Assembly (NCBI GenBank): GCA_945881865.1
Contig: CAMCVK010000015.1
Location: 1-64,000, forward strand
DNA length: 64,000 nucleotides
Direction of reading: 5' to 3'
Source of the DNA: Fimbriimonas ginsengisoli Gsoil 348
GTDB lineage: Bacteria; Armatimonadota; Fimbriimonadia; Fimbriimonadales; Fimbriimonadaceae
Position 1 is the first letter of the stretch. Every line of letters starts with the position of its first letter. The notes under the pieces are model-generated. The model saw only the letters and a list, made by a program, of their open reading frames with translations. It was not told the origin of the DNA and searched no databases. Positions 1 to 64,000 of this stretch are shown piece by piece. The position numbers and the translations under genes were made by a program.

Positions 1-2469
1 CGCTACGACTTGGTTCTGGAGCCGGGCGTGAAGCCAACTTCGGTGAAACTACGCTACGAAGGAGCCAACAACCTTCGCATCGACGCTGACGGTGCGTTGG
101 CTTTTGACACCGTGGTTGGCACGGTTCGCAACCAAGATCTTTTTGTCTACCAAACCAAGAACGGTGAGCCAATTCCAGTTGAAGCCAAGTTCACCTTAGA
201 CAAGTACAGCCGCGTCGGCTTTGAGCTTGGTGCGGTAGACCCGACCCTTCCGGTTGTCATCGACCCGCAGGTCATCACCGCCAGCACGAAGTTTGGCGTT
301 ACAAGCGCCAGTGCCAGTGACGACCGAATCCTGAGCGTCGCGGTGGACCCGGCGAACGGGGAATACGTCTTCGCCGGAATTACGCAGTCGACGACTGCTC
401 TAGGATTTCCAACCCACACGGGAGCCTACCAAAGCAACAATGCAGGGGGCACCTACGACTACTTCATAAGCAAGATGCGACGGGATATGAAAGGAACCGG
501 CGCCGGAAACAACATTGCCGGTACGGACCTTAGATTCACGACCTTCTGGGGAACCAGCGGCAATGAGGGCACTGGCCATACTGGTGGCAACTCTCACCGA
601 GGCTGCAAGGTCTCTATCTCCGGTGCCATTTTCTTTGGTGGCTTTGCTACCGCGACGACAGGCCTCGTTCCCGCCTCCTTCACGGCTACACAAAGTCACA
701 AGAAGACCCCGGGTGGGATCGACGTCATCCTAGGTCGGTTTAACTTGAGTCTCGGAACTCTCACAAATGCGACGTACTACGGCGGAACCGGGACCGAGTA
801 CTTCCATGATATGGTGGTGCATCGGGGACGCCCGATTATCGTCGGCCGAACCCTATCGACCAACTTGCCGACGGCGGGCACATTTGCCGACACAACCCGG
901 ACAGGACGGTCGGACGGATTCCTTGCATACTTGGATGCCGATTTGAACCGACTCCCGGAGATGGCAACTTATCTCGGTGCTTCTGGTACAAGTAATAATA
1001 ACACAACAAATGCGCACGCGGTGGCAGTTGCGTCCGACGGCGAGGTTTACGTCGCCGGCCGCACAGCCGCTTCGAACTTCGTAACCGCCTATGGCTTTAC
1101 AAATTCTACGTTGGCCGACCCTACGCGGACAACCTATCAGCACGTCAAACTCTCCGCCGCTGCGGGAAATGACTCGTGGATTGCACGCGTTACGCTGCGT
1201 GGAAAGGTGCGCTACTGCACCTTCCTCTCCGCAGACGCTGAGGATGGGATCTATGACATCGCGGTGAACCCGCTCGATGGCAGTGTCGTTTGTGCCATCG
1301 AAGCTGCAGGCTCAACAACTCTCAAGGAGGCTATTCCGGCTGGCAGGATCGACAATGTTTACGCAGGGTCGTTTGAGGGCCTCGTCGCCGTAATCTCGGC
1401 CGACCTCCGAACCCGTTCCGAGATCTCGTGGATCGGCGGTTCAGGAACGGATCGCCTTCGCAACGTTGAAGTGACCGACACTGGGCGAATCATTCTGGCT
1501 GGCTCAACCAGTTCTCGAACGGCCTGGTCTACGAACCCAAACGCGGTCTCCATCCTACAGCCCCATATAAGTCATGCTGGCGGAACGAGAACCGGCTCCC
1601 AAGAGGCCTTCGCGGCGCGGCTTGGAAGCACGTTACGAAATAGCACCGGAAACCAAGTTGTCACTTTCGGCGGATCCCGCAGCGAAACGCTTGTTGACCT
1701 CGTGCTGGCCGGCCCTTTTGCGGATGCCGTTGTCGCTGGGTACACGGCCTCAGGGGCTGGCGGCACGAATAACTATCCAACCACTGTAAATGCGTACTAT
1801 GTGAACTCGACGAGTACGACTAATATAAATGGCTTCCTAACAAAACTTTCGGCCTCTGCCGATCCGATCGGCCTTTCCATTGCCGACCCGACGTTCCAGG
1901 GCGGACTGAATTCAAAGGGCGAAGCCAAGTACACCTGGGGGACGATAGAACTGAACGGCCCATCCACCCTGCTGAAGACCGTCAGCATCAGCTCGAGCAA
2001 TTCAGCGATTGCTTTTCCGGAACCCTCGATTACGATTCCCCCTGGCGATCGCAAAGCTTCCTTTAAGATCTACGTTTACGGCTCAGCAATGAGCCAGAAC
2101 GTTACCATCTCCGCCGCAAATAGCGGCACCACGGTGACGGCGCCGTTGACGGTACTTCCTTCGCCACGTGTGCAGGTCTACTTCAGCGCGAACCCGGCCA
2201 AAGGCGGCCTGGATGGTAACGGGAACGCAAAGTATGTTTGGGGCAGCGTGTACTTGAACTCGCCGGCGATCACGGCAGAGACGGTAATGCTGACCAGCAG
2301 CAATCCGGCGGTCGCGATTCCAGCATCCGCCTCTGTTCAGGTCTTGCCTGGACAGCGGAGCAGGTCGTTCAAAATCTACACCTACGGCGTGGGTGCCACC
2401 ACGAATGTGACGATTTCTGGCACAAACAGTTCTTTTACGGGCATGGAAGCCCTTACGGTAACGCCCTAA
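1..2469 (+). CDS. SBBP/DUF7948-type secreted beta-propeller protein, 5' truncated by window edge
   Basis: The reading frame is open from the first base, so the true start lies outside the window; 822 codons are visible. The first ~90 residues match residues ~160-250 of the protein at 56086-59358, including RYDL at the edge and VVIDP as the end of the N-terminal (DUF7948-like) domain. The middle has repeats with GGTGTEYFHD and GGSGTDRLRN type motifs, as in SBBP (beta-propeller repeat) proteins. The C-terminus holds two tandem ~97-aa Ig-like repeats (nt ~1879-2166 and ~2169-2466), each with a GG-L-G-G-AKY-WG start and a FKIY-YG end. Probably secreted; the signal peptide would lie upstream. No sorting signal follows the last repeat. 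The stop overlaps the hrcA stop by 4 bp. Family call from motif recognition; ligand unknown. Confidence 0.8.
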   Translation, partial: RYDLVLEPGVKPTSVKLRYEGANNLRIDADGALAFDTVVGTVRNQDLFVYQTKNGEPIPVEAKFTLDKYSRVGFELGAVDPTLPVVIDPQVITASTKFGVTSASASDDRILSVAVDPANGEYVFAGITQSTTALGFPTHTGAYQSNNAGGTYDYFISKMRRDMKGTGAGNNIAGTDLRFTTFWGTSGNEGTGHTGGNSHRGCKVSISGAIFFGGFATATTGLVPASFTATQSHKKTPGGIDVILGRFNLSLGTLTNATYYGGTGTEYFHDMVVHRGRPIIVGRTLSTNLPTAGTFADTTRTGRSDGFLAYLDADLNRLPEMATYLGASGTSNNNTTNAHAVAVASDGEVYVAGRTAASNFVTAYGFTNSTLADPTRTTYQHVKLSAAAGNDSWIARVTLRGKVRYCTFLSADAEDGIYDIAVNPLDGSVVCAIEAAGSTTLKEAIPAGRIDNVYAGSFEGLVAVISADLRTRSEISWIGGSGTDRLRNVEVTDTGRIILAGSTSSRTAWSTNPNAVSILQPHISHAGGTRTGSQEAFAARLGSTLRNSTGNQVVTFGGSRSETLVDLVLAGPFADAVVAGYTASGAGGTNNYPTTVNAYYVNSTSTTNINGFLTKLSASADPIGLSIADPTFQGGLNSKGEAKYTWGTIELNGPSTLLKTVSISSSNSAIAFPEPSITIPPGDRKASFKIYVYGSAMSQNVTISAANSGTTVTAPLTVLPSPRVQVYFSANPAKGGLDGNGNAKYVWGSVYLNSPAITAETVMLTSSNPAVAIPASASVQVLPGQRSRSFKIYTYGVGATTNVTISGTNSSFTGMEALTVTP

Positions 2470-3494
2470 GCCAGATACTTGGTGAGGGCCTCGCTAAGGA
2501 CCTTCGCGGTGAACGTCACCAGCGGAAGGCTGTCGGAATAGCGAAGCCGAGTTGGGCCCACAAGCCCGATGACCCCGGCTTCGTTTTCTCCGATGTAGAA
2601 ACTCCGCCGCACGACCGAAAGGTTGTGCATCTGCTCGTTCCGATTCTCCTTTCCGATGCGAACCGGGGTGGAGTCCTCTCCCGGTGCCACCGCTTCGTAA
2701 AGCAATTCGCCCGAGCTTAGCTCTTGCAGCAGGTGCGTGAATGCGGCGACATCGTTTCGGAACTCAGGCTGGGAAAACAGGAATTCTTCACCTTCGGTGA
2801 TCAGCTTCCCGCGCGTGTGTTCTTTGGCTACGGTGCGCACAGTGCCCCAGACCGTCTCAATAAGCTTATCCATCGAAGGATGGGATGCCGAAACCGGTGC
2901 TTTCGCTTTAGAAAGGGACCGGAGCTTCTTGCCCAAAAGGGCGTTTTTAAGGAGCTCGTTTGCGAGGCCAACGTCATCAAGGGTGAGTCCGGGCGGGCAC
3001 TCCACCATCCGGTTTTCGATGTGGCCGTTGCTGAGAGCGAGAACGAACAAAGCTTGGGTCGGGCCAAGCGCCGAGAGCACGGCCATTTTCACCGTAACTT
3101 CCATCTCGCGCACGGTCGTCGCGACGCCCAGAAGCTGTGACAGTTGGCTGAGAGCTTTCGCGGTGTCGCGCAGGACAAGCATCAGCGCCTCGCCTTCGCC
3201 GGCGGCGGTCCGCACGCGGGTCTTCACACTTTCCTCGAGCTCGCTGGCGATCACAAGACGGTCCACGTAGTAGCGGTAGCCGCGGTCGCTGGGAATGCGG
3301 CCGGCGCTCGTGTGGGGTTGGTTCAAGTACCCCAAGTCCAGCATCTCGGCCATTTCGTTGCGAACCGTGGCCGACCGAACTCCAAGCGGATACTTGGCCA
3401 CCAGGGCTTCGCTGCCGACGGGCTCGGCGGTCATCACATACTCCACGATGATCGCGTGGAGGATCGTTTGTTTTCGTGGATCAAGCTCGCTCAT
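2466..3494 (-). CDS. hrcA: Heat-inducible transcription repressor HrcA
   Basis: 342 aa, the usual HrcA length. The N-terminal winged helix is clear: residues ~3-75 include LDPRKQTIL, EPVGSEAL, SATVRNEMA, and SAGRIPSDRGYRYYVD. The GAF-like dimerisation region follows, and the C-terminus carries the IGLVGPTRLRY motif. HrcA represses chaperone operons by binding CIRCE operators. No grpE, dnaK or dnaJ follows it here, which is unlike the common hrcA-grpE-dnaK operon. The start is supported by an AGGAAGAGG ribosome-binding site at 3499-3507. A TATAAA at 3508-3513 could be a -10. I could not find a CIRCE-like repeat in the short upstream gap, only an unrelated palindrome at 3531-3556. Stop overlaps the convergent upstream gene by 4 bp. 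Confidence 0.96.
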   Translation of the reverse strand: MSELDPRKQTILHAIIVEYVMTAEPVGSEALVAKYPLGVRSATVRNEMAEMLDLGYLNQPHTSAGRIPSDRGYRYYVDRLVIASELEESVKTRVRTAAGEGEALMLVLRDTAKALSQLSQLLGVATTVREMEVTVKMAVLSALGPTQALFVLALSNGHIENRMVECPPGLTLDDVGLANELLKNALLGKKLRSLSKAKAPVSASHPSMDKLIETVWGTVRTVAKEHTRGKLITEGEEFLFSQPEFRNDVAAFTHLLQELSSGELLYEAVAPGEDSTPVRIGKENRNEQMHNLSVVRRSFYIGENEAGVIGLVGPTRLRYSDSLPLVTFTAKVLSEALTKYLA

Positions 3495-3530
3495 TTTGCC
3501 TCTTCCTTTTATACGATCAAAAAGGTCCCG

Positions 3531-3556
3531 TATCCGGACAAGGTTTTGCCCGGATA
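3531..3556. promoter_or_regulatory. 26-bp imperfect palindrome between divergent hrcA and 3573 gene (candidate operator)
   Basis: The arms TATCCGG (3531-3537) and CCGGATA (3550-3556) are fully complementary. Inner CAA/TTG pairs add to them around a GGTT centre, with one A/C mismatch. It lies between hrcA and the divergent secreted-protein gene, covering the -35 zone expected for the -10 at 3561-3566. It is not a CIRCE sequence. It could be an operator or an RNA hairpin; no U-run follows on either side. Confidence 0.45.
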
Positions 3557-3560
3557 GCGA

Positions 3561-3566
3561 TAGTAT
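3561..3566 (+). promoter_or_regulatory. -10 box TAGTAT, leaderless type
   Basis: TAGTAT ends exactly 6 nt before the ATG at 3573, so transcription should start at or next to the start codon. No convincing -35 hexamer is visible; the expected place is inside the palindrome at 3531-3556. Confidence 0.6.
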
Positions 3567-3572
3567 GAAGGC

Positions 3573-4265
3573 ATGATCTCACGTGCCGGAAGCTTTGCGG
3601 CGATCTGCTCTCTCGCGCTCGCCGGGTCGGTCCTCGGACACCCACAGGAAGAGGTCTACAGCTTCGAGCGAACCTACGTTACCGGGGAAGTAGACCGGTA
3701 CCGGGTTCAAATCAAGTTCGAGGGAGCATTCTCCGGCGAAATCAATACTCGGGTCATCCAGACGGTCAAGAAGACGTATCCGAACGGCGACGCCGACGTC
3801 GAGACCCGGTCGTTGGGCGGGGAAATGATGGTGATGAACCAGTCCGGTTCGGTGCCAGAGACTCCGGCCCAAACGGTTCGCGTGAATCGAAGCGGTGCGC
3901 CGGCCGACCCGAAAGGGAAGACGAGGGCCAGCATCATGAACCCGATGCAGTATGCGTCTTATATCGCGAAGGCTGGCCTCATGGTCGGGCAGGAGCTGAA
4001 AGTGGAGGACAAGTCGCCCGACGGCAACGTGACGGGAACGCTAAAGCTCACCGAAGTCAAAGAAGGCCGAGCCCAGTTGACCGGAGCGATGGACTTCACG
4101 ACTAAGGACGTTCCGAATCCAGTTCACATTGAAATTAAGTCGACGGTGGCTCTGGACACGAAGAAGCAGGTCGAGACCAGCGGCGTCCTCACCGGATTGC
4201 CGAAATCCAATGAGATGCCGCCGATCGATCGGCTGATTTTCAAAATCACGCGAGAGCGCGACTAG
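3573..4265 (+). CDS. Secreted protein of unknown function
   Basis: 230 aa. Residues 1-22 form a signal peptide (positively charged start, hydrophobic ALAGSVLG core, then HPQEE), so the product is exported. The mature part is beta-rich with alternating charged and hydrophobic residues, and ends in basic residues (FKITRERD). I do not recognise a family. Its start is set by a TAGTAT box 6 nt upstream. It is divergent from hrcA and separated from it by the palindrome at 3531-3556. Its TAG stop overlaps the stop of the convergent phosphoesterase gene in a CTAG. Confidence 0.75.
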   Translation: MISRAGSFAAICSLALAGSVLGHPQEEVYSFERTYVTGEVDRYRVQIKFEGAFSGEINTRVIQTVKKTYPNGDADVETRSLGGEMMVMNQSGSVPETPAQTVRVNRSGAPADPKGKTRASIMNPMQYASYIAKAGLMVGQELKVEDKSPDGNVTGTLKLTEVKEGRAQLTGAMDFTTKDVPNPVHIEIKSTVALDTKKQVETSGVLTGLPKSNEMPPIDRLIFKITRERD

Positions 4266-6709
4266 TCTTTCTCGACACCCTGGGTCGATCCGTCGAAAGT
4301 GAGGCCTCGCTCGGCAAGTCCCTTGCCGTGCGCTCCGGCCTTTGCCACCGGATACGCAACACCGGGCCGCATCGCCGCCCAAATCTGGCGGTTCAGCACG
4401 TCGGGGTTAGTGGCATCCGGACGACCTAGGCTCAGCTTGCCGGAGCCACCCACGCGATTCACCTCTTCGAGCGAAACGCGTGCCGGTCGGAGCGCATACG
4501 GCCGGAAGTCCGGCTTCGTCGTAAAGCAAGCATCCATCAACGGGGCGTCGCGGTCGAACCGATTCATCGGCGGCACACCCAGGATGTGTCGGATGGTCCG
4601 CAGCACCGACGTCTGGTTGTAGAACTGCGAGACCACCGCGCCGCGCCGCGTGTAGGGGCTGGCAACCAGCGATGGGCTTCGGTGGCCATCTACGTGGTCA
4701 AAACCGTCCTGCGCGTCGTCTTCCACGGTGAACACCACGGTCTCCTTCCAGTACTTGCTCTTGGAAAGGGCTTCCAGGATTTGCCCAACGGCAAGGTCGT
4801 TATCCGCCATGTGCGCCCGCGGGGTCGGCATTCCCACCGATTGACCCGAGAGGTGGTCCTGCGGCAAATAAACGAATGACAGCGAGGGAAGCGGTTTACC
4901 GGCCGCCTCAAGCTGCTTCAGATCCTTGATGAAGACGCTGGCGCGGATGACGTCGGGGATTCCCATGTTCCAGCCGGGATAGTCCGGATGGGACAGCGAC
5001 TTCAGGCGAGCGATCCCGATGTTCTGCTTGAACTTGAAGTCCCGCTTTCCGGCAAGAAAGTCCGCCATCAGTTTTGCGTGGCTCTCGCCGCCCGCGGGCG
5101 TTGCATAGTCGTACTCGCCAAAGTTGCGGAAGGTCTTCTTGGCGGCAAGCACGGCATCCCAAATGTGGCCGGTCGACGAGATCGCAAGCGGGTCATCGCC
5201 GTACGGGTAGCTTCGCGTCCAGCCGCCAAAAGCCCGCTGGAAGTAAGCGCCAGCGTTTCCTTCGGTCGCCCAGGAGTGACCATCTGCGCTGAGGATTCCG
5301 TTGCAATAGAAGTTGTCGAGGAGGACAAACTCTTTCGCGATGGCATGGTGGTTCGGAGCGACGTCCGGGCCAAAGATCGCCAACGACGGATCGCCGTCGC
5401 CTTCCGGAACCGCGCCAAACACCTGGTCGTAGGTTCGGTTTTCCTTGAGAATGTAGATGACGTGCTTGAAGACCGACGGCTCGCCGACGCGCTCTGGAAT
5501 CGGAACCGGCGCGATGCCCGGTCGCGGCTTCTGTACCACCGGCTCGCTTGCAACGGGGCGGCCCGCGAAAGTGGCTGGAACGGAACTCAGCACTCCGGTG
5601 AAGTCATAAACGCCGCGCTTGTTGCCGGTGGCGGAACGAGAGCCGATCCCGCGAGAGGCGGCAATGAGCAGGTTGCCGTTTGCTTCGGCGAGCGCGGTTG
5701 GGAACCAACCGCTTCGAATCTCGTGAAGCGGCTTGCCTTTGGTGCTAAGCGCAACTACGGCGTTTCGACCGCCGCAGGCAACGAATACGGTCTCGTCAAT
5801 TTGAAGCAGCCCGTTTGGCGCGTCGGCGGATTGTCCCTTCCAGACGGTTCGGGTACGTCCAGTCTTAGGGGCCGTGGCCGTGACGCGGGCGTCGTTTGCG
5901 TTCGCGGTCCAAATCTCGTCGCCAACCATGATCATTTGGGTGGGCTGGGAGCCGACCTTTGCCGTTCGGGTTCGCGTGCCGCTGGCGGTGTTGACAAACA
6001 CGAGCGAGCCGGGGAGAGATATACCGCGTGCATCGACGGCGACTTTGGTTCCGCTGGCGTCAGCTTGGGCTCCCTTGCCAACCGGTCGGGTTCCCCAGCA
6101 GGAGACCACCCACTCATCGCCGACCTTCAGCAACGCATACGGCGCAACATCGACGGCAACCCGTCGCAGGATTTTGCCGTTCATGATGTCCACCTCGGCG
6201 ATCGCGTTATCTCGGTTAAGGCAAACCCAGGCGGTGCTTGCGGAAGAGAACGTAACGCCCTGCGGATACGAAGCTCCCGTAACCGTGGTTGAAGGCAAAT
6301 TGATGCTGCGAAGGATTTTCGGTGCGTCGCCCGAGATGTCGACGACATTCAGTTCGCTTCCGGTACCGGTGACCAAAAGAGTTTTGCCATCCGCCGAGAC
6401 ATCCATGCCATAGAGCGAGCCCTTTCCGGGGAGATCTAGCCGCGTGACCAAGCGAAGTGTCTTCACATCGCAGACGCTGATCCCGCCGTTGTCCTTCAGG
6501 TAGATCCGATCTCGGACCACGCTCGAGTCCACCGGCCGGTTGTTGATGACGACTTTCTCGCCGTCCGGAAGGATTCGTTGGTAGGTTGGCACAAGGGTGC
6601 CGGTTGCGTCGGTCTCGCCGACCTTATCCCTATTGATAAGCGAGAAGCCGATGGCAGCCCCGATTCCTGCGACCCCTAAGAGCAAGGCGGCTAAGTTCTT
6701 TCGTCTCAC
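4262..6709 (-). CDS. YncE-type beta-propeller / phosphoesterase (alkaline phosphatase superfamily) fusion
   Basis: 815 aa from the GTG at 6709. The N-terminus has one membrane anchor or signal segment (LAALLLGVAGIGAAIGFSL). Residues ~50-390 are YVTN/YncE-like propeller repeats (DVSADGKTLLV, VVDISGD, SQPTQMIMV). Residues ~415-720 match the PF04185 phosphoesterase family: HVIYILKENRTYDQVFG, SADGHSW and a late FDHVDGHRSPS with candidate metal ligands. The combination matches proteins annotated as bifunctional YncE/alkaline phosphatase. Expected outside the cytoplasmic membrane; the substrate is not known. An upstream TTG at 6715 is in frame, but TATAGT at 6716-6721 sits 6 nt before the GTG, so I prefer 6709. 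Confidence 0.88.
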   Translation of the reverse strand: MRRKNLAALLLGVAGIGAAIGFSLINRDKVGETDATGTLVPTYQRILPDGEKVVINNRPVDSSVVRDRIYLKDNGGISVCDVKTLRLVTRLDLPGKGSLYGMDVSADGKTLLVTGTGSELNVVDISGDAPKILRSINLPSTTVTGASYPQGVTFSSASTAWVCLNRDNAIAEVDIMNGKILRRVAVDVAPYALLKVGDEWVVSCWGTRPVGKGAQADASGTKVAVDARGISLPGSLVFVNTASGTRTRTAKVGSQPTQMIMVGDEIWTANANDARVTATAPKTGRTRTVWKGQSADAPNGLLQIDETVFVACGGRNAVVALSTKGKPLHEIRSGWFPTALAEANGNLLIAASRGIGSRSATGNKRGVYDFTGVLSSVPATFAGRPVASEPVVQKPRPGIAPVPIPERVGEPSVFKHVIYILKENRTYDQVFGAVPEGDGDPSLAIFGPDVAPNHHAIAKEFVLLDNFYCNGILSADGHSWATEGNAGAYFQRAFGGWTRSYPYGDDPLAISSTGHIWDAVLAAKKTFRNFGEYDYATPAGGESHAKLMADFLAGKRDFKFKQNIGIARLKSLSHPDYPGWNMGIPDVIRASVFIKDLKQLEAAGKPLPSLSFVYLPQDHLSGQSVGMPTPRAHMADNDLAVGQILEALSKSKYWKETVVFTVEDDAQDGFDHVDGHRSPSLVASPYTRRGAVVSQFYNQTSVLRTIRHILGVPPMNRFDRDAPLMDACFTTKPDFRPYALRPARVSLEEVNRVGGSGKLSLGRPDATNPDVLNRQIWAAMRPGVAYPVAKAGAHGKGLAERGLTFDGSTQGVEKD

Positions 6710-6715
6710 AACCAA

Positions 6716-6721
6716 ACTATA
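6716..6721 (-). promoter_or_regulatory. -10 box TATAGT, leaderless type
   Basis: On the minus strand TATAGT ends 6 nt before the GTG at 6709. It overlaps the region that would encode codons preceding this GTG, which argues against the upstream TTG start. Confidence 0.6.
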
Positions 6722-6756
6722 AACCGTGGCGTGGTCAGTTTCGGCACTCTTAACGA

Positions 6757-7299
6757 TCAGCTAACATGATTTCTTCGATCTGTTTCGAAGTTTGGCGCGG
6801 CGCAGAAGCTTTCCACCTTCCACCGGCGGTTTCTTCGCTCTAGCCGAACCGAAACGTCTGCGGTAAGAGAATCGCTCGTGAGGCCGAGGGCCGAAACTCC
6901 CCGGTGCTCAGCGAGCACGGAGAAACGAGCCGTTGCGCAGTTGCCCTCCACGGCGATATCGAACGGGCCGGTGTAGTGCCGAACGCGGAAGTAACCGTCG
7001 AGATAGCGCCACTCATCGATGCTGCGGTGGACCAGCGTGCCGTTTCCGGTCTCCGTGACGAGACGGGGCTCGGCGACAAAGAGATGTCGAAGGGCGGCCC
7101 ACTCGCGACGGTCGAGCAGGAACATCAGCGTCTGCAAGAGGTTGCGTACCTCTTCGTCGAGTCCTTCACCCGGTTTTCCGAAAACTTCGGTAAATCGGGC
7201 GTCGCGCAACGGACCGGTGCGAAACCGGTTGACGGACGCCTCGCCTCCAAACATTGATTCCCGCGCAACCACGTGCCTCCTATCGGCAGGAATTTCCAT
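6757..7299 (-). CDS. NTF2/SnoaL-like domain protein
   Basis: 180 aa, no signal peptide. Residues ~50-165 look like a cone-shaped NTF2/SnoaL fold: an initial helix (EEVRNLLQTLMFLLDRREW), a LRHLFVAEPRL turn, then strands ending with the typical LERRNRRWKVESF closing pair. Members bind small ligands or serve as enzymes or accessory subunits; no catalytic residue can be assigned. Transcribed in the same direction as the phosphoesterase gene, 47 nt upstream of its start, but the latter appears to have its own promoter. Start uncertain: ATG at 7299 has only a weak upstream signal, and ATG at codon 16 is an alternative. Confidence 0.65.
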   Translation of the reverse strand: MEIPADRRHVVARESMFGGEASVNRFRTGPLRDARFTEVFGKPGEGLDEEVRNLLQTLMFLLDRREWAALRHLFVAEPRLVTETGNGTLVHRSIDEWRYLDGYFRVRHYTGPFDIAVEGNCATARFSVLAEHRGVSALGLTSDSLTADVSVRLERRNRRWKVESFCAAPNFETDRRNHVS

Positions 7300-7324
7300 A
7301 TCTTTATTCCTGACAAGGAGATTT

Positions 7325-7354
7325 TTGAAAATGATCCGGCGGGTATCCTGTAGT
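7325..7354 (+). promoter_or_regulatory. Possible promoter of rpsJ
   Basis: TTGAAA (7325-7330), 18-nt spacer, TGTAGT (7349-7354). It would give a leader of about 55-60 nt before rpsJ, consistent with an SD-led gene rather than the leaderless type seen elsewhere. Confidence 0.35.
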
Positions 7355-7417
7355 CCCGCTTAAGGTTGGGGTCGTTTTGCCGACGGCCTGTTTTTAGGCG
7401 GATTTCAGGAAACACAC

Positions 7418-7726
7418 ATGGCAGGATTTAAAGTTCGCATTCGGCTTCGCGCCTACGACCACCGCATCATCGACCAATCGGCGGAGAAAATCGTCGAGAC
7501 GGCCAAGCGCACGGGCGCACGGGTAAAAGGACCGGTTCCTCTACCGACGCACCTTCGACGCTTCTGCGTTATCCGCGGACCCCACATCGACAAGGAGTCG
7601 ATGGAGCACTTCGAGCTTCGCACCCACAACCGTCTGATCGATATCGTCGAACCGACGAACAAGACGATCGACGCTCTGATGCGCTTGGACCTTCCGAGCG
7701 GCGTCGACATCGAAATCAAGAGCTAA
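7418..7726 (+). CDS. rpsJ: 30S ribosomal protein S10, stand-alone gene
   Basis: 102 aa, full length. S10 signatures are present: [15 protein letters not shown] at the start, GPVPLPT, and [14 protein letters not shown]10 is a small-subunit head protein and also the NusE partner of NusB in antitermination. In most bacteria it opens the S10 operon (rpsJ-rplC-rplD...). Here a strong intrinsic terminator follows 13 nt after the stop and the next gene is convergent, so the gene is monocistronic. Start ATG is preceded by a TTTCAGGAAAC stretch with a weak ribosome-binding site. Confidence 0.98.
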
Positions 7727-7738
7727 CCGCTCTTTTTG

Positions 7739-7770
7739 AAGGCCCCGAACGGTTAGTTCGGGGCTTTTTT
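7739..7770 (+). terminator. Intrinsic terminator of rpsJ
   Basis: A perfect 9-bp GC-rich stem (GCCCCGAAC 7742-7750 / GTTCGGGGC 7756-7764) encloses a 5-nt loop and is followed by six T. The loop contains the stop codon (7753-7755) of the convergent lipoprotein gene. Only the plus direction has a U-run. Confidence 0.92.
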
Positions 7771-8721
7771 GTCGGTGCCGATCTCAACTCTTGCACCGCC
7801 GGAAGACGTGACCGTGCTGACCCCCGAGAGGAACTTGGCACTTGCGCCGCCGTTCACGTCGCCGGTGAGGTCGCCAGCCGCAAAATTCGTTGCGGTGATC
7901 GAGGATGCTCCGGAGACTTTTACCTTCGTCGTCTTCGAACTACCATCTGCGATCGAAGCGGAACTAGCCCCGGATAGTTCGAGATCAACGTTTTCGGCCT
8001 CAATCTTCGCCGCCTGGAACTTCGAGGCTCCACTGAGGCTGAGGTTCACCCGGTTCACGACGCCCGTCGTAACGATTTTGCTTGAACCGGATGCCGTGCC
8101 GGAAATCCCGACTACGTTTGCGGCGGCAACAACGACTTGAGATGCCCCGCTCGCATCCGCCTGAATCTCCATCTTCTTACCGTTGATGGTCAGTGATCCG
8201 CCCCCACTCGCGTTTGCCTCCAGCTTCTGATCTTCGAAGCCGGTCACGCTGGCTTTGCTTGATCCGGAAGCCGTCACGCCTTCCAGTTTCGGAACGACAA
8301 TCGATATCCTAACTGGCAAGTTCGTTTTGAAGTCTTGTGGAATGTCAAACCGAACGGCATTGTTGCGAGACAGAACCGGCGTGATCAGGTTAGCGATTTC
8401 TTTCTGCGCCACGATGGTGATGCTTTGCTTGTCGCCCTTGGTGATGTCGATCGTAAAGGCGAATTCTGCCTCGACCCGGGTGAAAGCTTGCGTGAACTTT
8501 TTGTCCACCTTTACGGCGTCACCGGCTCCGACGATTTCGGGGCCCTTACCAACTTTTACGGTCGTCTCGCCGGTGGAATTGGTCGTCGAAGAAACGTACC
8601 GAGAGCCAAACGTCGTTGCATTGCAACCGCCGGCCAAAACGGCAAGTCCACCGATAAGCACCGCCGCGATGGCGAAACGTCGGTCCAAGTTTTGCTTTCG
8701 AGATGGGGGAACAGGTTGCAC
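7753..8721 (-). CDS. GIN-domain (DUF2807) lipoprotein
   Basis: 322 aa from the GTG at 8721. The signal peptide is lipoprotein type: basic n-region (SRKQNLDRR), hydrophobic core, and AGGC lipobox with Cys33. The mature part is the head-GIN / DUF2807 right-handed beta-repeat, visible as repeating GSSKASVTG, ASGASQVVV, GTASGSSKI, LSGASKFQA, LSGASSASI and VSGASSITA. Such proteins sit on the cell surface or in the periplasm; biochemical role unknown. An upstream in-frame GTG at 8763 would put 14 extra charged residues before the signal peptide. The TATGAT box at 8728-8733, 6 nt before 8721, decides for the shorter form. Its stop codon lies in the loop of the rpsJ terminator. Confidence 0.88.
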   Translation of the reverse strand: MQPVPPSRKQNLDRRFAIAAVLIGGLAVLAGGCNATTFGSRYVSSTTNSTGETTVKVGKGPEIVGAGDAVKVDKKFTQAFTRVEAEFAFTIDITKGDKQSITIVAQKEIANLITPVLSRNNAVRFDIPQDFKTNLPVRISIVVPKLEGVTASGSSKASVTGFEDQKLEANASGGGSLTINGKKMEIQADASGASQVVVAAANVVGISGTASGSSKIVTTGVVNRVNLSLSGASKFQAAKIEAENVDLELSGASSASIADGSSKTTKVKVSGASSITATNFAAGDLTGDVNGGASAKFLSGVSTVTSSGGARVEIGTDKKAPN

Positions 8722-8727
8722 GGCTTC

Positions 8728-8733
8728 ATCATA
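8728..8733 (-). promoter_or_regulatory. -10 box TATGAT, leaderless type
   Basis: On the minus strand TATGAT ends 6 nt before the GTG at 8721. This supports starting the lipoprotein at 8721 rather than at 8763. Confidence 0.55.
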
Positions 8734-8830
8734 ATGGGTTCCGTTTGCATGTTCCCACCTCACCGCAATATTTGGGCCGAACGGCCCTCAAGCGGATGAT
8801 GCCGACTCGCGGCCATAATTTAAGGGGTTC

Positions 8831-10354
8831 ATGACCCACGACCTCGTTCTGGTTGTCGATTTCGGCGGCCAATACACCCAGCTTATCGTTCGCCGCATCC
8901 GCGAGTTGAATGTCTACAGCGAGATGGTCGCTTGGAATGGCGCTGCCGCTGCCATTAGAGACCGCAAACCTTCTGCCGTAATCCTTTCGGGCGGGCCACG
9001 ATCGGTGCTGGAAGAAAACGCACCGAACCTCGACTTCAGCGTTCTAGAGGGTATCCCGACGCTCGGCATTTGTTACGGGCAGCAGTTGATGGCGGCCGCC
9101 CTTGGTGGGGAAGTTCGTTCGACTTCCCACCGCGAATACGGTTTCCAAACTCTTTTGGAGCAGGCCGAGGGTTCGCTTGTGGCCGAGATGAGCTCGCCGG
9201 AAGTCTGGATGTCGCACGGCGACCAGGTGATCGGGGCGCCCGCCGGGTTCGAAGTCACGGCATCCACCGCCGCCTGCCCGATCGCCGCCATGGAGAATAC
9301 GGCCGCTCAGAAATACGCGGTTCAGTTTCATCCCGAGGTGACGCACACGCCGTCCGGCCGAGCCCTGTTGGCCAAGTTCATTCAGGTCGCCGAGGTCCGG
9401 CAAGACTGGACGGCGGAAAACTTCATCGAAGAGCAGATTGCTTCCATTCGGGCCACGGTCGGCGACGGTAAGGTTTTGTGCGCCGTCTCCGGCGGCGTGG
9501 ACTCCAGCGTCATGGCTGCGCTGCTTACGCGGGCCATCGGAGATCGCGCGGTTTGCGTGTTTGTCGACCACGGCCTTTTGCGTAAGAACGAGGCGGCCCA
9601 AGTTATCGATACGTTCGGAACGTATTTCAACGGCAACCTAAAGGCGTTCCACGAGCACGATCGCTTCTTTGGCGCGCTGGCCGGCCTGACGGACCCGGAG
9701 AAGAAACGAAAGGTCGTGGGAGAGCAGTTCGTCCGTGTGTTCGAGGATCACGCCGATGAACTTTCCGGATGCGACTATCTCGCGCAAGGGACGCTCTATC
9801 CCGACGTGATCGAGTCCGGTTCGCCAACGGCGGCAAAGATCAAGACCCACCATAACGTCGGCGGCCTTCCCGATTGGATGCGGCTAAAGCTGATCGAGCC
9901 GCTGCGGTGGCTATTCAAAGACGAAGTCCGCGACGTTGGCCGCCGATTAGGTTTGCCAGACGAGATGGTGGACCGAGAGCCGTTTCCTGGGCCGGGACTC
10001 ACGGTTAGGATCGTTGGCGAAGTCACCCGGGAACGCGTGCAGATCGTGCAAGACGCCGACTGGATTTTTCGGGAAGAGCTCCGGATGGCCGGCTTGCGCA
10101 AGGAGATCTGGCAGTCCTATGCGGCGCTGCTTGACGTTCGTAGCGTCGGCGTGATGGGCGACGAGCGAACCTATCAGCACCCGATCGTGTTGCGTGCCGT
10201 GCAAAGCGAAGACGCGATGACGGCGCGCGCGGTCAACATCCCGTTCGAGGTTTTGGAACGCGTCGCCTTCCGCATCGTCAACGAAGTTTCTGGGGTCAAC
10301 CGCGTGTTTTACGACCTCACGAGCAAGCCGCCGGCAACCATCGAACTGGAGTAG
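8831..10354 (+). CDS. guaA: GMP synthase (glutamine-hydrolysing)
   Basis: 507 aa, typical length. It converts XMP to GMP with glutamine and ATP. Residues ~5-190 are a class I glutamine amidotransferase: SGGPRSV, nucleophile Cys81 in GICYGQQ, and catalytic His167/Glu169 in QFHPEVTHT. Residues ~200-390 are the ATP pyrophosphatase domain with P-loop SGGVDSS (220-226). The C-terminal dimerisation domain has PFPGPGLTVR and ends in TIELE. It is followed 2 nt later by hpt, so synthesis and salvage of GMP are coupled in one transcript. A CATAAT at 8814-8819 and AAGGGG before the ATG are the only start signals seen. Confidence 0.98.
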   Translation: MTHDLVLVVDFGGQYTQLIVRRIRELNVYSEMVAWNGAAAAIRDRKPSAVILSGGPRSVLEENAPNLDFSVLEGIPTLGICYGQQLMAAALGGEVRSTSHREYGFQTLLEQAEGSLVAEMSSPEVWMSHGDQVIGAPAGFEVTASTAACPIAAMENTAAQKYAVQFHPEVTHTPSGRALLAKFIQVAEVRQDWTAENFIEEQIASIRATVGDGKVLCAVSGGVDSSVMAALLTRAIGDRAVCVFVDHGLLRKNEAAQVIDTFGTYFNGNLKAFHEHDRFFGALAGLTDPEKKRKVVGEQFVRVFEDHADELSGCDYLAQGTLYPDVIESGSPTAAKIKTHHNVGGLPDWMRLKLIEPLRWLFKDEVRDVGRRLGLPDEMVDREPFPGPGLTVRIVGEVTRERVQIVQDADWIFREELRMAGLRKEIWQSYAALLDVRSVGVMGDERTYQHPIVLRAVQSEDAMTARAVNIPFEVLERVAFRIVNEVSGVNRVFYDLTSKPPATIELE

Positions 10355-10356
10355 AA

Positions 10357-10881
10357 ATGGCAGAAACCCTTGACCTCCTACTGGATAACGCGACGATTAC
10401 GGCGAAGATTGCCGAACTTGCGCGCGAGATTGAATCGGATTACGAAAATGAATCGGTCGTTTTGGTTTGCATCCTAAAGGGATCGATCCACTTCCTCTCC
10501 GATCTGGCTCGCCACGTTCGGCTCGATACCCGCATCGACTTCATCCAGGCCAGCAGCTACCACGACTCCAAAACCAGCTCGGGCGTTGTGCAAATTCGCA
10601 AAGATCTCGACATCAATATCGAAGGTCAGAACGTCATTATCTGTGAAGACATCGTTGATACCGGAACGACGATCAACTATCTTCGAAGCCTTCTCGAAAC
10701 GCGCAATCCCAAAACCCTACGCGTGGCGGCGCTTCTTTCGAAGCCATCCGCGCACGTTGTAGAAAACAGCATCGATTATCTCGGATTCGAAATCGAAAAT
10801 GAATTCGTGGTAGGATATGGACTGGATTACGCAGAACGCTACCGCAATCTGCCGTACATCGCCATTCTCCGCGGAGCCTAG
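10357..10881 (+). CDS. hpt: Hypoxanthine phosphoribosyltransferase
   Basis: 174 aa, normal for the family. It salvages hypoxanthine and guanine to IMP and GMP with PRPP. The PRPP-binding motif EDIVDTGTT lies at 97-105, the LKGSIHFLSDL flexible region at 40-50, and the base-recognition FVVGYGLDYAERYRNLPY near the C-terminus. ATG starts 2 nt after the guaA stop, so the two form a purine operon; rho follows after 68 nt without an obvious terminator. Confidence 0.96.
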   Translation: MAETLDLLLDNATITAKIAELAREIESDYENESVVLVCILKGSIHFLSDLARHVRLDTRIDFIQASSYHDSKTSSGVVQIRKDLDINIEGQNVIICEDIVDTGTTINYLRSLLETRNPKTLRVAALLSKPSAHVVENSIDYLGFEIENEFVVGYGLDYAERYRNLPYIAILRGA

Positions 10882-10949
10882 GTTCAACCGAGCGTTGAAC
10901 ATTTGCCCAACCACACCTTTCGCCGCGGAAATTCAGCAAACAACCCATC

Positions 10950-12353
10950 ATGACGCACAGCTTCCGACCTCGAAAGCAGCAACCCCAGAACCAAGAAGGC
11001 GGCGGACGTCGCCGTCGCGGCGGTGGCGGAGGAGGCCGACAAGGACTCCCGCAAACCAATGACCAAGAACTGGAACAGCTGCCGGAGCAGGACTACAACT
11101 TTTTTGACCAAATGACGCCGGCCGGCCTGCTGAAGGCCGCCAAAGCCGCCAAGCTAGACCCAAAGGTCCACCTTCGCCACGAGCTTATCGAAAAGCTTCT
11201 GCACCTTACCAACCAGGCAGAAGGCGCGGTTTACGATAAGGGCATTCTCGAAACCATGGGCGACGGCTACGGATTCCTGCGCCGCCCGAATTACCACATC
11301 ACCTCAAACGACGTTTATCTCAGCCAGAATCAGGTTAAGAAGGCGAACCTGAAGTCCGGCGACATCGTTTTCGCGCAGATTCGACCCGCGCGAGAAGGCG
11401 AGAAGTATCCCGCACTGCTAAGAGTCGAGAGCGTCAATGGCATTGCTTCGCAAGCGCCGGAGATGCAGAAGCGGAAGTCGTTTGACGAACTCACCCCGCT
11501 GTTTCCGAACGAGCGTTTGCGAATGGAAACAGTTGCCGAAGCCATTCCAGCGCGAATGGTTGACCTTATCTCTCCGATAGGAAAGGGCCAGCGCGGCCTC
11601 ATCGTTTCACCTCCGAAAGCCGGTAAGACCACGATGATGAAGACGATTGCGAACGCAATCACCGTGAATCATCCGGAAGTTTACTTGATGGTTTTGCTCG
11701 TGGACGAGCGACCAGAAGAAGTTACCGACATGAAGCGGTCGGTTCGTGGGCAGGTCATTTCGTCGACGTTTGACGAACCGGCGGAGAACCATATGCGTGT
11801 TGCTGAGCTCTGCCTAGAGCAGGCAAAGCGACTCGTGGAAGCAGGACGCGACGTTGTGATTCTCTTGGACTCGCTGACGCGACTCAGCCGAGCTTCGAAC
11901 TTGACGATCAATCCTTCGGGACGAACCCTCACGGGTGGTCTGGACCCGGCGGCTTTGTACCGACCCCGACGGTTCTTCGGTGCGGCGCGAAACGTGGAAG
12001 AAGGCGGATCTCTCACGATCATGGCTTCCGTTTTGGTTGAAACCGGTTCGAAAATGGACGAAGCGATTTTCGAAGAGCTTAAAGGAACCGGTAACAGCGA
12101 AATCGTTCTCGACCGCGATCTTGCCGAGCGGCGAATCTGGCCGGCAATTGACGTCAAGCGGTCTTCGACGCGACACGAGGAGTTGTTGTTTAAGAAGGAA
12201 GAGCTCGAGGGCGTGGTGCAGCTCCACCGACTTCTGGCAAACCAAGAAAAGTCGTACGAGGCGACCGAGTCGCTGATGAAACTTCTGAAGCGAACACCGA
12301 GCAACGCGGCTTTCATCGAATCCGTCATTGCCCGCACGAAAGCAACCGTGTAA
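10950..12353 (+). CDS. rho: Transcription termination factor Rho with an Arg/Gly-rich N-terminal extension
   Basis: 467 aa hexameric RNA helicase that ends transcription. Residues ~1-45 are an extension rich in Arg, Gly and Gln with runs of Arg and Gly. The Rho N-terminal helices follow (GLLKAAKAAKLD), then the RNA-binding cold-shock-like domain (GILETMGDGYGFLR, DVYLSQNQVK). The ATPase core has Walker A PPKAGKTT (221-228), Walker B VVILLDSLTRLSR and the secondary-site DERPEEVTD region. Its importance may be raised here by the lack of space for intrinsic terminators between convergent genes. Its TAA stop is also the start of the -10 box of the next gene. Confidence 0.97.
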   Translation: MTHSFRPRKQQPQNQEGGGRRRRGGGGGGRQGLPQTNDQELEQLPEQDYNFFDQMTPAGLLKAAKAAKLDPKVHLRHELIEKLLHLTNQAEGAVYDKGILETMGDGYGFLRRPNYHITSNDVYLSQNQVKKANLKSGDIVFAQIRPAREGEKYPALLRVESVNGIASQAPEMQKRKSFDELTPLFPNERLRMETVAEAIPARMVDLISPIGKGQRGLIVSPPKAGKTTMMKTIANAITVNHPEVYLMVLLVDERPEEVTDMKRSVRGQVISSTFDEPAENHMRVAELCLEQAKRLVEAGRDVVILLDSLTRLSRASNLTINPSGRTLTGGLDPAALYRPRRFFGAARNVEEGGSLTIMASVLVETGSKMDEAIFEELKGTGNSEIVLDRDLAERRIWPAIDVKRSSTRHEELLFKKEELEGVVQLHRLLANQEKSYEATESLMKLLKRTPSNAAFIESVIARTKATV

Positions 12354-12356
12354 TAT
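12351..12356 (+). promoter_or_regulatory. -10 box TAATAT made from the rho stop codon
   Basis: TAATAT begins with the TAA stop of rho and ends 6 nt before the GTG at 12363. The same stop/-10 fusion occurs at 15505 and 40757. Confidence 0.55.
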
Positions 12357-12362
12357 GGCGGC

Positions 12363-13166
12363 GTGACCACCGCCGAGATCTTTGCCGCCGTTCGCACCGG
12401 GGACGTTTCGCACTTCGAAGCGAACCCGGACCAAATCCAGTTGCGAAACCCCGAGTCGCGTGCGGAGAACTCTCGCCTCTGGTACGAGATTTCGCCATTG
12501 CACGCGGCGGCGGCGAACGGCCAACTCGCGGCCGTAAAGCGGCTCGTCGAGCTCGGCGCGGAGGTTTACAGCCACCCGCTTTCGACCTATCCGGCGGTGG
12601 TCGTCGCCGACTGGGAGGGCCATCCGGAGGTCGTGAAGTACTTCCTGGAAGAGATTCCGGATAAGGCAGAAGGCACGCTTGGCATCGGCGTGACCTGTAA
12701 CCTGGCGGGACGCCAAGGATGGATTGACCAGGTTCGACAGCATATTGTCCGTGACCCATTGGCGGTGCATCAGCGCGGCTGGATCGGCGACACGCCGCTT
12801 CATTGGCCCGGCCACAACGGCTACATTGAGATCGTGCGGCTGCTCCTGGACGCCGGTGCCGACCCAAACGCCGAGGAGAACAACTGGATCGGCGGAACAC
12901 CGCTGCATTGGGCCAGCGAGCGGCACGTCGATATCGTCAACTTGCTGATTGAACGAGGCGCAAACCCTAACGCGCGCGTAACGCGGCCCGGTTCCCACCA
13001 CTTAGGCGGCACGCCGCTTCATTGGTGCGCCCGGCAGCCGGAAGACTGCGTGGAAGTCGCTCGTGCCTTGGTTCAAGCGGGAACGGACCCGAACGCGTTG
13101 GACGCGTTCGGGAAGACGGCCGCGGAGTATGCGCGGCCGAACATCGCGGCGTTTCTAGCTGCCTAG
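12363..13166 (+). CDS. Ankyrin-repeat protein
   Basis: 267 aa, no signal peptide, cytoplasmic. Ankyrin units are plain: SPLHAAAANGQLAAVKRLVELGA (~45-67), TPLHWPGHNGYIEIVRLLLDAGADPN (~143-168), TPLHWASERHVDIVNLLIERGANPN (~178-202) and TPLHWCARQPEDCVEVARALVQAGTDPN (~217-244), here written in parts: TPLHW recurs three times. The fold mediates protein binding; the partner is unknown. Start GTG lies 6 nt after the TAATAT box; ATG at 12355 runs into a stop after three codons. Its stop is 1 bp from that of the convergent DUF4253 gene. Confidence 0.9.
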   Translation: MTTAEIFAAVRTGDVSHFEANPDQIQLRNPESRAENSRLWYEISPLHAAAANGQLAAVKRLVELGAEVYSHPLSTYPAVVVADWEGHPEVVKYFLEEIPDKAEGTLGIGVTCNLAGRQGWIDQVRQHIVRDPLAVHQRGWIGDTPLHWPGHNGYIEIVRLLLDAGADPNAEENNWIGGTPLHWASERHVDIVNLLIERGANPNARVTRPGSHHLGGTPLHWCARQPEDCVEVARALVQAGTDPNALDAFGKTAAEYARPNIAAFLAA

Positions 13167-13167
13167 C

Positions 13168-13962
13168 TTAGTCCCACCAGAAGAACCAGATCGGGTTGCC
13201 CAAGAGCGATTCGGCGAGGTTTGCTACCGTCTCGGTGCCTTGGTCCACGACGTCGCTGGCAAAATAGGCCTGTTCGAAGGCCAGCGTCTTGGCGTCGTTT
13301 GCGTCCATCACCGGCTTCGTCAAAAACAGTTCGATGGCATCGCTGGTGAACGAGAAGGGAACCGCGCCGTAGCCGGCGTTCCATCGGCGTAGGACGGCGG
13401 TGATCTCGGCGTCTCCCGGGCAGTCGTTCCAATCGCCAAACGTAAGCTGCGTAAAGACGTCGGTCGGATTCTTTACGGGAACAAGGACAATGGCAACCTG
13501 GCCAAACTCTTCTTCCTCGTCCTCGGCTTCTTCTTCGTCGTCCTCATCCTCGTCGTCCTCATCCTCATCTTCGAAGTCGTGCAGTAGAGCGCTCTGAAGG
13601 TCGAGTTCTTCGGCTTCCGGAAGCTCTGCGGCATCAAAGTCTCCCCAGGCTTCGGCATAGCCTTCGGCTACTTCGTCATCCTCATCGACGAGTTCAAGCT
13701 CTTCCTTGCGGGCGGCAAAGAATTGCTCGACGTCAACCTCGTCGGCGTCGGCAGAAACTTCAGAAGGCGTGGCGGCCTCGCCTTCTTCTAGCTCGGGAGG
13801 ATTCAGAACAACGTTGGGCGTCGTCAGCATCGGCCAGAGGCCGGTACTAGGGAATGCGGCAACGTGGGCTTGCCAAACTTCGAAGGCCTGCTCCTTCTCA
13901 ACCCATTCAAGCGAAAACGTCCCTCGCGCGCCGATTAACTCAATGGGAAGATCCTGTTCCAT
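13168..13962 (-). CDS. DUF4253-domain protein with a long acidic insert
   Basis: 264 aa. The C-terminal ~95 residues fit DUF4253: FGDWNDCPGD, AVLRRWNAGYGA, LAFEQAYFASDVVDQG, and the terminal IWFFWWD. The N-terminal third is ordinary protein. Between them lies a region with several acidic patches, the strongest an almost pure Asp/Glu run at residues ~130-152. DUF4253 has no established function. The start follows a TAACCT box 7 nt upstream; nusA lies further upstream on the same strand, ending 30 nt before this ATG. Confidence 0.82.
   Translation of the reverse strand: MEQDLPIELIGARGTFSLEWVEKEQAFEVWQAHVAAFPSTGLWPMLTTPNVVLNPPELEEGEAATPSEVSADADEVDVEQFFAARKEELELVDEDDEVAEGYAEAWGDFDAAELPEAEELDLQSALLHDFEDEDEDDEDEDDEEEAEDEEEEFGQVAIVLVPVKNPTDVFTQLTFGDWNDCPGDAEITAVLRRWNAGYGAVPFSFTSDAIELFLTKPVMDANDAKTLAFEQAYFASDVVDQGTETVANLAESLLGNPIWFFWWD
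13508..13573. repeat. Trinucleotide-like low-complexity tract encoding Asp/Glu run
   Basis: On the plus strand the DNA is a nearly uninterrupted series of TCC, TCG, TCT and TTC triplets. On the minus strand it encodes 22 residues that are almost all Asp or Glu. The tract could change length by slippage in steps of three without breaking the frame. Confidence 0.8.
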
Positions 13963-13969
13963 CGGCCGC

Positions 13970-13975
13970 AGGTTA
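13970..13975 (-). promoter_or_regulatory. -10 box TAACCT, leaderless type
   Basis: On the minus strand TAACCT ends 7 nt before the ATG at 13962. Confidence 0.45.
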
Positions 13976-13987
13976 TCCGAAAGGAGA

Positions 13988-14014
13988 GGCCGTTAGCGAC
14001 GGTCGCCAGCGGCC
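13988..14014. terminator. Weak hairpin across the nusA stop codon
   Basis: Arms GGCCG (13988-13992) and CGGCC (14010-14014) pair, with a nested GCGA/TCGC stem at 13996-14006. The nusA stop (13993-13995) lies inside. No U-run follows, so termination activity is doubtful. Confidence 0.3.
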
Positions 14015-15030
14015 TGGCTCTCACTTCTTATGTCAATTTTCCAATCGGTCAGTCGCGCGGCCAGTCGAACGTTCTGCCCGCCCTTGCCGATCGCCAACGA
14101 AAGCTGGCTGTCGGGAACGACGACGAACGCGCTCTTTTCGGCTTCGTTGAGTCGAATCGAGTTGACCTTGGCCGGGGAAAGCGAGTCGGTGATGAACTTC
14201 TTCGGGTCGTCGCCAAAGTGCACGACGTCGATCTTCTCGTCGTAGAGCTCATCAACGATGGCCTGGACGCGGGTTCCACGAGGTCCGATGCAGGCACCAA
14301 TCGGGTCAATGCGCTCATCAAGGCTGATGACGGCAATCTTGCTTCGTTGGCCCGGCTCGCGGGCAACGCTCTTGATGACGACAACGCCCTGCGAAATCTC
14401 CGGAACTTCCAGTTCGAACAGCTTCCGAAGAAGGTTCGGGTGGGTTCGGCTGACCGTGACGCGGAATCGACGGTGAGCATCATCGACGCGGAGAACGTAC
14501 ACCTTCAGGCGGTCGTTCGGGCGGTAAGGCTCCGTGGGAACCTGCTCGCGCTTCGGCAGCTCGGCTTCCATCTTGTTCACCTGGATGAAGATGCTCTGGC
14601 CCTCGCGTCGGCTCACGGTTCCGGTGACGAGGTCACCGATCTTCTCGGTGAAGACGGCCTGGATGCGATTTCGCTCCGATTCCCGCAATTTCTGCTGAAG
14701 TACCTGCTTCGTCGTCTGCGCGGCAATACGGCCGAACTGGAGCGGATCGACCGCAACGAACAGCGAGTCGCCGATTTCCAGCGCCGTGTCCTTCTTGCGG
14801 GCGTCTTCCAGGCTGATTTGGCGTCGCGCGTCGGTCACCACGGCCACTACCTCTTTACCCACCGAAGCACTGAGCGGAGAGAGCGTGATCTTGACCCGAA
14901 TGTCGGCATCTCGCGCGCTAATATATTGCTTGTAGGCGGCCGAAAGAGCCTCTTCCAGATCCAACTGCAGTTCTTCTACCGGAAGATCTCGCTCGTCTGC
15001 GATTGCTCGAAGTTGCTGTAGAATATCCAT
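13993..15030 (-). CDS. nusA: Transcription elongation/termination factor NusA
   Basis: 345 aa, the size of short NusA proteins without C-terminal acidic repeats. The N-terminal RNA-polymerase-binding domain covers ~1-125, with [13 protein letters not shown] and [13 protein letters not shown]. An S1 domain follows (~130-200, [19 protein letters not shown]). Two KH domains carry [12 protein letters not shown] and [18 protein letters not shown]. NusA controls pausing, termination and antitermination. The usual neighbours rimP, ylxR and infB are absent, so it is a single-gene fragment of that operon. No clear ribosome-binding site or -10 near the start. Confidence 0.97.
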
Positions 15031-15135
15031 CGCTCGTTCTTGTGCCCCCTATTTGTTCAGAACCTTCCCGACAAAAAAAGGCGGCCATAGCCACCCTTTA
15101 CGCCGGTTGCTCTGAAGTTGTGCTAAGAGTATAGC

Positions 15136-15507
15136 ATGCCGCTGACCGTCTTCGTTCGGGACCTTGAGGTCTATGCCTACCATGGAGTACCCGCCGAGGA
15201 GCGCGTGATTGGCCATCGGTACCGGCTTTCTGTGGACCTTGATTTATCCGAATGTGGGGCGGTGAAAAGCGATCTTGTATCTGAAACGGTCGATTACGGA
15301 GCCGTCGCCGGGCTGGCGGGGGCCATTATGCGGAGTTCCCAGGCCCACACGTTGGAGCGACTGGTTGGAGAAATTTCCGACGCCATTTTTGCGCAGTTTC
15401 CCACCGTCTCTGCCCTCCGGATCGAATTGGGTAAGCCAATGCCTCCGGCCGACGTGATCGTGCGCGAGCTTGGCGTCCTCTACTCGGCGCGGCGAGAAGG
15501 AAAGTAA
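15136..15507 (+). CDS. folB: Dihydroneopterin aldolase
   Basis: 123 aa, typical length. It converts 7,8-dihydroneopterin to 6-hydroxymethyl-dihydropterin in folate synthesis. Family features: VFVRDLEVYAYHGVPAEER at the start with the HGV core and conserved Glu, SETVDYGAV, and TLERLVGEISDAIF; the C-terminal KPMPPADVI with a following strand is present. The gene is divergent from nusA. Its TAA stop is part of a TAAGCT -10 box for the following glycosyltransferase. Confidence 0.95.
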   Translation: MPLTVFVRDLEVYAYHGVPAEERVIGHRYRLSVDLDLSECGAVKSDLVSETVDYGAVAGLAGAIMRSSQAHTLERLVGEISDAIFAQFPTVSALRIELGKPMPPADVIVRELGVLYSARREGK

Positions 15508-15510
15508 GCT
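15505..15510 (+). promoter_or_regulatory. -10 box TAAGCT made from the folB stop codon
   Basis: TAAGCT starts with the folB TAA stop and ends 7 nt before the ATG at 15518. Confidence 0.45.
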
Positions 15511-15517
15511 CTGCGGC

Positions 15518-16774
15518 ATGAACTCGCCGGGGAGAAAGCTCCGCATCGCCGTTTGGTACAACCTCCCGAGCGGGGGGGCGAAGCGGGCTTTGCACTACCA
15601 TTTGGCCGGCCTGAAGGCTCGTGGCCACCACCTGGAGGCGTGGCGACCGGATGTCCCGCAATTGGATTTCATGCCGATCTGCGAGGTCGTGGCGCAGGAG
15701 CACGTCGTCCCGCAAAACTGGAAGGCAACCCGGCCGGGCCCGCTCGTCATGAAAGTGGGGCAAGTAGCAAGAGAACCGGACCGAATGGTGGACGCATGGG
15801 ACGCCCAGGGTCGGGCATGCGCAGCGGAGATCGAGCGTGGGGGGTTTGACGTGCTGTTTGCGAACACGTGCATGTATTTTCATGCACCGTTCTTGGGTCG
15901 ATACCTGAAAATTCCGAAAGTATTGTATCTTCAGGAACCGAACCGGCCGCTTTACGAGCCGCTGCCGAGATTGCCCTGGCTACCGTTTTGCCCGGCCGAG
16001 CATCCGTCCGGTCTCCGGGGACTTCGGGCGAGGTTCATCTACGAGGTAGCACGGCGCGGTGCGGGTCTGAAAGGCCTTGCGGAACTGCAAAATGCTCGGT
16101 CCTACGATCGGATTCTCGTGAATTCGTTCTTCAGCCGCGAGGCTGTTTTGCGGGCGTACGGCCTCAACTCGAAGGTCTGCTACCTGGGCATCGATCCCGG
16201 AATCTTCTCAGATCATGCCAAACCAAGGGAGCGATTCGTGATCGGAATTGGAACCTTTGGCCCGACAAAGAATATCATGCTTGCCGTCGAGGCTATCGGA
16301 ACCATTCCCGTCGACAAGCGGCCCGCGCTCGTATGGGTTGCCAATATGCAAGACGAGCCCTACTTGGCGGCTTGCCTCGCGCGGGCGAAAGAACTCGGGG
16401 TGGATCTTCAACCCAAAAAGATGATCCCGGATGCCGAGATGGTGGAACTGCTCAGCCGCGCAACGGCAATGGTTTATGCGCCGCGCCTGGAGCCGTTTGG
16501 CTTTGCGCCGCTGGAAGCAAATTTCTGCGGAACGCCGGTGATAGGCGTTGCGGAGGGCGGCGTTCGCGAAACCGTACAAGACGGGGTGAACGGTCTTTTG
16601 GTCGATCACGATCCGGTTGAAATGGGCCGGGCCATCGTTCGCCTCCTTGAGGATCCGGCCTTGTCACGACGCCTTGGCGAGCAGGGAAGGGATATTGCCC
16701 GCGAGAAATGGAGTGTCGAAGCGAGCATCGACCGACTTGAGGCGGAGTTATTCGGGGTGCTCCATTCGACGTGA
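15518..16774 (+). CDS. GT4-family glycosyltransferase
   Basis: 418 aa from the ATG at 15518. The GT-B fold is indicated by an N-terminal GGAKRALHYHLAGLKARGH donor/acceptor loop and a C-terminal nucleotide-sugar domain with GIGTFGPTKN and the retaining-type E-x7-E motif in EPFGFAPLE, followed by GTPVIGVAEGGVRETV. It probably transfers a sugar from an NDP-sugar at the cytoplasmic face; acceptor unknown. An in-frame ATG at 15470 inside folB is possible but would overlap it by 38 nt. The TAAGCT box and an AAGGAAAG stretch favour 15518. It ends in a GTGA overlap with the next gene. Confidence 0.9.
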   Translation: MNSPGRKLRIAVWYNLPSGGAKRALHYHLAGLKARGHHLEAWRPDVPQLDFMPICEVVAQEHVVPQNWKATRPGPLVMKVGQVAREPDRMVDAWDAQGRACAAEIERGGFDVLFANTCMYFHAPFLGRYLKIPKVLYLQEPNRPLYEPLPRLPWLPFCPAEHPSGLRGLRARFIYEVARRGAGLKGLAELQNARSYDRILVNSFFSREAVLRAYGLNSKVCYLGIDPGIFSDHAKPRERFVIGIGTFGPTKNIMLAVEAIGTIPVDKRPALVWVANMQDEPYLAACLARAKELGVDLQPKKMIPDAEMVELLSRATAMVYAPRLEPFGFAPLEANFCGTPVIGVAEGGVRETVQDGVNGLLVDHDPVEMGRAIVRLLEDPALSRRLGEQGRDIAREKWSVEASIDRLEAELFGVLHST

Positions 16775-17691
16775 TTTCGGTTGTTATTCCCAGCTATAAC
16801 CACGCCGCGTATCTCACGCAGGCGATTGAGTCGGTCATCGGGCAGACAGATCAAGACTGGGAGATTGTGCTGGTCGACGATGGCTCGATCGATGGAAGCG
16901 TCGCGATCGCAGAAGAGTTCTCCAGGAGATGCAATCTTCGCGTGTTCCGAAACGCGCGGAACCTCGGAACTTACGGCACGCTACAGCGGGCGGTTGAGCT
17001 TGCCGAAGGCCAGTTCATCGCGATCTTGAACTCGGATGACTACTGGGAGCCAACAAAACTTGCCCAGCAGCGCGCCGCCATCGAGGGAGCGTCGTTTTGC
17101 TACACGCTCGGGCAGCAGGTTGATGAGAACGGGAACGTTCGCCCGGATGACCAGCACGGTGACTGGCCGCGCGACCGGGTTCAAAACCTCTTGCCCTGGC
17201 TACTTTGCGAAAACCGCGTGCTGGCAAGCAGCGTTTTGTTTCGCCGGGAGAACCTGAAGTTTCATACCGAGTGCCGCTATTCCGGCGATTGGTTGGCGTT
17301 AATCGAGCAGAGCCTGCTGGGCTCCGCAGCCTTCATTAACGAGCCATTGACTTCGTGGCGGGTGCACTCCCAAAGCACGCATCGACGTAGCGCGGGCCAA
17401 GTTGCGGAGGAGGTCGCGGTCCGCGAGGCAATTTGGAGACGATTTGGCGAAACCGACCGGTCTAAGTTGGCGCACGGAATGATGCACCTCGCCGCGCTCC
17501 GCGTGCTTCGCGGAGAAATGGCGTCCGCAAGAATGATCGCCCTGAGGGCGATTTTTTTGCGGCCTGGCCAGACCACGTTTCGCCGTGGGCTTGCCGCCGC
17601 ACTGCCGTCCGTCCTATCCCGCCGAAAACTTTGGCGGCAAGATGCGGCGATTTCTGCCGCACCTCTGCCTAAGATCGAGACGTTGGGTTAG
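16771..17691 (+). CDS. GT2-family glycosyltransferase
   Basis: 306 aa. GT-A fold of family 2: VVIPSYNHAAYLTQAIESV at the start, DDGSIDGS nucleotide-binding motif at ~36-43, and the DxD-type metal motif NSDDYW. The C-terminal ~90 residues have a hydrophobic stretch but no certain membrane anchor. The GTG start overlaps the TGA of the preceding GT4 gene in GTGA, so the two are translationally coupled and likely act on the same glycan. The stop overlaps that of the convergent dps gene by 4 bp. Confidence 0.92.
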   Translation: MISVVIPSYNHAAYLTQAIESVIGQTDQDWEIVLVDDGSIDGSVAIAEEFSRRCNLRVFRNARNLGTYGTLQRAVELAEGQFIAILNSDDYWEPTKLAQQRAAIEGASFCYTLGQQVDENGNVRPDDQHGDWPRDRVQNLLPWLLCENRVLASSVLFRRENLKFHTECRYSGDWLALIEQSLLGSAAFINEPLTSWRVHSQSTHRRSAGQVAEEVAVREAIWRRFGETDRSKLAHGMMHLAALRVLRGEMASARMIALRAIFLRPGQTTFRRGLAAALPSVLSRRKLWRQDAAISAAPLPKIETLG

Positions 17692-18143
17692 GCCGCCACG
17701 GTCCAGCTACGTAGCATCCAGGCATGCTTCTCTAACGCCAGCAGTTGCGCGTGAATGAGGTCGGCGGAGACGACGTCCGCATCCTCAACTTTCTCAAGCC
17801 GGGTTCGTACCGCTTCGATAATCAGTTCCAATCGGTGAAGGATGAGGGACAATACGTCCGCGTCGAAGATTTCGCCGGTTGGCATCGCCGGAAGCAGGGG
17901 GTCTGCAACGAGAACATCGAGGTTGCCGTTCGCCGTCGATTTGAGCGCGCGAATCCGCTCCGCGCTGTCGTCGGCAAAGGTCTGAGCCGAAGCGTAAACG
18001 TCATCTAGGAACTCGTGAATCTCCAGAAAGCGTGGCCCGACGATGTTCCAATGCGCGTGCTTGGTCTGCAGACCAAGCACGAGATAGTCTTCCAGGTTCG
18101 CCTGCAGGGCGGTCGATACCGATTTCGTTGTGGTGGGTTCCAT
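17688..18143 (-). CDS. dps: Dps-family DNA-binding ferritin-like protein
   Basis: 151 aa, a compact Dps. It forms dodecamers that oxidise and store iron and protect DNA. All ferroxidase ligands align with E. coli Dps spacing: His31 (HWN), His43, Asp47, Asp58 and Glu62 (SAER). The N-terminal tail is short with a single Lys, so direct DNA binding through the tail may be weak. Start supported by a GGGGAG ribosome-binding site about 6 nt before the ATG. Convergent with the glycosyltransferase pair. Confidence 0.95.
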   Translation of the reverse strand: MEPTTTKSVSTALQANLEDYLVLGLQTKHAHWNIVGPRFLEIHEFLDDVYASAQTFADDSAERIRALKSTANGNLDVLVADPLLPAMPTGEIFDADVLSLILHRLELIIEAVRTRLEKVEDADVVSADLIHAQLLALEKHAWMLRSWTVAA

Positions 18144-18169
18144 GGGTCTCCCCTCTGGTTACTCCCGGA

Positions 18170-18913
18170 TTACCGACCAGCGGACGATTGCTGTCGAGGA
18201 AGGGCCACTTGGTCCCGGTAAATGATGGCCAGGCTGATCGCCAAGATGGGATAGCCAATGATGGCTCCGACTCCGGTCATGCTCAGCACAGCGACCACTA
18301 AGCCGAGAATAAGCGAGATGCCGGCGGCCGCCCAGAGCTGGGGCTTCAACGCCGCCCAACTGGCTTGCATTGCTTCCGCAGGTCCCAGGCGCTCGGCCAC
18401 CACGAACGGCATCGACAGCAGGAGAAGCCCGTTGACCAGGAGGCCGGGGAGGCCCAAAAAGCAGATAGTTATGAAAATCGCCGCCCCCACAACAAGGTTA
18501 ACGAGGAAGGAAACCAAGAAAATATTGAACCCTTGCCCGTCCAATCGGAACACATCGCCGGCAGAGATGGGCTCGCCCCGAAGGGTCATCAGCGCCATTC
18601 TCACCAGACCGCCAAGCGCGATGGCCTGAACCACACCCGCAGCGGCGGAGAGTGCAAGGACGATAAGACTGGTCCCGAAAAAGCCAACCAAGCTTGCCGG
18701 TGACGAAGTAGGTCCGGAGATGCCTGGCATGAATTGGCTACCAAAGTTCAGGATCGCCACCACAAAGGAAAGCGCCGCGGGAACCAGTGCGGCTACCAAC
18801 CACACTCCGGCGTTCTTGGAGAAAATCTGAAAAGCTTCTCCAAGAAAGTCCAGGTTTAGCGACGGGCGATGAAATCCGCGCGGGTACTGCGTGTAGTTTG
18901 GAGGGGTTTGCAT
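18170..18913 (-). CDS. Multi-pass membrane protein of unknown function
   Basis: 247 aa with about six hydrophobic segments (~35-55, ~75-105, ~125-160, ~165-180, ~190-235). The N-terminus is Pro/Tyr-rich (NYTQYPRGFHRPS), a pattern found in bacterial DUF975/DUF4013-like membrane proteins, but I cannot fix the family. The internal AEAMQASWAALKP between hydrophobic segments resembles the repeated helix-turn in those families. Lies 26 nt upstream of dps on the same strand and may be co-transcribed with it. Confidence 0.75.
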   Translation of the reverse strand: MQTPPNYTQYPRGFHRPSLNLDFLGEAFQIFSKNAGVWLVAALVPAALSFVVAILNFGSQFMPGISGPTSSPASLVGFFGTSLIVLALSAAAGVVQAIALGGLVRMALMTLRGEPISAGDVFRLDGQGFNIFLVSFLVNLVVGAAIFITICFLGLPGLLVNGLLLLSMPFVVAERLGPAEAMQASWAALKPQLWAAAGISLILGLVVAVLSMTGVGAIIGYPILAISLAIIYRDQVALPRQQSSAGR

Positions 18914-18945
18914 GGCTTCGAGTTACGTTACGGAAAATCGGCCTC

Positions 18946-20232
18946 TCAGGATTCAACGCGGAAGGAATTTGCCACCCTTTCGACATTTGGCATGTTCTCA
19001 ACGGCGGTGAGTGCGGCCCGGAAGTCAGATTCTGTGGCAGGGTGCGTCAGGAAGACCATCTCGCCCCGACCTTCCGGCAACGTTTTCATCTCCATTTCGG
19101 CCAACGAAACCCCGTGCTCGCCAAACTCCAGGGCGATGGTGCCCAATACGCGCGGCCGGTCTTGAACGATCAGACGAAGGTAGTTACGGGTTTGCAGCGT
19201 GTCGATCGATTCGGTTTTCGCGCCGATGTCGTAGGGAAGCGCACTGCCCGGGCCACCGGCGGCAAGGTTCCGGCCGACGTCAATGAGGTCGCCGATGACC
19301 GCGCTAGCGGTTGGGTCGCTTCCCGCCCCGCGACCACTAAACATGAGATCGCCGACGAAGTCGCCGTTGAGCCAGAGGGCGTTGTAGACGCCGTGAACGT
19401 TGGCCAGCGGATGCGCCTTAGGTAGCAGAGTTGGATGAACCCGGGCGCGAATGCGATCTGGAGCGACGGCATCCACGATGCCGAGGAGCTTAATGCGGTA
19501 GCCGAGCAGGTCGGAGTAATGCATGTCTGTTCGCGTTACGGCGCGAATTCCTTCCCGGTGGATCGATTCCAAAGGGACCTGTTTGCCAAACGCGATGCTG
19601 GCAAGAATCGAAATCTTGTACATCGTATCGAATCCGTCGACATCGTTCGTGGGGTCGGCTTCGGCGTAGCCAAGCGCCTGGGCCGAGGCGAGCACATCGC
19701 CAAAGTCAGCCCCTTTATCCTGCATCTCCGTCAGGATGTAATTGGTGGTGCCGTTGAGAATGCCCATCATTTTCAGCACCGCGTTTCCCGCGAGTTGATG
19801 CTTGAGTGGCTGCACCAAAGGGATTCCGCCACCCACGGCGGCTTCGTAATGCAGATCCAAGCGGCGGGCCTTTGCCATGTGAACCAACCGCGAGCCTTCC
19901 TTCGCCATCAGCTCTTTGTTCGCGGTGACGACGTTTTTCTGGTTCTGGATGGCGCGCTCGACAAGGGCTCCGGCCGGGTCGGTTCCGCCGATAACCTCGA
20001 TGATCACGTCGATGGTCGGGTCGTCGACGATCGAGCCGAGGTCGGTGGTGAAGAGATCGCTCGGCAATTCGCGGGGTTTTGATCCGTCGCGAACGCCAAT
20101 TTTGACGACCTCAACCGCGAAGCCGACCTTCTTTTCGATCGACTCGCGATTGTCGGCCAGCATTCGGTACACGCCGGAACCGACCGTGCCGAAGCCGAGC
20201 AACCCAATCCTCAAAACGCGCGATGAACTCAC
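18946..20232 (-). CDS. hom: Homoserine dehydrogenase
   Basis: 428 aa from the GTG at 20232, normal length. It reduces aspartate semialdehyde to homoserine in threonine/methionine synthesis. The NAD(P) Rossmann motif GLLGFGTVGSGVY starts at residue ~8. The catalytic part has VVTANKELMAKEG, EAAVGGGIPLV and GILNGTTNYIL with the family Lys and Asp region. The C-terminal ~75 residues form an ACT domain (LIVQDRPRVLGTIA), the usual site of amino-acid feedback control. The frame continues upstream to 20349, but that stretch does not look like Hom and would overlap the promoter of the next gene. Confidence 0.96.
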   Translation of the reverse strand: MSSSRVLRIGLLGFGTVGSGVYRMLADNRESIEKKVGFAVEVVKIGVRDGSKPRELPSDLFTTDLGSIVDDPTIDVIIEVIGGTDPAGALVERAIQNQKNVVTANKELMAKEGSRLVHMAKARRLDLHYEAAVGGGIPLVQPLKHQLAGNAVLKMMGILNGTTNYILTEMQDKGADFGDVLASAQALGYAEADPTNDVDGFDTMYKISILASIAFGKQVPLESIHREGIRAVTRTDMHYSDLLGYRIKLLGIVDAVAPDRIRARVHPTLLPKAHPLANVHGVYNALWLNGDFVGDLMFSGRGAGSDPTASAVIGDLIDVGRNLAAGGPGSALPYDIGAKTESIDTLQTRNYLRLIVQDRPRVLGTIALEFGEHGVSLAEMEMKTLPEGRGEMVFLTHPATESDFRAALTAVENMPNVERVANSFRVES

Positions 20233-20302
20233 GGTGCAAGTTTGGCATGCCTTCGCCGCCTGGTGAGGGGGCGCAGTTTTCTCAACATCCGCTAGGAAGT
20301 GC

Positions 20303-20331
20303 TTGTTATTTTCGGTTCGGTACCGTACATT
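20303..20331 (+). promoter_or_regulatory. Promoter TTGTTA-17-TACATT, leaderless type
   Basis: -35 TTGTTA (20303-20308), 17-nt spacer, -10 TACATT (20326-20331), then 6 nt to the ATG at 20338. Confidence 0.65.
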
Positions 20332-20337
20332 ACCGAT

Positions 20338-22125
20338 ATGATTTCGCATGCTTTACGAAATTGTTTGGCCCTTTGTTTCGCCGTAGTCTTTCTCGCTCCC
20401 GCAATAATTCAAGCCGCGCCGGTGCGAATCGCAACTTCGAACTACACCGTGCCCGGCGAGGTGAACGTCCAGTTTGTGGACGCGGTTACGGTGGACGACG
20501 GGAGCCTGTTTGTGCTGACGTCCGGTCTGGCCCTCAGCCAGCCCCGCCTGCGACTCACCCGCTACAACGTAAACGGCGGCAGGTCTTGGTCTCGAACGAT
20601 CCTGGTTCCTTCCATCCCGGCCGCAAGCGACGAAGCGCTTAAGCCGGCCAGCCTACTCGGGCTTTCTGGCGGCAAGGTGCTTGTGCTTTCCCAGCGCGGA
20701 CCTTCTGTTGAGACGGATGGCGTCGCGGTGGACATTGTTGGCCGAGTGTTTAACTCGGCGGGGAATGTCCTTGCCAATCGGGGAACTGCGCCAATCATTT
20801 ACAACACGAAGGGCATAGAAAGTGACTTTTTCACCGCGCAAGCCACGTAAGACTTTCAGGGAGGCATTTGGGTCTTGGCAAACGGCTTTGCCGTGGGCAA
20901 GTCCGAGGCCGTCGCTCTCGTTCGATTCAACGAGAGTTTCGAACCCCAATTCGTGAGTGAGTTCCTTGGTGGAAACCTAACCGTAGACGGCTCTGGCACT
21001 CTCGTTGAAAAAGCGAAGGGCTTAGGAATCTGCCAAGGGTTCAATTTTGGTGCGTCCATTGCCTACCAATCGGTTACCGTCTCCGATTTCAACTACGCGG
21101 GCACAATTTTTCAAGACTCTAGCAGCACAATTACCGGCCAGAGTTACCGCGACAACACCTACGGGCCGGTGAGTTTCTCCGACACTGAAAGCACTGGTGA
21201 TTTACGCTTTTCCAACCTCATCCCGAGCTTCGATGCGGCTTCGCGAGACCATCAAGCGGCTGCGTTTTTGCCCGTGCGGCCGTTTCAAACTCGTGCGGCT
21301 CTATTCCATCTGAGCTTGCCCTCCCTCAGTGGATACGGAGAACTCCAGCCGATGGTGTATCCCGACCCACCCCAGGTTGAAGCACTTCCAGGTCAACGTT
21401 TCGTGGTGGGCAACTTCATTTCGTTCGGGACGAGCGCGCAAAGGAGATTGATCCTCGGCTACGGCGTCCCCATCCAGGACAATCTGTTCTCGGCAGTAAA
21501 TGCTTTGCTCCTTCCACCGGCTCCCTTGGCGAGCGATTGGCGGTTAGATTCGCTTAGAACCGATGCTGCCGGTAGCACCTACTTGGCCGGAGGGCCGCCC
21601 GTTGGCGGAAAAGAATCCCTCGGGATCCTAGTCCACTTTGATGTCAATATCGGCGAAAGAAAGCTGGGCGTGCTTTGGCAACTCACCAACCCGTCAGGCC
21701 CGTTCAAGGCGAAGCGAATCTTATCGACTACCTTGAACCGGATTTTTGCGGTCGGCGTGAACGATGCGGGGACTATCGGCGTGCAGCTTTTCCAAGAGCC
21801 CACCTACTACCGTGGCATTACCGTCAATGAGCCACTGGCTAATCCGGGTGATACCGGCTACTTTAAGATCGTGCTATCCCGTCCGGCTCCGGCCGGTGGC
21901 TACAAAGTGACCCTCAGTTATCCACGGAATCAACTCTCTGGCATTCCGTCGACCGTCACCGTCGGTGAAGGGGAGAGCTCGTTCGAAGGTACGTACGGCG
22001 TTCTGCCGACGGCTCCGGTGGGAGAAGCAACGATCACGACCCGGGTAGACCGGCTCCACGACACGGTGAATGCCGTCCACACTACAACGGTGACGGTTAC
22101 GAACGATCCGGTCGAGCGACTCTAG
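20338..22125 (+). pseudogene. Array copy 1: secreted paralog interrupted by an in-frame TAA
   Basis: First member of the six-copy array. A signal peptide (MISHALRNCLALCFAVVF...QAAP) is followed by the conserved N-terminal block with APVRIATSNY, FVDAVTVDDGS and LRLTRYNVNG. The frame stops at TAA 20848-20850 after AQAT, then continues in the same frame with DFQGGIWVLANG. Paralogs read GQATLANDGKIW and GQAIVANDRRIW there, so exactly one residue (Leu or Val) is replaced by the stop; TTA to TAA would do it. The rest, including VGGKES, WQLTNPSG, and FQEPTYYRGI, is intact. It is either a young pseudogene, an assembly error or a recoded gene; a TTG at 20875 could restart translation but without a signal peptide. 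Confidence 0.85.
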
Positions 22126-22273
22126 GCTCGCTGTGCGCGAGTTGGCCCGTGCGATGGCTCGGGCCACCCGTATCTTATTCCTCGTGGAAGAGGGCGTGAG
22201 CGTCCTGGGACGGTAGGAAGTTTTTCCTACGCTTTTCAAGGCCTCAATGGAGAACTTGGGGCGAAAGACCTCG

Positions 22274-22279
22274 TAGAAT
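22274..22279 (+). promoter_or_regulatory. -10 box TAGAAT, leaderless type
   Basis: TAGAAT ends 6 nt before the GTG at 22286; no -35 is recognisable. Confidence 0.55.
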
Positions 22280-22285
22280 TTTGGC

Positions 22286-24034
22286 GTGAGATTGTTTGGA
22301 ACTCAGATCGCATTCCTTCTCCTCTTTCTGTGCATTCTTTCCGCGCCCTCCGCTTCTGCCGCGCCGGTTCGAATCGCAACTTCAAACTTCACTGTCTCAA
22401 GCCAGACCAGCGTTGAGTTTGTCGATGCCGTGACGGCGGATGATGGAGCCCTTTTTGTACTAACAGAGGGCCTCCTTGCGGGCCAAAGAAAGCTAACCCT
22501 GATCCGATATAGCGTGGACGGCATCCGGACTTGGTCGAGAACGCTGGATTTCCCCTGGTCGACTTCTTCGAGACCCGTGGCGATGAAGGCGGCGAGCCTC
22601 CTCGCGGTTCCCGGCGGCAAAGTCCTCGTGCTGTCGTCGCGCGGCACACCGATTGATGTTCCCTCTGCGGAAATCGACATGGTGGCGCGCGTTTACAGCC
22701 CCGCCGGAGCGCAACTAGCTGCCCGAGGGATCGCTCCAATTATCAAGAGTACGTATGGAGCCGAATGCAGCGTTTTCGCTGGTCACGCGATCGTGGCCCA
22801 AGACGGTCAGATCTGGGTTTTGGCGAGCGTGAAGGATGGATCCGGCCTTGAGGGGGCGTTCCTGATTCGATTTTCGGCGGGGCTTGACGTTGGCGCCACT
22901 CTGTTCTTGAGGGGGGCCATTGAGGACTTCTTCGGGGAGGAAATCACTACTACCGGGTGGGCGGGAGCGGGGCTTGCACCGAATGTCGGCTCGGGCGTCA
23001 TAGCCACGCTGCGCACGAAGCTTCTTTTTTGGAATGGCTCTTTCGAATCATCGTCCAGCGTCGCTACCTACGCCATCAGCAACGGAGGCGGAACTTCCTT
23101 CTTGAATGACGACGGCGATTCCTTAGATAACGACACACTTTTTCGATTTGGCGAAGGCTTCGACCAAGCGACATCTGGCGCAAATCATCTGACTTCCTTC
23201 GCCCCCGTCAGCCGTAACTCCCTGACCTTCATGGGTTGCGACCTGGGTGTCGACTTCAGCGGGACGGTGCTGGACTTCCAGGCTAACAGCTATGGCACCG
23301 GCCTTGAAATTGAGGCAGTCCCAGGCGGAAAGTTCCTTGTCGCTGGTTATGAACCAACCTTCGGCGGGGGGCACTATTTAGCTTGGGGTGAGCCGAATCT
23401 CTCTTCCTCGGTTCCGTTCGAGCAGGCTGAGACCCTGCTTTTGCCGCTAGTTGGTCCCTCGGGTTGGGTCTTGTCTTCACTCAGAACCGATACCCAAGGA
23501 ACGGGATATCTTGCCGGGGGACCGACGGTTGGTGGAAAAGAGTCGATCGGGATCAGCGTCGACTATGATCCAACGGCAAGTTTCATTAAAGCGGGCATTA
23601 CCTGGCAGCTCACGAACAGTAGCGGTACGTTTTCTGCCAAGCGAATACTTCCGACCGCCCAAAACCGCGTGTTTGCGGTTGGTGTCAATCCGGCGGGCGT
23701 TGTTGGCGTGCAACTGTTCCAGCAGCCGACGTACTACCGCGGCATCACGCTCAGCGCAACCGCGTTGGGAAGAGGCGCGACGGCTTACTACAAGCTGCGT
23801 CTCGCCGCGCCTGCCCCGGCAGGCGGTTATCGGGTGGCGGTGACTGCCTCCTCGAGCCGATTTTCGGGAATTCCGTCGGTCGTCACCGTACCGGAGGGAA
23901 CAACTTTTGTGGAGGGCTCATTCACTGTACGTGCCTCGGCACCGCTCGGAGACACGACGATCACAACCCGAGTTGACAGTCGCTACGACACGGTGAACGC
24001 AATTCACACGGCGACGGCAAACATAAGCGACTAA
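22286..24034 (+). CDS. Array copy 2: secreted paralog
   Basis: 582 aa. A signal peptide covers residues 1-26 (LFGTQIAFLLLFLCIL...ASAAP). The conserved N-terminal block runs ~26-160 with APVRIATSNF, FVDAVTADDGA, MKAASLLAVPGGKVLVLSSR. The variable core is ~170-385 (own motif: FFGEEITTTGWAG, FGEGFDQATSG). The conserved C-terminal block begins with YLAGGPTVGGKES and has FQQPTYYRGI, and the Ig-like domain ends with ITTRVDSRYDTVNAIHTATAN. Exported, function unknown; the N- and C-blocks contain beta-strand repeats with G-VLVL patterns suggesting a propeller. Start GTG set by the TAGAAT box. A 13-bp hairpin follows the gene at 24059. Confidence 0.85.
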   Translation: MRLFGTQIAFLLLFLCILSAPSASAAPVRIATSNFTVSSQTSVEFVDAVTADDGALFVLTEGLLAGQRKLTLIRYSVDGIRTWSRTLDFPWSTSSRPVAMKAASLLAVPGGKVLVLSSRGTPIDVPSAEIDMVARVYSPAGAQLAARGIAPIIKSTYGAECSVFAGHAIVAQDGQIWVLASVKDGSGLEGAFLIRFSAGLDVGATLFLRGAIEDFFGEEITTTGWAGAGLAPNVGSGVIATLRTKLLFWNGSFESSSSVATYAISNGGGTSFLNDDGDSLDNDTLFRFGEGFDQATSGANHLTSFAPVSRNSLTFMGCDLGVDFSGTVLDFQANSYGTGLEIEAVPGGKFLVAGYEPTFGGGHYLAWGEPNLSSSVPFEQAETLLLPLVGPSGWVLSSLRTDTQGTGYLAGGPTVGGKESIGISVDYDPTASFIKAGITWQLTNSSGTFSAKRILPTAQNRVFAVGVNPAGVVGVQLFQQPTYYRGITLSATALGRGATAYYKLRLAAPAPAGGYRVAVTASSSRFSGIPSVVTVPEGTTFVEGSFTVRASAPLGDTTITTRVDSRYDTVNAIHTATANISD

Positions 24035-24058
24035 ACATCCGCCAGGATCGCGGATCTT

Positions 24059-24095
24059 GGGTTGCACCGGCGGTTGCGCGCTGCCGGTGCAACCC
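24059..24095. terminator. 13-bp perfect hairpin downstream of array copy 2
   Basis: GGGTTGCACCGGC (24059-24071) and its exact complement (24083-24095) enclose an 11-nt loop. There is no immediate U-run in either direction, so it could be a Rho-assisted terminator, an RNA-stabilising 3' structure or an inverted-repeat binding site. Confidence 0.5.
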
Positions 24096-24178
24096 GGTGC
24101 CTTCTGGGCTTGGCGTATTTGTCAAGCCGTGATGAATATCTCTTATCACCTACTTGTTTGCACCAGGTAAGGTGATTC

Positions 24179-25927
24179 ATGGCTAAGTATTGGTCGGCAC
24201 TCCTTTGCTCTTTATGTCTCGGCTTAGCGATGCCGAATATCGCTACCGCCGCTCCGGTGCGGATTGCGACCGCGAATTACTCGGTTCCCGGCGAGGTTGA
24301 CGTTCGTTTCGTCGATGCCGTGACGGCGGACGATGGGTCGCTTTACGTGCTTACGTCCGGTCTTGCCCTCAGCCAGCCGCGCCTCCGACTGACTCGATGG
24401 AACGTAAACGGACTTCGAAACTGGTCGAAGACGATCAATGTGCCGTCAATTCCCGTAGGCTCGGCCGGGGCCATGAAGCAGGCGAGCCTATTGGCCCTGC
24501 CTTCCGGGAGCGTGCTTGTTCTGTCGCAACGCAACGCCCCCATCGAAACCCCGCTCGTCACGGTCGACATGGTCGCCCGCATTTTTAATCCGGCCGGAGC
24601 GCAAGTCGCGACCCGGGGTATCGCTCCCATTAACAAGGCCGAATTCACGGATCAGTACAACTTTAGTGACGGTCAAGCCACATTGGCGAACGACGGCAAG
24701 ATTTGGATCTTGACGAACGGATGGTCCGCCGAAAACAATCCACTCACCGGGACTTTGGCGTCGTTCCACATCGTCTGTTTCAATTCCAGCCTAGTGCCGG
24801 AGTACTCATATCTCCGGTATGGCTTTACCGACTTGGTGAATAACGAGAACGAGGTCAAAGGCTTCGGTATCACCCCAATTGGGAGCGCCGGAGTGGCGCT
24901 CGCCTACCAATACATCTCTCGTTTGTTCGGGATTTTCGGAAATCAATCGAGTACGGAGCATGAGCTCCAGCACTTCACAACCGATAGCCGCCCGGTAAGC
25001 CTCCTTAGCCTTTATCTACTAGATACATTTGGCCCTGGATATGCCAGCTTCTTGCCCAGCTATAACCTGGCAACAACCGGCGACAACACGTTGACCTCGG
25101 TCCAGCTGTTCGACTCACCCTTCAACGCCCTGCTGGGAACCGATTCGAGCACCAACACGAGCACGGCAGCCGGCTCGGTTTTTCTGGCCGGTTCCGTCCA
25201 GCGCGTTGTGAGCGGGCCGGTGGCCGAAGGCAAGTTGTTCGTGGTGGGTGGCATTCAGAATCCCAACGAAATCTCGCTATTCTGGGGCGGCAACGCCGGA
25301 AGTCCTGACTTTGCCTTTGACAATGACCACGCCCTCCATTTGCCGGCGGCAACGCCTGCCCAACCCTGGCTACTCGACTCCCTCGCGAGTTCGACGGACG
25401 GCACGGTGTACGTGGCGGGCGGATATCAGACCGGTGGCAAAGAGTCTATTGGCGTCGAACTCAACTACGACTCGACGGCGATTCCGACCGGAATTACGTG
25501 GCAGCTCACGAACGCAAGCGGTTCGTTCGTTCCCAAGCGCCTGCTTCCGACGACCCAGAACCGCGTGTTCGCCGTCGGCGTAAACGCTTCGGGAGTCATC
25601 GGTATGCAACTGTTCCAGCAGCCGACCTATTACCGTGGCATCACGGTTCCGGTCCGAGACATGTCTCCGGGGCAGAGCAATCAATTCAAGATCGTTCTCG
25701 CTCAACCGGCACCGGCTGGCGGATACCGCGTGACGCTCACGTACCCGGCGGGACGCATGTCCGGCGACACGACGGTAATTGTTCCGGAAGGAGAGAAGCG
25801 GGCCTTCGGTAACTTCACGGTTTCGGAGACGGCTACGCTTGGAGAGGCGACCATTACCAGCCGAGTCGACAACCGCTACGACACCGTGAATGCAACGCAC
25901 ACCGCGACCGTCGTCGTCACCTACTGA
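24179..25927 (+). CDS. Array copy 3: secreted paralog
   Basis: 582 aa. Signal peptide 1-24 (KYWSALLCSLCLGLAM...ATAAP), conserved N-block with APVRIATANYSVPGEVDV and LALSQPRLRLTRW, and variable core ~175-385 containing the only array copy with a SSTNTSTAAGSVFLAGS stretch. The C-block has GGYQTGGKES, NASGVIGMQLFQ and PTYYRGI; the Ig-like domain closes with ITSRVDNRYDTVNATHTATV. The ATG has GGTAAGGTGA just before it, which can be read as a ribosome-binding site or as a TAAGGT -10 box 5 nt away; this copy is therefore ambiguous for the leaderless pattern. A hairpin follows at 25942. Confidence 0.86.
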   Translation: MAKYWSALLCSLCLGLAMPNIATAAPVRIATANYSVPGEVDVRFVDAVTADDGSLYVLTSGLALSQPRLRLTRWNVNGLRNWSKTINVPSIPVGSAGAMKQASLLALPSGSVLVLSQRNAPIETPLVTVDMVARIFNPAGAQVATRGIAPINKAEFTDQYNFSDGQATLANDGKIWILTNGWSAENNPLTGTLASFHIVCFNSSLVPEYSYLRYGFTDLVNNENEVKGFGITPIGSAGVALAYQYISRLFGIFGNQSSTEHELQHFTTDSRPVSLLSLYLLDTFGPGYASFLPSYNLATTGDNTLTSVQLFDSPFNALLGTDSSTNTSTAAGSVFLAGSVQRVVSGPVAEGKLFVVGGIQNPNEISLFWGGNAGSPDFAFDNDHALHLPAATPAQPWLLDSLASSTDGTVYVAGGYQTGGKESIGVELNYDSTAIPTGITWQLTNASGSFVPKRLLPTTQNRVFAVGVNASGVIGMQLFQQPTYYRGITVPVRDMSPGQSNQFKIVLAQPAPAGGYRVTLTYPAGRMSGDTTVIVPEGEKRAFGNFTVSETATLGEATITSRVDNRYDTVNATHTATVVVTY

Positions 25928-25941
25928 CCGCCCGTACAACG

Positions 25942-25971
25942 CCACCGCCCAAATATGCGTCCGGGCGGTGG
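25942..25971. terminator. 9-bp hairpin downstream of array copy 3
   Basis: CCACCGCCC (25942-25950) and GGGCGGTGG (25963-25971) form a perfect GC-rich stem with a 12-nt loop, 15 nt after the stop codon. A second pairing, AACGCCA with TGGCGTT (25976-25982), is an alternative. No U-run. Confidence 0.5.
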
Positions 25972-26083
25972 TGTATGGCGTTGATATCCCAAAAGCGAAA
26001 ACTATTCAGGCTTTTTGCTCGCTGATTTTGCTTTCGGATTTTGGGACTGTAAACTCCGGCATCGGTATTCATTGCAGTAAATT

Positions 26084-26130
26084 GTGAAATACCTAAGTTG
26101 CAATAGGTTTATACAAGAGTTGTATTTCAC
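26084..26130. promoter_or_regulatory. Spaced inverted repeat upstream of array copy 4
   Basis: GTGAAATAC (26084-26092) and GTATTTCAC (26122-26130) are exact complements, 29 nt apart, in AT-rich DNA about 100 nt before the start of copy 4. They could be paired operator half-sites or a long hairpin. No counterpart seen in front of the other copies. Confidence 0.35.
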
Positions 26131-26220
26131 GTACCTGAATTGATTGCGTCTCGTGAAAAACCAGGCCATCGTAGCTCGAATTTCCAACCAGAGAGACACC
26201 ATATTGGCCAACCGCAGGTG

Positions 26221-26226
26221 TATAGT
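26221..26226 (+). promoter_or_regulatory. -10 box TATAGT, leaderless type
   Basis: TATAGT ends 6 nt before the ATG at 26233 and decides this start over the upstream in-frame codon at 26140. No -35. Confidence 0.6.
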
Positions 26227-26232
26227 CAACGG

Positions 26233-28008
26233 ATGCGTTCTTGGCGTTCGTATTCCTTTGTCTTCGTCTTGCTTGCCAGCATTCTTGCCGGTCAACCGGC
26301 CGTTGCGGCACCGCTCCGTATCGCGACCTCAAACTACGTTCCTGCCGGTGAAGTAGATATCAAGTTTGTTGACGCGGTTACGGTCGATGATGGCGCGCTT
26401 TACGTTCTCACTTCCGGACTGGCTTTTAGTCAACCGAAGCTGAGACTTACCCGTTACACCGTGAACGGTGTCCGCTCTTGGTCGCGGTCAATCACCGTCC
26501 CGTCGATTCCGATTGAGACGGCGGAGCTGATGAAGCCAGCGAGTCTGCTCGCCCTGGAAGGCGGCCGGGTGCTCGTGTTGTCGCAAAGGGCAGCACCCGT
26601 CGAAACACCAACTGCGACCATTGACATGGTTGCCCGAATTTTTGACGGCGCCGGGACCTTGTCGGCTAACTATGGAATCTCGCCGATGGTTCTTGCCGTG
26701 ATGAGTCTAGAGACGAATCTAACTTCGGGTCAAGCCATCGTTGCGAATGACCGTCGGATCTGGATCGCGGCGGACGGAACCTTGCCAGACGGAAACACCA
26801 CCAGCGTCCTGATCAAATTTGACCGCCACTTAAACAGGGAATCGCTGGTGTATGACGCGGGCAGCGAGACTTTTGACGACATGGGTGACGCCGACGATGC
26901 CACGTTCTCCCGCCAGATTTCGAAGAAGAAGACGATGGGCATGACTTCCAGGGCCAGCCAGGGGGTCGTTATTGCCACGCAAAATTTCTCAACCAATCAG
27001 AGCGATCTTGGCGATTACTCGTCGAGCGAGACGACGATCGTCGATCTCGATAACCGGCTGCGAGAAGGCAGTGCCAACTACGACAGCCAAAACTCCAGCG
27101 ATCTGTGGGACTTCTCATCACACAAAGCCTACGACTTCGAAGTTTCCGGAAGTGAGCGGGTTGTCTCCTATCGAGGATACGACCGCACCCACTACTCGCT
27201 TCTCACGCTCACCTCGGGCCTGGGTTTCGGACTTACGGCCGACTTTGATGACGGCCAGCAGATCGAGCCGCTTGGAAGCGGATTGTTTGTCGTCGGCGGC
27301 TTTGCTCGGTTCGGACTGGCCGGTGAGAAGCGGATGATGTTGGGTTGGGGCGGATCTTTCAACGAAGAGTTTTTCCAGGGCGACAACTCGATGGTGTTGC
27401 CGCTCGCCCCGGACGCGAATCAATGGGTGCTAGGGTCCCTCCAGACCGACTCAACCGGAATGAGCTACCTTGCCGGCGGCCCAACGCTTGGCGGCAAAGA
27501 GTCGATTGGTATCGCGATTGCATGGGACAGCGAGGCCGAAGCGGCGGACCAGGGTGCGACCTGGCAGTTGACGAACTCGACCGGAACTTTTGGCGCGAAA
27601 AGACTGCTGCCAACAATTCAGAACCGAGTTTTTGCCGTGGGCGTGAATGCGGCCGGAGTCATCGGAATGCAGCTATTCCAACAGCCAACGTACTACCGTG
27701 GAATCTCCGTCAGCGAGCCAAAACTGAACCCCGGAGATACCGGCTATCTGAACGTTTCGCTTGCGCAGCCAGCCCCCGCCGACTACGTGGTGTCTCTATC
27801 GGTCCCTCGAAACCGGTTCTCGGGAATGCCGACAAGCATCACCGTTCCGGAAGGGCAAAGGTCGGCGGCGGTGATGTTCACCGTCTTGCCCGGTGCGCCG
27901 CTCGGAGATGCAACGATCACGACCCGAGTGGATCGGGATTGGGACACCGTGAACGCCGTTCACACGGCGACGGTGACCATCACGAACGACCCGATCGAGC
28001 GCCCGTAA
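26233..28008 (+). CDS. Array copy 4: secreted paralog
   Basis: 591 aa from the ATG at 26233. Signal peptide 1-26 (RSWRSYSFVFVLLASILAG...AVAAP), then the N-block with APLRIATSNYVPAGEVDI and LAFSQPKLRLTRYTVNGVRSW. The variable core (~170-395) is unusually rich in Asp and Ser (FDDMGDADDATF, SSSETTIVDLD). The C-block has YLAGGPTLGGKES, TIQNRVFAVGVNAAG and FQQPTYYRGI; the Ig-like part ends with ITTRVDRDWDTVNAVHTATVTITN. Starting at 26140 would place 31 charged residues before the signal peptide, so I reject it. Function unknown. Confidence 0.86.
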   Translation: MRSWRSYSFVFVLLASILAGQPAVAAPLRIATSNYVPAGEVDIKFVDAVTVDDGALYVLTSGLAFSQPKLRLTRYTVNGVRSWSRSITVPSIPIETAELMKPASLLALEGGRVLVLSQRAAPVETPTATIDMVARIFDGAGTLSANYGISPMVLAVMSLETNLTSGQAIVANDRRIWIAADGTLPDGNTTSVLIKFDRHLNRESLVYDAGSETFDDMGDADDATFSRQISKKKTMGMTSRASQGVVIATQNFSTNQSDLGDYSSSETTIVDLDNRLREGSANYDSQNSSDLWDFSSHKAYDFEVSGSERVVSYRGYDRTHYSLLTLTSGLGFGLTADFDDGQQIEPLGSGLFVVGGFARFGLAGEKRMMLGWGGSFNEEFFQGDNSMVLPLAPDANQWVLGSLQTDSTGMSYLAGGPTLGGKESIGIAIAWDSEAEAADQGATWQLTNSTGTFGAKRLLPTIQNRVFAVGVNAAGVIGMQLFQQPTYYRGISVSEPKLNPGDTGYLNVSLAQPAPADYVVSLSVPRNRFSGMPTSITVPEGQRSAAVMFTVLPGAPLGDATITTRVDRDWDTVNAVHTATVTITNDPIERP

Positions 28009-28122
28009 ACACCCTCGGGGGGCGGGTTTCACCACCGTTCTCGTCCCCCGGAAAACGATTCAACTTTTTTGCACGGTTTTGCGTGACACGGGATTACGGC
28101 TCGCAAAGCCCAAAATCGGGGA

Positions 28123-29934
28123 ATGCTTGGGCGCAACGTTGCCATTCTTTTTGCCAGTGTGTTGGTGTTCTTCGGTGCCCTCCCAGAGGTTGCTCTTGCG
28201 GGGCCGCTTCGCCTCGCGATCTCCTATTTCGCGCCGCCCGGAGAAACCGGAATCCGGTTCGTCGACGCTACGACGTTGACGGACGGCAGCCTTTGCGTTC
28301 TCACATACGGTTTGGCGGGTCCGCAATCGCGACTCCGTTTAACCCGCTACGATAACTCTGGTGTCCGGACGTGGTCGCGCACGCTTCAGATCCCTTCGCC
28401 GGTTGAAGAAACCGGCGAAAACCTGAAGCAGGCAAGCCTGCTTGCTTTGCCAAACGGGCGGGTTCTGGTCCTGTCTCAGAGGCCGGGTCCGGCGGACGCT
28501 CCTGGCGTAACGGTGGACGTCGTGGCACGAATCTTCAACTCGTCGGGCGTCATCCTCGCAAACCGTGGTCTGGCCCCGATCGTTTCGATCGCCGACCGGA
28601 TGGGAGTCAACTTCACGAGTGCGCAGGCGGTAGTCGACCGAGACGGCATGATTTGGATCGCTGCGACCGGTCGAGAAATCCAGTTTGAGAAGGCGTCCTC
28701 GGGACAGTTTTGCTTCGATGCGTCGATGGCGTTGCAGGGATTCCGCATGGACTACGGCTGGCTGGACGGCTGGTGGGAGGACTCGTATTTGTTCCTTCAA
28801 GATTCCTTGCTCAAAGGGAATGGCATCGCTCCTGGTCCGAACGGAGGAATTACCGTTGCCTTGAACGGCATCAGCCGCACCTACTACGGGTCGGAAGATA
28901 CGACCTACCTTGACGATTTCGTTCTCTTTTGGGAGTGCAAGTTGAGCGGCGGCCGCATCATTCAAAAGAAATTTGTGGAACGCCCGGCGTACTCCAGCGT
29001 TCGGGGAAACACCATCTACTCTCCGCCCAGTTTTCACAAGGGATTCGATGCGGCTAGCTCGGCCGACGTGAGTCTTTTGACTTTGACTTGCGCCGTTGAA
29101 GAGAGCGTTCCTATGTCCTGCTCATTGGCCATTAACGATAACGGCATCGGGGACGTTCGAAATTGGCAGGCGATGAAAGCATCGGACACGTACGGCTTAG
29201 AGCCGCTACCAAACGGTGATTTCCTGTTCGTGACCCCGCGTGCCGGAACCGAGTCTGGCATCACGCTCGACTGGCGGAGGAGAGTGATTGACCCATCTTC
29301 AACTCCCTCGAACGTACTGGCGTCTTACGGCTCGTTGGTTTTGCCAACCGCTCCGCTCGCCACGCCTTGGATCATCCCCGGCCTGAAAACGGCATCCAAT
29401 GGTGTGGCTTACCTTCCTGGCGGGCCAAGTGTTGGCGGAAAGGAGTCGATTGGAATCTCGGTAGCGAACTACTCTGACAGCGGAACCCAAAAACCGACCG
29501 TTGTTTGGCAACTTATGCAGGGAGTCGGCTCGTTCGGTGCAAAGGAAATTTTGCCGACTTCCGACGGCAAGCTGTTCGCCGTCGGCGTCAATGTTGACGG
29601 CCAGATCGGGATGCAGCTTTTCCAGGAGGCAACCTACTTCCGAGGCATCAGCGTGACGTCTCCGTTTCTTCGCCGTGGCGCAAAAGGCAGCCTCCGCCTG
29701 TTGTTTGCCGAAAGTGCCCCGGCCGGGGGTTACGTCGTTCAGCTGTCTAAGCTCACGGGCCGATTCAACGGAATCCCAACCCGAATCACGATTCCGGAAG
29801 GCAAGAACTTTGCTGAAATTGAGTTTGACGTACTGAGAACCGCTCCGGTTGGACCGATCACGATCTCCGCGCGCGGCGATCTGGCGCACGATTTGATCAA
29901 CCCGGTCCACACGACGACGGTTGAGATCCAGTAA
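28123..29934 (+). CDS. Array copy 5: secreted paralog, second subfamily
   Basis: 603 aa. Signal peptide 1-26 (LGRNVAILFASVLVFFGAL...VALAGP). The N-block is recognisably related but distinct: AGPLRLAISYFAPPGETG, FVDATTLTDGS, and PSPVEETGENLKQASLLALPNGR. The core (~175-400) has FHKGFDAASSADVSLLTLT, nearly shared with copy 6. The C-block has YLPGGPSVGGKES, LPTSDGKLFAVGVN and FQEATYFRGI, and the last domain closes with ITISARGDLAHDLINPVHTTTV. The hexamer 6 nt before the ATG is CAAAAT (28111-28116), a weaker -10. Copies 5 and 6 form a clade of their own within the array. Confidence 0.85.
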   Translation: MLGRNVAILFASVLVFFGALPEVALAGPLRLAISYFAPPGETGIRFVDATTLTDGSLCVLTYGLAGPQSRLRLTRYDNSGVRTWSRTLQIPSPVEETGENLKQASLLALPNGRVLVLSQRPGPADAPGVTVDVVARIFNSSGVILANRGLAPIVSIADRMGVNFTSAQAVVDRDGMIWIAATGREIQFEKASSGQFCFDASMALQGFRMDYGWLDGWWEDSYLFLQDSLLKGNGIAPGPNGGITVALNGISRTYYGSEDTTYLDDFVLFWECKLSGGRIIQKKFVERPAYSSVRGNTIYSPPSFHKGFDAASSADVSLLTLTCAVEESVPMSCSLAINDNGIGDVRNWQAMKASDTYGLEPLPNGDFLFVTPRAGTESGITLDWRRRVIDPSSTPSNVLASYGSLVLPTAPLATPWIIPGLKTASNGVAYLPGGPSVGGKESIGISVANYSDSGTQKPTVVWQLMQGVGSFGAKEILPTSDGKLFAVGVNVDGQIGMQLFQEATYFRGISVTSPFLRRGAKGSLRLLFAESAPAGGYVVQLSKLTGRFNGIPTRITIPEGKNFAEIEFDVLRTAPVGPITISARGDLAHDLINPVHTTTVEIQ

Positions 29935-29973
29935 GGAACTCCAATTGGAAGGGACCGAGTTTCTCGTCCTTTC

Positions 29974-30002
29974 TTGACAAACCTGCCGAAATCGCGTATA
30001 TT
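29974..30002 (+). promoter_or_regulatory. Promoter TTGACA-17-TATATT, leaderless type
   Basis: Consensus -35 TTGACA (29974-29979), 17-nt spacer, -10 TATATT (29997-30002), and only 7 nt to the ATG at 30010. This is the clearest sigma-70-type promoter in the window and predicts an mRNA starting at or within 1-2 nt of the start codon. Confidence 0.85.
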
Positions 30003-30009
30003 CGACTCT

Positions 30010-31803
30010 ATGTGTCTTAAAGCGACTCGCTTATTTTTAGTTCTGTTCTGTTGCGCTTTGTTCTTGCCGGTAAAGGTCGCGTTCGCCGGGCCGGTTCGCT
30101 TAGCGCTGTCGAACTACGCCCCTCCGGGAGAGCGGAACGTTGGATTTATTGACGCCGTCACAACCACCGACGGCGGCTTGGGCGTCCTGACTTCCGGCGA
30201 GGCCGAAGGTCAGCCCCGCCTTCGTCTCACCCGTTACGACGCGAGAGGAATCCGAAATTGGTCGCGAACCATCTTGATTCCTTCCCCGGTCGTGGAGACC
30301 GGCGAGAATCTCCGGCAAGCGAGTTTGCTCGCGACGCACGATGGAAACTTGCTCGTTCTGTCCCAGCGTTCCTCGACTTCTGATGCTCCGGCGGTAACGG
30401 TCGACATCGTCGGAAGAGTGTTCGACCCGATGGGAACCGTTGTCGCGAACCGAGGTCTGGCACCGATTCCGGTAAACCGAGACGGTGTTCAGGTGAACTT
30501 CGAGACGGCCCAGGCGGTTCTCGGCAAGGACGGATTCATCTGGATGACGGCGAACGGCAACGTGACGGAAACAAACGCAGGGGTCTTTGCCTTTTTCTGC
30601 TTTGATCCTCGCTTGAACCTCGAAGCGTTTTCGATGATTTCTGGGCGGATTGAAAAAAACTACGAGTTTTACAGGAGGAGCCTCGGAATCGCGCCGAGTG
30701 CGAAGTCCGGGATCACCATCACCGCCCAGGATACCTACCGGGAATTTTTGGCCGGCAAGATCGTGGTTACGGAAAGCGTCTACGTTTTTAGCGGCTATAA
30801 ATGGGAAACGGAAGTTCTTTACAATGGTCTCGACGAGCGTTTGAAAACATACGAAGTAGAGGGTTCAAGCCCGGGTCCGATGTACTTCTACAAAGGGTTC
30901 GACGCCGCGGTATCGGGAGATCTGAGTCTCTTGACGATTACGAGCATGGATCCCAAGGAACAGGAGCCACGATGGTCGACGTTGGCGGTCCACGACGATA
31001 GCACGTGGATATATCCAAACCTTTTGGATTGGCGGGAATACACGCCGACGAATTCCCACCATGTTGAGCCGTTGCCAGATGGTGGGTTTTTATTCGCAAC
31101 CCCCCTTCGCGACTCTGATGTCCTGATCGAATGGACAAAGCGGATCCCCGCAGAACTGGATGAGAGTGGGCGTGCCATCGCGGCCGTGGCCGAGCTGCGG
31201 TTGCCCGCCAGCCCGAAGGACCCTTGGCTACTTCGGAGTCTTCAGACGTCAGAGGCGGGAACCGGATACCTTGCGGCCGGATCCAGTGTCGATGGCAAAG
31301 AATCCCTGGGGATTTCGATGGCAAAGATCCGGTCGCCGAAAGGCGCGGAGGAAGGCGCGATCGTTTGGCAGCTTGCCCAGACGCCTAAGTCACCTTTCGT
31401 TGCTAAAAAGTTGCTGCCAACCTTGGGTGATAAAGTCTTCGCCGTTGGGGTTAATGCAGAGGGGATCATTGGCATGCAACTGTTCCAGGAACCGGAGTTC
31501 TTCCGGGGGGTGAACGTGCCGATTCAACAGGTTTTCGGCGGAATGGAAACCGTGTTCCGACTGATTCTTAACAAGCCGGCTCCAGACGGTGGCTACCCTG
31601 TGCGTCTCTCGTTCGATTCTAAGCGGTTCCGCGGCATCCCGGCACAGGTCACGATTCCCGCCGGCGAAACCGTCTACGAAGGTGCGTTCGAAGTGTTGCC
31701 GTCGGCCAGATTGGGTCTCAGCACGATAACTGCCCGGGGCGACCTGAAGATCGATAAGGTCACGACCGTTCACACGGCCACCCTCGAAGTGATGTCGAAG
31801 TGA
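30010..31803 (+). CDS. Array copy 6: secreted paralog, second subfamily
   Basis: 597 aa from the ATG at 30010. Signal peptide ~1-27 (CLKATRLFLVLFCCALFL...VAFAGP), then AGPVRLALSNYAPPGERN, FIDAVTTTDGG and PSPVVETGENLRQASLLATHDG. The variable core (~175-400) contains YFYKGFDAAVSGDLSLLTIT, a close relative of copy 5. The C-block has YLAAGSSVDGKES, FAVGVNAEGIIGMQLFQEPEFFRGV and a last domain ending in STITARGDLKIDKVTTVHTATL. An in-frame TTG at 29974 is the -35 hexamer itself, so the longer form is rejected. The esterase gene follows in the same frame after the TGA and seven codons. Confidence 0.87.
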   Translation: MCLKATRLFLVLFCCALFLPVKVAFAGPVRLALSNYAPPGERNVGFIDAVTTTDGGLGVLTSGEAEGQPRLRLTRYDARGIRNWSRTILIPSPVVETGENLRQASLLATHDGNLLVLSQRSSTSDAPAVTVDIVGRVFDPMGTVVANRGLAPIPVNRDGVQVNFETAQAVLGKDGFIWMTANGNVTETNAGVFAFFCFDPRLNLEAFSMISGRIEKNYEFYRRSLGIAPSAKSGITITAQDTYREFLAGKIVVTESVYVFSGYKWETEVLYNGLDERLKTYEVEGSSPGPMYFYKGFDAAVSGDLSLLTITSMDPKEQEPRWSTLAVHDDSTWIYPNLLDWREYTPTNSHHVEPLPDGGFLFATPLRDSDVLIEWTKRIPAELDESGRAIAAVAELRLPASPKDPWLLRSLQTSEAGTGYLAAGSSVDGKESLGISMAKIRSPKGAEEGAIVWQLAQTPKSPFVAKKLLPTLGDKVFAVGVNAEGIIGMQLFQEPEFFRGVNVPIQQVFGGMETVFRLILNKPAPDGGYPVRLSFDSKRFRGIPAQVTIPAGETVYEGAFEVLPSARLGLSTITARGDLKIDKVTTVHTATLEVMSK

Positions 31804-31824
31804 CCTCGACCAATCTGCCATGAT

Positions 31825-32574
31825 TTGGGCATTCTTGGTATCCATCCTGACCCGGTAAACAAGGTCTATGCCTCCGGCGGGGGCATAGACCTGAGCCTGG
31901 ACCTTTACCGGCCAGCTGGGGAAGGCCCGTTCCCGTGCGTCATTTTGATTCACGGGGGCGGGTGGGGCACCGGCGATAAGTCTGAGATGGCTCCGCACGC
32001 AAAGGTGCTCGTGGAGCAGGGAATCGCGGCGGCGTCGGTGCAATACCGCTTCGCGCCAAAACACCTTTGGCCCGCGCAACTCGTCGACGTTCGGGCGGCG
32101 GCGGCTTACCTTCGAAAGAACGCGGCTTCGCTTCGCTTGAGTCCGCGCAAGTTTGCGGCGGCGGGGGAGAGCGCGGGCGCGCACCTTTCTTACTGGCTCG
32201 CCGTAAAGGGCGACGTCCGTGCGGTAGGGGCGGTGTCGCCGCTGCTGGATTGCACGCTGCCGATGTCGCCGGAAGGCGAGCGGTACCAGATTGTTCAGCG
32301 GACGTTAGGCCCGGGTTGGCGCTCGAAGGTCCGTGCGTTTTCGCCGCTGTACCAGGCGAAGAAGGGCGGACCGCCGGTGTACTTCATCCACGGCCAACGC
32401 GACCCGTGGGTACCGGAGGAGCACTCAACGAAACCGGCGGAGTCCCTGAAACGGCTCCATACCGAAACCCGCGTGGTGATCGTTTCGACGATGGGGCATG
32501 GTCTCTTGTTCAAAGATCCAAAGCAACTGGCCGCCTGGCAGGCTTTTGCTCGTTGGGTCGGGCAGATTCTCTAG
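31825..32574 (+). CDS. Alpha/beta hydrolase (esterase/lipase, HSL/BD-FAE-like)
   Basis: 249 aa, no signal peptide. Oxyanion-hole motif HGGG at 43-46, nucleophile Ser116 in GESAGAH, acid Asp193 (RDPW) and His225 (GHG) complete the catalytic triad. Such enzymes cleave short-chain or carbohydrate-bound esters; the exact substrate is unknown. The best start is TTG 31825; an ATG at 31820 is in another frame and stops after 12 codons. It lies 21 nt after array copy 6 and may be read from the same transcript. The N-terminus could be slightly shorter or longer. Confidence 0.88.
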   Translation: MGILGIHPDPVNKVYASGGGIDLSLDLYRPAGEGPFPCVILIHGGGWGTGDKSEMAPHAKVLVEQGIAAASVQYRFAPKHLWPAQLVDVRAAAAYLRKNAASLRLSPRKFAAAGESAGAHLSYWLAVKGDVRAVGAVSPLLDCTLPMSPEGERYQIVQRTLGPGWRSKVRAFSPLYQAKKGGPPVYFIHGQRDPWVPEEHSTKPAESLKRLHTETRVVIVSTMGHGLLFKDPKQLAAWQAFARWVGQIL

Positions 32575-32611
32575 ACTTGGCCGCGACGGATTTGCGGAGT
32601 CTCACTCTCTC

Positions 32612-33589
32612 TCAGTACTCATAGCTGTAGAGAACCCTCTTGGAACCTCCAAACATGAGTTGCAGCTTTGGCTCTGCACTGGTGATCTTGGCTTGCAGGG
32701 CAAAGGCTCGGGCTTCTTTTTCACTTGAGAATCCGTTATATTGCCAGCCTTGAATCAGACTCGCAATCATTCCTGTACTCTGATCAGGCGAGAGGGAAGC
32801 AACGCTTCTTCCCACGCACGAGCGCAAGTCTGCTTTACCAAAGCGGTCCGGAACGCCATTGATGAAAGCATCCATTGCTTTGTCGCGAACTTTTTCTGCT
32901 TCTTCAATCGCCTTTGTTAGTTGTACGTAAAAAGGCCCCGCGACACTATCGAGCTCTCGGCTCCTTTTGGCAGGATACGCACCAAAGCAGATTGAAGTCG
33001 AAACCAAAGGTGATACGGTCGGCTTCGCTGCCGTGGGGGCAGGCTTGGGAACCACGTACTCTTTCGATTGATCAATGAGCGGATTCGCAAACAGCTTTCC
33101 TCGCTGGCGAGAAACGTTCACATCCGTTATCGTATGTGTGACGTCCCGACCGCCGAAACTTAACGTGACTTCGATATTCGCCGTCAGAATAGCCGCCGGG
33201 TCGCCGTCGGCCCTTTGCGAGCCTGCGAACATCTCCATGTCAATGGGCTCGAGAAGTGCCGCCGGTAGACTTGACATCCGGACGGCGTCGTCCGCCGGAA
33301 GTGTGAGCGAGAGCTCGGCAAATTTCTTGACTCGGATTGCTCGAAGCAATCTTCCATAGGCCCGAGTCTCCAGCCAGACGTTGTTTCGGTCCTCGCGAAG
33401 GACATACCAGCCTCGCTCGTTGGCCAGAGCCGTCACGGCCGGTACGGTCTTGCATTTGGCGAGAGCCTTCAGGTTCGACTCATGATCTTGAATTTCCGAA
33501 GTGATAACGATTTGCGGGCGGAGGTCCTCCTTTGGCCCAGGAACCGAATCCTGGGCCATCGCGATAATGAGGAGGGGGACTAGAGTCAT
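32612..33589 (-). CDS. Secreted protein of unknown function, coupled to the FHA gene
   Basis: 325 aa. A short signal peptide (TLVPLLIIAMAQ) precedes the mature part. The N-terminal third (CKTVPAVTALANERGWYVLREDRNNVWLETRAYGR, given here as its key stretch LANERGWYVLRE) alternates strands and helices; a middle strand-rich part and a C-terminal helical part (IEEAEKVRDKAMDAF) follow. I do not recognise a family. Its ATG overlaps the TGA of the FHA gene (ATGA), so translation is coupled to it. 37 nt separate it from the convergent esterase gene, with no terminator visible. Confidence 0.72.
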   Translation of the reverse strand: MTLVPLLIIAMAQDSVPGPKEDLRPQIVITSEIQDHESNLKALAKCKTVPAVTALANERGWYVLREDRNNVWLETRAYGRLLRAIRVKKFAELSLTLPADDAVRMSSLPAALLEPIDMEMFAGSQRADGDPAAILTANIEVTLSFGGRDVTHTITDVNVSRQRGKLFANPLIDQSKEYVVPKPAPTAAKPTVSPLVSTSICFGAYPAKRSRELDSVAGPFYVQLTKAIEEAEKVRDKAMDAFINGVPDRFGKADLRSCVGRSVASLSPDQSTGMIASLIQGWQYNGFSSEKEARAFALQAKITSAEPKLQLMFGGSKRVLYSYEY

Positions 33590-34491
33590 TTGTCCGCCAA
33601 GACGACCCGCAGTTCGAGGCTGCCGAGGCGAAGGACGTCGTCGGGCCGCATCTGGGTTCGCATGTTCGGGCTCAGCTTCGACTCATTGAGCAAGGTGCCG
33701 TTCGAGCTGCCGATATCCGTGATGAACACGCCTTGGTCCGTCACCTCGATGATGCCGTGCTTGCCTGAGACATACGCGTCTTTGATTGGCACGTCGTTCT
33801 CGTCCTTTCGGCCAAACGTGTTTGCCCCCGCCTTCAGCGGGGCGTCAAAGTCTCCGCCAACCAGTCGGGCCGGGGCGACTTCCTTCTTCGGCGCGGACGA
33901 AATCGCCGCCGTTTTGTTGCCGGCGAAGGCTTGGGTCACGTTTCCGGTGGCGCCGCCGGGCAGAACGAACTGGAGCTCGAAGCCGCCAAGGCTGATCTTG
34001 TCGCCGGCGGAAAGCGGCTGCTTTACTCCGACTACCAAAGCGGTGCCGTTTACCTTCGTGCCGTTCGTCGAGCCGAGGTCCTCAACCGTTACGGTGCCGT
34101 CCGGCGACGAGGTGATTTGAGCGTGTCGGCGGCTCGCGCGACTGTCGGAGACGGTAATGTCGGCTTCTCGGCCAAGGGTGTTTGTGCCCGGGCGGATGGG
34201 ATACTCCTTTCCGCCGGATTCCACCAGCATCGGAAGCTGGATGGCGGGCGCGCCAAAGGCGTCGCCGGGCAACGCTCGGTCAAAAATCAGACCGCAATCC
34301 ATGCAGAAAAACAGGCCCGCGGGGTTAAAGGTTTTGCAAACCGGGCACTGAACCGGCTTGATCGTCTGCGTGACGTTGAGGCTCGGACCGACCCCCATGA
34401 TCGTCTTGTTCGGATCGACGGCCGGAGCCATGCCAAGCCGAGTCTTGTTTGGGTCTGCGTTAAGCATCTGGGTTCGATTCTGGTCCGACAT
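33586..34491 (-). CDS. Double FHA-domain protein with zinc ribbon and Thr-rich N-terminus
   Basis: 301 aa, cytoplasmic. Residues 1-45 carry repeated Thr motifs (NRTQML, DPNKTRLG, DPNKTIMG, NVTQT). A zinc ribbon follows with Cys49, Cys52, Cys63 and Cys66. FHA domain 1 (~91-160) has NTLGREADITVSD, SRRHAQI and LGSTNGTKVNG; FHA domain 2 (~215-300) has NTFGRKDENDVPI, SGKHGIIEV and IGSSNGTLLN. FHA domains bind phosphothreonine, so the N-terminal threonines are plausible kinase targets for intramolecular binding, as in GarA-type proteins; this is inference. Linked by ATGA to a secreted protein gene. The start has TAAGGT 9 nt upstream. Confidence 0.92.
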   Translation of the reverse strand: MSDQNRTQMLNADPNKTRLGMAPAVDPNKTIMGVGPSLNVTQTIKPVQCPVCKTFNPAGLFFCMDCGLIFDRALPGDAFGAPAIQLPMLVESGGKEYPIRPGTNTLGREADITVSDSRASRRHAQITSSPDGTVTVEDLGSTNGTKVNGTALVVGVKQPLSAGDKISLGGFELQFVLPGGATGNVTQAFAGNKTAAISSAPKKEVAPARLVGGDFDAPLKAGANTFGRKDENDVPIKDAYVSGKHGIIEVTDQGVFITDIGSSNGTLLNESKLSPNMRTQMRPDDVLRLGSLELRVVLADK

Positions 34492-34567
34492 ATTGGCTCT
34501 ACCTTAGGAGACGTGAAACCTTCCCCTAACAGTTTGAATGATTTTTTGAGACGGTCCCAAAACCCGG

Positions 34568-34597
34568 TTGCAGGATCGGCTCCAATTGTCGTAGAGT
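34568..34597 (+). promoter_or_regulatory. Promoter TTGCAG-18-TAGAGT upstream of GDSL hydrolase
   Basis: TTGCAG (34568-34573), 18-nt spacer, TAGAGT (34592-34597), then 9 nt to the ATG at 34607. The leader would be only a few nucleotides. Confidence 0.5.
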
Positions 34598-34606
34598 GGT
34601 GGCGCA

Positions 34607-36178
34607 ATGGCAAAAATTGTATTTATTGGCGACAGTTTAACACAAGGCTTTCAAAGTGGAGCTATCACAAAAACACTATGGTCTTATCCCGCGATCATCG
34701 CCCGAAGCTTCGGTTTGAACCCGGTCACCACCCCGACGGGCGATAAGACGGATTTCTTGGTTCCCGACTTCTCGGGTGCCAACGGCTTGCCGGTGAATCT
34801 GGAGGCCATCTTGCGAAGCATGAGCTTTGCAGGAAAGAGCCTTGACTTTTTTGACTTGCCCGGTGCGGTGGCGACGGCCTTGCGTGAACTTAGTTTTACT
34901 GAGCAGTACTGGGAGACTGGCCCGGGCAACCACGCTTCCAATACTGGGCCGGTTCACCATAACTTGGCTGTGTGGGGCTACTCTGTCGCCGATTCTTACC
35001 AGATGACCGAAGCGATGTCGCGCCGACTCATTCAGGGCATCAAACAGAAGGTCGATGTCGATCCTGTTGCCGTCGCGGCCCGAGACCGCACGACCCGTCG
35101 AACGCAAAACCCACGATTTCTTCCGGAGTACTCAAACAAAACTCCATTTGACCTCGTCGCGGAACTCGCTACGAAGGAAGAGCCGGTAGAGAACCTCCTC
35201 TTTTGGCTCGGTGCCAACAATGTTCTTGGAGTCGCGTTTTCGCTGGACCTCATCTGGTCGCAATCGGCGGACGTACACAAACTTCCTCAGCAGAGAACCT
35301 GCAATATTTGGACGGTCGAGCATTTTGCTCTGCTTTGGCGCGAGGCAGAGAAGCGACTTAACAAGCTGCGGGACGAAGGCAAGGTGACGAATGTCTTAGT
35401 TGGCACGATACCAGACGTGACCATTCCACCGGTCACCCGCGGTGTCAGTCCGAACGCGCTAAGGGTCCAAAACTGGATTCGACAGCAGAATCCGCGGGCA
35501 AGTCAAGAGCAACTGAAAGTCCTCTTTGATGCAGACCCAGATGCGGCGGAACGTTCTGAAAAAGGTCCCAACGGTCTGTACGAGTACTACACCCACTTCT
35601 GGATTCAGGACAAGGACTTTGCGGCAGATCCATCAGCGCATCCCCATCTGACGCTAGACGAGGCGCGCCAAATTCGAACCATCATCGCCGGTTACAACGA
35701 AGTGATCAAGCTCTCGGCAGAGGCGAACAACTACGTGTTTATTGACCTCGCCGAGAAATTTAACGGTTACGCATACCGACGTCTCGAAGAGTCGGCCCCG
35801 TTCCCACAGGCATTCATTGATGCCCTGGCGAAGAACCCTGATACCGCTCACCGGGTGAAAGACGGCAAGGCGCAGTACGACACCCGCTACCTTGGAAGCG
35901 CAGAAAATAAATTTGGGATAATGGAGCCCCGGGGCGGATTCTTCGCGCTCGACGGTGTTCACCCTACGACAACCGGTTACGGAGTCGTTGCGTACCACAT
36001 CCTTGAGGCGATGAAAGCACACGGGATTGAAGACGCCGATCCGGCGAACTTGAAGTGGGACGAAATCGTGGCGAACGACACGCTCCTGACCTCGCCGCCG
36101 CCATTGCTGGAAGACGTTGTCTCTGTTCTGGGACGACTCGACCCGATCGCGCGACGGTTGGTCAAGGCACTTTCCTAG
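34607..36178 (+). CDS. SGNH/GDSL hydrolase-family protein, large
   Basis: 523 aa, larger than typical GDSL esterases. Block I is at the very N-terminus: GDSLTQGF (8-15) with nucleophile Ser10. Block III is LGANNVLG. The C-terminal FALDGVHPTTTGYGV holds the Asp-x-x-His dyad. No signal peptide, so the protein looks cytoplasmic unless exported another way. It should hydrolyse acyl esters; substrate unknown. A long insert (~180-330) is present between blocks III and V. Its TAG stop overlaps that of the convergent DUF167 gene (CTAG). Confidence 0.87.
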   Translation: MAKIVFIGDSLTQGFQSGAITKTLWSYPAIIARSFGLNPVTTPTGDKTDFLVPDFSGANGLPVNLEAILRSMSFAGKSLDFFDLPGAVATALRELSFTEQYWETGPGNHASNTGPVHHNLAVWGYSVADSYQMTEAMSRRLIQGIKQKVDVDPVAVAARDRTTRRTQNPRFLPEYSNKTPFDLVAELATKEEPVENLLFWLGANNVLGVAFSLDLIWSQSADVHKLPQQRTCNIWTVEHFALLWREAEKRLNKLRDEGKVTNVLVGTIPDVTIPPVTRGVSPNALRVQNWIRQQNPRASQEQLKVLFDADPDAAERSEKGPNGLYEYYTHFWIQDKDFAADPSAHPHLTLDEARQIRTIIAGYNEVIKLSAEANNYVFIDLAEKFNGYAYRRLEESAPFPQAFIDALAKNPDTAHRVKDGKAQYDTRYLGSAENKFGIMEPRGGFFALDGVHPTTTGYGVVAYHILEAMKAHGIEDADPANLKWDEIVANDTLLTSPPPLLEDVVSVLGRLDPIARRLVKALS

Positions 36179-36453
36179 ATCCCGTTCAGTCGGCGGAGGG
36201 CTTCCTCCGCCGACAAACCTTCAACGGAAATCGTCTTCTCGCGGCTGGATTCGCCGCGAACAATGGCAAGCTTCGACTTCGCGATGCCAAGTGCCTTCGC
36301 CAAAACGGCGATGACGGCGGCGTTCGCCTCGCCGTCGGCGGGTGGCGCCGTAACGTAAACCTTCACCGCGTCGCCTTCCACCACTACCGCATTGCGGCTA
36401 GATTTCGGAGTGACGCGAACAACGAGCACGTCAGCATTTTGTCGCAACGCCAT
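36175..36453 (-). CDS. DUF167 / YggU-family protein
   Basis: 92 aa, the family's usual length. Characteristic motifs are VRVTPKSSRNAV at ~12-23, VKVYVTAPPADGEANAAVIAVLAKALG at ~30-56 (key APPADGEAN), and VRGESSREKTI. Function is unknown across the family; the fold is small alpha/beta. Divergent from xylA with 29 nt between the starts. Confidence 0.93.
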   Translation of the reverse strand: MALRQNADVLVVRVTPKSSRNAVVVEGDAVKVYVTAPPADGEANAAVIAVLAKALGIAKSKLAIVRGESSREKTISVEGLSAEEALRRLNGI

Positions 36454-36482
36454 AGAACAAAAACGGATAACCTAGAAGCGCA

Positions 36483-37793
36483 ATGGCTTATTTCCCCGAA
36501 GTTGCGGATCGCGTTCAGTATGAGGGTCCTTCCAGCCGGAACCCGCTCGCCTTTAAGCATTACGAGGCGGACCGTGTCGTCGCCGGCAAGGCGATGAAGG
36601 ACTGGTTCCGCTTCGCCGTCGCCTATTGGCACACCTTTAAAGGAACCGGGCAGGATCCGTTCGGTGCGCCGACGATGGTCCGGGAGTGGGAGGCCGCCGA
36701 AGACCCGTTGGTCCGCGCGCACCACACGATGGACGCCGCGTTCGAATTCTTCACGAAGCTCGGCGTCGAGTACTGGTGCTTCCACGACCGAGACATCGCT
36801 CCCGAAGGCACGACCTTCGCCGAGAGTGCCCATAACCTCGCCACGATTGTCGCTTACGCGAAGGAAAAGCAGGCCGAAACCGGCGTGAAGCTCCTGTGGG
36901 GAACGGCTAACCTCTTCAGCAACCCCCGCTACCAAGCCGGTGCAGCGACGAACCCAGACCCGCATGTTTACGCCTACGCCGCAGCGCAGGTGAAACATGC
37001 GCTTGACGCGACACACGCCCTTGGCGGCGAAGGCTACACGTTCTGGGGTGGCCGCGAAGGTTACGACACGCTCCTGAACACCAAGATGCAGCAAGAGCGC
37101 GAGCAGTTCGCCCGGCTGCTGCACCAGGCCGTCGCCTACAAGAAGGAGATCGGCTTCGAAGGTCAGTTCTACATCGAGCCGAAGCCGAAGGAGCCGACAA
37201 AGCACCAATACGACAGCGACGTCGCGGCGTGCCTTAACTTCCTCCGCGAGTTCGACCTGATGGACCATCTGAAGTTGAACATCGAAACGAACCATGCGAC
37301 GCTGGCGGGCCACACGATGGTCCACGAGCTGCGCTCGGCGCGCGAAGCGGGCGCCCTCGGTTCCATCGACGCGAACGCCGGAGATGAGTTACTCGGATGG
37401 GATACCGACCAGTTCCCGACGAGCATCTACCTCACGTCAGAAATCATGATCGAGCTCATCCGAATGGGCGGGTTCACGACCGGAGGACTGAACTTCGACG
37501 CGAAGGTTCGGCGGCAGAGCCACGATACGGCAGACCTGTTCTTCGCCCACATCGGTGGCATGGACGCCTTCGCGCGCGGCCTCATCATTGCAGATCGGAT
37601 CCTCACCGACGGTCGACTCGACGCGGAAGTGGACGAGAGATATGCCGGTTGGCAAGGCGAGTTCGGACAGTCCGTTCTTTCGGATGGTTCGTCGCTCGCA
37701 GATGCCGAAGCTTACGTGTTGACCCACGGCGAGCCGACGCGACGCTCGGGCCGACAAGAGAAGCTCGAGAGCCTGATCAACGAGTTCCTGTAA
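36483..37793 (+). CDS. xylA: Xylose isomerase
   Basis: 436 aa, class II length. It interconverts xylose and xylulose (and glucose and fructose) using two divalent metals. Seen: WCFHDRDIAPEG with the catalytic His/Asp, YTFWGGREGYDTLLNT, FYIEPKPKEPTKHQYD with the metal Glu and Lys, LNIETNHATLAGHT, GSIDANAGDELLGWDTDQFP and FDAKVRRQS. No xylB or transporter lies next to it. TAACCT stands 9 nt before the ATG; no other start signal. Confidence 0.98.
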   Translation: MAYFPEVADRVQYEGPSSRNPLAFKHYEADRVVAGKAMKDWFRFAVAYWHTFKGTGQDPFGAPTMVREWEAAEDPLVRAHHTMDAAFEFFTKLGVEYWCFHDRDIAPEGTTFAESAHNLATIVAYAKEKQAETGVKLLWGTANLFSNPRYQAGAATNPDPHVYAYAAAQVKHALDATHALGGEGYTFWGGREGYDTLLNTKMQQEREQFARLLHQAVAYKKEIGFEGQFYIEPKPKEPTKHQYDSDVAACLNFLREFDLMDHLKLNIETNHATLAGHTMVHELRSAREAGALGSIDANAGDELLGWDTDQFPTSIYLTSEIMIELIRMGGFTTGGLNFDAKVRRQSHDTADLFFAHIGGMDAFARGLIIADRILTDGRLDAEVDERYAGWQGEFGQSVLSDGSSLADAEAYVLTHGEPTRRSGRQEKLESLINEFL

Positions 37794-38579
37794 CTAATAC
37801 AGTTCGGGACGTCGGCATCCGATGATGTCGATCTCGTACTTGCCCGGCACGTTGACCGTGCGCTTCTGCCGGGCTAAAGCCAAATCTAAATCTGCTGAGA
37901 TAAAGCCGGCGGCTCGGTCGGCAGAGGCGATGATATGGCCGGTCGGGGCAACGATTTTGCTCCGACCGATGAAGTTGAAGCCTGCTTCGCTTCCGGCGCG
38001 GTTGCATGTTGCAACGAAGATCTTGTTTTCGGCGGCGCGGGCCGAGGGCATGTATTCGGCGCTTGTCTCGGCACCCTCGGGCCAATTGGTCGGGAGCACC
38101 AGAAGGTCGATCCCGCGGAGCGCGAGCGAACGCGTAGCCTCGGGCGGACGCTGATCAAAGCAAATCAAGATCCCGACCTTGCCGAAGCGGGTCTCAAAGA
38201 CGGGCAGCTCATCGCCTGCCTTCACAAACCGGTCGATTCCCATACAGGGAAGGTGTGTCTTTCGGTATCGTCGCGGCGCAACATTAGGTTCTAGCAGTGC
38301 GGCAGTGTTGTAGAGCGAATCGCCGTCTCGCTCCAGAAACCCGATGACGACCGTTTGGCCCATCCGATCCACGTCCTCTTGCAATGAGCAAGCGGTGGAA
38401 AAGGGAACCGCGATGGCCTCGGCTTCGGCAAGGGAATCCACGCAATATCCCGTGAGGAACGCCTCCGGAAAGACGATGAAGTCTGCATCGGCGTTTGCCT
38501 CCATGGCTTGCCGGGCCACGAGCATATTCGCGGCGGGGTCGCCGAAAACCACGTCAAGCTGAGCGCAAACAAGCCGCAT
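37794..38579 (-). CDS. Carbon-nitrogen hydrolase (nitrilase superfamily amidase)
   Basis: 261 aa. The catalytic triad is in place: Glu39 (FPEAFLTGY), Lys107 (YRKTHLP) and Cys140 (ILICFDQRPPEA). The second Glu region and the C-terminal GRSKIVAPTGHIIA with PGKYEIDIIGCRRPELY are also typical. Members hydrolyse amides such as omega-amides or carbamoyl compounds; the substrate cannot be read from the sequence. It is the third gene of an operon behind two tiny Sm-like genes, 8 nt after the second. It is directly adjacent, tail to tail, to xylA. Confidence 0.92.
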   Translation of the reverse strand: MRLVCAQLDVVFGDPAANMLVARQAMEANADADFIVFPEAFLTGYCVDSLAEAEAIAVPFSTACSLQEDVDRMGQTVVIGFLERDGDSLYNTAALLEPNVAPRRYRKTHLPCMGIDRFVKAGDELPVFETRFGKVGILICFDQRPPEATRSLALRGIDLLVLPTNWPEGAETSAEYMPSARAAENKIFVATCNRAGSEAGFNFIGRSKIVAPTGHIIASADRAAGFISADLDLALARQKRTVNVPGKYEIDIIGCRRPELY

Positions 38580-38587
38580 CGCCGTGC

Positions 38588-38770
38588 TTAGTCAATCTTG
38601 ATGATTCGAATCGCCGTAAACGGAATGATTAGCATCTCGTGCCCTTTGCGAAGGTACACAAACGCATCATCAAAGTCTTCCAGAATGCCGTGATCGGAAT
38701 ACGTCATTTGGCCGCCCTCGGTGTCAACGCGGATTGGCATGTTCTTGTAAGGAGTGAGATTGAGTTTCAT
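38588..38770 (-). CDS. Sm-like small protein B, paralog of upstream gene
   Basis: 60 aa. Alignable to its neighbour: both have a short N-terminal strand region, then GILEDFDDAFVYLRKG here against GLLEDMDAAWLRLRKG there, and a closing IIPFTAIRIIKID against FFPIHQIRLVKP. The strand pattern, the G-L-D-D turn and the final pair of strands fit a small five-stranded barrel (Sm/LSm or PRC type). Its ATG overlaps the TGA of gene A (ATGA). Function unknown; RNA binding is a guess from the fold type. Confidence 0.75.
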   Translation of the reverse strand: MKLNLTPYKNMPIRVDTEGGQMTYSDHGILEDFDDAFVYLRKGHEMLIIPFTAIRIIKID

Positions 38771-38958
38771 AGCGGTTCAAAAGGCTTTACAAGTCGAATT
38801 TGGTGAATCGGGAAGAACATGACGTCGTGCTCGCCTTTCCGAAGACGGAGCCAAGCGGCGTCCATATCTTCGAGCAAACCAACGTCTTGCTTATCGCCGG
38901 TCGCGGTGAGCGTGAAAACGGTCACTTTCTTGCCAATCAGCGGTCGGAGTAGCTCCAT
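38767..38958 (-). CDS. Sm-like small protein A, first gene of the three-gene operon
   Basis: 63 aa. MELLRPLIGKKVTVFTLTA starts with the L--LIGK-V-V pattern common in LSm-type barrels, followed by GLLEDMDAAWLRLRKG and FFPIHQIRLVKPF. Preceded by a TACACT box that ends 6 nt before the ATG (38965-38970), so the operon has its own leaderless-type promoter. Downstream are its paralog and the nitrilase. Too short for reliable family assignment by eye. Confidence 0.75.
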   Translation of the reverse strand: MELLRPLIGKKVTVFTLTATGDKQDVGLLEDMDAAWLRLRKGEHDVMFFPIHQIRLVKPFEPL

Positions 38959-38964
38959 GGTGCC

Positions 38965-38970
38965 AGTGTA
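38965..38970 (-). promoter_or_regulatory. -10 box TACACT, leaderless type
   Basis: On the minus strand TACACT ends 6 nt before the ATG at 38958. The same hexamer and spacing precede purF. Confidence 0.55.
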
Positions 38971-38983
38971 GCGCGTTAGGGCT

Positions 38984-40009
38984 TCAAGCGGGGTACAGAG
39001 TTTTTCCTACGCTGCGAAGTTCCGTTGAGGCTTGGATGACGCGCTGCTTCATGCTGGCCTCGGCCTTCTTGAGGTAGCTGCGCGGATCGTAAACCTTCTT
39101 GTCGCCCATTTCGCCGTCGATGCGGAGCAGGCCGTCGTAATTCTTCAGCATGTGGTCGACGATGGGCCGCGAGAACCAGTACTGGCAGTCGGTGTCCACG
39201 TTCATCTTCACGACGCCATATTCCAGCGTCTCGTGAATCTCGCTGATCAGCGAGCCACTTCCGCCGTGGAAGACCAAATCGAGCTTTGCCGACGGGCCGT
39301 ACTTTGCCACAACCGCCTCCTGGCCGTCCCGCAGAATCGTCGGCTCCAGCTTGACGTTGCCCGGTTTGTAAACGCCGTGCACGTTCCCGAAGGTCGCTGC
39401 AAGGGTGAAGCGGCCAATCGCGTGAAGCGATTCGTAAACGAACACCATGTCTTCGGGCGTCGTGAAAAGCTTTGAATGGTCAGCGTCGCTGTTGTCGATG
39501 CCGTCTTCCTCTCCGCCAACCACGCCCGCTTCGACTTCGAGGACGATGCCCAACGGCGCAAGTAGGGCCAACAGTTCTTTGGCGGTCTCCATGTTGGCCT
39601 TCATCGAAAGCTCGCTGCCGTCGAACATGTGCATGTTGAAAAGCGGTGCCCTACCTGCAGCGACTCGGGTCGTGGACTCGGCAATCAGCGGTCGCAAGAA
39701 GCTGTCAACTTTGCCGGGCACGCAGTGGTCGGTCGTCACCGCGACGTAAACCGGCAGTTTCGAAGCGATTTGGTGGGTGTACTCGGCCAAAGCCTGTGCG
39801 CCGAACGCGCCGTTCTTCACAGGGCCGCTGGCGTGCTCGCCGCCACCCGTGCTGAACTGGATGATGCCGTCGGTTTTGGTTTCGGCGAATGCAGCCAGCG
39901 CGGCGTTGATGGTGTTGGAACTCGTCACATTGATGCTGGCAAGGGCATAATCTCCCTGTTGCGCGGCATCCAACATGCGGGCGAAGGTGGCCGAATCCGG
40001 AACGGGCAT
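38984..40009 (-). CDS. fba: Class II fructose-bisphosphate aldolase
   Basis: 341 aa from the ATG at 40009. Zinc enzyme of glycolysis/gluconeogenesis, cleaving fructose 1,6-bisphosphate. Seen: INVTSSNTINAALAAF at the start, Zn-ligand region TTDHC, LFNMHMFDGSEL, EVEAGVVGGEEDG, FGNVHGVYKPGNVKL (class IIA), FHGGSGS and VVKMNVDTDCQYW. An in-frame GTG at 40039 would add ten residues overlapping the divergent gene. TATCCT lies 8 nt before the ATG. Confidence 0.96.
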   Translation of the reverse strand: MPVPDSATFARMLDAAQQGDYALASINVTSSNTINAALAAFAETKTDGIIQFSTGGGEHASGPVKNGAFGAQALAEYTHQIASKLPVYVAVTTDHCVPGKVDSFLRPLIAESTTRVAAGRAPLFNMHMFDGSELSMKANMETAKELLALLAPLGIVLEVEAGVVGGEEDGIDNSDADHSKLFTTPEDMVFVYESLHAIGRFTLAATFGNVHGVYKPGNVKLEPTILRDGQEAVVAKYGPSAKLDLVFHGGSGSLISEIHETLEYGVVKMNVDTDCQYWFSRPIVDHMLKNYDGLLRIDGEMGDKKVYDPRSYLKKAEASMKQRVIQASTELRSVGKTLYPA

Positions 40010-40024
40010 GGCTAGAGAGGATAC

Positions 40025-40759
40025 TTGGAAAAGATTCACCCCGCTTGGAAATTGGGCATCCCTTGGTTGAAAACTGCCATTTGTTGCGCAACGGTCTACG
40101 CGGCGTTCTCGGCTTTGTCTCAGATTTCGAGCGGGTTGCCGATCATGGCGGTCTTGTACGGGGCAATTCTTGGCGGTCTTGTTTTTGCCGCGAGTAGGTC
40201 AGCGGCCGCCGCGATTGCAGGACCGTCCGTATTCCTGGCGATGTTTACCGGCGTCGAAGTGCCGGTCGTTCCGCTGGTGGGCGTCGCGTTTGTTGGCCTA
40301 GTTGCCTATATCGCTTTCGTTGTATGGGCTGGGTTGCCGGCTTGGCTAGCGGTCGCGGTCATTCTTGCCGTTCTCATCGCCTACTTTGGAGGTTCCCAGG
40401 GCGGCGGCGGGGGGATGGTTCAGTTTTTGATGCAAAACGCAAGCATGTCGGAAGCCGATGCGCGCCAAACAACGTTCATCTTCCGGAAGTTAGTGCATAT
40501 CAACTTCTATGGACTCTGCGCGCTCGCGTGGTACCTGGCGACGCTTCGAGGTGCTGCTGCAAAAGCCGTAAGCGCTCTGCCGTTCGCTTTCGGCGCGACC
40601 TTCTGCCTGGCGACGTTCGACGAAACGCGCCAGCTATTTGCCGAAAACCGCACCGGAACTCCCGTTGATGTGGGAATCGATATGGGCGGAGCTATCCTGT
40701 TCCTCGCAATTGCCTTTTTCGTCACCAAACGACCCACAAAGCCAGAACGGGCCGCGTAA
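40025..40759 (+). CDS. VanZ-like membrane protein
   Basis: 244 aa with about seven hydrophobic segments. The C-terminal half has the VanZ-like signature: RKLVHINFYGLCALAW, ATFDETRQLFAENRTGTPVDVGIDMGGA and a last transmembrane helix. VanZ-like proteins are membrane proteins of mostly unknown role; the namesake gives low-level teicoplanin resistance. Start TTG at 40025 has GAGAGG 5 nt upstream. It is divergent from fba with 15 nt between the chosen starts. Its TAA stop begins the -10 box of the next gene. Confidence 0.85.
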   Translation: MEKIHPAWKLGIPWLKTAICCATVYAAFSALSQISSGLPIMAVLYGAILGGLVFAASRSAAAAIAGPSVFLAMFTGVEVPVVPLVGVAFVGLVAYIAFVVWAGLPAWLAVAVILAVLIAYFGGSQGGGGGMVQFLMQNASMSEADARQTTFIFRKLVHINFYGLCALAWYLATLRGAAAKAVSALPFAFGATFCLATFDETRQLFAENRTGTPVDVGIDMGGAILFLAIAFFVTKRPTKPERAA

Positions 40760-40762
40760 GAT
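40757..40762 (+). promoter_or_regulatory. -10 box TAAGAT made from the VanZ-like stop codon
   Basis: TAAGAT begins with the TAA stop of the preceding gene and ends 6 nt before the ATG at 40769. Confidence 0.55.
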
Positions 40763-40768
40763 AGAAGC

Positions 40769-42886
40769 ATGCTGGCTCTCGCTGCACTCATCGCCATCGG
40801 CTTGGCTCCCGACGGCATCACGCTCACGATGCGGGCAACGCCGCTTCCCAATGTGTTGGCCGAGCTGGGCAAGCAGACCGGCGAACTTCTGGAGAGCACA
40901 CCCCAGTTCGAAAACGAAGTCGTCTTGGTTCGGGTGAACGGGCTTCCCGCCGAAGCGGTTCTGAGTGCAATTGCCTCCGCCACGGCCGGAAAGTGGGAAA
41001 AAACCGCCCGCGGGCGTCGACTGGTGCCAGACTCCGCGGCTAGGACCAAGCAAGAGAGAGAAGCCTTGGACGCGAAGGTAGAGTCCTTCCGTAAACAGAT
41101 TAAGGAGATGGGTGCCGAGGCTACGGCTTCCAAGGAATCTGCCGGGGCCGCTCCGGGTGAGGCGGCTACGGTCGAAGTCGCTCCCGCGAGTCGGTCGAAC
41201 TACATTAGCTCGTCCAAAATCTTCGCCGAGCTTTTGAATGGAGTCAATCCACGTACGCTTGCCTCGGTGCCGGTAGGTGGGCGAGTTGTCTTCAGCACTC
41301 AGCCGACGCAAATGCAGGGGCAACTTGGAGCGAACGCGTCCCAGGTGATCGCTGCGCTCGTGGCCCAACACAATAAAGAAGTAAAGGGTCGGGCGAATGC
41401 GGCAGCGGAAACGGCCGGAAATGGCGAGCCCGAGATGCCGGCGTTTATGCGTCAGTTCGTGGATCGCTATACAAAACCGATTGCCAGCGTCTCGAAAGCA
41501 AACCTGGTTTATGTGCGAAACCTTGCAGAATTCGCTCAGGTCTCGCTCGAAATCTACGACGAAAAGGGCCAGACGGCATACAACGCGCAACAGATGCTGG
41601 GCGACGGCTTTCGAGCCTTCGGGTCGGACGAACCGGAGAAGCCCACAACAGGGCCCTCAACCCCGATTGAGCTCAGCCCGGAGTCGAGCGCGATTAGAGG
41701 CATGCAGCCAGACTTTCGAAACGGCCAAGTTGTCGCGGGCAAACGACCCGCGACGGACGTGCTCGCGCGCTTGCGAAACGTGACCGCGACGGATCCGCTG
41801 TCGCTCTTCCCGACCGACAAATTGCTCGGATGGGCAGCCGCCAAGAAGAAGAATGTCGTGGCGCTCCTGCCGGACAGCATGCTGGCGCAAACTTTCGGTG
41901 GGCCAGCGGCGGCCGCAACCGTTGAGGATGTCCAGAGGGAGCTCTCCCGAGCTCAAACTTTGCGCGTCATCGAGAACGGCGGTATCACGATCGCCTCTCC
42001 GGCCGACCCGGTGGAGAGTCGTCGCAACCGAGTGAATCGGCGTGAGCTCAACGTGCTGCTGGAGGCGAATGCCCAGAAAGGGATTGCCGGCCTGCTGGAT
42101 ATTTCCGAGTTCGCAAAGACATCCCCGTCGCCAAATGAAAACGGTGTCTTGCAAGTATATAGCATTGCCTTCCTGCCGGAACTGATCACGCTGGCGACCA
42201 TCGACGGCGCAAATTGGGACGGAGTTCGCCTTTTCGGAAGCCTCGGGGTTTTGCCTCGAAAGGCGTTGGCAGACGGGAAGTCAATCCCATTCTCGTCGCT
42301 TGCAGGGGCCCAGCTGTTGCCGGTCCTGTTCGGAGCGAACGCCCGGCCCGTTTCAGAGACGGCCGGGGAAGGGATGATGGAGTCGATGATGGCGATGATG
42401 GGCGGCGGCTCAGATGGCTACAAGTCCGAAGTGACGGAACTCATGCCTAACGGCATTCCGAACGCCGGAAACTTGTCGGCGGCGGTTGCGGAAGAGTTTT
42501 ATGCCACTGAAGCCGGCGAAGGCGACGCAAGCGGAGTCTCAATGCAGCGCCCGTTGGGGGCGGACGAACTTGCCTTGTACCGACTGTATACGCAGGACAA
42601 AAGCATGGCCGCGATGTCGGCCTTTATGCCGAAACTAAAGCGACTGAAAGTTGGTAAGCGCTCTCGGTGGACCCTACGCTTCCGCGTCTCCGAAGATCGA
42701 GTGATTCGGCAAACGCTGTACGATCATCGCCTGCAAGGCGGAGCCGTCGTCAGCGGTGAGTCGCTGCCCGCAGAGTTTGAAGCCGAGGTCGCCAAGAAGC
42801 TCGCCGAGCTCAAAAAGTCTCCGCTCGGATCGCTGGGCGAGATGATGCGCCGGGGTGGTCAAGGCGGTCCGCCGCCGGTCAACTAG
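40769..42886 (+). CDS. Secreted protein with N-terminal STN-like domain
   Basis: 705 aa. A short signal peptide (LALAALIAIGLAP) is followed by a region resembling the secretin/TonB short N-terminal domain (~17-90: ITLTMRATPLPNVLAELGKQTG and LPAEAVLSAIASATAGKW). A charged linker (~95-135) and a long region without known motifs follow. The C-terminal part has RSRWTLRFRVSEDRVIRQTLYDHR. There is no secretin pore signature, so it is not a secretin. Exported, function unknown. The start is set by TAAGAT 6 nt upstream. Its stop overlaps that of the convergent apgM-like gene (CTAG). Confidence 0.78.
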   Translation: MLALAALIAIGLAPDGITLTMRATPLPNVLAELGKQTGELLESTPQFENEVVLVRVNGLPAEAVLSAIASATAGKWEKTARGRRLVPDSAARTKQEREALDAKVESFRKQIKEMGAEATASKESAGAAPGEAATVEVAPASRSNYISSSKIFAELLNGVNPRTLASVPVGGRVVFSTQPTQMQGQLGANASQVIAALVAQHNKEVKGRANAAAETAGNGEPEMPAFMRQFVDRYTKPIASVSKANLVYVRNLAEFAQVSLEIYDEKGQTAYNAQQMLGDGFRAFGSDEPEKPTTGPSTPIELSPESSAIRGMQPDFRNGQVVAGKRPATDVLARLRNVTATDPLSLFPTDKLLGWAAAKKKNVVALLPDSMLAQTFGGPAAAATVEDVQRELSRAQTLRVIENGGITIASPADPVESRRNRVNRRELNVLLEANAQKGIAGLLDISEFAKTSPSPNENGVLQVYSIAFLPELITLATIDGANWDGVRLFGSLGVLPRKALADGKSIPFSSLAGAQLLPVLFGANARPVSETAGEGMMESMMAMMGGGSDGYKSEVTELMPNGIPNAGNLSAAVAEEFYATEAGEGDASGVSMQRPLGADELALYRLYTQDKSMAAMSAFMPKLKRLKVGKRSRWTLRFRVSEDRVIRQTLYDHRLQGGAVVSGESLPAEFEAEVAKKLAELKKSPLGSLGEMMRRGGQGGPPPVN

Positions 42887-43908
42887 GGTCGGAGATCGGC
42901 GAGGTCGGTAACCGAAGCCCGCGATTCTTCGAGGATTTCGGCCCGGAAGGGAAGTTGGCCCGGTGGGGCGTTCTCGCTATCGTATCGCAGCGCGAGGCCC
43001 TCGCCGTCGAACCCGGTGAGCGTAATCCGCACCGCTCCTTCAAGCTCGCGAAGAGGCTGCAACACCTCGTCGCGTAACCGTCGTAACCACCACGCGAACT
43101 CGTCGGGATCAGAGGGAGTTTGCGGAACCACCCAGGTCGGAATCCCACGCTCGATTTCGGTGCGCATCCGGCGGAAGGTAAGGCTTTGCCGCACGGAGTG
43201 TCGGTAACCGACCAGCCGAGCGAGACCCTGCATCGCCAAGGATTCCGAGATGACCCAGCCGGGCTCGCCGCGAACTAGCGGAAGGTTGGGCAAGGTCGGT
43301 CGTTGGCCGGGACCCCACGGCCAAAACAGGTTGATCTTTGGGCGACCTTCCTCGGCGCGTCGCCGATTGAATTCGAGTTCTGAAAGCAGATCGACGCTGT
43401 CTTCAATGTAGCGCCGGAGGAGTTTGTCACCGTCACCTTCCGGCATCACCATGGACAACTCTTTGCCAAGGATCGCCGGGACGGTCGAAACGATGACCTG
43501 GCCACGGCTCTCCCAGACAAGCGCGTGGCGGTCGACCTCTCCCTTGCAAAACGTTAGCGCCCGGGTGTCCAGCTTTGGTGCCAGCCGAACGATCTCGGCA
43601 AGCTCTTCTTCGGTCGCCGCCACATCAAAAGCGCCAACGACGCCGTCTTCCAGGGAAAGGAAGTTCAGGCAAAACTGGGTGAATTCCGCCGGAGGCTCGT
43701 AACCCAGCGCGGCCACCCGAAGCACGCCCGGCGCAACGGATACTTCCGAAGGCAGGCCAATCAGTTCGGCCATCTGGCCGTATGATCGAACGCGAAAGAC
43801 TTCCGCGTCCCTCTCCCAGCCGCTGGTAAGGCCGGCGGAAAAGAGGGCTTCGCCGCGGTCCGACCGGAGTTCGACTCCTGGTAGATGAATCAGCGCTCGG
43901 ACTGCCAT
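42883..43908 (-). CDS. Degenerate homologue of cofactor-independent phosphoglycerate mutase (apgM type), probably not a mutase
   Basis: 341 aa; apgM proteins are about 400. Three blocks match the family. Residues 59-72 (APGVLRVAALGYEP) stand for PGSDVANLSLLGYDP and are followed by a FTQFCLNFLSLEDGV block like FRCNLVTVEDG. Residues 191-207 (KINLFWPWGPGQRPTLP) match the IWLWGQGKRPKLP block, then VISESLAMQGLARLVGY. Near the C-terminus LRDEVLQPLRELEG and LALRYDSENAPPGQLPF match the end of the enzyme. The catalytic Ser is absent, the N-terminal metal Asp segment (DGMAD) is missing, and the late DH motif is lost. It starts 2 nt after the purF stop, so it is in the purF operon. Likely a pseudoenzyme or a protein with changed function. 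Confidence 0.72.
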   Translation of the reverse strand: MAVRALIHLPGVELRSDRGEALFSAGLTSGWERDAEVFRVRSYGQMAELIGLPSEVSVAPGVLRVAALGYEPPAEFTQFCLNFLSLEDGVVGAFDVAATEEELAEIVRLAPKLDTRALTFCKGEVDRHALVWESRGQVIVSTVPAILGKELSMVMPEGDGDKLLRRYIEDSVDLLSELEFNRRRAEEGRPKINLFWPWGPGQRPTLPNLPLVRGEPGWVISESLAMQGLARLVGYRHSVRQSLTFRRMRTEIERGIPTWVVPQTPSDPDEFAWWLRRLRDEVLQPLRELEGAVRITLTGFDGEGLALRYDSENAPPGQLPFRAEILEESRASVTDLADLRP

Positions 43909-43910
43909 AG

Positions 43911-45371
43911 CTAGCTAAACGCCAAAGCGTGCTGCTCGGGGGGCAGAGGAATCGGATAGCGACCGCTGAAGCAGGCCGTGCAGAGGCGGCTTTCCGGTTG
44001 TCCGACGGCGGCCATTGCGGCTTCTAGCGTTAGATAGCGCAGCGAGTCAGCCCCGACGTCGGTGCAAATCTCAGCGTCCGTCATCTGGGCGGCGATGAGC
44101 TGCTCGCGGGTGTCAAAGTCGATACCGTAAAAGCAAGGAAAGGTGATGCGTGGCGCGGTGATCCGAACATGGACCTCTTTGGCTCCGTTCGCCTTAAGAA
44201 GGCCAACAATTTGTCTGGTCGTGTGCCCGCGCACGATGGAGTCATCTACAAGGACGACCCGCAAACCATCGAGGTTTTCGGGCAACGGTGAAAGCTTCAT
44301 TTTTACGCCGCGCTTGCGCTTCTTGTCGTCCGGTTCGATGAAGGTTCGGTGGATGTACCGGGACTTCATCATCCCTTCTGCATATTCGATTCCGCTCGCC
44401 CGGGAGTATCCCAGTGCGGCCGGCACACCGCTGTCTGGCACCGGAATCACGATATCGGCTTGGACCTTGTCGCCTTGGGCAAGGGCTCGTCCCATGCGCT
44501 CCCGGGCCGAGTAGATGGCTCCGCCGTACATCTCGGAGTCTGGCCTTGCAAAGTAGATCAACTCGAAAAGACAAAGCGCTTCGCGGACCGGCGGCACGAC
44601 TTGGTGGAATGTTGCCTCACCGTTTTCGACAATCACCATTTCGCCGGGGTTTAGCTCCCTCACTGGTTCTCCTTCGATGGGAACAAACGCGCAGGTTTCG
44701 CTGGCGATCATGAATCCACCGTCCGGCAGCGTGCCGAAGTGCAAAGGACGAATACCGTAGGGATCTCTGAATCCGATCACCAGTTTTTGCGTGAGAACGG
44801 TAACGGAGAACGCGCCTCTGCAACGCTCCATCACTTCGCGGGCGGCAGCCAACGGGCCATCAACCAGTCGGTTGGCGAAGATCGCAAGCATGACCTCGCT
44901 ATCGATGTCGGTATCGAGCGAGCCGCCGTCGGCCAAAACTTCCGCCCGCAACTGCCTCGTGTTCACGAGGTTTCCGTTATGAGCAAGCGCAACGGGCCCG
45001 ATTTCACTTTCGCAGTTGAACGGTTGGGCGGCTTCCTTCGATCCGTCCGTGCTGTATCGGGTGTGCCCGATGCTGAGATGGCCACGAAGTTTGGAAAAAG
45101 CACCCCAGTCAAAAATCTGGTTTACCAGTCCCATCTCCTTCACTTGCCGCAAAGTGGTGCCGTCACTGGTGGTCATTCCGGCTCCCTCTTGCCCTCGGTG
45201 TTGCAGGGCGAAAAGGGCGTAGTAGTTGAGCGCGGCCGCTTCTTCGCCTCTCGGCAAGGCGATTCCGACAACCCCACACTTTTCTTGGGGCAGGTCGTCT
45301 GTTTTTACGCGCGACGGCTTGCAAGGCGGGGAGTTTCCGAGCACGGTCAGATCTCGGAGTACCGGTTTCAT
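43911..45371 (-). CDS. purF: Amidophosphoribosyltransferase
   Basis: 486 aa from the ATG at 45371. First enzyme of de novo purine synthesis (PRPP plus glutamine to phosphoribosylamine). The mature nucleophile is Cys32 (KCGVVGI), so a 31-residue propeptide would be removed, longer than the 11 residues in B. subtilis. The PRPP motif is VVLVDDSIVRGHTT. Cysteines in ALCLFELIYFA, TFPCFYGID and RLCTACFSG fit the Fe-S cluster type. The frame extends to a GTG at 45434, but TACACT at 45378-45383 lies 6 nt before the ATG. Followed 2 nt later by the apgM-like gene. Confidence 0.96.
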   Translation of the reverse strand: MKPVLRDLTVLGNSPPCKPSRVKTDDLPQEKCGVVGIALPRGEEAAALNYYALFALQHRGQEGAGMTTSDGTTLRQVKEMGLVNQIFDWGAFSKLRGHLSIGHTRYSTDGSKEAAQPFNCESEIGPVALAHNGNLVNTRQLRAEVLADGGSLDTDIDSEVMLAIFANRLVDGPLAAAREVMERCRGAFSVTVLTQKLVIGFRDPYGIRPLHFGTLPDGGFMIASETCAFVPIEGEPVRELNPGEMVIVENGEATFHQVVPPVREALCLFELIYFARPDSEMYGGAIYSARERMGRALAQGDKVQADIVIPVPDSGVPAALGYSRASGIEYAEGMMKSRYIHRTFIEPDDKKRKRGVKMKLSPLPENLDGLRVVLVDDSIVRGHTTRQIVGLLKANGAKEVHVRITAPRITFPCFYGIDFDTREQLIAAQMTDAEICTDVGADSLRYLTLEAAMAAVGQPESRLCTACFSGRYPIPLPPEQHALAFS

Positions 45372-45377
45372 AGGGGG

Positions 45378-45383
45378 AGTGTA
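45378..45383 (-). promoter_or_regulatory. -10 box TACACT of purF, leaderless type
   Basis: On the minus strand TACACT ends 6 nt before the purF ATG at 45371. No clear -35. Confidence 0.55.
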
Positions 45384-45486
45384 CCGGTCCCAAAAGCTTC
45401 CACCCGCCCGAAACCTCCCGACCGGGAGACACAAAAAAGGACCGCGACTTTTGGAGGGCGCGGTCCGATCTGGCGGTATCTTCGGG

Positions 45487-45759
45487 TCAGACGTTGTACG
45501 AAGGCTTCTTCAGCCACTCGCGTGGGATCGGGCGGAGGCCGCAGGCAACCAAGTTGAAGATCTCGGACTTGATAACGCTTGTGGCAACCTGAATTCGGTA
45601 GGAGCCAGTCGGGGTGACCAACTTGATCGACTGCAGGTTCGCTTCCTGCGTTCGGTTCTTGTGCGGCGCCTTGTACTTCCAACCCTGCGAGTGCTGGTTG
45701 CGAATGTACTTCGCCTTGGTATTGCCCTTCTTACCGGTAACTTGACAGATCTTCGCCAT
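45487..45759 (-). CDS. rpmB: 50S ribosomal protein L28
   Basis: 90 aa from the ATG at 45759, somewhat longer than many L28 proteins. Start MAKICQVTGKKGNT carries the family signature, then KYIRNQHSQGWKYKAPHKNRTQEANLQ (key KAPHKNRTQEANLQ) and VATSVIKSEIF. GGAG is placed 5 nt before the ATG; an upstream in-frame start at 45786 lacks support. Single gene, upstream of purF on the same strand but with a purF promoter in between. Confidence 0.94.
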   Translation of the reverse strand: MAKICQVTGKKGNTKAKYIRNQHSQGWKYKAPHKNRTQEANLQSIKLVTPTGSYRIQVATSVIKSEIFNLVACGLRPIPREWLKKPSYNV

Positions 45760-45818
45760 GATTCTCCATCGACCCGGAAGGTTCACTACCGGGCCGAAGC
45801 CATTAAATATACCCGATT

Positions 45819-46571
45819 CTAAGCGGGCTGTCCTTCTCGGGCGATTGGCATCAAACCTTCAATCAGCTGGTTGCCTTCGACCAGCCGCAGACCTTCAGCG
45901 CAGAACTGGACGACGAAAGCCTTTCGAATGCCGCTCGACCGGTTGGGTCCACTCTTATGGAGCGTGAGCGACCAAAACGCAATGACGCTTCCGGCCGCTG
46001 CCGGTACGAGCAAGCCCTGATCTTCTTCTTCGCTGGAGTAACCCACCCAGCCAATCGGCGACGGAGCGTGCGGCCGCAGGCCACCCAAGTGCGAACCCGG
46101 CAGAACGCTGATGCAGCCGTTTTCCGGCGTGGCGTCGTTGATGGCCAGCCAGAGCGTTAGATACGGCGCGGGTACGACCGGCGTATAGGCGTCGTCTTGG
46201 TGCCAGGGAAATTCGCGCGGAGCTTCCGGCTGCTTGAAAACGGTTTGGTTCCAATACAGGTCGACGTCGGGGCCAAGAAAAGCGGTCGTCAGAGCGATCC
46301 ATTCCGGTCGCTTGAGGAATGCGGCGACGGTTTCGTCCTGCTCGGCGATATGGTCGGTAAACGTGATCTCGTCAGCCCGCGAGATGCCGGACTCTCCGCC
46401 AATCGACTGAAGATTCTCGCGCATTCGCTGCTCGTGGGCATCGAGAGCGACCGAAAGCTCTTCCATTTCTTCGCGCGTGAAGACGTCGGGGAAGACGTAA
46501 AAGCCCCTCTCGTCCATTTCGGCGCGCTGTTCTGCGCTCACTTCGATGATCGGCTTCATTGCGTGTGACAT
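45819..46571 (-). CDS. Phytanoyl-CoA dioxygenase (PhyH) family protein
   Basis: 250 aa. Fe(II)/2-oxoglutarate-dependent oxygenase fold. The facial triad is HxD in PWHQDDAY (His124, Asp126) and the distal His205 (LTLHKSGPNRS), with Arg211 or Arg216 as the 2-oxoglutarate anchor. ENGCISVLPGSH is also typical. PhyH-family enzymes hydroxylate varied small molecules; the substrate is not apparent. Starts at either ATG 46571 or ATG 46559. Lies downstream of carA on the same strand (27-nt gap), possibly co-transcribed. Confidence 0.9.
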   Translation of the reverse strand: MSHAMKPIIEVSAEQRAEMDERGFYVFPDVFTREEMEELSVALDAHEQRMRENLQSIGGESGISRADEITFTDHIAEQDETVAAFLKRPEWIALTTAFLGPDVDLYWNQTVFKQPEAPREFPWHQDDAYTPVVPAPYLTLWLAINDATPENGCISVLPGSHLGGLRPHAPSPIGWVGYSSEEEDQGLLVPAAAGSVIAFWSLTLHKSGPNRSSGIRKAFVVQFCAEGLRLVEGNQLIEGLMPIAREGQPA

Positions 46572-46598
46572 GGCTGCTATTTTCCCCCATCCGGGCGG

Positions 46599-47696
46599 TT
46601 AGCCCGCTCGCATTTCGGCGACAAACTCCCGGAAATACGGCCGGGAATCCCACGGGCCGGGCGCGGCCTCCGGGTGGTACTGAATGCTCTTGGCGCGGGC
46701 TTCCGGAACGCTGATGCCTTCGACGGTCCCGTCGTTCAGGTTCAACTGGGTGACTTTGACGGTGTCCGGCAGCGAGTTTGGATCAACGGCGTAGCCGTGG
46801 TTCTGCGAGGTGATCGTCACTTTCCCGGTTTCCAGGTCTTTAACCGGATGGTTCGAGCCGCGGTGGCCGAACTTCAGCTTAAACGTTTCGCCGCCCATCG
46901 CATGGCAGAGAATCTGATTCCCCAGGCAGATGCCGAACATAGGCTTGGTGCCGAGGAGCTTCTGAACCGTTTCGACCACGCTGCCCAGCCGGGCCGGGTC
47001 GCCCGGGCCGGGGCTCAGCAAAATGCCATCCGGTCGCCAATCGAGGATCTCGTCGGTGGTGACGTTCGAAGGAAAAATTTTTGGGCTGCATCCGGCTCGG
47101 TAGAAACGCCGCAGGATGTTGAACTTGAGGCCACAGTCGATGACGGCGAGCCGCACGCGCCCGGTCTCGTCCGGATCCTCGGGAAGGAGTTTCCCTTCCG
47201 CACCCCAGCGATACGGCGCCTGGGTGGAAACCGCTTCTACGTAGTCGATCTCGCCGTAAGCCTTCGATTCGGCCAAGACCGAGCGAGCATGATCGAGATC
47301 GTCAGCAATCGCCCCCATCGTAACGCCCGCCGAACGAATGTGCTTCGTGATGGCCCGTGTGTCCAGTCCCTGAATCGCGGCGACGCCGCGCTCTTTCAAG
47401 AGTTGATCTAGAGATTTCGTCGACCGCCAATTGCTTGGCACCGGCTCGGCCTCGCGGATGATTAGCCCCGATGGCTGGATACGGTCCGACTCGAAGTCGT
47501 CGTCATTAATCCCGTAGTTGCCGATGAGCGGGTAGGTCAGGAGGACGATCTGACCGGCGTAGCTCGGATCGGAAAGAATCTCCTGGTAGCCGGTCATGCC
47601 GGTATTGAAGACAACCTCGCCGACGGTGGAGGTTGCGGCACCGAGTGCCTTGCCGGAAAACACGGTTCCGTCGCCAAGAAGCAGGTAGCGGGTCAA
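46599..47696 (-). CDS. carA: Carbamoyl-phosphate synthase small chain
   Basis: 365 aa, normal. It supplies ammonia from glutamine to the large chain (carB, not in the window) for arginine and pyrimidine synthesis. N-terminal CPSase domain: LLGDGTVFSGKALGA, EVVFNTGMTGYQEILSDPSYAGQIV. Class I amidotransferase: GICLGNQ with the nucleophile Cys, and YHPEAAPGP with His and Glu. Position 6 of the GICLG motif is Asn where most CarA have His. TTG start; the gap to gcvPA is 24 nt, so it may be read through from gcvH. Confidence 0.95.
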   Translation of the reverse strand: MTRYLLLGDGTVFSGKALGAATSTVGEVVFNTGMTGYQEILSDPSYAGQIVLLTYPLIGNYGINDDDFESDRIQPSGLIIREAEPVPSNWRSTKSLDQLLKERGVAAIQGLDTRAITKHIRSAGVTMGAIADDLDHARSVLAESKAYGEIDYVEAVSTQAPYRWGAEGKLLPEDPDETGRVRLAVIDCGLKFNILRRFYRAGCSPKIFPSNVTTDEILDWRPDGILLSPGPGDPARLGSVVETVQKLLGTKPMFGICLGNQILCHAMGGETFKLKFGHRGSNHPVKDLETGKVTITSQNHGYAVDPNSLPDTVKVTQLNLNDGTVEGISVPEARAKSIQYHPEAAPGPWDSRPYFREFVAEMRAG

Positions 47697-47720
47697 CTTA
47701 AAACGGGAGCGTACCCGTCC

Positions 47721-49058
47721 TCAGGCAAGCGCCCACTTCAGTTCCTCGGCGAACTTGTCGATGTCGTGTTGAGACCGCAGTTCGGTCACCGCAACCAGCA
47801 GGTCGTTCTCCATTCCGGCGTAGTACGGTCCCAGCGGTAGCCCCGCAAGAATTCCGCGCGAGAGGATGGCGTCTCGAACCTCGACGGCGTCCTTCGGAAG
47901 CCGAATCACGAACTCGTCAAAGAACTTCGCATTCGGGAAAACAACTTCGGCTCCGGCGGCGGTCAATTGGGCGACGGCATAGCGGGCGTTTCGAACGGAT
48001 GCATCTGCGATCTTCTTCAGGCCGTTTTTGCCAAGCGCGCACATATAAACCGTGCAAGCCAGGGCCATGAGGGCTTCATTCGTACAGATGTTTGAGGTCG
48101 CTTTCTCGCGGCGAATATCTTGCTCGCGGGTTCGTAGGGTCATGACGAAGCCTTCTCGGTCGCCGTGGGCCTCCTTGGTTTTTCCAACGATTCGGCCAGG
48201 AATCTGGCGTACATACTGCTGCTTACAGGCGAACAATCCGACCAGCGGACCGCCAAGCCCCATCGCAACGCCCATCGGCTGACCCTCGCCCACCACGACG
48301 TCAGCACCGTAGGCACCGGGCGACTTCATGAGGCTGTAGGGAACTGGGTCGGCCGAGACGACCATCAGCGCGTCGTGTGCGTCGCAGGCGGATCGCAGAG
48401 CGGCGAGGTCTTCAATGTTGCCAAAAAAGTTGGGTGACTGAACGAGAATCGCGGAAGCGCCTTCGGCCAATGAGTAGTCGGTCGTCAAACCTTCCGTTAT
48501 CGGAAGGGTCACAACCTCGACGCCAATTGACCAGCAGTAGGTGTCCAGAACCTGACGGTAATGCGGGTGGACGGCTTGGCTCACCGCGACCTTGTCGCGG
48601 TTCTTGATTCCGGCAGCCATGATTCCGGCCTCGGCGAGGGAGGTCGCGCCGTCGTACATCGACGCGTTCGCGACATCCATGCCATAGAGCTCGGCGATCA
48701 TCGTTTGGAATTCGTAGATCGTCTGCAGGTAGCCCTGAGAAGCTTCGGGCTGATACGGCGTGTAAGCGGTGAGAAACTCGCCGCGCGAGATGACGGCGCT
48801 GACCGTCGCGGGGATGTAGCGGTCGTAGATGCCCGCGCCCAGGAAGCAAGTCACATCGGCAAGGTTGATGTTCTGCTTGCTGATCTCGTACAGGTGGCCC
48901 AGCAAACGGGGCTCATCGAGCGCGGGCGGCAGATTGAGAGCGCCAGGTGCCACCCGAAGGTTCGCCGGAATCTCGCGGAACAGCTCGTCGATGCTCGAAA
49001 CGCCAATTGCGGCAAGCATTTCCGCTTCATCGGCGGCAGTATGCGGAACGTAGGGCAT
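47721..49058 (-). CDS. gcvPA: Glycine dehydrogenase (decarboxylating) subunit 1
   Basis: 445 aa, typical for the split two-subunit P-protein. With subunit 2 (gcvPB, elsewhere) it decarboxylates glycine and passes aminomethyl to GcvH. Start [15 protein letters not shown], then FLGAGIYDRYIPATV, TAYTPYQPEASQGYLQTIYEFQ, NASMYDGATSLAEAG, GEGQPMGVAMGLGGPLVGLFA and TREQDIRREKATSNICTNEALMAL (key REKATSNICTN). The PLP lysine belongs to subunit 2. ATG overlaps the gcvH TAA by 1 nt (TAATG). The open frame continues upstream through gcvH in a nonsense frame, which I reject. Confidence 0.95.
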   Translation of the reverse strand: MPYVPHTAADEAEMLAAIGVSSIDELFREIPANLRVAPGALNLPPALDEPRLLGHLYEISKQNINLADVTCFLGAGIYDRYIPATVSAVISRGEFLTAYTPYQPEASQGYLQTIYEFQTMIAELYGMDVANASMYDGATSLAEAGIMAAGIKNRDKVAVSQAVHPHYRQVLDTYCWSIGVEVVTLPITEGLTTDYSLAEGASAILVQSPNFFGNIEDLAALRSACDAHDALMVVSADPVPYSLMKSPGAYGADVVVGEGQPMGVAMGLGGPLVGLFACKQQYVRQIPGRIVGKTKEAHGDREGFVMTLRTREQDIRREKATSNICTNEALMALACTVYMCALGKNGLKKIADASVRNARYAVAQLTAAGAEVVFPNAKFFDEFVIRLPKDAVEVRDAILSRGILAGLPLGPYYAGMENDLLVAVTELRSQHDIDKFAEELKWALA

Positions 49059-49438
49059 TAGGCGATTTCCGCGCCGTAGGCGGCGGCGTCCAACAGTTCG
49101 CCGGCTTCGTCCGGGTTTGAAACGCGAATCTTGACCAAAAATCCGTCGCCGTAAGGAGCTTCGTTCACGAGCTCGCTGCGTGCACCCAGGGTCGGATTCA
49201 CTTCTACGACCACGCCGGCGACCGGTGCATAGATGTCGCTGACCGTTTTGACCGATTCGACGCTGCCGAACGATTCGCCGGCCGCAAGCGCGCGCCCGAC
49301 CTCGGGAAGCTCCACGAACACCACATCGCCGAGTTCCGATTGGGCGAAGTCGGTGATTCCAACGGTGGCGATGTCGCCGTCGAGTCGCACCCATTCGTGG
49401 GACTTGGCATATTTCAGGTCGGCAGGGATGTCTGACAT
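49058..49438 (-). CDS. gcvH: Glycine cleavage system H protein
   Basis: 126 aa from the ATG at 49438. Carries the lipoyl arm on Lys64 in [21 protein letters not shown] and [12 protein letters not shown] are standard. First gene before gcvPA. gcvT is absent from the neighbourhood. No glycine riboswitch fits upstream: trmD begins divergently 54 nt away. TATCTT lies 9 nt and TTTATT 5 nt before the ATG. Confidence 0.96.
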
Positions 49439-49492
49439 CTTCGAATAAAGATACCTATCGAGCGGGCAAATCGGCGGCACAATGGGTTCGCC

Positions 49493-50188
49493 ATGCCGCT
49501 AACGCTCGCCTTCGTGACCCTCTTTCCCGAGTTCGTTTCGGCATGGGGCGGTCACAGCATCATCGGTCGGGCTGCGCGCGAAGGAAAATTGCAGATTCGA
49601 ACGGCGAATCCGCGCGATTTTTGCTACGATCGCCATCAAAAGGTCGATGACACGCCGTTTGGCGGTGAGCCGGGCATGTTGATTAAGCCAGAGCCGGTTG
49701 CCTTGGCCATTGAATATCTGAATCTAACGGGAGGGGCCATCGTCGCGACCGACCCGACCGGGCTAGTCTTCGATCAATCGGTCGCGTTGGAGTTGGCCCA
49801 GTCGAGTTCGGTGACCTTTCTGTGCGGCCACTACGAGGGGATCGACGAGCGTGTGGTAGCAAGGTTTGCCACGCACCGGATCAGCATCGGGGACTATGTT
49901 CTTTCTGGGGGGGAGCTTCCGGCCCTTGTGATGGCGGACGCAATTGCCCGCAACGTGCCGACCGTCTTGGGCTGTGCTGAGAGCTTGGCGGCGGACGCTT
50001 TTTCCGAAGGGATTCTATCTGCGCCAAACTACACCCGACCGGTGGAATGGCGCGGCGAAGAAGTGCCGGCCATCCTGCGAAGCGGGGATCATCGCGCGAT
50101 CGCCGAATGGCGAAAGCGGGAGGCCCTTCGCCTCACGTTGGAGCGCCGACCCGACCTCATGGAAGCGGGCTCCGGGAATCTGGCATAA
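49493..50188 (+). CDS. trmD: tRNA (guanine-N1)-methyltransferase
   Basis: 231 aa. SPOUT-class enzyme that methylates G37 in tRNAs with G36, keeping the reading frame. VTLFPEFV start, [31 protein letters not shown] and [24 protein letters not shown] with the SAM-binding knot are all present, and the C-terminus has [12 protein letters not shown]. Followed by rplS and lepB as in many genomes, but rpsP and rimM are missing upstream. Confidence 0.97.
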
Positions 50189-50280
50189 TGAAGCGTTGAG
50201 TTCATGCGCGTCTTCCTTTCGCGCCGCTGAACGTGCAAGCTGTTTCGCCTCGGCGGAACGCAAAAGGAACTAAGGTAGCA

Positions 50281-50631
50281 ATGTCGAAGCAAGCAATTTT
50301 GGATAGCGTGGCGGCCCCGCACATTAAGGCGGAACTCCCCACCATTTGGCCCGGAGATAACGTTAAGGTCTCCGTAAAGGTCCGCGAAGGTAACAAAGAG
50401 CGAATTCAGGTTTTTGAAGGCCTGGTCATCGCGATGAAGCACGGCGGAATCGCCGAGACGATCACGGTTCGAAAAATCTCGAACGGAGTTGGCCTCGAGC
50501 GAACGTTCCCGATCCACTCGCCGAACGTCGCGAAACTCGAAGTGACCCGTCGGGGCAAAGTCCGACGCGCAAAGCTTTACTACCTGCGAGAGAAGGTCGG
50601 TAAGGACGCGCGAATCAAAGAGCGACGCTGA
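50281..50631 (+). CDS. rplS: 50S ribosomal protein L19
   Basis: 116 aa. [25 protein letters not shown] (key [12 protein letters not shown]), [18 protein letters not shown] and [16 protein letters not shown] are classic L19. The ATG at 50281 follows AAGGAACTAAGG, a likely ribosome-binding site; an upstream GTG at 50233 gives unrelated residues. A perfect 8-bp hairpin straddles its stop codon. Confidence 0.97.
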
Positions 50632-50640
50632 TCGTCGCTC
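50620..50640. terminator. Hairpin enclosing the rplS stop codon
   Basis: GAGCGACG (50620-50627) pairs perfectly with CGTCGCTC (50633-50640); the 5-nt loop holds the TGA stop (50629-50631). No U-run follows, so it may attenuate or protect the mRNA end rather than terminate; lepB lies 38 nt on. Confidence 0.5.
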
Positions 50641-50678
50641 GATACTAAGTTGGAAACAAATCGCGCTTGGGCGAGACT

Positions 50679-51650
50679 ATGAACTTCACTCTTCTCGCCC
50701 CGTTTCTATCCCAGGTTGAAGCGAATTCCGCCCGGGATACCATTGATCAGATAGCCCGGACGCCGCTTAGCGACGTCCTGAAGGTGGTCGTGGTGATGAC
50801 CGTGTTGCGGTTGATACTCGGCCCGATCATCGCAAAAACTCCGGTGCACAAGCGATTGGCCGGGTACAAGATGGCGCGGTTCGGCAACGAGGCACTCGAT
50901 GCGCTCATCTACGCCGGCGTGTTCGTTTTCATGCTCATCCGCCCGTTCGGCGTCCAAGCTTTCGTAATCCCGAGCGGCTCAATGTGGCCAACGCTTTACG
51001 TGAACGACTACATCGTTGCGAATAAGGCGATCTACCGGTTTAGCGACCCTCAAGCCGGCGATATCGTCGTGTTCCGGCCGCCAGCCATTGCGGTTACCGC
51101 GGAGAACATAGGTCCAGATGGACAGTCGAAGGTTGACTACATCAAGCGGTGCGTCGGCGTACCCGGCGACGTGATTGAGCTACGGGAAGGAGTTCTCTTC
51201 CGAAACGGGAAGAAATTCGACGAGGCCTACCGAACCTATTCGGAGTGCGTTGACCCAAGCCGATCGAACTGCGAGTCTTTCCGAAGTCTGCCGGAATCAA
51301 CCGTCGCGCAGATGACAAAAGGGAATTTCAAGTTGGTCAAGCGCGGCGACGAAGTGATTCCGTTCAACTGGACCGAGTTCGACGCAAACATCGCCAGCCC
51401 GATGCGACGAAACTGGGCCGATAGCGCGCCCTATGTTGTGGCTTCGAAGTTTCAATTGGAGCCGGATGAGGCGGAGCCACTGAAGAACGCACCGGCGCAG
51501 GCAGTTCCTAAGGGTTACTACCTGATGTTCGGTGACAACCGAAACGGCTCATTCGATGGTCGCGCATGGGGCCTTGTCCCTCGCGAATCAATCATCGGGA
51601 AGAGCGAAGCGATCTGGATTCCGCTCTCCCGCTGGCGCGTCACGCGCTGA
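50679..51650 (+). CDS. lepB: Signal peptidase I
   Basis: 323 aa from the ATG at 50679. Two N-terminal membrane segments (~32-52 and ~75-93), then Ser101 in IPSGSMWPT and Lys156 in YIKRCVGVPGD as the catalytic dyad, and box E GDNRNGSFDGRAWGLV. It removes signal peptides of exported proteins, such as the many secreted proteins here. About 90 residues between boxes D and E make it longer than the minimal enzyme. Upstream TTG (50667) is possible. Confidence 0.95.
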   Translation: MNFTLLAPFLSQVEANSARDTIDQIARTPLSDVLKVVVVMTVLRLILGPIIAKTPVHKRLAGYKMARFGNEALDALIYAGVFVFMLIRPFGVQAFVIPSGSMWPTLYVNDYIVANKAIYRFSDPQAGDIVVFRPPAIAVTAENIGPDGQSKVDYIKRCVGVPGDVIELREGVLFRNGKKFDEAYRTYSECVDPSRSNCESFRSLPESTVAQMTKGNFKLVKRGDEVIPFNWTEFDANIASPMRRNWADSAPYVVASKFQLEPDEAEPLKNAPAQAVPKGYYLMFGDNRNGSFDGRAWGLVPRESIIGKSEAIWIPLSRWRVTR

Positions 51651-51652
51651 CC

Positions 51653-53161
51653 TTACACGCCGGGCAACGCGACCGGCGCGCCGGTCAGTGACTGCAACGC
51701 CTCGGCGGCCCGGGCATTGAAGAACGGGATCAGCGTTGCGTCGTGCTCCCGCACGTCGCGCAATCGAACCGACTGCTCGGCGTAGGCAAGGATCAGCAGA
51801 TCGCTCTGTGCGCCCAGGGTTTCTTGGTCTGTTCGGTCGATCTTCAATCCTTCCACCGCGCACTCCGCGACAAAGGAATCTCCCGTACCCAAAGTGGCAA
51901 GCCCAGCCTGCACCCGTCGGCGGAAGCGATCAGAGATGAACAGCCGATTGATCTCGTTCGTGCCTTCGTAGATTCGACTGACGCGTGCGTCGCGGTAGTG
52001 CCGGGCGATCGGGAACTCTTCCGTGAAGCCATATCCGCCGAACACCTGAAGGGCTTCGTCGGTAATCCAGCTCTGGGCTTCGGTCGAGAACACCTTACAG
52101 ATGCTGCATTCCACCGCGTACTCCTCAGCTGCTTTTCGGTTGCCGTCCACTGTGCCGCCGTCCTGCTCGAAGGCTTCGTCGATGAGCGCGCCGGTTCGGT
52201 AGATCATGCTCTCGGCGGCGTGGTACCAAGCCCGCATCTTGCGAAACTTCTGTTGGATGAGGCCGAAAGAGGCGATGCTTTGGCCAAACTGCTTCCGGTC
52301 GGCGGCGTAGGCGGCGGCAATCTCGATCGCATGCCGGGTCGGCCCGACGGACATGCTGGCCAGTTTGAATCGTCCGATGTTCAGGGCGTTAAACGCGACC
52401 TGATGACCTTTTCCGGGTTCGTGAAGCAGGTTCTCCGCCGGAATATCGGCGTTCTCCAGAATCAAGCGGGCGGTCGAGGAGCCCTTTAGGCCCATCTTGT
52501 GCTCTTCGCGCGAAATACTGACGCCGGGGGCGTCCTTGGGAACGAGGAAAGCGCTGAACTGCTGGCCGTCGATCTTCGCCATCACGAGGAAAAGATCGGC
52601 CCACTGGGCGTTCGAAATCCACATCTTCGTGCCATTTAGGATCCACTTGCCATCGCGCAGATCGGCCCGGGTAGTAGCAGAAAGGGCGTCGCTGCCGCTG
52701 TTAGGCTCGCTCAGCGCGTAGGCACCGATCGATTCGCCGGAAGTTAGGCTAGGCAGAAACCGCTGCTTCTGGCCTTCAGTGCCGAAGAGGGTCAGACCAA
52801 CCTGGCTGATGCCACTCGTGATGCCGTACGTGACGCTGAACGAACCGTTGAGGCTCATCATTTCGAGGATCCGCGCCGCGAGGTTCTTGCTCAGCCCGAG
52901 TCCGCCGTAGGCTTCCGGCGCGTCCACGCCGCACAATCCGAGGGCACCGGCTTCGCGAATCAGGCGCGGCATCAGTCCCGGCTCTTGGCGATCGATTTCT
53001 TCGAGCCTGGTCAGAATCTCCTTTCGTGAGAAGTCTTCGGCCGCCTCGATCATCAAGTTTTCGTCGCCAACAAAGTCGGAAACGGTGAAGATGCTGGAGG
53101 GCGGAGCACCGAGAAAAGTGCAACCTAGCGGGCGGGAAGACGGCGTCGTCACGGCTACCAT
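51653..53161 (-). CDS. Acyl-CoA dehydrogenase
   Basis: 502 aa. FAD enzyme of fatty-acid beta-oxidation. N-terminal helical domain, then the acyl-CoA dehydrogenase middle domain (YALSEPNSGSDALS, WILNGTKMWISNA), and C-terminal domain with ADRKQFGQSIASFGLIQQKF, LQVFGGYGFTEEFP, and IYEGTNEINRLFI where the Glu is the likely catalytic base. About 90 extra residues at the C-terminus recall long, VLCAD-like members. Residues 1-30 are not conserved, so the start could lie further in. No other beta-oxidation genes nearby. Confidence 0.93.
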   Translation of the reverse strand: MVAVTTPSSRPLGCTFLGAPPSSIFTVSDFVGDENLMIEAAEDFSRKEILTRLEEIDRQEPGLMPRLIREAGALGLCGVDAPEAYGGLGLSKNLAARILEMMSLNGSFSVTYGITSGISQVGLTLFGTEGQKQRFLPSLTSGESIGAYALSEPNSGSDALSATTRADLRDGKWILNGTKMWISNAQWADLFLVMAKIDGQQFSAFLVPKDAPGVSISREEHKMGLKGSSTARLILENADIPAENLLHEPGKGHQVAFNALNIGRFKLASMSVGPTRHAIEIAAAYAADRKQFGQSIASFGLIQQKFRKMRAWYHAAESMIYRTGALIDEAFEQDGGTVDGNRKAAEEYAVECSICKVFSTEAQSWITDEALQVFGGYGFTEEFPIARHYRDARVSRIYEGTNEINRLFISDRFRRRVQAGLATLGTGDSFVAECAVEGLKIDRTDQETLGAQSDLLILAYAEQSVRLRDVREHDATLIPFFNARAAEALQSLTGAPVALPGV

Positions 53162-53207
53162 TATGAACCAGCGGCGGCAGACTCGCCGGGTATCTTAGGA
53201 TTGATTC

Positions 53208-53283
53208 GGGCCTGTAGCTCAGTGGTAAGAGCAGGCGGCTCATAACCGCTCGGTCAGGGGTTCGAACCCCCTCGGGCCCACCA
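53208..53283 (+). tRNA. tRNA with CAU anticodon, probably tRNA-Ile2 (lysidine type)
   Basis: 76 nt with an encoded CCA. Acceptor stem 53208-53214 with 53273-53279 (one G-U), D stem GCTC/GAGC, anticodon loop with CAT at 53241-53243, T loop TTCGAAC. The anticodon arm (GGCGG-CTCATAA-CCGCT) and D arm resemble known tRNA-Ile(CAU) more than elongator or initiator tRNA-Met. It would need TilS (not seen here) to read AUA. Elongator Met remains possible. It lies between the divergent acyl-CoA dehydrogenase and nuoB genes. Confidence 0.9.
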
Positions 53284-53314
53284 CGCCATTCTGCTTGCGC
53301 ATGGCGGCCTGAAG

Positions 53315-53320
53315 TACAAT
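53315..53320 (+). promoter_or_regulatory. -10 box TACAAT of nuoB, leaderless type
   Basis: TACAAT ends 6 nt before the ATG at 53327 and lies 31 nt downstream of the tRNA CCA end. A CTTGCG stretch at 53294-53299 is at a short spacing for a -35. Confidence 0.6.
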
Positions 53321-53326
53321 CCGTCC

Positions 53327-53905
53327 ATGCCAAAGCGCGTCGAGACGATCGTGTTGCACGATAGTTCCACCCCAATTTTGGGCGATGTTCAAAAGGGCGG
53401 AAACGTCGTCGTCACCAGCGTGGAAACACTCATCAGTCAGGCGCGGGCGAACTCGCTGTGGCCTTTGACCTTTGGTCTCGCCTGCTGCGCGATCGAAATG
53501 ATGTCGACCGCAGCCTCGCGATTTGACCTTTCCCGATTTGGCTCCGAAGCGTTCCGAGCAACGCCGCGACAGGCCGACGTGATGATCATTGCCGGTCGCG
53601 TGAGCAAGAAGATGGCCCCAGTTTTGCGGCAGATTTATGACCAAATGCCCGAGCCCAAGTGGGTGATCTCGATGGGCGCATGTGCTTCGTCCGGCGGGGT
53701 CTACAACAACTACGCGATCGTACAGGGAGCCGACCAGGTTGTTCCGGTCGATGTCTATGTCCCCGGATGTCCGCCGTCGCCGGACGCTCTCATCTACGGA
53801 ATCCTCAAGCTCCAAGAAAAGATTAAGCGGACGAAGGCAAAGTCGCTGGGCGACTTGAAGATCGTCGAGATCAACGCTCGCTCGCTTGAGGCGGTGGAGG
53901 CTTAA
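53327..53905 (+). CDS. nuoB: NADH-quinone oxidoreductase subunit B
   Basis: 192 aa. Carries the N2 iron-sulfur cluster that hands electrons to quinone. Cys53-Cys54 (ACCAIEMM), Cys119 (MGACASSGG) and Cys148 (PGCPPSPDA) are the four ligands. It belongs to the peripheral arm of complex I at the membrane. Only nuoI follows (2-nt gap); the other nuo subunits are absent from the window, so the complex I genes are scattered. Confidence 0.97.
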
Positions 53906-53907
53906 CC

Positions 53908-54351
53908 ATGGAGCTTTTACGAGATGTTTTGAAGCCGATGATCGCCGGCCTTGGAATCACGCGAAAGCGCCTGAGCCGGCAGAAGGTGACCATCCAGTAT
54001 CCGGAGCAGAAGCGAGAGCTCTATCCGCGAACCCGCTGGCGACACGTTCTGACGCGGTACGACTCGGGGCTTGAGCGATGCATCGGATGCTCGCTTTGCG
54101 CTGGCGCATGCCCGGCCCGCTGTATCTACGTACAGGCCGACGAGAATACGGACGAAGCGCGATTCAGCCCGGGCGAGCGCTACGCCGTTCGCTACGAGAT
54201 CAACATGATCCGTTGCATCTTCTGCGGGTTCTGCCAGGAAGCTTGCCCAACCGGCGCGATTGTCCTTCGCCAAGATTTCGAACTTGCCAACTACAAGCGT
54301 GAAGACTTCATCTACACGAAAGAGATGTTGTTGGAACCCATGCGATCGTAG
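53908..54351 (+). CDS. nuoI: NADH-quinone oxidoreductase subunit I
   Basis: 147 aa, near the usual NuoI length. It holds clusters N6a and N6b: two ferredoxin motifs, [15 protein letters not shown] and [14 protein letters not shown]. The N-terminus has the typical [17 protein letters not shown] lead. Starts 2 nt after nuoB and is followed by ppa after 9 nt, so nuoB-nuoI-ppa form one operon. Confidence 0.97.
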
Positions 54352-54360
54352 AGCTAACCT

Positions 54361-54894
54361 ATGTCCTTACTCAGCGTTAAAATTGGACCGAATGCTCCGG
54401 AGCAGGTCAACGTCGTCATCGAGATTCCGCGCGGAAGCACGAACAAATACGAGCTCGACGTCGAAACCGGCGTGATGAAGTTGGACCGAGTTCTTTACTC
54501 ACCGTTGTTCTATCCGTTCGACTACGGATTCGTGCCTCAGACGCACTACCTGGACGGCGACCCGCTCGACGTGCTGGTATTGCTTACGCACCCAACTTTC
54601 CCAGGATGCGTGATCGAAGCCGCCCCGATTGGCGTGCTTTACATGACCGATGAAAAAGGCCCGGATGAGAAGATTCTCGCCGTGGCGTTGAAGGATCCGA
54701 GATTCGGCTACCGAACGCGGCTTGATCAGCTGAACGAGCACACCCTAAAGGAAGTGCAGCACTTCTTCGAGGTTTACAAGCAGCTCGAAGAGAAGTCGGT
54801 CGAGATTCAAGGGTGGAAGGGCCGCGATGACGCGATCAATCTCATCGAGTTCTACCGAACCGACCGGGTCAAGCCGGTTCTTGACGAAGCCTGA
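54361..54894 (+). CDS. ppa: Inorganic pyrophosphatase (family I)
   Basis: 177 aa. Splits PPi to two phosphates and pulls biosynthetic reactions forward. The active-site block DYGFVPQTHYLDGDPLDVLVL has the conserved Asp residues; EIPRGSTNKYELD and LKDPRFGYRTRLDQ are also typical. Third gene behind nuoBI. Followed by a weak hairpin with a short U-run before leuB. Confidence 0.97.
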   Translation: MSLLSVKIGPNAPEQVNVVIEIPRGSTNKYELDVETGVMKLDRVLYSPLFYPFDYGFVPQTHYLDGDPLDVLVLLTHPTFPGCVIEAAPIGVLYMTDEKGPDEKILAVALKDPRFGYRTRLDQLNEHTLKEVQHFFEVYKQLEEKSVEIQGWKGRDDAINLIEFYRTDRVKPVLDEA

Positions 54895-54906
54895 AGCCGG
54901 CTTTTT
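54887..54906 (+). terminator. Weak terminator-like hairpin at the ppa stop
   Basis: AAGCC (54887-54891) pairs with GGCTT (54899-54903) around a 7-nt loop that starts with the TGA stop, followed by TTT. The 5-bp stem is short, so termination is likely partial at best. Confidence 0.3.
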
Positions 54907-54923
54907 CGGCATAATTCTGGACA

Positions 54924-56003
54924 ATGACGCGAAAAATTGCCGTGTTGCCCGGCGACGGCATTGGACCGGAAGTGATTGCCGAAGCCGTGCGGGTGCTGGA
55001 AGCCACCGGCCGAACTTTTGAGCTTGAGAACGCCCTCGTTGGCGGAGCCGCCTACGACGACGGCGGGCATCCTTTGCCCGCCGCAACGCTAGACCTTTGC
55101 CGAGCGGCCGACGCCGTCTTGCTGGGGGCCGTCGGCGGTCCGCAGTACGACCACATTCAGCCTCCGGAGCTTCGGCCGGAGGTCGGCGCTTTGCTTCCAC
55201 TCCGGCGAGAGTTGAACCTGTACGCAAACGTGCGGCCGGCAAAAACGATGCGTCCCCTGCTGAGTGCCAGCCCGCTGAAAAACCACCGCGGCGCGATGGA
55301 CCTGGTAGTCGTTCGAGAACTTACGGGCGGAATCTATTTTTCTCAGCCGCGAGAGCGGCGCAACGATGGCAAAACCGCCGTCGATACCTGCATTTATCAC
55401 CGGCACGAGATCGTGCGCATTGCGCAGCATGCCTTCAAGATCGCCCGGACCCGACGGCACGAGATTACGAGCGTGGACAAGGCGAACGTGTTGGAGACCA
55501 GCCGCCTCTGGCGAGAGACGCTCGACGAGATGGCTGCCGAGAACCGGGACGTCAAGGTGACCCACATGCTGGTGGACAACTGCGCGATGCAGCTCGTGCG
55601 GGATCCCTCCCAGTTCGACGTGATCCTCACGGAGAACATGTTCGGCGACATTCTCAGCGATGAGGCGAGCATGATCACTGGCTCGCTCGGTCTGTTGCCT
55701 TCGGCGTCACTGAGCGACGCAAAAGGCGGAAAGGTTTTCGGTCTATACGAGCCGGTGCACGGGGCGGCCCCGGATATCGCCGGGCAGGGAAGGGCCAACC
55801 CGATCGCGGCGATTCTAAGCGTTGCGTTGATGTTGCGGTACAGCTTTGAGGACGACGAAATGGCGGACCGCATCGAGGCGGCGGTCGAGCATGCCCTCGA
55901 CGCTGGGCTCCGGACGGCAGACGTGTTTGAGAAGGGCACCCGACTGGTTTCAACCTCCGAGTTCGGTAGCGCCGTCTGTTTCAAGCTAGCCGCAGGCGCG
56001 TGA
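54924..56003 (+). CDS. leuB: 3-isopropylmalate dehydrogenase
   Basis: 359 aa. NAD-dependent oxidative decarboxylation in leucine synthesis. [59 protein letters not shown] and [21 protein letters not shown] are standard for the family and favour LeuB over isocitrate dehydrogenase. CATAAT lies 8 nt before the ATG. Other leu genes are not in the window. Confidence 0.95.
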
Positions 56004-56085
56004 TATTGTTAAGATCACCGCATCGATGTAAAGACTGGTGAGAATACTGGGACTCCAGTGACGCCGGTACAGCGAGAATGTAGGA

Positions 56086-59000
56086 ATGCTTGCGTTAGCT
56101 TTGGCATACGTGGCTCCTATTCTTGCGGTTCCTAGCAAGGTTACGAGCCCAATCATTGAGAAAGGGAAGAGTGGCGTTGTTGCTTCGGCTTTTGTGCCGA
56201 ACCGAGGCCAATGGAATTCGGAGGCTCGATTCATGGCTTCGACCCCAGACGGCAACTTTTGGGTTGCCGACGACGGGTTCGTCGTGGATCAGATTCAAAC
56301 GACGGTAAACCAGAAGGACTCGCGGTTCTTTTCGCTGGATGATCTCAGCGCAAAGCGGCTCCCGGTCCGGTTCCGCGTCGAAGGCAGCCGCAAAGGTGCC
56401 TACGCTCAGGGAATCAACCCGCTGCCGGGCCGCATGAACTACCTGGCTGGCGAGGGTGCTGCCTGGGCACGAAACGTCGATCGCTATTCAGAAGCGAAGA
56501 TCGGCAACCTGAAGCCCGGCGTCGACGCTCGGTACTACTTTGACAACGGCCAGCCCCGATATGACCTCATCGTGAAGGCCGGCTTTGACCCCGAAGCCGT
56601 TTCGCTTAAGGTGGAAGGAGCCGAGGGCGTCCGCGTCCTCAAGTCCGGCGCACTTGAGGTGACGACGAAGCTCGGCACCTTCGAGCAACGGGACCTGTTG
56701 GTCTACCAGCCGACCGCGAACGGCAACCGAAAAGTTTCTGCGAAGTACCGCGTTACGAACGGCAATAAGGTCTCGTTCGACCTCGGTGACTACGACCCAA
56801 CGAAGCCGGTGGTCATCGACCCTGTTATCTGGAACAGCTACCTGAGCGGAAGCGGCGGCAACGACTTTGTCAACGACCTCACGGTCAACGCGGGCGGCGT
56901 CCCCTACGTTGTTGGGGCAACCGCGTCCACCGATTTCCCCGCTGATACCGAGCTCGGTCTCATCGGGACCGTGTTCTTCCGAGCTTTTGCAGCGGTTTTC
57001 AATCCAGACGGTTCCTCGCTTGAGTGGGCGACCATCTTTGGCGGCCCGGGAGGCGAGATCGCAAATGGCGTGACGCTGGATCGCGAAGGCGGAGTCATCA
57101 TCACCGGCGAGACCCGTTCGGGGCGATTCCTCAACATCCGCGGCACCACGTTCCCTAAGGAGACTGGAACCGATGTCTTTGATGCCTTCGTCGTGAAGAT
57201 CACGCCGGAAGGCGACAGCCTGTTCCTTTCTGCACGCTTCGGTGGAGCCGGTCGCGACCTTGGACGTTCCATCTCCATCGTTGGCTCACAGGCGTACATC
57301 CTGGGTTCCACCTCTGGCGCATTCCCACAGGCTCGCGCGAGCGCACTTGGCACGAACCCAATCAGCCAGACCGGAGCCGGGCAAGACGTCTTCTTGGCCA
57401 AAGTGAACATTACCGGCGGCTACATCTACGCGGCGGTATTTGGCGGTGCTTCCGACGAAATCCCGGTTGCGGTGAAGACGCAGAATCAGGACGCCGTTGC
57501 CCTCTTTGAAACCGGCTCGGCCGGGTTGTTCCCGACTATTCCGGGCAAGAACAAGACGTTCGCGGGAACGCGCGCTGCCGTTCTGTTCTCGGCAAACTAT
57601 GACGGAGAAGCGCTCCTATTCGGCACATACCTGGCGGCGGCCGGTGCAACCGATCCGAAGGGTCTGGCCATCAGCCCTCTGGCCCTAACCGTAGTTGGAC
57701 AGCACACTCCCACCACGGCAAACAACTTCCCGCTCCTGCTTCCGGCGGTTCGTCCGGCCCGAGGTCAGGCTTCTTACGGATTCGTCACCCAGTTCAACGC
57801 GGGTGCAACTGAGTATCTCTACAGCGTGCTGCTTGGCCACTCGGTCGGAAATAACACGATCTTCACGTCGGTAAACGGCGTTGACATGGATCGCTACGAC
57901 AACGCGATCCTCATCGGCAACACGAACGGTACTCGCTTCCCGCTGGCCGGGCTAGATGCACGAAACACCGAAGACGGCTCGGCGGTTGCGCCGTTCGCGA
58001 TGCGACTCGACTCGACCGGAAAGTTGAAGTACTCGACATACTTCGGCAGCACGGGCGAAGAAACGCCGACGAAGGTGAACATCCTTCGAAACGGCGAAAT
58101 CACGTTCTCCGGACGGTCGGTCGGAAACCCGGGCGTTACGGCCGGAGCCTTCAAAACGACCGGCGGCGGCACTCAGCCGTTCGTTGGGAAACTCACCCTT
58201 CCGGTCAGCTTGAAGACGGTTCAGGCGAACCCGGTTCGCTTCCCTTACTACGTTCCCGTAATCGTTGCGCTGGATGCGCAGGCTTACGATGACGTACTCG
58301 TCGACCTGGAGTCCGATTCGCCGCTCCTGACGATCACGCGGAGCCTTCGGATTCCGGCGGGTGCGCTTTACGCCGTGGCGAAGGGCTTCATTTCGCCCCT
58401 CTACGATGATCTCGAAACGTCGGTGACCGGAAAGCTCGAACCGATTTCGCTCACGTCGCTGGTGAGCGTCCCGGCGGGCAACGTCGAGTCGATCGTTCCA
58501 GAGCAGGATGAGTTGGAAGGTGGGCGAGCCGGAACTGCCCTTGTGACCATCCCGGCGGCCCTCCCGTACCAGTTGCCCGTACCGCTTAAGCTCGTCGACG
58601 TTGCGACTGGTCTGGTTCTCCCGGATACCACGGCAACGATTAAGAGCCCGCTTCAGTTCTCGGTTGACAACACGTCGGCCCGAGCCAGCATCAGCATCAA
58701 GGGCGTTCAGAACGACACGACGTTCAAGATCGTCGGGCCGAAAGGCGTTGAGAGCTCGAGCAACGTGATCATTCGCGCGGCGAAGGCGACGCTTCTGGTT
58801 CTCAGCCGGCCGAGGGTCATTGGCGGTCAAGGCCTTGTGACGACTGGCTACCTGACAATTTCGTCACCGGCACCGGTTGGCGGGCTCACCTTCGACATCT
58901 CGGCGGTTCCGGGACTGATCACCGGTCAGCCAACGGTCACCGTTGCGGCCGGAAAGAAGACGGCTCAGTTCACGTTCCAAACGGCGGCCGTGTCGGTTGA

Positions 59001-59358
59001 CACCAACATTGCCGTGACCGTGGGCCGAAACGGTTCTTCGGTATCCGCCAACCAGCTGGCTCAGGCACCGCTCTTGCGGGGCTTCATCTTCGAGCCGAGC
59101 ATCGTATCCGGTGCAGGAACGACGCAGGGAACGATCGCGATCACCGGAGTTGCACCGGCGGGTGGCTTGGTCATCAACCTGAGCGTCATCAAGCCGACCA
59201 CCGGCGTGACGGTTCCGGCGACGGTGACCGTTCCGGCCGGCGAGAACGTGGTCTCCTTCACGGCGACCTACTCTGCGGTTACTACTAAGATCAAGACTCA
59301 GATTCGAGCTAGCCTCAACGGTAAGAACCTCGACGGCGCGTTCACGATCAACCCGTAA
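56086..59358 (+). CDS. Full-length SBBP/DUF7948-type secreted beta-propeller protein with Ig-like tail
   Basis: 1090 aa. A hydrophobic start (LALALAYVAPILA) acts as a signal peptide though it lacks basic residues. Residues ~35-250 form the DUF7948-like domain (FVPNRGQWNSEARFMAS to VVIDP). Residues ~255-700 hold SBBP propeller repeats (VVGATASTDFP, GGPGGEIANGVTLD, FGGAGRDLGRSISI, GSTGEETPTKV). Several Ig-like domains follow; the last (~985-1090) has PAGGLVINLS and VTVPAGEN, like the tail domain in the 20-32 kb array and in the protein at the window start. Likely surface or extracellular; ligand unknown. GAGAAT ends 6 nt before the ATG. Confidence 0.88.
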   Translation: MLALALAYVAPILAVPSKVTSPIIEKGKSGVVASAFVPNRGQWNSEARFMASTPDGNFWVADDGFVVDQIQTTVNQKDSRFFSLDDLSAKRLPVRFRVEGSRKGAYAQGINPLPGRMNYLAGEGAAWARNVDRYSEAKIGNLKPGVDARYYFDNGQPRYDLIVKAGFDPEAVSLKVEGAEGVRVLKSGALEVTTKLGTFEQRDLLVYQPTANGNRKVSAKYRVTNGNKVSFDLGDYDPTKPVVIDPVIWNSYLSGSGGNDFVNDLTVNAGGVPYVVGATASTDFPADTELGLIGTVFFRAFAAVFNPDGSSLEWATIFGGPGGEIANGVTLDREGGVIITGETRSGRFLNIRGTTFPKETGTDVFDAFVVKITPEGDSLFLSARFGGAGRDLGRSISIVGSQAYILGSTSGAFPQARASALGTNPISQTGAGQDVFLAKVNITGGYIYAAVFGGASDEIPVAVKTQNQDAVALFETGSAGLFPTIPGKNKTFAGTRAAVLFSANYDGEALLFGTYLAAAGATDPKGLAISPLALTVVGQHTPTTANNFPLLLPAVRPARGQASYGFVTQFNAGATEYLYSVLLGHSVGNNTIFTSVNGVDMDRYDNAILIGNTNGTRFPLAGLDARNTEDGSAVAPFAMRLDSTGKLKYSTYFGSTGEETPTKVNILRNGEITFSGRSVGNPGVTAGAFKTTGGGTQPFVGKLTLPVSLKTVQANPVRFPYYVPVIVALDAQAYDDVLVDLESDSPLLTITRSLRIPAGALYAVAKGFISPLYDDLETSVTGKLEPISLTSLVSVPAGNVESIVPEQDELEGGRAGTALVTIPAALPYQLPVPLKLVDVATGLVLPDTTATIKSPLQFSVDNTSARASISIKGVQNDTTFKIVGPKGVESSSNVIIRAAKATLLVLSRPRVIGGQGLVTTGYLTISSPAPVGGLTFDISAVPGLITGQPTVTVAAGKKTAQFTFQTAAVSVDTNIAVTVGRNGSSVSANQLAQAPLLRGFIFEPSIVSGAGTTQGTIAITGVAPAGGLVINLSVIKPTTGVTVPATVTVPAGENVVSFTATYSAVTTKIKTQIRASLNGKNLDGAFTINP

Positions 59359-59370
59359 GGGTTAGTCACC

Positions 59371-59399
59371 CGAGGGCGAGCTAGACTAGCTCGCCCTCG
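59371..59399. terminator. 14-bp perfect hairpin between convergent SBBP gene and miaB
   Basis: CGAGGGCGAGCTAG (59371-59384) and its exact complement (59386-59399) are separated by one base. The miaB stop codon (59381-59383) is inside the stem. It can fold on both strands; no U-run on either side. Probably a bidirectional 3'-end structure. Confidence 0.65.
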
Positions 59400-60781
59400 A
59401 AACCCCAAACTTTGCTATCCGTAACTCGGACGCGGGCCAGACGACCGGTTCGTTCAGCCGACCCGGCGAAGTGGACCATTTTCCACTCGCGCGAGAACCC
59501 CTGAAGCCGATCCGGGTTCCGAATGGAAACTCCCTCGACCATGACCTCGACCTCGCGGCCATGCTGAGCTAGGTTGATCTCGCGGGTCACGTCATCCTGG
59601 CGGTCCATCATGCGGCGGAGCCGCGCCTTTTTGACATCCTCGGCAATTTGGTTTTCGGCGTCCCCGGCCGGAGTCCCAGGCCGAATCGAGTAAGCAAACA
59701 TATAGGCGCCATCAAACCGCACCCGATCCATGGCGTCGACGCTGTTCTCAAACTGCTCATCGGTTTCGCCGGGGAAGCCAACGATCATGTCGGTCGTGAG
59801 CGAGACATTGGGAATGGTCCCGCGAAGCTCATCGACCAGATCAAAGAACTGCTCCCGGGTGTATGCCCGCTTCATCGCCCGCAAAACCTCGTTGTCGCCG
59901 GATTGCAGCGGCATGTGGACGTGCTCCATCACCTTGGGGCAGTCGCGAATCGTTTCGATGAGGTCGCGTTTGAAGTCTTTGGGATAAGGCGAGGTGTAGC
60001 GAATCCGCTCGATGCCGTCGATCTCGGCGATCTTCCACAGGAGTTCCGAAAAGGGTACGCGACCTTCCAGCAAGTTTTTGCCGTAAGAATTCACCGTCTG
60101 CCCCAGAAGCGAAATTTCCTTGGTTCCGTTGTCCGCCAGCGCGCGAACTTCGTCCAGGATGTCCTGCGTCGGTCGAGACCGCTCCCGGCCGCGCGTGGTA
60201 GGGACAATGCAGTACGTACAGAACTTATCGCAGCCGTATTGAATCGGAACGAATGCTTTGAGCTTCTGCGGCCGACCGAGGTGCCGCTGGGGAACGTCTT
60301 CCACCACCCGGCCTTTCCGTTCTGGCAGGGCAACTCTTTTCTGAAATTTCTTGCGTTGGGCGGCTTCGGTTACCAGGTTGGGCAGAAGGCCGAGGTCGCC
60401 GGTCCCCAAGACGAAGTCGACGTGCGGGGCGCGGCGGTGAATCTCGTCGGCCCGCGCTTGCGCCATGCATCCGCAGACCCCCAAAATCATCTCCGGGTTT
60501 GCCCGTTTCAGCGGAATGAGCTCGCCCAGCAGGCTAAACGCTTTGTCTTCCGGCTTTTTGCGAACCGAGCATGTGTTCAGGATCACAACCTGAGCCGTAA
60601 ACAGATCGGTGATCGGCCGAAATCCAAGATCTTCCAGGTGCAGCGCCATTTGCTCGCTGTCTTCTTCGTTCATCTGGCAGCCCCAGGTTTGAATGAAGTA
60701 GGTTCCCGGCTGCATCGCCGGTCGGTCCAGGGAGAGCGCTGCCTTCGAAAGCAAGGTGTGCGGGGGGACCAAATCGACCAT
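59381..60781 (-). CDS. miaB: tRNA-2-methylthio-N6-isopentenyladenosine synthase
   Basis: 466 aa from the ATG at 60781. Radical SAM methylthiotransferase that modifies A37. N-terminal domain cysteines in QTWGCQMN, LNTCSVRKK and GVCGCMAQ bind the second cluster; the SAM cluster motif is CDKFCTYCIVPTTRGRERSR, with CxxxCxxC. A C-terminal TRAM domain ends at LARVRVTDSKVWGFEGELV. The start is fixed by GGAGGT 3 nt before the ATG; the GTG/ATG at 60808 lacks such a site, and the N-terminus could alternatively begin at an inner ATG (60715). Last codons lie in the hairpin at 59371. Confidence 0.96.
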   Translation of the reverse strand: MVDLVPPHTLLSKAALSLDRPAMQPGTYFIQTWGCQMNEEDSEQMALHLEDLGFRPITDLFTAQVVILNTCSVRKKPEDKAFSLLGELIPLKRANPEMILGVCGCMAQARADEIHRRAPHVDFVLGTGDLGLLPNLVTEAAQRKKFQKRVALPERKGRVVEDVPQRHLGRPQKLKAFVPIQYGCDKFCTYCIVPTTRGRERSRPTQDILDEVRALADNGTKEISLLGQTVNSYGKNLLEGRVPFSELLWKIAEIDGIERIRYTSPYPKDFKRDLIETIRDCPKVMEHVHMPLQSGDNEVLRAMKRAYTREQFFDLVDELRGTIPNVSLTTDMIVGFPGETDEQFENSVDAMDRVRFDGAYMFAYSIRPGTPAGDAENQIAEDVKKARLRRMMDRQDDVTREINLAQHGREVEVMVEGVSIRNPDRLQGFSREWKMVHFAGSAERTGRLARVRVTDSKVWGFEGELV

Positions 60782-60888
60782 GTGACCTCCAAGGGTACCT
60801 GCCAGCAACGCGGGAACTCCGTTTGCGCCGGACCGGTTTCGTTAGGTTGTATGCCAGCCGCCTTTCACCATGCACTGACCTCAGACCG

Positions 60889-60894
60889 TATAAT
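60889..60894 (+). promoter_or_regulatory. -10 box TATAAT (perfect consensus), leaderless type
   Basis: TATAAT ends 6 nt before the ATG at 60901, deciding for this start over the in-frame codon at 60823. No good -35 at 16-18 nt. Confidence 0.7.
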
Positions 60895-60900
60895 AACGCC

Positions 60901-62013
60901 ATGAATGCCGTCCTCTTGAACCGGATCACGGTGGTTTTGGCGTTGGTCGGCACCTACATCGCTGGACTCCTTAGCTTGGAGAAAGCGATGAACTTACAGC
61001 TACCCTGTGGGTCCACAAACGACTGCGCGCTGATCTCCAACCATCCCTCGGGCTACTGGATTGGTATTCCGGTCGCCTACTTTGGTCTCATCGGCTACGG
61101 ATTTATCCTGGTCACGGCGATGTACCGCAGCATCAACGGCATACGTGACTACAAAGAACTCGTCACGATGGGCCTTGTCTTCTCCGCGATCGGAACGCTT
61201 GCGAGCTTCTATCTACAGTACGTGTCTCTAGGAGTTCTGAAGAAGTTCTGCCCCTATTGCTTCGCGTCCGCCGTTACGATGACCGCACTCTTGGTTGCGC
61301 ACGTCTTGCTCCGGAAAGCGGTAGCCGCAGAAGGAGAGGAGCGGCGTTCCAACTTCGATCTCGGCCTTCCCTGGGCAGGAATCGTTGCCGTCATTCTTGC
61401 ACTAACGATTCAAAGCGGCACCTTGGGCAAAACCGTCGGTGGTGTTGCCTCGTTGTCGCCCGATAAGGCAGCGAAGCTCATTCCGGCGTTGCCGCATGTT
61501 TATGGCGACAAGTCGGCGAAAATCACGATCGTCGAGTTCGCGGACCTCACCTGCCCTAAGTGCCAGACCATGGGCCCGCAGGTAAAGGAACTCGTTGACA
61601 AGTACCCCGGCAAGATCCGATTGATCTATCGGCACTTCCTGATCCCGTCGCACAAGTTGGCCCCAGCAGCAGCGGCGATGTCGGAAGTCGCCGGCGAAAA
61701 GGGCCGGTTCTGGGAGTTCGCAACGGCAATCCAGAAGGGACTCAACGGAAGAACCCCCGAGCAGATTGACGAAATTAGCGGGGCGATCACGGCGGCCGGA
61801 ATGGATCCGAAAGAGGTTGCGGACCGACTTCAGAACGAAAAGGATCCGGTCTACCAGCGAATCCAGGAAGATCGAGCGGCGGCCGACGCGCTTGGTGTCA
61901 ACTCGACTCCAACGTTCTTCGTGATGGTGGAAGGCAAAGAGACCAAGATCGCACGTGCGGATGCGCTCTTCGAGGTGCTTAGCACGGACGAGTATGTTCA
62001 GCTTCTGAAGTAA
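60901..62013 (+). CDS. VKOR-DsbA/thioredoxin fusion protein
   Basis: 370 aa from the ATG at 60901. Residues ~8-175 are a vitamin K epoxide reductase domain with four to five membrane helices, loop cysteines Cys36/Cys42 and active pair Cys117/Cys120 (FCPYC). Residues ~200-370 are a DsbA-like thioredoxin domain with Cys218/Cys221 (TCPKC) and cis-Pro STPTFF. The pair forms disulfides in exported proteins and passes electrons to quinone within one chain. This suits a genome with many secreted proteins. mnmA follows after 1 nt. Confidence 0.95.
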   Translation: MNAVLLNRITVVLALVGTYIAGLLSLEKAMNLQLPCGSTNDCALISNHPSGYWIGIPVAYFGLIGYGFILVTAMYRSINGIRDYKELVTMGLVFSAIGTLASFYLQYVSLGVLKKFCPYCFASAVTMTALLVAHVLLRKAVAAEGEERRSNFDLGLPWAGIVAVILALTIQSGTLGKTVGGVASLSPDKAAKLIPALPHVYGDKSAKITIVEFADLTCPKCQTMGPQVKELVDKYPGKIRLIYRHFLIPSHKLAPAAAAMSEVAGEKGRFWEFATAIQKGLNGRTPEQIDEISGAITAAGMDPKEVADRLQNEKDPVYQRIQEDRAAADALGVNSTPTFFVMVEGKETKIARADALFEVLSTDEYVQLLK

Positions 62014-62014
62014 G

Positions 62015-63109
62015 GTGCCAAAAAAGAACGTAACGGTGTTGGTTGCCATGTCGGGCGGCGTTGACAGTAGTGTCGCCGCCGCCCTCATGAAGCGTCGTGG
62101 CTACGACGTGATCGGCCTCACCATGCAGATATGGCAGGAGAGCCAAACCGATCCGCGCCACGCGGGCTGTTGCTCGCTCGGCGCGGTCGAAGACGCCCGC
62201 CGAGTCGCGCGGGTTCTCGACATTCCGCACTACGTTCTTAACTTCAAGGAGGAGTTCCGCAAGGCGGTCATCGAGAATTTCATAGATGAATACGCCGCCG
62301 GCCGAACCCCGAACCCGTGCGTGCAGTGCAACAAGCACGTCAAATTTGAGATCCTGATGGAGAAGATGCGGGAGTTTGGTTGCGACAAGCTCGTTACCGG
62401 CCACTACGCCCGCATCCGACGGGACCACGCCACCGGACGATTCCGCCTCCTTCGAAGTCGTGCCACCGAGAAGGATCAGAGCTACGTGCTGTACATGCTG
62501 GACCAGGCGCAGTTGGCATCCAGCTGGCTGCCAATGGGCGACATGCCAAGTAAGGCCCATGCCCGCGAACTTGCCCGTGAACTGGGACTTCACCTGGCTG
62601 ACAAGCCAGACTCACAGGAGATTTGCTTCGTAAGTGAGGCCGGTGGATACAACGAGTTCCTCCAGAAGAACCGGCCGGAGCTCGCGCGGGTCGGGCAAGT
62701 GATCGATTCCGAGGGGAATCTCCTGGGCGAGCACGACGGCATCACCGGCTTCACGATTGGGCAGCGCCGCGGAGTTCGGGTTCCTAGCCGAACCGGGAAG
62801 CCGCTTTACGTCCTCGACCTCAAGCCAGCCGAGAACACGGTCGTGGTTGGTCCGGCAGAAGGTTTGATGACGAAGGTTGTTCCGCTTCAAGAGATGTACT
62901 GGGGATCCGTTGACGACACGTGCGACCGCGTTCGGGTCGATGCAAAGATTCGATACAACATGGACCCGGTTCCGGCGTGGCTTATCGGCGGGCCGAGCCC
63001 ACATCTCGAGTTCAAAGAGTCGGTTCGAGCCGCGACGCCGGGTCAAATCGCGGTGGCGTACCGCGGTCAGTCGGTTGCGGCCGGCGGAACGATTCGGCGA
63101 ATGGCTTAG
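62015..63109 (+). CDS. mnmA: tRNA-specific 2-thiouridylase
   Basis: 364 aa. Thiolates U34 of Lys, Glu and Gln tRNAs. P-loop AMSGGVDSSV (11-20), catalytic Cys in NPCVQCNKHVKF, second Cys in DSQEICFV, and the GITGFTIGQRRG and C-terminal beta-barrel segments are present. Start GTG 62015, 1 nt after the VKOR-DsbA stop; TAAGG precedes it. Same operon as the VKOR fusion. Confidence 0.97.
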   Translation: MPKKNVTVLVAMSGGVDSSVAAALMKRRGYDVIGLTMQIWQESQTDPRHAGCCSLGAVEDARRVARVLDIPHYVLNFKEEFRKAVIENFIDEYAAGRTPNPCVQCNKHVKFEILMEKMREFGCDKLVTGHYARIRRDHATGRFRLLRSRATEKDQSYVLYMLDQAQLASSWLPMGDMPSKAHARELARELGLHLADKPDSQEICFVSEAGGYNEFLQKNRPELARVGQVIDSEGNLLGEHDGITGFTIGQRRGVRVPSRTGKPLYVLDLKPAENTVVVGPAEGLMTKVVPLQEMYWGSVDDTCDRVRVDAKIRYNMDPVPAWLIGGPSPHLEFKESVRAATPGQIAVAYRGQSVAAGGTIRRMA

Positions 63110-63201
63110 AGAGTGCCGCATGCGTCGTCGTCTTGGCGTAAGATAGTGTTCCGGTGCCGGAAGCATCACAATGCGACCGGAGTCTCTGGAAGGAAACAGA
63201 C

Positions 63202-63435
63202 ATGAGCAAACAAAGCGACGACAGCAGCGCCCTTATCTACATTCTCGCCGGGGTTGGCCTCGGAGCCATCATTGGCGCCGCCGCCGGCCTGCTCTTTGCA
63301 CCGAAATCGGGCGAGGAAATGCGAGAAGATCTGAACGAGAAGTACAAGGAACTCAAGAACAAGACCGAGGAATGGGTTGCCGAGCAGCGATCCAAGCGCC
63401 CCGTCGGCGAATCTGTCGACGAACTCGGTGCCTAA
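63202..63435 (+). CDS. YtxH-like small membrane protein
   Basis: 77 aa. One transmembrane segment (IYILAGVGLGAIIGAAAGLLF) followed by the FAPKSGEEMREDL motif and a coiled-coil-like charged tail (KYKELKNKTEEWVAEQR), as in the YtxH/gas-vesicle-like group. Role unclear, often linked to general stress. The ATG at 63202 is preceded by GGAAAC; upstream in-frame codons from 63154 are not conserved. Confidence 0.85.
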   Translation: MSKQSDDSSALIYILAGVGLGAIIGAAAGLLFAPKSGEEMREDLNEKYKELKNKTEEWVAEQRSKRPVGESVDELGA

Positions 63436-63462
63436 AGCCGCTCCCGTCTTCGTCTAAACCCC

Positions 63463-64000
63463 ATGCCCGGTTGGAGAATTGTTCTTTGGTCGTCCGTCGT
63501 TCTGGCGGCGATCGGCTTTCTCTACTTGGTGCGTGGGGTTCTTTTTCCGTTCGCGGTGGCATTGACGATCGCCGCCGTGCTCGAGCCGACCATCCAAAAG
63601 CTCGGGAAGCGAGGCATGAAGCGCGGTCCTGCCGTGGCGCTTGTTCTGCTTGGCTTCTTCGGAGCCATCACCCTTGCTGGCTACTTAGCCGCCCCGACCG
63701 TGGTCCGACAGGTGTCGAGCGTGAGTGTGCGTGCTCAGGAGTTCACGCGCTCCATCGTTCAGGAGAGCGAGTCCGACAATTTCTACTTGCGGTGGAGCCC
63801 ATCCGTGGTGGCGCAAAGACAAACCAGTCCGAGCGGTGAAATTGACCGGATTCTTGCGCAATACGGTTCGACGCTCGAGCAGTTCGGCTTGCCTTCCACG
63901 CGACGTGGGCTGATCGACCAGTACGTCGACAAGAACCGAACGACCATCGCCAAGGCCGTGCAGGGCATTTTCGATTCGTTTTTCGGTGCGCTGGCTGGCC
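63463..64000 (+). CDS. AI-2E transporter / PerM family permease, 3' truncated by window edge
   Basis: 179 codons visible from the ATG at 63463, frame open to the end. N-terminal hydrophobic segments (RIVLWSSVVLAAIGFLYLV, then VLFPFAVALTIAAVLEP, key FPFAVALTIAAVLEP) and ALVLLGFFGAITLAGYL fit the first three helices of PF01594, followed by the long soluble stretch (~85-165) typical between helices 3 and 4. Family members export diverse small molecules or act in Na+/H+ exchange; specificity cannot be given. Follows the YtxH-like gene after 27 nt. Confidence 0.87.
   Translation, partial: MPGWRIVLWSSVVLAAIGFLYLVRGVLFPFAVALTIAAVLEPTIQKLGKRGMKRGPAVALVLLGFFGAITLAGYLAAPTVVRQVSSVSVRAQEFTRSIVQESESDNFYLRWSPSVVAQRQTSPSGEIDRILAQYGSTLEQFGLPSTRRGLIDQYVDKNRTTIAKAVQGIFDSFFGALAG

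Follow-up and report, generated by a model that had tools for sequence, protein, structure and literature searches.

Six genes lie head to tail and in register at positions 20338–31803 of the window, by which we mean the whole 64,000-nucleotide stretch of DNA that was analysed, as an earlier note on this DNA had described. All six are on the forward (+) strand, as are the features located within and before them. Copy c1 (20338..22125) spans 595 codons and has an in-frame TAA at codon 171 (20848–20850) that the earlier note had missed; the frame is otherwise open on either side, and a profile search of the genome likewise counts one TAA in c1, so five array copies are intact. Copy c2 (22286..24034, 582 aa) has a GTG start, c3 (24179..25927) also encodes 582 aa, and c4 (26233..28008, 591 aa) starts at the ATG at 26233, with a longer reading frame from a TTG at 26140 being an unlikely alternative start. 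Copies c5 (28123..29934, 603 aa) and c6 (30010..31803, 597 aa, with its start at the ATG at 30010) complete the array.

The six copies share a signal peptide, a conserved N-block and a conserved C-block with an Ig-like tail, between which lies a divergent core of about 200 residues, in agreement with the earlier description. Read from the sequence, each of the six begins with a hydrophobic N-terminus that ends in A-x-A before AAP or AGP, and the proteins are accordingly predicted to be secreted, as had been proposed; neither a lipobox cysteine nor a C-terminal anchor was seen in the sequences. In c3, the N-block (24248..24652, residues 24–158) probably comprises a closing strand and blades 1–2 of a β-propeller, and the core (24716..25330, residues 180–384) is modeled with low confidence as the late part of blade 3 together with the middle blades. 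The C-block (25331..25633, residues 385–485), with the motifs GGKESIG and RVFAVGVN..GVIGMQLFQ, would supply the last blades, and the C-terminal Ig-like domain follows (25634..25924, residues 486–582).

Most copies had been thought to carry their own leaderless-type promoters, and this holds for four of them. A TAnnnT box is found 6–7 nt before the start codon in c1, c2, c4 and c6: the −10-like boxes TACATT (20326..20331), TAGAAT (22274..22279) and TATAGT (26221..26226) each lie 6 nt before the starts of c1, c2 and c4, respectively, and a near-perfect TTGACA-17-TATATT promoter (29974..30002), which would be of the leaderless type, ends 7 nt before the ATG of c6. In c3 the box coincides in part with an SD-like sequence, and c5 lacks a box. 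Counting c3, boxes 5–9 nt upstream are present in five of six copies versus 0.57 of six expected from shuffles.

The array adjoins a hom gene (18946–20349), and its other neighbors include genes for an esterase-like hydrolase, an FHA protein, glycosyltransferases and a ferritin-like protein. No functional link emerged from these genes, and no neighbors are consistent; nor was a catalytic signature found in the family. In five of the six congeners examined, by contrast, an accB-like gene is found next to hom, and synteny around this gene is not conserved. Because the neighborhood of hom differs among these six congeners, synteny is uninformative on the insertion site.

A paralogous family in one genome

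The genome containing the array (3.23 Mb, 98% complete) encodes a paralogous family of about sixteen members, of which the array is subfamily A. A whole-genome profile search places ten further members outside the array: eight belong to subfamily B (six on contig C4, one on C6 and one on C17), a divergent copy lies on C10, and another lies at C4:198.9k. Subfamilies A and B are each monophyletic in the tree, with a well-supported branch between them, and inside the array the supports are 93/92 for c5/c6 and 96/98 for c1–c4. Both ends show the two subfamilies to be related (hhalign probability of 99.4 for the propeller part), with no similarity detectable by hhalign between their cores. A second tandem array, made up of three subfamily B copies, is located at L013 (G000:C4:156500-165000). 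Three members of subfamily B, b3 (L012:3869-5569), b1 (L011:1260-2945) and b5 (L013:3413-5122), have TTGACA −35 boxes and −10-like boxes near the start codon, as in c6.

Outside this genome, the searches found only the Ig-like domain. No full-length homologue is present in 19 congeners, in which the full-length profile matches only the Ig-like domain (positions about 460–568); the matches to this domain cover profile positions 472–552 with E values down to 1e-11, and c3 residues 486–582 are the only part common to other species of the genus. A profile of the propeller alone was run against 291 genomes of the phylum, with the best five candidates per genome scored, and hit no genome other than the array's own. 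No relative was returned when GTDB 220 was scanned with patterns for A and for B, or IMG/VR with the B pattern, in collections from which the array's own and very near genomes may be absent. The family thus appears to be species-restricted.

Within the genus, the Ig-like domain is itself abundant: larger proteins carry several such domains, some of them behind propeller-like parts. Secreted proteins of this kind, encoded in the array's own genome (C1:431k) and in a congener (G013:C4:442-449k), have the same type of C-terminal Ig-like domain after an N-terminal propeller-like part. They differ from the array proteins in having several Ig domains and, often, 700–2000 aa, and the propeller part of the one representative compared (C1:431k) has no detectable similarity to the array family (hhalign probability 0.2–0.5). 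At the congener locus (L086, G013:C4:442500-449500), two genes in tandem encode ~1070-aa proteins with Ig-like domains, and lineage-specific duplication of such proteins may therefore be common in the genus.

The earlier note did not recognize the family, and database searches bear this out: nothing scores above cut-off in Pfam, NCBIfam or PHROGs, and assignment to a known enzyme or domain family was rejected on this basis. An enzyme family with single copies elsewhere, which had been named as an outcome that would count against the earlier view, was searched for and not found. A profile search against PDB sequences gave chance-level matches only. Pfam Kelch models match c3 alone at a sub-threshold 11.9–15.6 bits versus cut-offs of 20–25, Pfam FG-GAP repeats have no match at E values up to 1, and no sialidase or BNR/Asp-box domain is matched in Pfam or NCBIfam.

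A predicted propeller followed by an Ig-like domain

AlphaFold models were obtained for c3 (m7cf1f5aaaf0c) and c5 (m36763c420641) from an alignment of seven rows that left out paralogues from outside the window. Mean pLDDT is 61.7 for c3 and 56.8 for c5, and most of the core falls below 50 in both. The Ig-like domain is predicted well in both models, and DSSP assigns four-stranded blades in the first ~210–280 residues of each. The match to PDB propellers begins at residue ~24 in both models and runs to residue ~484 in c3 and ~502 in c5. The best reading of these models is that each protein consists of one β-propeller followed by one Ig-like domain. Placement of the core in the middle blades of the propeller is of low confidence, since core pLDDT is below 50. 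The first strand (residues 27–35) probably completes the last blade, in which case the N- and C-blocks would be adjacent in the ring; their adjoining in a closed propeller would explain why both ends are conserved. Profile comparison found no internal blade repeat in the N- and C-blocks.

Three known structures resemble the models. CylK (PDB 7fh6/7roo) is the best structural match of both across the whole propeller, with a Z of 20.9 over 315 aligned residues for c3 (30–482) and 18.0 over 281 for c5 (30–502). CylK, a Friedel-Crafts alkylating enzyme, acts in biosynthesis, and its N-terminal half is different; identity is only 8–14%, and the Ig domain after the propeller is a feature of the array family. 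The integrin α head has the same order as the array family, a propeller and then the (thigh) Ig-like domain, and matches with a Z of ~16 over ~400 residues (c3) and of ~15 (c5), including the Ig domain. Identity is below 10%, there is no FG-GAP match, and the resemblance is one of fold only. The top Foldseek match is the bacterial sialidase of Micromonospora viridifaciens (PDB 1eut/1wcq, E 1e-9), which also has a propeller and then an Ig-like domain, as in the models, but the TM-score is only 0.3 and the array family has no Pfam sialidase/BNR match.

These models also bear on an alternative architecture, in which a small propeller of about five blades is built from just the N- and C-blocks, with the core inserted as a copy-specific domain that this propeller displays. 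The two blocks could give four to five blades, the core is poorly modeled, and the cores of A and B do not align. Both models nevertheless thread the core into the ring comparable with CylK, and the c3 core opens with predicted four-stranded blades (residues 222–283). On balance, we consider this arrangement improbable and favor the single propeller with the core in its middle blades.

Uneven constraint along the protein

Mean pairwise identity in 25-column alignment windows of the array is 0.35–0.67 in the N-block, 0.07–0.25 in the core (taken here as c3 residues ~190–384) and 0.40–0.72 in the C-block and Ig tail. The alignment has no gap intervals in the N-block, 34 in the core and four in the C-block. 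The core changes along its whole length and gains insertions and deletions. Subfamily B has the same pattern, with identities mostly of 0.6–0.8 in the N- and C-blocks and of 0.15–0.3 in the core. The central residues had been called copy-specific; they are divergent but not unrelated, as most core pairs in the array beat shuffles (global Z 2.0–18.4). With Z above 4 in most pairs, exchange of unrelated core cassettes within subfamily A is unlikely. The earlier note had also held that cores sharing one structure and evolving no faster than the ends would speak against it: a shared fold is probable, and the cores do evolve faster than the ends.

Synonymous sites in the array are saturated, with pS of 0.69–0.75 in every region versus 0.72 for shuffled codons, whereas pN rises from 0.32–0.38 in the ends to 0.59 in the core. 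Conserved residues share codons about as often as chance would give, and runs of shared silent codons reach significance in none of the pairs. Since silent sites are saturated, the ends are held by purifying selection at the protein level and not by recent conversion, and gene conversion was rejected as the source of the conserved array ends. The gene-conversion tracts that the earlier note had suggested looking for are thus not detected in the array and likely, from the silent-codon runs, in subfamily B. There, the ends are less diverged than the core at synonymous sites, and runs of identical silent codons of up to 18 sites occur mostly near the 3′ end (lowest p < 0.001, uncorrected for 28 pairs). 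Between b4 and b5, neighbors in the second tandem array, 18 silent codons in a row are identical, which suggests gene conversion.

Only the closest pair, b3/b5, is close enough for ω to be measured. Its ω is 0.10 in the N-block, 0.38 in the core (interval 0.24–0.55), 0.10 in the C-block and 0.28 in the Ig-like domain, with dS similar among regions (overlapping intervals). The core therefore evolves faster than the ends with an ω that never exceeds 1, and no 40-codon window has dN > dS, although pairwise averages could still mask a few positively selected sites.

These values do not establish the proposal of the earlier note that the core diversifies to bind different targets. Under that proposal, selection would act on the core for recognition of polymers, partners or phages that change, and the array would serve as a store of specificities. 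It draws on the conserved scaffold with a changing core in two subfamilies, on the predicted secretion and individual promoters of the proteins, and on the 34 core gap intervals against none in the N-block. Yet ω stays at or below 1 in every 40-codon window of the closest pair, change spans the whole core and not isolated loops, and conversion was not detected in the array. The genome, which is 98% complete, also has no match to reverse transcriptase PF00078, for which control genomes do match, and with this enzyme absent, diversification by a DGR was ruled out. A diversifying repertoire is possible but unlikely, and relaxed constraint, with the core under weak purifying selection, fits the sequences at least as well as diversification driven by ligands. 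A related reading, a species-specific recognition repertoire of some sixteen propellers, each with a fixed docking half and another half diversified for targets, built by duplication and, in the array, with neither retroelement nor conversion, strikes us as doubtful.

Weak selection could also extend to the whole expansion, which would then be drifting to loss. In-frame stops interrupt three of the sixteen members, namely c1, the copy on C17 (TGA and TAA) and that at C4:198.9k (TGA). The remaining thirteen, however, retain open frames of about 560–600 codons, the promoters look intact, and the ends of the closest pair have an ω near 0.1, which makes general decay very unlikely.

A working model and its meaning

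Overall, we favor, with a probability of roughly 0.6, the view that the array consists of tandem duplicates of a lineage-specific family of secreted propeller and Ig-like proteins, putative binders whose ends are constrained and whose middle blades are only weakly so. Each protein would form a seven- or eight-bladed β-propeller followed by one Ig-like domain, with the ring closed by the first strand joining the last blade. The N-block (closing strand and blades 1–2) and the C-block (last blades) would then make up one contiguous side of the ring under purifying selection. On the opposite side, the middle blades would be weakly constrained, and it is for this reason that the copies would differ there. 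The copies arose by repeated duplication and loss, with three of the sixteen members now interrupted, and subfamily B seems to exchange tracts at the 3′ end as well. Most copies would be expressed from their own leaderless promoters, and we infer a role in the extracellular or periplasmic binding of carbohydrates or other polymers, with each copy presenting its own binding face.

The expansion is genuine and unnamed, and the kind of protein is known. It gives the Fimbriimonadia, which are poorly studied, a further protein family that appears to be restricted to one species and in which the pattern of conserved ends and a divergent middle is seen in two subfamilies. Such a pattern of uneven constraint is easily confused with antigenic or ligand-driven variation. 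Should the ring's variable half not bind ligands, the family would clearly exemplify constraint that varies around a closed repeat fold; should it bind them, these proteins would form a natural series of propellers that are half fixed and half variable.
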